DNA of 22,688 bases from a virus, in the IMG/VR virus record IMGVR_UViG_3300036801_000051, positions 1 through 22,688 of that record; one strand, written 5' to 3'. Within the stretch, counting starts at the first letter, position 1. Each line of letters begins with the position of its first letter. A program made the position numbers and the translations under genes. Below are positions 1-22,688 of this stretch, one piece after another. A model generated the notes under the pieces. That model had not been told where the DNA came from, ran no database searches, and saw nothing but the letters and a program-made list of their open reading frames with translations.

Positions 1-1236
1 GAAGGCATCGGCTATGTGTACTGCCCAGTTGTCTAAAGGCTTTGGATCGTATCTTCCTAGATCTTCTTTATAGAGTCTTTGATATTCGCGCAAAGCACGA
101 ATTGCAAGATCGCAATTGAGCTTATCAATACGCATACGAGGAAACATGTAACGAACGGCCTCGATACCGTCTTCAAAAGCGACTTTGGGAACCATTTGGA
201 AATGCCAGCCATGTTTACGTGCCTGCATCAATCTTGATTCGGCATGTTCCCATCCTTGGTGTTTTTGGTCAATGTCGTGAGGCCCGAAGTGCATACCCCA
301 TTCACAACCGAAACTTTGGCGGACTCGTTCTGCTTCATCAAGATAATGCTTAAGACCCCGACCGGTATCGTGGAGAAGGTAAACAACATGAATGAATTTA
401 CCAGTAACTTGAAACAAAAGACCTGCAGTTGCATCGGTACCACCTAGATCCCAAATTGAATGTAATTTTAAACGAGGGTCAGGCTTCAGAATGCAAATAC
501 GACCTTCGCGAACCATATCGCTCATTTCGCGAGTATAATAAGCGCCAAGGTTGCCTACTTCAAAGTCCACGTAGAATTCTTGCCGGATTAATTCATCAGA
601 CATTCCTAAATCTTTTGCGCGTTTTATGTCAGCCGTTGTAATAATAGGTGTATGACCGTCATGCTTGAATGTTTGTTCCACGCTCAAATGTTCCACGTGA
701 TAGTCAGGCAAATCCTTTACTTGTTGATAAACTTCGTAGCCGTGGTTCATGCCGCGCGGCGTGTACTGGAGAATCTCTTTACCCTGGTTCTGGACGATAA
801 TGGGATTCAAGTATTGTCGAGCGAGTGGATTGTGGAGTGAGAATTCAGAATAGATAATTGTGACCGGATTGCTACCCATAAGACCATTGTAATTATTGCT
901 ACCAGCAAGAACCAAACGGCTACCGTTGAACAATTCAATTTCCATGCGCGCTTCATTCTTCTTCGCAATAAGCGCCGCTGGTATCGCGTCCATGAAGGGC
1001 TTGCCATCGAAGTCTAATCCTTGCCAGATAACAGAACGGGCTTGCTTTTGAAGCGGAAAGAGATATACATGCGTACCAACACGTTTTAATCCTCTTAAAA
1101 CCCACATTTGAATTGACGCAATGTCCTTGCCCGCGCGGCGGTGCACACAAGCCAAAACATTCTTACCTTCCATCATGGCTTTGAACATGCGTTCTTGGTG
1201 TGGGTATGGTTCTATGCCTGGAAGCCTGATATACAA
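1..1236 (-). CDS. terL: Terminase large subunit (DNA-packaging ATPase/nuclease), C-terminus cut by the window edge
   Basis: This is the motor ATPase that pumps DNA into the procapsid and the nuclease that cuts the concatemer. I read 412 codons on the minus strand; the frame is still open at base 1. Numbering from the TTG at 1234-1236: a Q-motif-like PYPHQ at 10-14, a Walker A-like VHRRAGKD at 31-38, a Walker B region VTIIYSEF at 125-132 (Ser where many families have Asp, Glu131 as catalytic candidate), and a coupling-type segment YTPRGMNHG further on. RNase H-like nuclease candidates are Asp263 (in WDLGGTDAT), Asp321 (in GPHD) and Asp410 (in HIADA). The first ATG (1186-1188) would remove the Q motif, so I prefer the TTG directly after the TGA of the upstream gene, with a weak AAGAGA site at 1245-1250. 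Only a short C-terminal piece should be missing, since the third nuclease motif is already present. Identity is firm; the start is not. Confidence 0.93.
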   Translation of the reverse strand, partial: MYIRLPGIEPYPHQERMFKAMMEGKNVLACVHRRAGKDIASIQMWVLRGLKRVGTHVYLFPLQKQARSVIWQGLDFDGKPFMDAIPAALIAKKNEARMEIELFNGSRLVLAGSNNYNGLMGSNPVTIIYSEFSLHNPLARQYLNPIIVQNQGKEILQYTPRGMNHGYEVYQQVKDLPDYHVEHLSVEQTFKHDGHTPIITTADIKRAKDLGMSDELIRQEFYVDFEVGNLGAYYTREMSDMVREGRICILKPDPRLKLHSIWDLGGTDATAGLLFQVTGKFIHVVYLLHDTGRGLKHYLDEAERVRQSFGCEWGMHFGPHDIDQKHQGWEHAESRLMQARKHGWHFQMVPKVAFEDGIEAVRYMFPRMRIDKLNCDLAIRALREYQRLYKEDLGRYDPKPLDNWAVHIADAF

Positions 1237-1413
1237 TCAAACAATCTCTTGAGAAGGTTCATCGAACTGACCATAAGGAATAGGAAATGAATGACGCTCG
1301 TAAGAGTGAGGATGAGCGGCCGCTTGAGGTGAAGGCAAACGACCGTACTTCCTTTTCTCTACTTGTACTCTTTCAGCTTCATAGTTTTCTGCGAAAATGG
1401 AATTACTGACCAT
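1237..1413 (-). CDS. Small hypothetical protein directly upstream of terL (58 aa)
   Basis: I found this short ORF by translating the gap before terL. It begins at an ATG (1411-1413) that overlaps the stop of the previous gene by 11 bases, and ends at a TGA (1237-1239) that touches the proposed TTG start of terL in the same frame. The product begins MVSNSIFAENYEAERVQ. Its first half is charged and its second half is rich in Pro, His and Tyr (it contains PSPQAAAHPHSYERHS), which looks unstructured. There is no membrane segment or recognisable domain. The upstream site is a weak GAGA, so translation is probably coupled to the gene before. It could be an independent small protein, or a translated leader that delivers ribosomes to terL. 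The arrangement supports that it is translated; no function can be given. Confidence 0.6.
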   Translation of the reverse strand: MVSNSIFAENYEAERVQVEKRKYGRLPSPQAAAHPHSYERHSFPIPYGQFDEPSQEIV

Positions 1414-1591
1414 ATTTTCTCATTTCATGCTCATGGCGAGGCGCTTCGCGTTCATGGTGACTAGCGCGCTGTGCTTCACGTTGGTTGTTGTATGAAGCGG
1501 CCACGGCTTGAGCTGTCGTATGTCCGCTAGAAATCATCTCGCGAATGTTCTCTTGACGGGCTTCATTCGAGCTACTATGAATTAATGGCAT
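1403..1591 (-). CDS. Conserved small phage protein of the terminase region (62 aa)
   Basis: The N-terminal half has the pattern of a widespread family of very small phage proteins: a short start, SSS..A...NI.EMI..G...QAVA.SY, then a charged tail. Here that is MPLIHSSSNEARQENIREMI followed by SGHTTAQAVAASYNNQREAQ. I recognise the pattern from memory of phage genomes; the family has no established function that I know of. The C-terminal third is unusually rich in His, Arg and Glu (HHEREAPRHEHEMRKYG), which is extra to the usual pattern and suggests RNA or metal contacts or simple disorder. The gene lies 4 bases after the coiled-coil gene and overlaps the next start by 11 bases, so the cluster is probably translated as a coupled series. 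Confidence 0.75.
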   Translation of the reverse strand: MPLIHSSSNEARQENIREMISSGHTTAQAVAASYNNQREAQRASHHEREAPRHEHEMRKYGQ

Positions 1592-1595
1592 AGGA

Positions 1596-1865
1596 TTATT
1601 CCTTAGGTTTTTTCAGTTCTGAATTTTCATCATACAAAGCTTTATTAGTCGCCGTAAGATTTTTAATTTGATCCGTGAATTCTTGGTTTTGCTTTTGAAA
1701 AAGAATCAAGTTTGTTCTTAACTGTAAATTAATATTCAAAGCTTCATTAAGACTTTGCTTATGCGCATCAAGCTGTGCAAGTAATCCTTGTACGCCTTGA
1801 CTGTTCAAAGCGAATTGTCGTTTTAATTCTTCGTTTTCTTTTGTGAGAGTTTCTAAATCTGACAT
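1596..1865 (-). CDS. Small coiled-coil protein (89 aa)
   Basis: The product is predicted to be almost entirely helical. It has heptad-like spacing of Leu/Ile from about residue 3 to residue 85, a Gln/Asn-rich middle, and no Pro until the C-terminal KKPKE. There is no membrane segment or signal peptide, so it is not an obvious inner-membrane spanin in spite of its length and coiled-coil character. It sits second in the leftward small-gene cluster upstream of terL, 21 bases after the 66-residue gene; the intervening sequence contains an AAGGGA ribosome site. A structural or regulatory partner in packaging is possible from position alone. The coding call rests on composition, spacing and the ribosome site. 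Confidence 0.72.
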   Translation of the reverse strand: MSDLETLTKENEELKRQFALNSQGVQGLLAQLDAHKQSLNEALNINLQLRTNLILFQKQNQEFTDQIKNLTATNKALYDENSELKKPKE

Positions 1866-1886
1866 TGTTGAAGTATCCCTTTAAGT

Positions 1887-2087
1887 TTATTTGGAAAGAA
1901 CCTTGTCTGCTTTGCTATCGATATCGTGAAGCATTTTGAGAGAGATATGACCTTTGTCATATTGCTGTTGAGCGCGCGCCTTAGCGTTTCCGGCATGACT
2001 TCTATCCGGAATTGGGTACGAACGATCTGGGCCAGCAAATTCACCTTTAGGAAGTTTGTTTCGTTGCTCGGTTGTAAGCTTTGACAT
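1887..2087 (-). CDS. Conserved small phage protein of the RSYPIPDRSHAGNA type (66 aa)
   Basis: The protein carries the block FAGPDRSYPIPDRSHAGNAK (about residues 17-36). I recognise this as the core of a common small phage/prophage protein pattern (F..P..RSYPI.D.SHA.NA), followed by a charged helical half ending in KADKVL. Its molecular role is not known to me. The frame is open up to an ATG ten codons further upstream, but a strong GGAGG (2094-2098) sits 6 bases before the ATG at 2085-2087, so I use the shorter start MSKLTTEQRNK. It is the first gene of the leftward unit that leads through three more small genes to terL, about 35 bases downstream of a good sigma70-like promoter. Confidence 0.8.
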   Translation of the reverse strand: MSKLTTEQRNKLPKGEFAGPDRSYPIPDRSHAGNAKARAQQQYDKGHISLKMLHDIDSKADKVLSK

Positions 2088-2093
2088 GCCAGT

Positions 2094-2098
2094 CCTCC
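2094..2098 (-). promoter_or_regulatory. Strong Shine-Dalgarno site that fixes the start of the 66-aa gene
   Basis: The minus strand reads GGAGG here, 6 bases before the ATG at 2085-2087. The ATG further upstream in the same frame has no comparable site, so this decides the start. Confidence 0.75.
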
Positions 2099-2128
2099 AA
2101 GATCCATTCGATAACAAAGTGTGTAAAT

Positions 2129-2156
2129 AGTATAAACAAACGCATTTCTATCTCAA
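2129..2156 (-). promoter_or_regulatory. Sigma70-like promoter for the small-gene/terL unit
   Basis: On the minus strand the -35 is TTGAGA (2151-2156, 5 of 6 to consensus) and the -10 is TATACT (2129-2134, 5 of 6), with a 16-base spacer. Transcription would begin near 2122, about 35 bases before the 66-residue gene. It gives terL and its small genes a transcript separate from the structural genes. Read by eye; no start site has been measured. Confidence 0.6.
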
Positions 2157-2187
2157 GCATTATTAAACCCGGTAATATATTTTATCG

Positions 2188-2210
2188 TCCCTATTGTAAA
2201 TATATAGGGA
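2188..2210. repeat. Perfect 7-bp inverted repeat, operator-like, in the divergent control region
   Basis: TCCCTAT (2188-2194) and ATAGGGA (2204-2210) are exact inverted copies separated by 9 bases. The repeat lies between the leftward promoter at 2129-2156 and the plus-strand gene at 2251, and spans the -35 of the proposed plus-strand promoter. That placement suits a repressor operator. No T-run follows the right arm (rightward) or left arm (leftward), so it is not a terminator. The binding protein, if any, is not in this window. Confidence 0.5.
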
Positions 2211-2221
2211 AGTGATACAAA
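2194..2221 (+). promoter_or_regulatory. Candidate promoter of the signal-peptide gene
   Basis: The -35 is TTGTAA (2194-2199, 4 of 6) and the -10 is TACAAA (2216-2221), with a 16-base spacer and a TG one base before the -10 (extended -10 form). Transcription would begin near 2228, leaving a leader of about 22 bases with AAGGA at 2240-2244. Matches are moderate and found by eye. Confidence 0.38.
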
Positions 2222-2250
2222 TGACATCCATAAAGAGATAAGGATTTTCA

Positions 2251-2460
2251 ATGAGAATATTAATCAGTTTTATCGCAATACTCCTCGCCTCGAATGTTAT
2301 GGCTGACGATTTAAGATGTTACAGTTTTGGTACACAAATCTATCATGGTAACGTCCATAACGTCATTCTCACCGAAGAAGGTTTTTATATTTTCATCGAA
2401 AATGGAACAAAGAAAACAGTCATCCTTGCGGGCGATTGTGTCCTGAAAATTAACGATTAA
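2251..2460 (+). CDS. Small secreted or periplasmic protein with signal peptide (69 aa), moron-like
   Basis: The N-terminus is a classic Sec signal: MR, then a hydrophobic core (ILISFIAILLAS), then NVMA before DDLRCYSF, giving a likely cleavage after Ala19 and a mature chain of 50 residues. The predicted cut has no Cys at +1, so it is not a lipoprotein. The mature part has exactly two Cys (near residues 24 and 63), which could form a disulfide in the periplasm, and alternates beta-type residues (YHGNVHNVIL, GFYIFIENG, KKTVILAG). I do not recognise a family. AAGGA at 2240-2244 supports the start. It runs against all neighbouring genes, and its stop overlaps the stop of the tail fibre gene by a few bases. 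It has its own promoter candidate and operator-like repeat. Superinfection exclusion, receptor masking or a lysis role are possible but unproven. Confidence 0.75.
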   Translation: MRILISFIAILLASNVMADDLRCYSFGTQIYHGNVHNVILTEEGFYIFIENGTKKTVILAGDCVLKIND

Positions 2461-5400
2461 AGCTCAGCGTCCCAAGTGATGAATGCGCTTGAATTCTTAG
2501 ATGCAAGCCAGGATGCAAATCCCGCCGTCACAGAGCTATTTGTAACGTTAATAAAACCGCCATTTCCTGATCCAGTACCACTGATTGCAGAAATTGAGAC
2601 AGTTGTGCCGTTTAATGCCATGTTCCAATTTGAATTAGTTCCGTCATATCCAAATGTAGGAACGATCCGCATCGGCTTGAAATAATCAACCGCGATTGAT
2701 CCAGTTGCAGTATTTGATCCCGCTGCAAGTAAAATGCCGTTATTGCCAGCCGATGTTCTTTTAATGAAATAACGCTGGCATAAATTCAATTCATCATTGA
2801 AAGTTCGCACTCTAAACGGCGTTGCATTAGAACCTGGCTCACATTGGATTAATGAAAATTCAGAGACGTTTGAATTGCTAGATAATCCGTTAACTTGATT
2901 TGAAGTAGCAAAGAAATTTCCAGTATTCCAAGCATTAGCCGTTGTTTGAAAGGTGGAACCCCCTGCCAATGTAAATACAAGATTCAAACCCAATCCAGTC
3001 GTATAATCCCATGTTCCAGCGCTTGGGGAGGCCGAAACCGTGATAGATGCAAACTCCCAAGTATTTGTAGTGGTTTGTGTGTATTCTGCAACATAACTCC
3101 TATCCTTGCCGCTATTCCTAAATCCTACGCAATAAGTACCTGTAACGGTATGCTTATGCCAGAAAGATAAAGTAAACGTTCGTTGGGCGATTTGCGCGAA
3201 ATCATATCCTTCCATTCGGTATTCATGGGTATAAAAATCTCCGGCTGCAATTGAAGAATCTGCTGTTGTTACTGCGGTTTTTAAACAATTCGTTGTGAAA
3301 ATACCTGCTTGACTTTCTGTTGGCGCATCAGCCGTTTTAGTTATTGTTACAACGCCAGTTCCAACGAAAGTATAAATGAATCTATCGGCGGTATATGTAT
3401 TATTAGCGGCTGCAACATATGAAGTTCCACGTTGCCAAGGATTAGTATCAAAATTTCCGCCTATTATTAAATTATTTGCATTATTCAAAGGTTGTTGTAA
3501 TAAAGCCTGAGTTTGAGAAACCGTCAAATCAATAGGTGCTGCAGTGCTTCCAGTGTTATTTCCTTTTATTGTGTTAGCAGCCATCTGAGAAAGCATGGTG
3601 TTTGTTACAAAATTAGAAGTTTGGATTGAAGGAACACCGCTACCATTAGTTGAAAGTAAACCATTATTTGCGGTCGCTAATGCTCCAACCGTTGTACCAG
3701 TTGGATTTGTTGTGTAATAAGCAATTGAATTTAATGCACCACTGCTTACAATTCCGCTTGCTGCAGGAGCAGATGATATCCAGTTTGTTCCATTAGACGT
3801 TAAAACATCTCCTGAAGACCCAGGAACAGCGTAAGTTTCTGTTGAAGCCACCCAATTCGTGCCGTCTGAAACAATTATCTTTCTAGTAGTTGCAGAAGAG
3901 CCAACCGGTAATGTTGGAACAGAATAAACATTGTTTGTTCCATCACTATAAATTATCTTTCCAACGCTTCCGCTTGTTGTGGGATAAGTTGGAGTTGTCC
4001 ATATCGGAATCGCGCCATTAACGGACGCTAATAACTTTCCTGAAACGCCTGGATTTGCTAAGAAAGAGGGAATACTACTTGCATCTGTTACTAATACACC
4101 GCCCGCAGTCGTACTTAATCCTGCAACCGTATTTGTAGAACTTGAATATAAAAGTTGATTTGCGGTCGTTGTAACAGGATATGTGGCGGTTGACCAAGCA
4201 AGTCCGGTTGCAGCTCCCGAACTAACTTGAAGAATTTGTCCATTTGTCATTCCTACTGCTAATCTGACATTCGCCGTTGAATAACCAATCAAATCGCCTT
4301 TGGTTGTAAGTGGACTGATATTATTAAAAGCTGTCGTCATGTTGGCGACATCACTTAAATTATTAGCTTTTAAAAGAACCGAAGTTGCAGAGAATGTGAA
4401 TTGACTAAAAAGAATCGCATCTACGCCTACAGATGAAACACTTGCCGTTTCAATGAATGAAGTTCCAGCGTAAGAAGTTCCGTTATTGATTATGACTAAA
4501 TCGCCTGGTTGAATCTCAGACGGTTGATCGTAATCCGTAGCTCTAGTCAGAATCCATGCTACTGCGCCACTACCTTGATTGGTTAAAGTATAGATACCAT
4601 TTTGTAAAGTTGAAGATTGATTCCAGACTAATATACGAGCATTCGTAGGAGGTGTAGTTCCGTCCGTCATGAACTGAGCTAACGCGCCGGAATTTGTTAA
4701 TGTCGCTCCAATTCCTGACGCACCATTCAAATAAGTAGCGGTAAGATTTGCAGTTGTTGCTGCATAACAAGCTGGCTGAATAGTCAAACCAGTCGCTACC
4801 GAATCAACATAATTCTTAGTTGCAGCATCTTGTGGATTAGTTGGGTCTAATAGACTTGTAATTTTATGAGAACCCATATTTATGACACCAGTCATTGTTC
4901 CGCCAGATAAAGCCAAATAATTAGCTAATTGCGCATTTAGATAATTAATCGTTACCGCATCTTGAGCCGATGACGGATCCGTCAAATTTGTTATTTTATG
5001 ATTTCCCATATTGATTGCACCTTGCATGGTGCCACCTATAAGAGGAAGAAATGCGCCGCTAATTGAATCAACATATGCTTTTGTTGCTGCATCTTGCGTA
5101 TTAGTAGGATCAGTCACATTATTAATTTGGTGACTGCCCATATCCAATGCTTGAGATTGAGCGCCAAGTTTTGTGATGTTTAGCTGAACGGCTGAAGGTA
5201 GAGAATTTGATAAAGAAGGAACACCGCCTAAATCAGTCACTAATACTGCATTAATAACGGGTCCTAATACGGAATAACTGCTAGGCGCTGTTGTATAAAG
5301 TAACTGATTGGCAGACGTAGAAAGACCGGCAATGCTATCTAATGCACTACTCCAGGCTTCAACATCAACGCCGATTTGTAATCCAAGGTTAATTCTAGCC

Positions 5401-6149
5401 TGTGGTACGTTCGTTAAATCAGAGAGATTGTTTGCTGTTTTTAAGAAGTATCCAGTCGATACTTGCGTTGGAAGCGCGGTTACTCCAGTAATATTTCCCC
5501 AAAAAGTATTGGCATTCATTGGCGCGAATGAAATTGTGCCAGCAAGATCAATTGGGCCGCCTGTTAATCCCAATCCTGTATCAATTTGAGTAACTGTTCC
5601 ACCGCCTATTATGTCCACAATATCAATCGCTATAATCGCCGTATGAGAAGAATTCATCCCCCAAAATTGATCCGCTTTCAATAATGGCAAAATGTTGTCT
5701 CTGGTTGGATACATGGAGTCGTTGTTTATTTCCGCAGAATAATTGTAGCGCGGGCCAATCACTTGATTGACAAGTTCAGCCTGTTGATCGACTAAAGTCA
5801 GAATCCCGAAATCATTGTTGAGCATGGAAGGGATAAAATTTGTATTTGTATAAAGGTTGGTTCTATCGGCTGGCGTTTGACGAGTGATAGTGATGATATC
5901 GCCCCCGCTCGCCGGTGTGACAAGCGTCACTCGAACATCTTGACCGCCGCCTATAAATGTAACGGTATACTGAGTGATACTTAAAATCTGCGTGACATCG
6001 TTTGCAGGATCGCCAGCCGGCGTCTGATAAACTACAACGTCAGAGGAATAGTTTGCTGTCCAGTTTGTATCAAATACCGATTGGCTCGCAGAGGCTATAA
6101 TTTGCGTCCATGGAAGCGTATTTTGTATAGGTACTTGAGACGAGAACAT
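2457..6149 (-). CDS. Tail fibre with T7 gp17-like base and C-terminal receptor-binding region (1230 aa)
   Basis: This is the host-recognition fibre. Residues 1 to about 150 follow the layout of the T7 fibre attachment domain: beta-rich, with YTVTFIGGGQDVRVTL, then ITITRQTPADRTNLY, then a helix with LVDQQAELVNQV, which in T7 anchors the fibre to the tail. The shaft contains common phage fibre motifs: VTQIDTGLGLTGGP, two NNLSD segments, TTKGDLIGYS, repeated ANQLLY units, and three 44-residue repeats (about 334-450). A domain at about 455-575 (NGIYTLTNQG, LTRATDYDQP) also occurs in many fibres. From about residue 893, IGGNFDTNPWQRGTSY opens a beta-rich C-terminal region, with the LCQRYF motif near 1120, which I infer to bind the receptor. 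Like other phage fibres it is probably a trimer. No dedicated fibre chaperone follows; the next gene is on the opposite strand. Confidence 0.93.
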   Translation of the reverse strand: MFSSQVPIQNTLPWTQIIASASQSVFDTNWTANYSSDVVVYQTPAGDPANDVTQILSITQYTVTFIGGGQDVRVTLVTPASGGDIITITRQTPADRTNLYTNTNFIPSMLNNDFGILTLVDQQAELVNQVIGPRYNYSAEINNDSMYPTRDNILPLLKADQFWGMNSSHTAIIAIDIVDIIGGGTVTQIDTGLGLTGGPIDLAGTISFAPMNANTFWGNITGVTALPTQVSTGYFLKTANNLSDLTNVPQARINLGLQIGVDVEAWSSALDSIAGLSTSANQLLYTTAPSSYSVLGPVINAVLVTDLGGVPSLSNSLPSAVQLNITKLGAQSQALDMGSHQINNVTDPTNTQDAATKAYVDSISGAFLPLIGGTMQGAINMGNHKITNLTDPSSAQDAVTINYLNAQLANYLALSGGTMTGVINMGSHKITSLLDPTNPQDAATKNYVDSVATGLTIQPACYAATTANLTATYLNGASGIGATLTNSGALAQFMTDGTTPPTNARILVWNQSSTLQNGIYTLTNQGSGAVAWILTRATDYDQPSEIQPGDLVIINNGTSYAGTSFIETASVSSVGVDAILFSQFTFSATSVLLKANNLSDVANMTTAFNNISPLTTKGDLIGYSTANVRLAVGMTNGQILQVSSGAATGLAWSTATYPVTTTANQLLYSSSTNTVAGLSTTAGGVLVTDASSIPSFLANPGVSGKLLASVNGAIPIWTTPTYPTTSGSVGKIIYSDGTNNVYSVPTLPVGSSATTRKIIVSDGTNWVASTETYAVPGSSGDVLTSNGTNWISSAPAASGIVSSGALNSIAYYTTNPTGTTVGALATANNGLLSTNGSGVPSIQTSNFVTNTMLSQMAANTIKGNNTGSTAAPIDLTVSQTQALLQQPLNNANNLIIGGNFDTNPWQRGTSYVAAANNTYTADRFIYTFVGTGVVTITKTADAPTESQAGIFTTNCLKTAVTTADSSIAAGDFYTHEYRMEGYDFAQIAQRTFTLSFWHKHTVTGTYCVGFRNSGKDRSYVAEYTQTTTNTWEFASITVSASPSAGTWDYTTGLGLNLVFTLAGGSTFQTTANAWNTGNFFATSNQVNGLSSNSNVSEFSLIQCEPGSNATPFRVRTFNDELNLCQRYFIKRTSAGNNGILLAAGSNTATGSIAVDYFKPMRIVPTFGYDGTNSNWNMALNGTTVSISAISGTGSGNGGFINVTNSSVTAGFASWLASKNSSAFITWDAEL
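4800..5150 (-). repeat. Three tandem 44-residue shaft repeats in the tail fibre
   Basis: The motif MG.H.I..L.DP...QDA.T..Y.. occurs three times, with its Met at residues 337, 381 and 425: an exact period of 44 residues (132 bases). The three cores are MGSHQINNVTDPTNTQDAAT, MGNHKITNLTDPSSAQDAVT and MGSHKITSLLDPTNPQDAAT. The links between copies contain LIGGTM and LSGGTM. This is a known trimeric shaft motif of phage fibres. The DNA of the copies has diverged, so the repeat is older than any recent duplication. Confidence 0.85.
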
Positions 6150-6163
6150 AAAGTTAACCCCTT

Positions 6164-9100
6164 TTATTGATTCTGCTTTTCAGCTTGTCTAGCATTCTTT
6201 GGTAAATCCATTGATTCAACCATTTTATTACTAAAGCCACGTAACTGCCATGATTGGAGAAATGGAATGAGTCTTGCTAGTCTATTCATATCTTGTTGAT
6301 TTGCGTGACCACTTGCGCCCATTCTTATTACTCGAGCAAGATCATCAGCAATGCCTGCTACGGGGCCCGCAATTAATCCTGCAATTGATCTTTCTCGATA
6401 TCGATCATTAGATATGTCTTTAAAGATCGCGCCGCCTGAGAAAACGTTGGCAGTTTCTATCAAATCCATAGGAAGTGAGAAAACACCGCCATCAATCATG
6501 GCATTCATAAACATATTGTCATCTTCTTGGATTGGGTCTTGCCCTTTAACAAGTCTTCGTAAAGGAGTGACCATTGATCCGGCGGCGAGCATTAGCATAG
6601 CGCCAATCATCTTTTCTGAATCTGGACGTTGCATCAAAGGAACGGTGTAGCGAGTCATTGACGCGGTGACCCATCCTTTGAACATGAACATAGTTGCAAT
6701 GAATGGATCATCCAAAGCAAAAGGCGCATCGAACATTCCGCGGCGAATTACGGTATCGCGCGTACCCTGCATGACTTTTTCAGCCATGAGATTTGCTGCC
6801 GCCTTATCTTCCCATTCCCAAAAACGGCTTTGAATTCCACCAAAACCATTCCCGTCTTTTCCGGCTTTTGTCCATTGCTCAACGAAAGTTTTAGCGTGTT
6901 TATCAGGATCTAATCCGTAAACCAAAAGTTTTTGTTTATCTTTAGGTTTTAACTTACCTTCTAAATGCTGCACCATGTAACGCATGATTTTTGCTTGGAC
7001 GACGGACGCTGTCCATTCTTGAAGGAAGTTTTCTACTTGGTTTGTTCCAGCAATATTCTGAGAAATGTGCGCGAGATTTTCCATTCCATTTTGTAAGCGG
7101 CCAGAAATAGGCGTATAGGGTTGCATGGAGCCAGCCCACATTCTGTTTTGATAAGCCGTGAGAGTATGATTTAAACCAAGCAAAGCATGCGGAGCATTTT
7201 CAATATAATTCTCGCCTTTTCCTTCCTGAATAAGCGTTTTCATGTTTTTTAATATTGGCAATAAGCCATCTCTAACGGTAGGCCAAAACCCGTGCTTCAT
7301 TGGAATAGCCATTAGATCTGTGACCATTGTAAGCGGGACTGCGCCAAGCTTTAAAGTAACGGCAAAGTTACGCGCGAAAGCAGTCCATTTATTTGCTTTA
7401 TAGTCGCCACGCATTTGTCCCATCATTTTATTATGAGAGAGGGCCATGTCTTCTTTATCAGATTTGAATTGATTATCTCGTTTTACAATTTCCTTTTCTA
7501 ATTTAGTAATTTCTTTTTTATTCTTAGAATCCCTAGCTTTTAATAAACGTTCATTTAATTTCTCAATGTCTCCGATATATTCTTTTCTTAACTGCTCGAC
7601 TAGCTCGCCAATGCCGCCATCAAAAGTAACGTCATGATATATATTCTTCATCCACGTACGTCTACCGAGTAGAGTTGTATAATTCGCTACAGCAGCTCCT
7701 AGATTTTTAGATAACATCTTTCCATCGTAAAGAATTCTATCTGGAATCAATAATGATCTTTGCTTTAAAGGATTCTCGCTACTCTTACCAAGCATTGTAT
7801 TCATAACTTGAGCATTTGTTTGCTCTGCGGTTTGATTCATGATTGTATGGTAATAACCTTCAGCCGCTTCATTGATTGCATTATCACTTTCAAAAGTATT
7901 TCTAAACTTAAGTCTATTTGTCGGGTCTTTGAAATTAAAAGTTGAAGCGCCGGGTTCTTTTGAATAAAAACGTTGGTCTATATTTCCGCTTCCAATTTCG
8001 CCATGCAACCTATCTATCTCGTCATATCTTTCATCATGCAAAGCTTTCAATTCGTCTTCCAAATCTGCAACTCTTTCTTCCAGAGAAACAAATTCTTCAG
8101 CTTTTGGTTTAGCTTTATTTTCAGTCTTTGACATCTTTGCAGACTTTAATTTCTTGCTACTTTCTTTTTTAGTTGCCGCAATTAAAGCTTCGTGTTCTTC
8201 AATCCTTTTATTAATCGCTGTCAATGGTTTCAAAATTGACTTTAACTGCTCAGATTCTTTTGCTGAAAAAGCAGTTATGTCGTCAGCATGAATATGTAAT
8301 TCTGGATTTTCTCTAATTTCATTTTGCAAGTTTTCCTTCATCGACTTTAATTTAGCTCGCATTGAAGTCAATTCTAATAAAGGATTTGGTTTTGATATTC
8401 CAGTTTCTTTTGAAATTTTAATTAATCCATTTTCTTTTTTTTCTTTCGACTTGGAGCCTAATTCTTTTATTAAATCTTTATGTCTTTCTTCAAAGTCTGA
8501 AATTGTTCTTTCCAGTTCGTTAATAGGCTGCATCTTTGAATTTATTAATTGATCTGATTTTTTCAAATAGTCGCCAACGATTTGACGCCATTCATTTTTA
8601 TGCGTCAGCATATAATCAAGATCATAAACCCTGCTTAAATAACCTTTTGCAGTTTTGGGAGGAAGCCAATCCTCTGGAAGATTAAAAGCTTCTCTATAAG
8701 CTTTATATGAAGCGTCTTGTCTTTCTGTAATAGCTCTAGCGGCTAAATTAACGCTCGATTCGTTATGGTCTACACCATTTATTATTACGCCTTCGATTTC
8801 ATCCATAAATTGTTCTGGCGAAATATATTGATCGTCTTTTTTTAATCTCAATGCAGTTTCTTTAAAAGCGCCTCTTATTCTTTTTGTAGGGTCAATGCCA
8901 TTACGTTCAAGATGCAATCCTTTTAACCACCACATGAAATGTTTGTTTTCGCCTTGGATGATAGCCATTTTAACTTCAAACTTTTCAGGCGAAGCAATAG
9001 ATTTTTGATTTCCTTCGGTTGCTATTCCATGGTCAGCCGCTCTATCTATAAAAGCGCGCATCACTTCAGATGGAGACGTCATCATGCGAATGATTGGATT

Positions 9101-10102
9101 AAAAGGTTTGATCCCTTTTGTAAGCATGTCTCCTAAAACTGGAACGGCAAATAATCCTTCCTTTGCCATAGTTGAATCTGCGAATTTCTGAGCTAATTCA
9201 ACTTTATCAGCGCTCGCGGCTTCGTTTAATGGCTTTGCAGTAAGTCTACCGCTAAAACTTCCATCTTCATTTATTATTGGCTCAACACCAATATCATCAT
9301 AAGCGTTATTAACTACACGTCTGGCATTCCAAATTTTACCGGCAGTGTATCCATGACCTATCCCCATCATGGTTCCCATAAATGCCGTTCCGAATATCGT
9401 GTCTCTGAATGTATCTTCGGCGAATGATTTAAGATTACCATTCACATCATCTGTTTGGACAATCGCTTCATGTAGCGCCGCAGAAGCTGCAACACCTGGA
9501 ATAATACGAGGTATATCTTGAGCTAACCTAACGCTCAATCTAGCGGATTTTGCTTCTAACCCTAATGGAATCCAAGTTGTTGGACTTAATAATCCACCCA
9601 ATATCATTCCTGATGCGTGATATCCCATCGATCCTTTTTCATAAAGCTCGTTGTTATACATCAAATCATAAACTTGATATTTGCGTCTTTGAAAGTCTTT
9701 TGGGCTCGTTGCTTCTAATAAGTAACCTGCATATTGTTGATCAATATCGCCAACCTGCGCTAAGTCATTCTTGGGATTATAATCTGGTGGAACAAAATCA
9801 TTTAACGGATTATCACTTCCAGCATTATTTTTTTGATAATCATAAAGCAACGAAATGTCATTTATTTTATTGAAACCTTGCTTAATCGATTCAATGGCGC
9901 CAGGTTTTGGAATTCTCGCAGTTTCTTGTACGGGACTATTTAAAGTTTCTCCATTGAAGTATTCGTGATATGAATTTTGAAAAGCCGTATCTACTGGAAT
10001 TTGAGTTTGATTTTTAACTTGACCATAAAGATTTGCGCTCGTCAATTGAGTGTCTAAAGTTGGATTTTCAACAATGCTTTCATCAGGCTTTTCTGTATTC
10101 AT
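6164..10102 (-). CDS. Large internal virion/ejection protein, T7 gp16-like position (1312 aa)
   Basis: Size and position (last of three ejection genes, just before the fibre) match T7 gp16, which leaves the head first and forms a channel across the envelope. The N-terminal 130 residues are polar and probably flexible. Gly/Ala-rich hydrophobic stretches (about 157-178 and 240-255) could insert into membranes. Long charged coiled-coil regions follow (about 510-700 and 831-888), then a hydrophobic segment near 911-936. The C-terminal third has amphipathic helices and a Gly/Ala/Met-rich patch near 1135-1185, ending with LIPFLQSWQLRGFSNKM. I see no lytic transglycosylase domain (no E-S-x-G with a downstream GxxQ) at the N-terminus, unlike T7 gp16. 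The ATG overlaps the preceding stop by one base (TAATG), so translation is coupled. Function is inferred from order and composition. Confidence 0.8.
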   Translation of the reverse strand: MNTEKPDESIVENPTLDTQLTSANLYGQVKNQTQIPVDTAFQNSYHEYFNGETLNSPVQETARIPKPGAIESIKQGFNKINDISLLYDYQKNNAGSDNPLNDFVPPDYNPKNDLAQVGDIDQQYAGYLLEATSPKDFQRRKYQVYDLMYNNELYEKGSMGYHASGMILGGLLSPTTWIPLGLEAKSARLSVRLAQDIPRIIPGVAASAALHEAIVQTDDVNGNLKSFAEDTFRDTIFGTAFMGTMMGIGHGYTAGKIWNARRVVNNAYDDIGVEPIINEDGSFSGRLTAKPLNEAASADKVELAQKFADSTMAKEGLFAVPVLGDMLTKGIKPFNPIIRMMTSPSEVMRAFIDRAADHGIATEGNQKSIASPEKFEVKMAIIQGENKHFMWWLKGLHLERNGIDPTKRIRGAFKETALRLKKDDQYISPEQFMDEIEGVIINGVDHNESSVNLAARAITERQDASYKAYREAFNLPEDWLPPKTAKGYLSRVYDLDYMLTHKNEWRQIVGDYLKKSDQLINSKMQPINELERTISDFEERHKDLIKELGSKSKEKKENGLIKISKETGISKPNPLLELTSMRAKLKSMKENLQNEIRENPELHIHADDITAFSAKESEQLKSILKPLTAINKRIEEHEALIAATKKESSKKLKSAKMSKTENKAKPKAEEFVSLEERVADLEDELKALHDERYDEIDRLHGEIGSGNIDQRFYSKEPGASTFNFKDPTNRLKFRNTFESDNAINEAAEGYYHTIMNQTAEQTNAQVMNTMLGKSSENPLKQRSLLIPDRILYDGKMLSKNLGAAVANYTTLLGRRTWMKNIYHDVTFDGGIGELVEQLRKEYIGDIEKLNERLLKARDSKNKKEITKLEKEIVKRDNQFKSDKEDMALSHNKMMGQMRGDYKANKWTAFARNFAVTLKLGAVPLTMVTDLMAIPMKHGFWPTVRDGLLPILKNMKTLIQEGKGENYIENAPHALLGLNHTLTAYQNRMWAGSMQPYTPISGRLQNGMENLAHISQNIAGTNQVENFLQEWTASVVQAKIMRYMVQHLEGKLKPKDKQKLLVYGLDPDKHAKTFVEQWTKAGKDGNGFGGIQSRFWEWEDKAAANLMAEKVMQGTRDTVIRRGMFDAPFALDDPFIATMFMFKGWVTASMTRYTVPLMQRPDSEKMIGAMLMLAAGSMVTPLRRLVKGQDPIQEDDNMFMNAMIDGGVFSLPMDLIETANVFSGGAIFKDISNDRYRERSIAGLIAGPVAGIADDLARVIRMGASGHANQQDMNRLARLIPFLQSWQLRGFSNKMVESMDLPKNARQAEKQNQ

Positions 10103-12603
10103 TATTGATTCTCTTTTACATTCTTTTTCACTTGCTCTATGTATCCTGGAAAATCTTTCTCTAAATTCTTTGATGCTCTACTTGCAGAAAATCTTAAAAA
10201 ACGACCCATAAGACTTGGATTTTCTTTTTCGCTTTCACTTCGTTCACGTTGCTTTTTAATATTGTTTGAAACAAATGACGGATACTGGAATATTAATCCC
10301 TGATTTGTATAATGCGGATAATTATCTTTAATGTAATTATTACCAGAAATAATTTTGTCTCTGTTAGGAGTATATCTCATTGGCCCTACAGTCGGGTCTT
10401 GATAAGCGATGCTCGTTACGCTAGTAGGCGTTTTAATATTTACATCATACGATCCGATTACTTCACCATTTTTATTTCTACTCATTAATGGATTAGCAAC
10501 GATAACTGAATCATATTGATTAATTGATCCGTCTCTATGATGCTGAATAAGTTTTGGAGGGGGTGAATTATGAAAAGATTCTACTATGTCCCTATATTTT
10601 TTTATTTCATGATTTGATTTAACTAAATCTAAAATATTTTTATTAGATGATAATTCATTTATTTTATGAACCGCCGTGAAGTAATCATTTAGTGAAACAT
10701 TTGGTTTTACTTCCCACCAAGAATCAACGGCGCCGTTATCATAGAATGTTTTTGAATTCTGAAATTTATCCGTAAGCTGACTGGCCAAATCATCATGAAT
10801 AAAACCTTCAGAATTTTCAGGAAGATTGAATGTTTTAATAATTGGAAACTGAGTATATTGTTTAAATCCATTAACGGATTCATCGCCAAACGTCATATCT
10901 AAATCTTCTTTGACACTTTTAATTGCCATGGCGTTATCGCCATTGAATAATTTGTAATAGCCTTCGTATTTAGCATCTATAAAATCAGATAACTGAGGAA
11001 CATTAACCATTCTGTCTTTTGGAACATCCGCTACTCTTAATGCAAAAGAATTCTTAGTATCGCCAGACTTTTTATTGTCAATATAATGCTGTTGAAATGA
11101 TTCATCATTTGCTTTTCGTTGTTGTTCAGATTTACCGATGACTGCTTCTTTAGCCATCTGGGCTGCCGTTACTGGGTCATGCGTATCTCTGAATGCTTTG
11201 TATTGTCTTAACATTGCTTTTGCAGAATCTGACATTCCAAATAAATTTTGTGGTTTATCTGAAGCATTAATATAATCAACCGAAGCTGCAGCTTCATCCA
11301 TTTGAGCTGAATTTCCTGAAGTCGCTTTAGCTTCTATTTTATGATTGTAACCAGCTATTGGCCCTGCCGCTGTTGCTGCCAATTGCATCTCTGCTTCAGT
11401 CTGAGAAATATTTTTTTGTTGAGATAGAATTGCAGCATTATGTTCTAAAGTATCTAATTTTTGTTTGTCTGTAAAATCAGAGGGGAATTTATTATAATCA
11501 CCCCATGAAGCTGTCACATTAGCAAATGTTTGATTACTTTTTTCTAATTTATTATTTAATTTGTTAAACCAAATCTCTGTGTCAGCATATTGTTTTGCAG
11601 TTAATGAATTTTGTAAATCAGGTAAGGCATTAGCAGCTTGATCTGGGTTAGTTCTAGCTAACAATTGAAAGTTAGCAATTTTCAAAGATTGATCTTGCGA
11701 TTCGAGACGAGCGGTTTGATCGGCATGTCTCATTACTGAATTTAATAAATATGGATAATCAGCGTCACTTATATCTTTAGGTCTTGTTTCTAAACTTCTT
11801 AAAAATTGCTCTCTCTCGCCTGGCTTATTTAATAGATCATATTTCCTCTGGTATTTACCAGCCTGCATACTTTGACGAGCAGAATCAACTCTATTTTTAG
11901 CTTCCAATGGAGTAATAAGTTTCTGTTGAACTAATGATTCATTTTGTTTTCTAACATTTTCAACTGCATTTTCTGCGGCGGTGTCTTTATCAGACATAGC
12001 AAATGAATGGGCGTTCTCTGCTAGTTGAGCTGAAGACAATTCAACGTTATTTTTTAAATCCTCTTTCCCTTCGTGTAACATCCTACTAGAAAGATGTTCC
12101 ATTTGAGAAATCATCAGATTCCCATATTGATATTCAAGATGAGGTCTCAATTCACTTGGAGCATTATCGAAAATATTCTTTAAACCTAACTGAACTGATT
12201 GTGAATTTTTTGCAATTAACTCTGGCGTTATTCTTGGAGCTTTTGCTAATTCCAAATTTGAATCTGTTATCAGTTTACTTGCTTGAAGTCCTAAAGTTGC
12301 TTGTGCTTGTGTTTTATAACTTTCTTGCATGGTTTTATCAAAATCAGTAATTGGTACCCCAAGATCGCCTTTTGGATTTTTACCGTATTCAGCGCCTAGT
12401 TTTGAAGCGATCGCATTTGAAGCTTGCGTTGCAACATAGGAACCTAAATTCGACATCCAATTTGTTGCGGCCGCATAATTAGATGCAGCACCTTGATAGT
12501 CTGGAATTTGATGTGTTTCAGCTTTTACTGACCGATCTAAAGTTTTAACTTCTTCAGCGGCGGGAATTGGCTTTACATTATGTTTGAAATCTAATTCAGC
12601 CAT
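10102..12603 (-). CDS. Internal virion/ejection protein, T7 gp15-like position (833 aa)
   Basis: This is a long, Gln/Asn/Lys-rich, largely helical protein with no signal peptide or clear membrane segment. It is the middle of the three genes between the tail nozzle and the fibre. In T7-like phages the middle ejection protein (gp15) forms the periplasmic part of the DNA-ejection tube. The first 80 residues are rich in Ala (ASNYAAATNWMSNLGSYVAT). The central part has repeated helical hairpins, and the C-terminus is basic (KDFPGYIEQVKKNVKENQ). No enzymatic motif is visible. GGGAGC lies 7 bases upstream of the ATG, inside the end of the preceding gene. The stop overlaps the next start by one base. 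The assignment rests on order, size and composition, not on recognisable residues. Confidence 0.72.
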   Translation of the reverse strand: MAELDFKHNVKPIPAAEEVKTLDRSVKAETHQIPDYQGAASNYAAATNWMSNLGSYVATQASNAIASKLGAEYGKNPKGDLGVPITDFDKTMQESYKTQAQATLGLQASKLITDSNLELAKAPRITPELIAKNSQSVQLGLKNIFDNAPSELRPHLEYQYGNLMISQMEHLSSRMLHEGKEDLKNNVELSSAQLAENAHSFAMSDKDTAAENAVENVRKQNESLVQQKLITPLEAKNRVDSARQSMQAGKYQRKYDLLNKPGEREQFLRSLETRPKDISDADYPYLLNSVMRHADQTARLESQDQSLKIANFQLLARTNPDQAANALPDLQNSLTAKQYADTEIWFNKLNNKLEKSNQTFANVTASWGDYNKFPSDFTDKQKLDTLEHNAAILSQQKNISQTEAEMQLAATAAGPIAGYNHKIEAKATSGNSAQMDEAAASVDYINASDKPQNLFGMSDSAKAMLRQYKAFRDTHDPVTAAQMAKEAVIGKSEQQRKANDESFQQHYIDNKKSGDTKNSFALRVADVPKDRMVNVPQLSDFIDAKYEGYYKLFNGDNAMAIKSVKEDLDMTFGDESVNGFKQYTQFPIIKTFNLPENSEGFIHDDLASQLTDKFQNSKTFYDNGAVDSWWEVKPNVSLNDYFTAVHKINELSSNKNILDLVKSNHEIKKYRDIVESFHNSPPPKLIQHHRDGSINQYDSVIVANPLMSRNKNGEVIGSYDVNIKTPTSVTSIAYQDPTVGPMRYTPNRDKIISGNNYIKDNYPHYTNQGLIFQYPSFVSNNIKKQRERSESEKENPSLMGRFLRFSASRASKNLEKDFPGYIEQVKKNVKENQ

Positions 12604-12606
12604 TTA

Positions 12607-13098
12607 TTAGCTCCCAATACTCGTTAAGCCAAATCCTTCACTATTACCACCGAATGAAGATGGAGAAGGAAGTCTAGTTAATGTCCTTTGAGCGAATCCT
12701 TGCCATAACTTCGAAGTTTCAGACATATGCTGCAGTCTTGAGATAGCAGCACCCCCGCGTAGGGATGTTTCTTTGCCCATTAGGTTCATGCGTCTAAGAC
12801 GCTCGTCTGATTTAAAGTTAGAAAGCGATTCGTTCATGAATGACAACGCGCTGCCGGCGCCTGTCCGCGTGCCGCGCGCTGCGAATGCTGCGATCTGCGT
12901 TCCTAAGTTTTTACGCAATTCTTTCATTGCCATGAGAGATTGATCTTCAGCTTCAAGACGTGTTTGCTGGATATTGGATTCAATGCCCGCTTGTTGAAGC
13001 TGGTAGCCCATTTCAGCGAATTGCTGTTGGCTTTTAGCGCCTAAGTAATCTGTGACCATGCCGGCCGCTTGCATCGCTAATAATAAGGATTGAAGCAT
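12607..13098 (-). CDS. Small internal virion/ejection protein, T7 gp14-like (163 aa)
   Basis: In T7-like phages gp14 is the small ejected protein that inserts in the outer membrane. The length fits (T7 gp14 is somewhat larger). The N-terminus is a short hydrophobic helix (MLQSLLLAMQAAGMVTDYLG), followed by a Gln-rich helical region. Near residues 65-90 there is LRKNLGTQIAAFAARGTRTGAGSA, whose GTQ..AFAARG..TG.GSA core I recognise in proteins at this position in other short-tailed phages. The C-terminus is Gly/Ser-rich. AAGGA upstream supports the start. It lies 12 bases after the nozzle gene and 3 bases before the next ejection gene, so the three ejection proteins are one translational block. 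Confidence 0.8.
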   Translation of the reverse strand: MLQSLLLAMQAAGMVTDYLGAKSQQQFAEMGYQLQQAGIESNIQQTRLEAEDQSLMAMKELRKNLGTQIAAFAARGTRTGAGSALSFMNESLSNFKSDERLRRMNLMGKETSLRGGAAISRLQHMSETSKLWQGFAQRTLTRLPSPSSFGGNSEGFGLTSIGS

Positions 13099-13110
13099 TT
13101 GATCGTCCTT

Positions 13111-15663
13111 TTAAACTTCTACTGAATAGAACACACCTAATAATTGGATAGGGAATGGGTCGCTATGTTCAATTGTATACGTTGGGAAGTTAAAGTCATC
13201 CCAACTGCTCATAACCATTAATTCCATGATCCCCATTTGAGGAGACGGAGGTTCGCCAATATTTGCCATATCAAAAGGTGCCAATGCGATTGGAACACCG
13301 TTAATCGTTCCACCAATCGTGTTATTGAACATGAACCGAACCGATCGAATATGCTTTGGTTTAGTAAGAGTAGTTTCTTTTGCTGAAGGCCCATTAGCGA
13401 TAACTAAAGGCATCGGTTCCATTATCGTTCTAATAGGATAACCGATATATCCTTCGGTCACATTTACAGGTTGCCCATGCGATTCAAATACTACGACATC
13501 GCCTTCACCAACCGCCGTAAAACCAAAACCATCCCCAACCATTGAAACCGTTTGACCATTAAATAGGACACCTGTTGATACGGTATCCGTTGGTGCGTTA
13601 TTGAAGAATTGCACCGCGCAATCCAAATATGTATCAAAAGTTAATTCTTCAAGAGTAAATATTTTCTCAAGGTTCCAAGCGACTACATTGCTTGATAATC
13701 CATAACTTGTGAATCGGAATTCATTAACACCCGCCATGGCATCCGCCTGCGAAGCATAAACCTTAAAGTCATCAACATCAGTTCCAATTGCCCAATAATA
13801 TGTATTTACAGCTAGCGGCGGCGTGCTTGCTGGGAGACTTCCTGTTGTGGTGAATGTGATTGCGGTTGGGCTTGTTGTGCTGAAATTTGACGTTCCAGCA
13901 TGTAGAGTTGTTGAAGTGAATCCTGTGATAGGCAATGGCGAAGCTGAAAAGGTGACGTCTCTTTGGATGACGAACCAACACCTACCGTCTGAACTGCTCG
14001 CCGCTTGGATGAATTGCGCTGTACCATAAGGTTGCTCCATGATTTGCGGTGTGATACCGGAAACATTTTGAGATATTAAAGTTTGAAATGAGGCCAGTGA
14101 TCCATTTTGATTGATGATAAAAACAAACCTGCTACCTGCACGCGTTAAATCAGAAAATGCGACTTCATCAATTGGGCTTCTAATTGTCTGCTCATTGATT
14201 ATAGAAACCACATCGGATGTATACGCGTTGTTGATACCATCCCACAACATTTGGTGAGCATCATTTCCCGATAAAACTACAATCTGGTTATCAATAGCCT
14301 GAGGAAGCAATACATCAGCAGGCGTTGAATCCTGCAATTGCAAAGTGAAATTGCTAGGAGTAATCGCAGCAATATCTGAAAGCGGACTTGAATAAATTCC
14401 CGTGTTTGTGTGAACTGTGATACTTCGATAAGGAACTATGAATCTTATGAAATTCATGTTGTTCGAAGTTGGGTACCAGCTTATAGCATCATCATCATCA
14501 TTTGTTAGGTCACCAAAGTCTGTGTAATCGTTAATGACGCTTGCCCAAAAACCATTAGGAAGACTTGTGCTGTTCGCGAATAAAGCTCTATTTTGATAGC
14601 TTGAACATACTTGCGGCCATCCACGCGAATCACTCCAAGCGGGCTCTGCGAGTACAGCTAAACTTCCTTGTATGCCCATAGTTGAATCAAATGGTTTTTG
14701 AATTGAGACAGTGAATTTAGTTGCACTGGAAACACCTACAATTCTTGATGTTCCTCCACCACCTATAAAAGCACCACCTACATAACTCGAATCTAGTAGA
14801 GAATATCCTGATCCGCTTATATTTATATCTATGTTTGATCCTACAACCTGTGTTGGAGTAAACACTAAATTATCATAAGATACTATTGGGCCATTGAAAT
14901 CATAAATAGGAACATCTCTAAAAAATGATTTTGATAATGTCCATGTATTTTGATTGAATAAAACTGTCGTTCCCGTTCCTGCGCTATTAATTTTTATGAG
15001 ATTATTAGTATAGTTTGAATTAATTAAAAATTGTTTTGCATCATATGATGTGGTGAACAATACAAAAGATGTGGCGCTTGTAATTGCAGCGAAATAAGTT
15101 ACGTCTTGAGAAATTTGTGGAGTGGTTTGTATGATTGATCCACCGCTCACTTCAAATTGAAAAGGAAATACTGAATTCAATTGAAATGATGCAGAGCTAG
15201 CAAAAATATTATTTCCACTTACACTTGTAACAGTCTTTGAAGTATTTGACGATCTAGTTAAATCGTAAGGATGTTTGTTAGGCATTGCCATTCTAAAAGC
15301 ATTACCTAAAACTGTCGTGTTCATTTCGAATACTTGGTTTTGAGTAAAGGTATTTGAAACGGTTGCTACGAGAATTCCTTCAAGATAAATATAAACAAAT
15401 CCAACTGTCACAACGATCTGATAAACGCATTCACTTAAGTATTGGAATGTTTGAAAGTAGACTTCATCGAATGCGGTGAAATTTGAAAGAGTTGCATTAT
15501 ACAAAGTACCGAATCTTTTACCTGCGGCACCTGTTGGAAAAGTTAAAACATTTTGGGCGACTTTCAATCCGTTATTGTATTCGTTTACAGTCGCACGCGC
15601 ATACATTAGAGGCGATAATTCACCTTTCGAGAATATGTCTTGCGACCAAAGCGTATATGCCAT
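13111..15663 (-). CDS. Tail nozzle, tail tubular protein B-like (850 aa)
   Basis: This hexameric protein forms the distal tube of the short tail (T7 gp12 equivalent). The N-terminus carries the family signature F.KGELSPLMYAR....Y..GL, then LTFPTGAAGKRFGT (about residues 10-52). Near 339-365 the motif EPAWSDSRGWPQVC and QNRALF is another hallmark, followed by a propeller-like part with VLSGNDAHQMLWDG and a DGRCWFVIQRD strand. A segment at about 580-665 (FSTTSPTAITFTTTGSLPAS, YYWAIGTDVDDFKVYAS) is a small beta domain that is inserted in many nozzle proteins. The final part is beta-rich and ends PIQLLGVFYSVEV. It follows the tail adaptor after 13 bases. An AGAGA-type site precedes the ATG. Confidence 0.9.
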   Translation of the reverse strand: MAYTLWSQDIFSKGELSPLMYARATVNEYNNGLKVAQNVLTFPTGAAGKRFGTLYNATLSNFTAFDEVYFQTFQYLSECVYQIVVTVGFVYIYLEGILVATVSNTFTQNQVFEMNTTVLGNAFRMAMPNKHPYDLTRSSNTSKTVTSVSGNNIFASSASFQLNSVFPFQFEVSGGSIIQTTPQISQDVTYFAAITSATSFVLFTTSYDAKQFLINSNYTNNLIKINSAGTGTTVLFNQNTWTLSKSFFRDVPIYDFNGPIVSYDNLVFTPTQVVGSNIDINISGSGYSLLDSSYVGGAFIGGGGTSRIVGVSSATKFTVSIQKPFDSTMGIQGSLAVLAEPAWSDSRGWPQVCSSYQNRALFANSTSLPNGFWASVINDYTDFGDLTNDDDDAISWYPTSNNMNFIRFIVPYRSITVHTNTGIYSSPLSDIAAITPSNFTLQLQDSTPADVLLPQAIDNQIVVLSGNDAHQMLWDGINNAYTSDVVSIINEQTIRSPIDEVAFSDLTRAGSRFVFIINQNGSLASFQTLISQNVSGITPQIMEQPYGTAQFIQAASSSDGRCWFVIQRDVTFSASPLPITGFTSTTLHAGTSNFSTTSPTAITFTTTGSLPASTPPLAVNTYYWAIGTDVDDFKVYASQADAMAGVNEFRFTSYGLSSNVVAWNLEKIFTLEELTFDTYLDCAVQFFNNAPTDTVSTGVLFNGQTVSMVGDGFGFTAVGEGDVVVFESHGQPVNVTEGYIGYPIRTIMEPMPLVIANGPSAKETTLTKPKHIRSVRFMFNNTIGGTINGVPIALAPFDMANIGEPPSPQMGIMELMVMSSWDDFNFPTYTIEHSDPFPIQLLGVFYSVEV

Positions 15664-15676
15664 CTGTTCATCTCTC

Positions 15677-16282
15677 TTAACCTATTTGCGGGCCAATAAT
15701 GCCAGTGATATTTCGCTTCGTTAGCATTGGGATTTCCCATTGAATGAACTGCGGCCTATTCTGAGCATCCGTAGCGGCAGCAATAGCCCATTGTATATTT
15801 TTCTGTTGAGTTAAAGCGGCAAAATAATCTGGTTTTTGTGCGCTTGCCAAGCAAAGGAAGCATGCTATTTCATAAATAAAATAATTCACGAATGGAGGAG
15901 GCAATTGCGCCACATCCGGCAAGAAAGCATATTCCATAAAAATTGGCGATTGTGTTCCCCAATTACACCAAATTTGAGAGTTGGTATAAATCTCATAAAC
16001 GTAATTTTGAGGAATGATTCGAATATTTTTCAAATATCCTGACGGCAATAAATAAATCTGCGTCCAGTTTGTTTGAAGTGGAGGTACTTCAGTCGATAAA
16101 GATAATTGCTGAATCTGAATCGCGAAACGCCAGTTACCAGTCGCGAGAATTGATGGAAGCAATAGGTCGTAAGCTTGTTCCGCTGCAATTACTAAATCAT
16201 CTGCGTTATCAAGAGTTTGGATTGGGCGGTGCCCGAGAAGCTGCACCGCCAAACTGACGATATAGGTTTTTGTGAAAGCCAT
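15677..16282 (-). CDS. Tail adaptor, tail tubular protein A-like (201 aa)
   Basis: This protein forms the dodecameric ring that joins the portal to the nozzle (T7 gp11 equivalent). The length matches the family. Diagnostic features are the helical start with VSLAVQLLGHRPI, then ADDLVIAAEQAYDLLLPSIL followed by NWRFAI, the strand-turn YLLPSGYLKNIRI, and the late helix with YFIYEIACFLCLASAQKPDY. AAAGGA lies upstream of the ATG. It sits between the head-fibre candidate and the nozzle, as expected for the head-tail interface. Confidence 0.88.
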   Translation of the reverse strand: MAFTKTYIVSLAVQLLGHRPIQTLDNADDLVIAAEQAYDLLLPSILATGNWRFAIQIQQLSLSTEVPPLQTNWTQIYLLPSGYLKNIRIIPQNYVYEIYTNSQIWCNWGTQSPIFMEYAFLPDVAQLPPPFVNYFIYEIACFLCLASAQKPDYFAALTQQKNIQWAIAAATDAQNRPQFIQWEIPMLTKRNITGIIGPQIG

Positions 16283-16299
16283 TCGTCAAATCCTTTATT

Positions 16300-17193
16300 T
16301 TACGCGGTTGCGATGACTGAATACCATATTTGCGCAACCCAAGTGCTGTCACCAGTGGTGAATGCACCTGTTTGGTTAGAAAGGTATAAGCCTTTGTTAA
16401 CCGTTGTTGAGAATGGAAGCGCGCCAACCGTATTACCATTAACACCTTCAAAATTGAAGGTCGTGCTAGCAGCAGCAAAGAAGTCCGCAGCAGCTTCAGT
16501 GTTTGTAGCAAGAACACCTAAACCATGTACGGTTGAATCGTATTGCGCAGCTACCACACCACCGGCAGCGTAATCAGCGGAAACAAATGTCATAACTAAT
16601 GCCATTTGCTTAACGAGGATCAGCTTGTTAGCGCCAGGAGCAGCAATTAAAAGCTTAGGAGCCGCATACATTCCATTAAACTGCGCAGCGGTGATTGCAA
16701 CGGTTGTATAATTTAGAACAGTTGGTTTCACTTCTAAAGCACCGGCTGCGAAATCTAAGCCATTGCCCAAAGTTACTTCTACATATTCTGCGCCTGCACC
16801 ACCACCTGGATTACCAAGCAATACATTGTCTGCTACGGCATCTTGGAGTTTGGCATAGGTCACTGCATCATCAACGATGTTTGCAGTGTTAACTGTGCCT
16901 GACGCTGCGAATTGCGCGGTTGTAACGCCGGTTGCGGATGAAGTTAACACGATTAAAATCGTGCTAGCATCTGTACCGTTTACAAAAATCCAATCGCCAA
17001 CATTGATATCTTGATACTTCGGTAAGAAGTAATTAGCGGCAACGATTGTTGCAATTGAATCATTTGGCGAGCCATATATAAAAGAGTTTGGAGCGTTATA
17101 TACCGTTGAGACGCCACCAAAAGGTACTATAGTTTCCTGACCTTGGTTCAAGGCTGAGCTGAAGCAAGTCCAGTTTTGTAATGTAAAAGCCAT
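16300..17193 (-). CDS. Putative head decoration or head-fibre protein (297 aa)
   Basis: The gene lies directly after the major capsid gene, where BPP-1-like phages encode a capsid cement protein, but I do not recognise a named family. The first 95 residues are beta-rich and include GDWIFVNGTDASTILIVLTS. A short linker follows, with VDDAVTYAKLQDAVADN and LLGNPGGGAGAEY (about 104-135), typical of trimeric fibre shafts. The last 150 residues are rich in Ala and Gly, with alternating strands (LILVKQMALVMTFVS, GALPFSTTVNKGLYLS, WVAQIWYSVIATA), which suggests a jelly-roll-like trimer. This architecture fits a fibre or cement on the outside of the head better than a tail protein. AGGAGA precedes the ATG. 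A minor tail component is the main alternative. Confidence 0.6.
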   Translation of the reverse strand: MAFTLQNWTCFSSALNQGQETIVPFGGVSTVYNAPNSFIYGSPNDSIATIVAANYFLPKYQDINVGDWIFVNGTDASTILIVLTSSATGVTTAQFAASGTVNTANIVDDAVTYAKLQDAVADNVLLGNPGGGAGAEYVEVTLGNGLDFAAGALEVKPTVLNYTTVAITAAQFNGMYAAPKLLIAAPGANKLILVKQMALVMTFVSADYAAGGVVAAQYDSTVHGLGVLATNTEAAADFFAAASTTFNFEGVNGNTVGALPFSTTVNKGLYLSNQTGAFTTGDSTWVAQIWYSVIATA

Positions 17194-17222
17194 GAGAATA
17201 ATCTCCTATTCGTTAATAAGGG

Positions 17223-18065
17223 TTACGCAGTTTCATCGCAATTGATTTGGATAATACCAAGGTTATCAATCGTGATTGCGCCAGCAGAGAAAATGCCATT
17301 TACCAGCCATGAAGTTTCACGAGGCAAATAGTTAATTTCTGTGCGGAAGTCATGACCAATTCCCATGCCGGTTGATTGCTTATGCCAGAAGAATGTTTTT
17401 CTAATGGTATTGGTTGGCGGATTTGTGAATGGTAAGCCACCTTCATTCATCTCTGGAATAATAATCATATTAACGCCGAGATAATCTCTCACAAAACCTT
17501 TATCTAACACGCGGTTTTGAGTGTAGAAAGTTGAAACGAATTGATCTGCTTGCAGTAAGCTTTGGAAGTTACTTGCAGACATCGCAGCGAATCTTTCTGG
17601 TAAAGGTACAGCATTATTATCGAAGAATTGAATTGCTTTAGTGTACTTCGCATAAGTCATGTTAGTGCCACCATCAACGATGGTTTGACCTGGCGTTAAA
17701 GCTAAAGAATCAATGATAATTTGATCCGAGCGACGGCCTAAAGCATTCGCGACTAACATGGCGTTTTCCATCTTAGCATCGAAATTGACTGTTAATTCTT
17801 GAACGGAGTCGACTGCGGTTGGTGCAGTGTATTTCTGCATGATAGCCTGATATTGGTTATAACCAGGATCTTGAATGACGACTGTTTGTAAATAGCCTGT
17901 TGGAACGGCTTGGATTTGGTTCACTTTACGAAATGAAACTGTTGCACCAATAACATCTCTGCGAACGCGTACGGTGTCTCTAAGCAAAAAACCTAGAGAT
18001 TGATATTCAGCTTTTACTAGCGCATCGAATTCTATCTGTTGGACGGCTGTCAATGAAGTGGACAT
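17223..18065 (-). CDS. Major capsid protein, HK97-fold candidate (280 aa)
   Basis: The order portal, small protein, scaffold, this gene, then tail adaptor identifies the shell protein. The sequence agrees: YNQYQAIMQKYTAPTAVDSVQELTVN resembles the E-loop/P-domain entry, and ALGRRSDQIIIDSLAL (about residues 112-127) matches the helix GRR.DQIIIDAL seen in capsid proteins of short-tailed phages. Later there is VPLPERFAAMSASNFQSLL and DYLGVNMIIIPEM, and the final strands end IINIDNLGIIQINCDETA-like (AITIDNLGIIQINCDETA). There is no long N-terminal extension that could act as a built-in scaffold, which fits the separate scaffold gene. It is preceded by its own promoter and a leader of about 140 bases, with AGGGG 7 bases before the ATG. 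No slippery site for a longer form was seen. Confidence 0.88.
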   Translation of the reverse strand: MSTSLTAVQQIEFDALVKAEYQSLGFLLRDTVRVRRDVIGATVSFRKVNQIQAVPTGYLQTVVIQDPGYNQYQAIMQKYTAPTAVDSVQELTVNFDAKMENAMLVANALGRRSDQIIIDSLALTPGQTIVDGGTNMTYAKYTKAIQFFDNNAVPLPERFAAMSASNFQSLLQADQFVSTFYTQNRVLDKGFVRDYLGVNMIIIPEMNEGGLPFTNPPTNTIRKTFFWHKQSTGMGIGHDFRTEINYLPRETSWLVNGIFSAGAITIDNLGIIQINCDETA

Positions 18066-18089
18066 GGCGTTACCCCTAAAAGTAATTAA

Positions 18090-18105
18090 TCAGTGTTATG
18101 ACTGA
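18090..18105. repeat. Small hairpin in the capsid mRNA leader, near the ribosome site
   Basis: TCAGT (18090-18094) and ACTGA (18101-18105) form a 5-bp stem with a 6-base loop, about 10 bases upstream of the AGGGG of the capsid gene. It is weak and may be chance in AT-rich sequence. Confidence 0.3.
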
Positions 18106-18174
18106 ATTATTCTCAGGGCTTGCCACGAAGTAGATTATCTCTATTTTCGAGGTCTAGGTAGTAAGTTGTCCTTT

Positions 18175-18202
18175 CACATTTTAGTTGTCAGGCTAAAATA
18201 TG
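18175..18202 (-). promoter_or_regulatory. Hairpin near the 5' end of the capsid mRNA
   Basis: In the transcript CAUAUUUUAG pairs with CUAAAAUGUG: 10 pairs, one of them G-U, around an 8-base loop CCUGACAA. The core arms (18178-18184 and 18193-18199) are perfect 7-mers. The predicted transcription start (near 18207) puts the stem only about 5 bases from the RNA 5' end. There is no T-run after it, so it is not a terminator. A role in shielding the capsid mRNA from 5'-end-dependent decay is an inference. Confidence 0.5.
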
Positions 18203-18213
18203 GTCTGGAGTTT

Positions 18214-18244
18214 ATTATAGCAGCTTAAGCGCCGACCTTGTCAA
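18214..18244 (-). promoter_or_regulatory. Promoter of the major capsid gene
   Basis: The minus strand reads TGCTATAAT, a perfect extended -10 (hexamer at 18214-18219), immediately after the scaffold stop codon. A perfect TTGACA (18239-18244) lies inside the scaffold coding end, with a 19-base spacer. That is longer than ideal, so the extended -10 may carry most of the activity. This gives capsid synthesis a boost beyond read-through from upstream. Confidence 0.6.
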
Positions 18245-18899
18245 CATAGCCTGGCGTATTTTTAGCGGCGACTTCCATTCTGGATTGAATGTCTTTTCTA
18301 TAATTAGGATCAGATTTGTATTTACCCAAGTTATTAGACAATTCCATTTTTATATCATCAAGGCTAGCTGTATTGTGGATCGCGCCATCATTACCCGATG
18401 GGACTTGTGGATTGTTTGACATCATCTTTCCTCTTAATTCTTCAAGCGCTTTAAAAGATTCCGCGGTAATAACGCTTCCTACTAACGCCTCATATGATTC
18501 TTTTGTTAAATTTGCTTTTGCCCAATTATTTGTAGTCGTAATACGATCTGTCGCATTATCACCTAATTTTTTGATTTCTTCAGTATAGTCGGTTGTAAAT
18601 TCATCCATGTATTTATCGACTGAATCTATCATCTTATCGATAACATCTTGAGGGACGCGTTTGTCTTTTGCGACTTGTTTTAATTCCTGAAAAGGAACGT
18701 AGTCCGCATCGAGATAACGAGACTTGCTGAAATCGTATTCTTCAGGTGCGGTTCCTAATTTCTTTTCTAATTCAGAATTACTTTTAGCGAGATCCGCGAC
18801 GGTTTTGTATTTATCTGGAAGCCAAGACGGTCTTTCGCCTACACCTGGAATGCCTTCATCAATAAACCATGAAGGTTTTATTTCTTCATTTTCAGACAT
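18225..18899 (-). CDS. Capsid scaffolding protein (224 aa)
   Basis: The protein directs procapsid assembly from inside the shell and is absent from the mature head. It is acidic, highly charged and helical. The N-terminal RPSWLPDKYKTVADLAKSNS (about 23-42) followed by ELEKKLGTAPEEYDFSKS is the typical opening of scaffold/capsid-assembly proteins in short-tailed phages. The middle is a long helix with KYMDEFTTDYTEEIKKLGDN. The C-terminus (YRKDIQSRMEVAAKNTPGYVDKVGA) is basic and helical, as expected for the capsid-binding end. The ATG overlaps the stop of the Bbp19-like gene by one base (TAATG). The capsid promoter starts inside its last codons. Confidence 0.87.
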   Translation of the reverse strand: MSENEEIKPSWFIDEGIPGVGERPSWLPDKYKTVADLAKSNSELEKKLGTAPEEYDFSKSRYLDADYVPFQELKQVAKDKRVPQDVIDKMIDSVDKYMDEFTTDYTEEIKKLGDNATDRITTTNNWAKANLTKESYEALVGSVITAESFKALEELRGKMMSNNPQVPSGNDGAIHNTASLDDIKMELSNNLGKYKSDPNYRKDIQSRMEVAAKNTPGYVDKVGA

Positions 18900-19222
18900 T
18901 AATTAGTTCCTGCGAGTATTCTTTGTTGGTGTGCCATGACTGCGGTTAATAACATTCGTCCAAAGTCTTTGAACCCTTCAGCCCACATTACATCAAGCTG
19001 ATATGTCGCTGTGCCTGGCTTTGCGAGAGCTGGTATTAAATATCGCTCTTTGATTAATTCTAAAAACTTTCTTCCAGATTCATTTCGTTCGAATAATTCA
19101 AAACACAATTTATCGAATTCGATTAATTCAGGGGAATTTTTTAAATCATCAATACTCTTTTGATAACCTTCAAAATAGTTTTCACTTTCCAAAATTGGAT
19201 TTGGTTTATCGAAAATTTCCAT
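18899..19222 (-). CDS. Bbp19-like small phage protein (107 aa)
   Basis: The central pattern F..LF..NESGRKFLELI, then a Pro-containing link, then a C-terminal helix E.FKDFGRMLL.AVMAHQ follows the layout of the Bbp19-like family, named after a small gene next to portal and scaffold in phage BPP-1. The function is not known to me; location suggests a role in head assembly. The frame is open to a GTG three codons upstream, but AGGTGG (19228-19233) lies 5 bases before the ATG at 19220-19222, so I use that ATG. The portal stop lies just upstream of this start, so the two genes are likely coupled. Confidence 0.7.
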   Translation of the reverse strand: MEIFDKPNPILESENYFEGYQKSIDDLKNSPELIEFDKLCFELFERNESGRKFLELIKERYLIPALAKPGTATYQLDVMWAEGFKDFGRMLLTAVMAHQQRILAGTN

Positions 19223-19223
19223 T

Positions 19224-20870
19224 TTAACCACCTAACGTTTGTTGACTTGGATTTTCTGGTTGTGTTGGCATCATCCCTTGAGGATTTGCTAGTTGAGCCA
19301 TGCTTGCTTGGTTTTGAACTTGCTGCATGACCTTTTCAATATCGCCTGGTTTATTTAAGAAACGTTCATCGACTTGCAACATCTCAGCAAGCATATAAGG
19401 CGTAGTCTTTGGATTGATATATAGTTGTGTCGCATCCGGGCCCATAATGCCTTGCATCATCTGCACAAATTGCAAGAATCGCTCTACATCCGCGCGTCCT
19501 TTCGCGAGTGATAGAGGGGACTTGTATTTAAACTTTATGGGAACGTTCCCAACTTTTGGATAGGGTAGTTTACCCATTGAGTTGAGAATGTAGGCAAATC
19601 GTTTCACTACAGGCCACAAGAATTCTTGCTGCATGCGTGAGAATAGAGGGCCGATCTTTTCAGCGAGAGTGGATTGCTTCATCGCTAATTCATAAGCCGT
19701 TTGCGGCTGCACACTACGCGAATCTTGAGGTTGTTCAGCGAATAATAATTGTTTTATCTGCATTCTGAGATCAGCAATTGTCATTTGCGCGAATTCGGGG
19801 CTTGCTGAATTTGGAAGTGGAATAAGTGGTACTTGGCCGTTAGAACCTATTGGAGCAATAGGTATAATGGTAAATGGTTCCAAACGGAATGTATGAGGGT
19901 TAAAGACAGCATCGCTGAAGCCCATATAAGGACGAAAAGTATTAAGGTTCGCACTTGCTAATTCAATCCTTGCCATTTCATTTAAACTGATAATTGATGG
20001 TAGAGCCTCCATGACAGGCCCACGACCCCATGTTTCATTGTTGCATTTCTTCCAACGCCATACGGTGCCGGGGCTTGATTCAAGCCATTGTACATATAAC
20101 AAATCATTGTCCGCCCAAACGGCATAACAATATTTAAGAGGTTGGTTTGTAAAATATGCTGTGCCTTCATAAACATTTCTTATGACAGCATCAGGATCAC
20201 TTGCCATTAAAGCTTGAAGATTAGGCGTGATTACAATTCCAGGCCATCTAGTATGTAATTCGCAAATCTTTAAATTCTGCCAAGTACGATACCAAGATTC
20301 TATATTTCCATTCACTGCTTCTTCAATTGCTAATTTATCAGCAGGAATGCTAGTGCAAAGGAATGGAAGATTATCGGTGTGCTGATTAATTACAAGCGCT
20401 GCGGTACCGATTGAAAGATCGTAATAACATTCATTAATAGTTACATCGAAGTTGCTTGAATGAATGTATGTGAATAAGCGGCGCATATAAGCATTCAATA
20501 TAAGCTGCGCTTCTTCGAGAAGCTGTATATTGTCTTTGTCTTCAGGATCATCGACCATCGCATCATCGACTTCCAAAAATCCCCATTGAACTTGTGGGGG
20601 TGTCATTGTGTCATGAAGTTTAGAAACGAAAGTCGTGACAGCTTCAACGGCGGTTGTGTCATAAACGCGAGTATTTTGAATCGTTCCCTGGAATTCTTTA
20701 CCAGGAAGATAATAACGATTTCTAAAAGGAACGGCATAGAAGTATGAAGCTTGCTGAATAGGAATCCAAAGATCAGCCACGTATTTCGCTGCGTTATATC
20801 TCTTTCTCAAAGTCTCTAACAAAGAGTTGGCGGGCATTGGAACGGGTGGCATTCCTTGTGTGGTATCCAT
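19224..20870 (-). CDS. Portal protein, head-tail connector of T7 type (548 aa)
   Basis: The portal forms the dodecameric ring at one capsid vertex, through which DNA enters and leaves and to which the tail adaptor binds. The length fits the T7-like connector family (about 500-560 residues). Hallmarks are the helical start LLETLRKRYNAAKYVADLW, the FRNRYYLPG and YDTTAVEAVTTFVSKLHDTM segments, then TPPQVQWGFLEVDD (about 93-106). Later there is a stem region with LNEMARIELASANLN and a Pro-rich segment EPFTIIPIAPIGSNGQVPLI, followed by the clip/crown helices with QSTLAEKIGPLFSRMQQEFL. The C-terminal 35 residues are rich in Gln, Met, Asn and Pro and are probably flexible. It follows the small 111-residue gene after 3 bases and is followed by the Bbp19-like gene. 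Confidence 0.92.
   Translation of the reverse strand: MDTTQGMPPVPMPANSLLETLRKRYNAAKYVADLWIPIQQASYFYAVPFRNRYYLPGKEFQGTIQNTRVYDTTAVEAVTTFVSKLHDTMTPPQVQWGFLEVDDAMVDDPEDKDNIQLLEEAQLILNAYMRRLFTYIHSSNFDVTINECYYDLSIGTAALVINQHTDNLPFLCTSIPADKLAIEEAVNGNIESWYRTWQNLKICELHTRWPGIVITPNLQALMASDPDAVIRNVYEGTAYFTNQPLKYCYAVWADNDLLYVQWLESSPGTVWRWKKCNNETWGRGPVMEALPSIISLNEMARIELASANLNTFRPYMGFSDAVFNPHTFRLEPFTIIPIAPIGSNGQVPLIPLPNSASPEFAQMTIADLRMQIKQLLFAEQPQDSRSVQPQTAYELAMKQSTLAEKIGPLFSRMQQEFLWPVVKRFAYILNSMGKLPYPKVGNVPIKFKYKSPLSLAKGRADVERFLQFVQMMQGIMGPDATQLYINPKTTPYMLAEMLQVDERFLNKPGDIEKVMQQVQNQASMAQLANPQGMMPTQPENPSQQTLGG
19228..19233 (-). promoter_or_regulatory. Shine-Dalgarno site that fixes the start of the Bbp19-like gene
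   Basis: AGGTGG on the minus strand, inside the last codons of the portal gene, is 5 bases before the ATG at 19220-19222. It overlaps the upstream GTG alternative, which could not use it. Confidence 0.65.
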
Positions 20871-20873
20871 GTA

Positions 20874-21209
20874 TTAACCGCCTAATTTGCTGGACATATC
20901 ATTTTGAGGATTTTCTGTGGCGTTTAAAATACCATGCGTTCTTGTGGTTCTTCGAAGCGATCTAATTTGTTTTTCATTGATTTTGCGTTTTTCAACATCT
21001 TGCTCGCCTCTCTTTCTTGCTATTTCTTCTTTTGCTAATTCGGTTTGATCTTTATAAGCTTTAACTTGTTCACGAATCATTTTCTGTTGAAATCTACGTT
21101 CATCAGCGGTTGGCGTTCCTGTAGCGCTGTGATATACATCTGAAGCAACATCCTCAACCTTTTTAAGTCCAGCTCCAATACCACCAAGTATTCCGCTTAT
21201 AAAGCCCAT
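20874..21209 (-). CDS. Small basic coiled-coil protein upstream of the portal (111 aa), gp7.3-like position
   Basis: The first 20 residues are Gly/Ile-rich and weakly hydrophobic (MGFISGILGGIGAGLKKVED), then comes a highly charged helix (about 34-85), and then a basic block QIRSLRRTTRTHGILNA before a short tail ending SSKLGG. Small proteins with a basic R-S-L-R-R/Gly block occur immediately before the portal gene in many short-tailed phages. In T7 that position holds gp7.3, a small virion protein needed for adsorption. I see similarity in position, size and style only, not clear homology. AGGAGAGG before the ATG is a strong ribosome site, and the portal start is 3 bases after the stop. Confidence 0.65.
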   Translation of the reverse strand: MGFISGILGGIGAGLKKVEDVASDVYHSATGTPTADERRFQQKMIREQVKAYKDQTELAKEEIARKRGEQDVEKRKINEKQIRSLRRTTRTHGILNATENPQNDMSSKLGG

Positions 21210-21224
21210 TTTAGCCTCTCCTAA

Positions 21225-21359
21225 TTAAATCCAAATATGAACGTATATAGTTTTATGTTCAAATTCTTCAGGCTTAATTTCTCTGTCCACATAAACAATG
21301 CGCCATGGAATCTTAATCTTTTTGCGCAGTTCCTTTATTTGTGAAAGGATTTTGGACAT
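21225..21359 (-). CDS. Overlooked small ORF overlapping the end of terS (44 aa)
   Basis: In the gap between terS and the next gene a third frame stays open and reads like protein: MSKILSQIKELRKKIKIPWR, then IVYVDREIKPEEFEHKTIYV and HIWI. It is basic at the N-terminus and alternates charged and aromatic residues like a small beta sheet. The ATG (21357-21359) lies inside terS, and 47 bases overlap. Without this ORF the gap of about 100 bases would be unusually long for this operon. No Shine-Dalgarno is seen before the ATG, so it would depend on coupling, or start later: an AAAGGAA lies within its own first codons (around 21331-21337), and a non-ATG start after it cannot be excluded. No family recognised. 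Confidence 0.5.
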   Translation of the reverse strand: MSKILSQIKELRKKIKIPWRIVYVDREIKPEEFEHKTIYVHIWI

Positions 21360-21930
21360 TAGTGTTAGCCGTGACTATTGACAAGTCAGATTTTAAATCA
21401 TCTATCTGCTTTTGTAACTCAAAAACTTGATGCGTATTTAATCCAACGTTAACGGCTTCCATCAATTGTTTAATTTCAGCTGCAGTGAAATCACCTTCGC
21501 TTGCCTGAATTAAAACTTGCTTGTAATGATCTAGTGGAGTGCCATTAGGATCGAGATTGAGTTTGATTCGAGAATTCTTGCTTACTCCAAATCGAGACCA
21601 ACCAATCATTTTCCAATGTTCGAATTTGTAATTGACAGTTCCCATTGGGAAGTCTTCATCGCGCAACTTCATTCCTTCAGATTCCCATAATTCTCTCGCT
21701 AGGATTTTTGAGAAAACATAAAGATATCTGAATAGTTCATGCTTTTTTACCCAATTGTAAAAAGTGTCATCCGTAATCATTGCCTCTACGCAAAAAGCAC
21801 TGATTGTTCCTTTTGTTTTATCGCCCATGATTCGAATAAGCATATTGCAGTGTTTTTCTTCTTCATAAAGTGAATGCCTGCCGCTTTTGAAATGTTGAAT
21901 AATTTTATCGGCATCTATTTCTATTCGCAT
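21313..21930 (-). CDS. terS: Terminase small subunit candidate (205 aa)
   Basis: The small terminase subunit recognises phage DNA and hands it to the large subunit. The core ISAFCVEAMITDDTFYNWVK (about 40-59), then KHELFRYLYVFSKILARELW and ESEG, fits the helix-turn-helix pattern of phage small terminases (a site-specific helix-turn-helix, then H..F...Y...K..A...WE..G). A second part (FTAAEIKQLMEAVNVG, then a helix QVFELQKQIDDLKSDLS) could give the oligomer-forming coil. AAGGA is 11 bases upstream of the ATG. It is the first gene of the leftward structural operon, about 20 kb away from terL. A helix-turn-helix regulator is the main alternative. Confidence 0.7.
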   Translation of the reverse strand: MRIEIDADKIIQHFKSGRHSLYEEEKHCNMLIRIMGDKTKGTISAFCVEAMITDDTFYNWVKKHELFRYLYVFSKILARELWESEGMKLRDEDFPMGTVNYKFEHWKMIGWSRFGVSKNSRIKLNLDPNGTPLDHYKQVLIQASEGDFTAAEIKQLMEAVNVGLNTHQVFELQKQIDDLKSDLSIVTANTNVQNPFTNKGTAQKD

Positions 21931-21936
21931 TTTGTC

Positions 21937-21964
21937 TTGATTCCTTAATCAAATGACTTATCAT
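21937..21964 (+). promoter_or_regulatory. Candidate promoter of the lysozyme-like gene
   Basis: TTGATT (21937-21942, 4 of 6) and TATCAT (21959-21964, 5 of 6) are 16 bases apart, with transcription expected near 21971, about 22 bases before the ATG. It faces the leftward candidate promoter in the same 62-base gap. Found by eye. Confidence 0.38.
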
Positions 21965-21972
21965 TCGCTCAT

Positions 21973-22000
21973 TTTATAGGGAAAACTTTTCAATGTTCAA
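21973..22000 (-). promoter_or_regulatory. Candidate promoter of the leftward structural operon
   Basis: On the minus strand TTGAAC (21995-22000, 4 of 6) and TATAAA (21973-21978, 5 of 6) are 16 bases apart. Transcription would begin near 21966, about 36 bases before terS. The -35 overlaps the first codons of the divergent gene, so the two promoters would interfere. Found by eye, moderate matches. Confidence 0.38.
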
Positions 22001-22463
22001 TGTGTATCAATTCCGCGAGCTTATCATAAAACCTGCTTTGAATGATTTGGTTTTGTATTCACCTGAAGCTGAGGAATTGCTTGTCTTCACTTGCGCCGTA
22101 GAATCGTTGGGAGGAAGTTACTTAAAACAGGTAAAAGGGCCCGCTCTTGGTATCTATCAAATGGAGCCTAGGACTTATAATGATATCTGGCAAAACTTTA
22201 TCATGAAGCATTCAAGTCTTATGATGAAGCTTCATTCCTCTTTCAATCTTGTTTTCATTCCACCGGAAGATCGACTTGTTTACGATTTGAGATTCGCTAC
22301 TGCCATTGCAAGAATCCACTATGAACGTTTTAAGGAAAAGATTCCTGACGCAAAAGATATAGAAGGGATTTGGGAATACTACAAAAAATATTACAACACT
22401 TCAGAGGGTGCCGCTTCCAAGGAATTCTCTATTTTGAAGTATCAGGATTTTGTGAAAGATTAA
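21993..22463 (+). CDS. Lysozyme/transglycosylase-like peptidoglycan hydrolase (156 aa)
   Basis: The segment CAVESLGGSYLKQVKGPALG and IYQMEPRTYNDIW (residues 34-66) has the layout of lysozyme-fold lytic transglycosylases: a catalytic Glu candidate (Glu37 in VESLGG) followed about 16 residues later by G-I-Y-Q (53-56), which lines the substrate groove. I recognise the GPALG..QMEP.T..DIW version from phage proteins of this size. There is no signal peptide or membrane helix, so as an endolysin it would need a holin, which I do not see here; a virion-borne lysin is the other option. The gene is on the opposite strand to the structural genes, divergent from terS, with AGGGA about 10 bases before the ATG. 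Its 3' end overlaps the end of the convergent 22429-22680 gene by 35 bases. Confidence 0.65.
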   Translation: MFNVYQFRELIIKPALNDLVLYSPEAEELLVFTCAVESLGGSYLKQVKGPALGIYQMEPRTYNDIWQNFIMKHSSLMMKLHSSFNLVFIPPEDRLVYDLRFATAIARIHYERFKEKIPDAKDIEGIWEYYKKYYNTSEGAASKEFSILKYQDFVKD

Positions 22464-22680
22464 CGGATAAATCGTCGTAATTAGAAATCAAGCTCGCCAT
22501 GCTGATATGACAAAAGCATATACGACACATCAATCGCGTCACTCTTTCAGACGTTGCCGTCTTTAACCATTCAATGGCAATGTAATCATGCGGCCCACGA
22601 TTCTTCCCGCATAGCTCAATGGCTTCGCGTTTAGCGCGTGCTTCTTTCTCGTCTCTGGCTGGGAATAAACTCATAGGCAC
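22429..22680 (-). CDS. Small Cys/His-containing hypothetical protein (83 aa or longer)
   Basis: The C-terminal half contains LMCRICFCHISM, a CxxCxCH cluster that could bind a metal ion together with His and Cys upstream (ELCGKNRGPHDY). The N-terminal part is charged and helical (ARDEKEARAKREAIEL). I do not recognise a family. The start is uncertain. I give the GTG at 22678-22680, but an ATG two codons later (22672-22674) is equally possible, neither has a visible ribosome site, and the frame is still open at the right edge, so the gene may begin outside the window. It is the last gene of a leftward unit that meets the plus-strand lysozyme-like gene tail to tail with 35 bases of overlap. Confidence 0.55.
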   Translation of the reverse strand: MPMSLFPARDEKEARAKREAIELCGKNRGPHDYIAIEWLKTATSERVTRLMCRICFCHISMASLISNYDDLSVNLSQNPDTSK

Positions 22681-22688
22681 GAAGAATA

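What the first reader, a model, noticed from the sequence alone, without database searches (positions are those of the whole stretch)
2157..2460. Antisense signal-peptide gene with its own control: a moron candidate
The 69-residue product has a clear Sec signal and a 50-residue mature chain with two Cys, and no structural role is suggested by position. It is inserted between the fibre gene and the terL unit on the opposite strand, with a promoter candidate, an operator-like repeat and a stop that abuts the fibre stop. These traits are typical of genes expressed outside the lytic assembly programme, such as superinfection-exclusion or envelope-modifying factors. Placement beside the receptor-binding gene is suggestive.
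Basis: partly seen in the sequence, partly recalled or inferred. Interest (0 to 1): 0.58.

Follow-up and report, generated by a model that had tools for sequence, protein, structure and literature searches.

The report
Small exported protein beside phage fibre
A podovirus fragment carries, on the strand opposite its tail-fibre gene, a real small gene for an exported protein related to little-studied phage lipoproteins; its likeliest job is to stop other phages from entering the same cell, but that is still a guess.

Summary
The ORF (2251-2460, +, 69 aa) is a real gene. Five relatives, only 26-36% identical, sit antisense between fibre and terL in related podovirus contigs whose TerL is 70-85% identical. 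All six have a SPase I-type signal, no lipobox, and a Cys pair in the mature chain. Profile comparison links the mature domain to an unnamed phage lipoprotein family (CTDA...CYSGG...GDC) found in Vibrio, Klebsiella, Caulobacter and other phages and in some bacterial genomes. AlphaFold2 gives a five-stranded barrel; a lipoprotein relative resembles YgdR/DUF903 lipoproteins. Known exclusion genes (T1 cor, Rtp rtp45, T5 llp) also lie near tail receptor genes on the opposite strand, and the fibre tips beside the six genes are unrelated in all 15 pairs. I favour a periplasmic superinfection-exclusion factor (about 0.45) that works like Llp/Cor but is not a member of those families: no lipid anchor, no sequence match in the mature domain. 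A spanin role is unlikely.

The parts
2251..2460 (+). the gene: 69-aa exported small protein
2251..2304 (+). signal peptide, residues 1-18, V-M-A before the likely cleavage site (rule recalled, no program)
   Evidence: sequence; no lipobox found
2305..2457 (+). mature 51-residue domain, five predicted strands
2317..2319 (+). codon of C23, first core cysteine
2437..2439 (+). codon of C63, second core cysteine
2240..2244 (+). ribosome-binding site AAGGA
   Evidence: sequence
2188..2210 (.).
2194..2221 (+). weak promoter-like site; not above chance
2457..6149 (-). tail-fibre gene whose stop codon overlaps the small gene's stop codon
1..1236 (-). terL, cut by the window end

Best explanation
An accessory phage gene for a small protein that is exported by Sec, cleaved by signal peptidase I and probably held by a C23-C63 disulfide in a five-stranded SH3-like barrel. 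It is a lipid-less branch of a phage lipoprotein family whose predicted fold is that of YgdR/DUF903 lipoproteins. Most likely it collects in the periplasm of the infected cell and, from the inner face of the outer membrane, blocks or reshapes the receptor used by the fibre tip encoded next to it, so that further phages cannot enter and progeny are not lost on debris: a superinfection-exclusion factor that works like T5 Llp, T1 Cor and Rtp Rtp45. Shown by computation: gene, relatives, slot, Cys pair, predicted fold, absence of a lipobox. Inferred: expression, export, the disulfide itself, the target, exclusion.
For: Six members in one slot and on one strand relative to terL; signal without lipobox in 6 of 6; core cysteines both present in 16, both absent in 4 and single in 0 of 20 aligned members; mature-domain profile match to phage lipoproteins (probability 97.5, 48 columns); confident all-beta model. 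Known exclusion genes have a like layout: T1 cor faces the tail-tip cluster on the other strand, rtp45 likewise, T5 llp lies beside oad on the opposite strand. Llp also has a Cys11-Cys58 disulphide that constrains its termini (PMC9586334, passages). The gene abuts or nearly abuts the fibre 3' end in five of six, and the last 150 residues of the six fibre frames are unrelated (19-29% in 15 of 15 pairs), as expected of a receptor module. Exclusion proteins of BF23 and T5 do the same job with no homology (PMC4728585, passages), so lack of homology does not speak against function.
Against: No lipid anchor, unlike Llp, Cor and Rtp45. No mature-domain match to T1 Cor or T5 Llp, and a poor one to Rtp45 (probability 34). 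Lipoprotein relatives lie among nucleotide-metabolism, exonuclease, AAA and small unknown genes in larger phages, not beside fibres, and occur in bacterial genomes. T5 llp is divergent from oad, not convergent. Patchy cargo at a recombination spot would give the same pattern without exclusion. Host and receptor are unknown.
Confidence: 0.45

Rival explanations
1. General envelope modulator: a phage copy of a YgdR-type small envelope protein that tunes host envelope physiology or stress during infection, with no role in exclusion.
For: Lipoprotein relative resembles YgdR/DUF903 structures; relatives in bacterial genomes, some without obvious phage genes around; relatives among early or middle type genes of other phages.
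Against: Does not explain the fixed place beside unrelated fibre tips; three genomes that carry the lipoprotein have no PF06004 match.
Confidence: 0.25
2. Periplasmic inhibitor of an incoming virion enzyme (works like T4 Spackle): it stops the tail or internal-protein peptidoglycan enzyme of superinfecting phages.
For: Soluble, signal-bearing, disulfide-type small protein, as Spackle is (PMC7677548, passages).
Against: Predicted all-beta, whereas Spackle is a helical bundle; close link to the fibre tip points to a receptor rather than an internal enzyme.
Confidence: 0.1
3. Lysis accessory: a spanin-like or cell-wall-binding lysis protein.
For: A distant homologue is annotated 'putative o-spanin' next to 'putative i-spanin'; the fibre-terL interval holds lysis genes in T7 (recalled); a neighbouring gene's DNA resembles a gene beside a lysis cassette in phage Pollock.
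Against: No lipobox in 6 of 6 close members and no second membrane segment in the model, so it cannot bridge the membranes alone; that annotated homologue lies among unknown and DNA-modification genes.
Confidence: 0.1
4. Chance ORF with no product.
For: No match for the single protein at significant scores; an ATG ORF this long arises in 17 of 1000 shuffles.
Against: Five syntenic relatives share signal, Cys pair and motif, and the profile matches a large lipoprotein family.
Confidence: 0.02

Closest known systems
Unnamed phage lipoprotein family, e.g. Stenotrophomonas phage Suzuki CPT_Suzuki_030 (QZI85603.1) and Vibrio phage 1.170.O NVP1170O_164 (AUR92277.1)
   Same: Mature core [IV]xCYSxGxxIYxG ... 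GDC and Cys pair; profile match of 48 columns
   Different: They are lipoproteins with a CTDA lipobox and a linker; the window branch is signal-peptidase-I type without lipobox; their genes are not beside fibres
T5 Llp, T1 Cor, Rtp Rtp45 (superinfection-exclusion lipoproteins)
   Same: Size, export, gene near the tail receptor gene on the opposite strand, Cys pair; possible way of working
   Different: Lipid-anchored; no mature-domain sequence match
YgdR/YgdI, DUF903 (PF06004) bacterial lipoproteins
   Same: Predicted fold of the lipoprotein relative, Z 6.5-7.1; weak rows 2k57 and 3bdu for the window model, Z 4.2 and 4.0, tied with unrelated SH3-like chains
   Different: No PF06004 match by sequence; no lipobox; Cys pair as a rule not claimed for DUF903 (not tested)
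T4 Spackle
   Same: Soluble, signal-bearing, disulfide-containing periplasmic exclusion protein (PMC7677548, passages)
   Different: Helical bundle; the window protein is predicted all-beta

Membership tests
Phage exclusion lipoproteins (Llp, Cor, Rtp45) | N-terminal lipobox cysteine | tested here: not met
   none in 6 of 6 close members
Phage exclusion lipoproteins (Llp, Cor, Rtp45) | Mature-domain sequence homology | tested here: not met
   Cor and Llp align in the signal region only; Rtp45 probability 34
Phage exclusion lipoproteins (Llp, Cor, Rtp45) | Gene beside the receptor-recognition gene on the other strand | tested here: met
   window; relatives; T1, Rtp and T5 layouts
Phage exclusion lipoproteins (Llp, Cor, Rtp45) | Blocks the phage receptor | not testable with these tools
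   needs an experiment
CTDA/CYSGG phage lipoproteins | Homologous mature core | tested here: met
   hhalign probability 97.5 over 48 mature-domain columns, 97.7
CTDA/CYSGG phage lipoproteins | CTDA-type lipobox | tested here: not met
DUF903 (YgdR/YgdI) | PF06004 profile match | tested here: not met
   not among Pfam hits up to E 1 for six members nor up to E 0.1 for five lipoproteins
DUF903 (YgdR/YgdI) | SH3-like lipoprotein fold | tested here: inconclusive
   lipoprotein relative Z 6.5-7.1; window model Z 4.2 and 4.0, tied with unrelated rows
o-spanin | Lipid attachment to the outer membrane | tested here: not met
   no lipobox
Moron (autonomous inserted gene) | Own promoter and terminator | tested here: inconclusive
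   promoter-like site at chance level; no close terminator-like site
Moron (autonomous inserted gene) | Present in some and absent from other close relatives at one slot | tested here: met
   5 of 47 records; 3 of 38 loci in the slot scan
T4 Spackle | Helical bundle fold | tested here: not met
   predicted mature chain is all beta; Spackle fold from PMC7677548

The most novel reading that the evidence does not exclude
Podoviruses of this clade carry a fibre-linked exclusion module: a lipid-less, soluble periplasmic receptor blocker on a YgdR-type SH3-like barrel, a fold not known to me for exclusion proteins, that is swapped or diverges with the fibre tip beside it; and the wide, unnamed phage lipoprotein family it comes from is an unrecognised class of exclusion or envelope-takeover proteins in phages of many kinds, giant ones included.
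Probability: 0.22. Interest if true: 0.65.

Novelty: new variant of a known kind. Interest (0 to 1): 0.42.

Why it matters
The exclusion proteins met in the papers read here (Llp, Cor, Rtp45, Spackle) come from coliphages. A homologous family with a bacterial-lipoprotein-like fold, spread over many phages and with a soluble branch tied to the fibre tip, would give a sequence handle for finding exclusion proteins, and through them receptors, in uncultured phages. As it stands the function is inferred; the solid gain is that an orphan ORF is a real gene and has a place in a recognisable family.

Tried and rejected
Single-protein searches led nowhere: no viral-contig relative by tblastn, nothing significant in Pfam, PHROGs or phage records. 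Family libraries with all six members gave only weak, inconsistent rows. PDB sequence profiles gave no related chain. A4 against genome contigs found no relative. I looked for a promoter motif shared by upstream regions of the window and five relatives; the best were 18-mers with 3-4 mismatches, which I took as chance. Membership in Llp, Cor or Rtp45 was rejected. Llp is not among the rows shown in the structure searches, which excludes nothing. DUF903 in three bacterial genomes that carry the lipoprotein: 0 of 3, with the E. coli control positive.

Rows dropped: the G027 hit (E 0.003, 22 residues, a stop inside) as chance; the weak hit in MT836089, where the frame lies inside a larger gene of another kind; other weak hits (Microbacterium, Dickeya, Erwinia, Listeria) were not followed. 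Nine loci that duplicate contigs already in the set were left out of the slot scan; some pairs left in (L010/L011, L013/L014, L020/L021) gave identical coordinates, so its 38 loci are not 38 independent phages.

Caution on statistics: hhalign E-values here are for one pair; Cor reached E 1e-5 on the signal region alone. The lipoproteins were in the alignment used to fold the window protein, so the lipoprotein matches in the viral structure library are not independent of the sequence result.

Full report
What is there. The window is a 22,688-base linear IMG/VR record, a fragment of a podovirus with fibre, tail, head and portal-type genes on the minus strand (gene kinds partly by my reading). 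At 2251-2460 on the plus strand lies a 69-aa ATG ORF with AAGGA six bases before the start. It runs against the fibre gene (2457-6149, minus) and shares TTAA at 2457-2460 with it. The product has a hydrophobic N-terminus ending in V-M-A, then 51 residues with C23 and C63.

Is it a gene? Alone it has no significant match. I fetched relatives of the phage by TerL and by the capsid protein and looked in the same interval. L004, L015 and L016 and two further records, read as L110/L111 and again as L211/L212, hold a divergent version on the same strand relative to terL. In one search, 5 of 47 relative records match at E <= 1.3e-12; a sixth, at E 0.003 with a stop inside, I treat as chance. In a six-frame search of 193 sequences (192 loci, with duplicates, and the window) the next frame after the six proteins is at E 0.12. 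Identity to the window protein is 26-36%, while TerL identity is 70-85%. A frame that keeps its signal and Cys pair at such divergence is a gene under selection, not a chance ORF.

Family. Members of the set gave weak tblastn hits (E 0.2 to 6 for the five used) in named phages, whose proteins at those places turned out to be lipoproteins with the same core. Profile comparison of the six (A2) with these five (A5) aligns 48 columns of the mature domain at probability 97.5 (97.7 with the three-member A4). One lipoprotein as query matches 47 phage records, itself included: Klebsiella, Vibrio, Caulobacter, Tenacibaculum, Stenotrophomonas and others; further members are in viral contigs (9 loci) and bacterial genomes (7 loci). 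None of the five has a convincing Pfam, PHROGs or NCBIfam match. In 20 aligned members the core cysteines are both present in 16, both absent in 4 and never single, which is what a disulfide predicts. The six close members have no lipobox; of the 14 lipoproteins my pattern finds the lipobox Cys in 12, and the other two (L204, L206) have the same Cys-Thr-Asp-Ala after a residue that the pattern does not allow.

Fold. AlphaFold2 with the 20-row alignment A8 gives a confident all-beta mature domain, strands 19-25, 28-40, 45-50, 56-60 and 62-66, pLDDT about 90-95 in residues 21-60. Against the PDB it resembles SH3-like barrels without a clear winner. The lipoprotein L201, folded from A9, is clearer: its seven best rows (2rd1, 2k57, 3fif, 3bdu, 5cai, 2ra2, 2rb6; Z 6.5-7.1, rmsd 1.9-2.3) have titles that name YgdR, DUF903 or a putative lipoprotein, or only a structural-genomics target, and the next row is at Z 5.0. 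That all seven are one family is partly recalled. A Z below 8 may be a common arrangement, so I claim a likely fold, not descent.

What it may do. Three known exclusion genes were read in their records: T1 cor is on the minus strand, facing the tail-tip cluster; rtp45 is on the minus strand after the J-like tail gene; T5 llp is beside oad on the opposite strand, divergent from it. The papers describe Llp as periplasmic, adjacent to the receptor-binding gene and with a Cys11-Cys58 disulphide (PMC9586334, passages), Rtp45 as acting on LptDE from the periplasm (PMC12685063, passages), Cor as Llp-like (PMC13164509, passages), and the receptor-binding and llp genes as one functional module in T5-like phages, with BF23 and T5 Llp not homologous (PMC4728585, passages). 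In the window clade the small gene overlaps the fibre frame by 4 nt in three of six, follows it directly in one, lies 100 nt away in L004 and 369 nt away in L015; the last 150 fibre residues are 19-29% identical in all 15 pairs, that is, unrelated, whereas the first 150 residues of the same frames are 49-64% identical among window, L004, L015 and L016 (the L211 and L212 fibre frames are probably cut by the locus ends, so their first residues are not comparable). So the gene travels with, or diverges beside, a variable tip. That fits an exclusion partner of the fibre; a cargo gene at a recombination spot would look the same. The interval is such a spot: L006 and L118 carry a tyrosine integrase there (2 of 26 records searched).

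Against it. Mature-domain homology to Llp and Cor was not found and that to Rtp45 is poor, and the lipid anchor is missing. Relatives in larger phages sit among nucleotide-metabolism, exonuclease, AAA and small unknown genes, and some are in bacterial genomes. I therefore file it as: works like an exclusion factor (about 0.45), not a member of Llp/Cor, a lipid-less relative of the CTDA lipoproteins.

Novelty. Searches for DUF903/YgdR with and without phage terms and for exclusion in podoviruses with signal peptides and tail fibres (no paper) showed no description of this family in the listings (titles and starts of abstracts) that I saw; the library lacks most subscription journals.

Noticed in passing
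L006:5025-5984 and L118:1998-2984: Tyrosine integrase genes just before terL in two close relatives of this podovirus; 2 of 26 records searched have one, so the clade may hold temperate members.
   Followed up: partly
window 2129-2156 (-): Best sigma-70-like match of the first 6 kb (TTGAGA-16-TATACT, 10 of 12) on the minus strand, just before the gene at 1887-2117; promoter-like sites in that region are no more than in shuffles (14 against a mean of 15.0).
   Followed up: no
window 1887-2117 (-): Matches phrog_16160; its DNA resembles a gene between tail spike and lysis cassette in the N4-like phage Pollock, a surprising match between different phage kinds.
   Followed up: partly
window 21993-22463 (+): A second plus-strand gene, matching phrog_3108 of unknown function, divergent from a weakly terminase-small-subunit-like gene.
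   Followed up: no
L213-L219: The lipoprotein family also occurs in bacterial genomes, among them cyanobacteria; in L219 the frame is broken, with the homologous end in another frame.
   Followed up: partly
L203, L204, L205, L207: Branch of the lipoprotein family that has lost both core cysteines; L205 and L207 have another Cys two residues later.
   Followed up: partly
L041:3587-3730 (-) and L050:1225-1389 (-): Very short Cys-rich ORFs with signal-like starts in relatives of the phage, unlike the family studied here.
   Followed up: no
L005:5368-5997 and L022:5456-6001: ORFs of 209 and 181 aa in the fibre-terL interval that look to me like homing endonucleases; no Pfam hit at E <= 0.001.
   Followed up: partly
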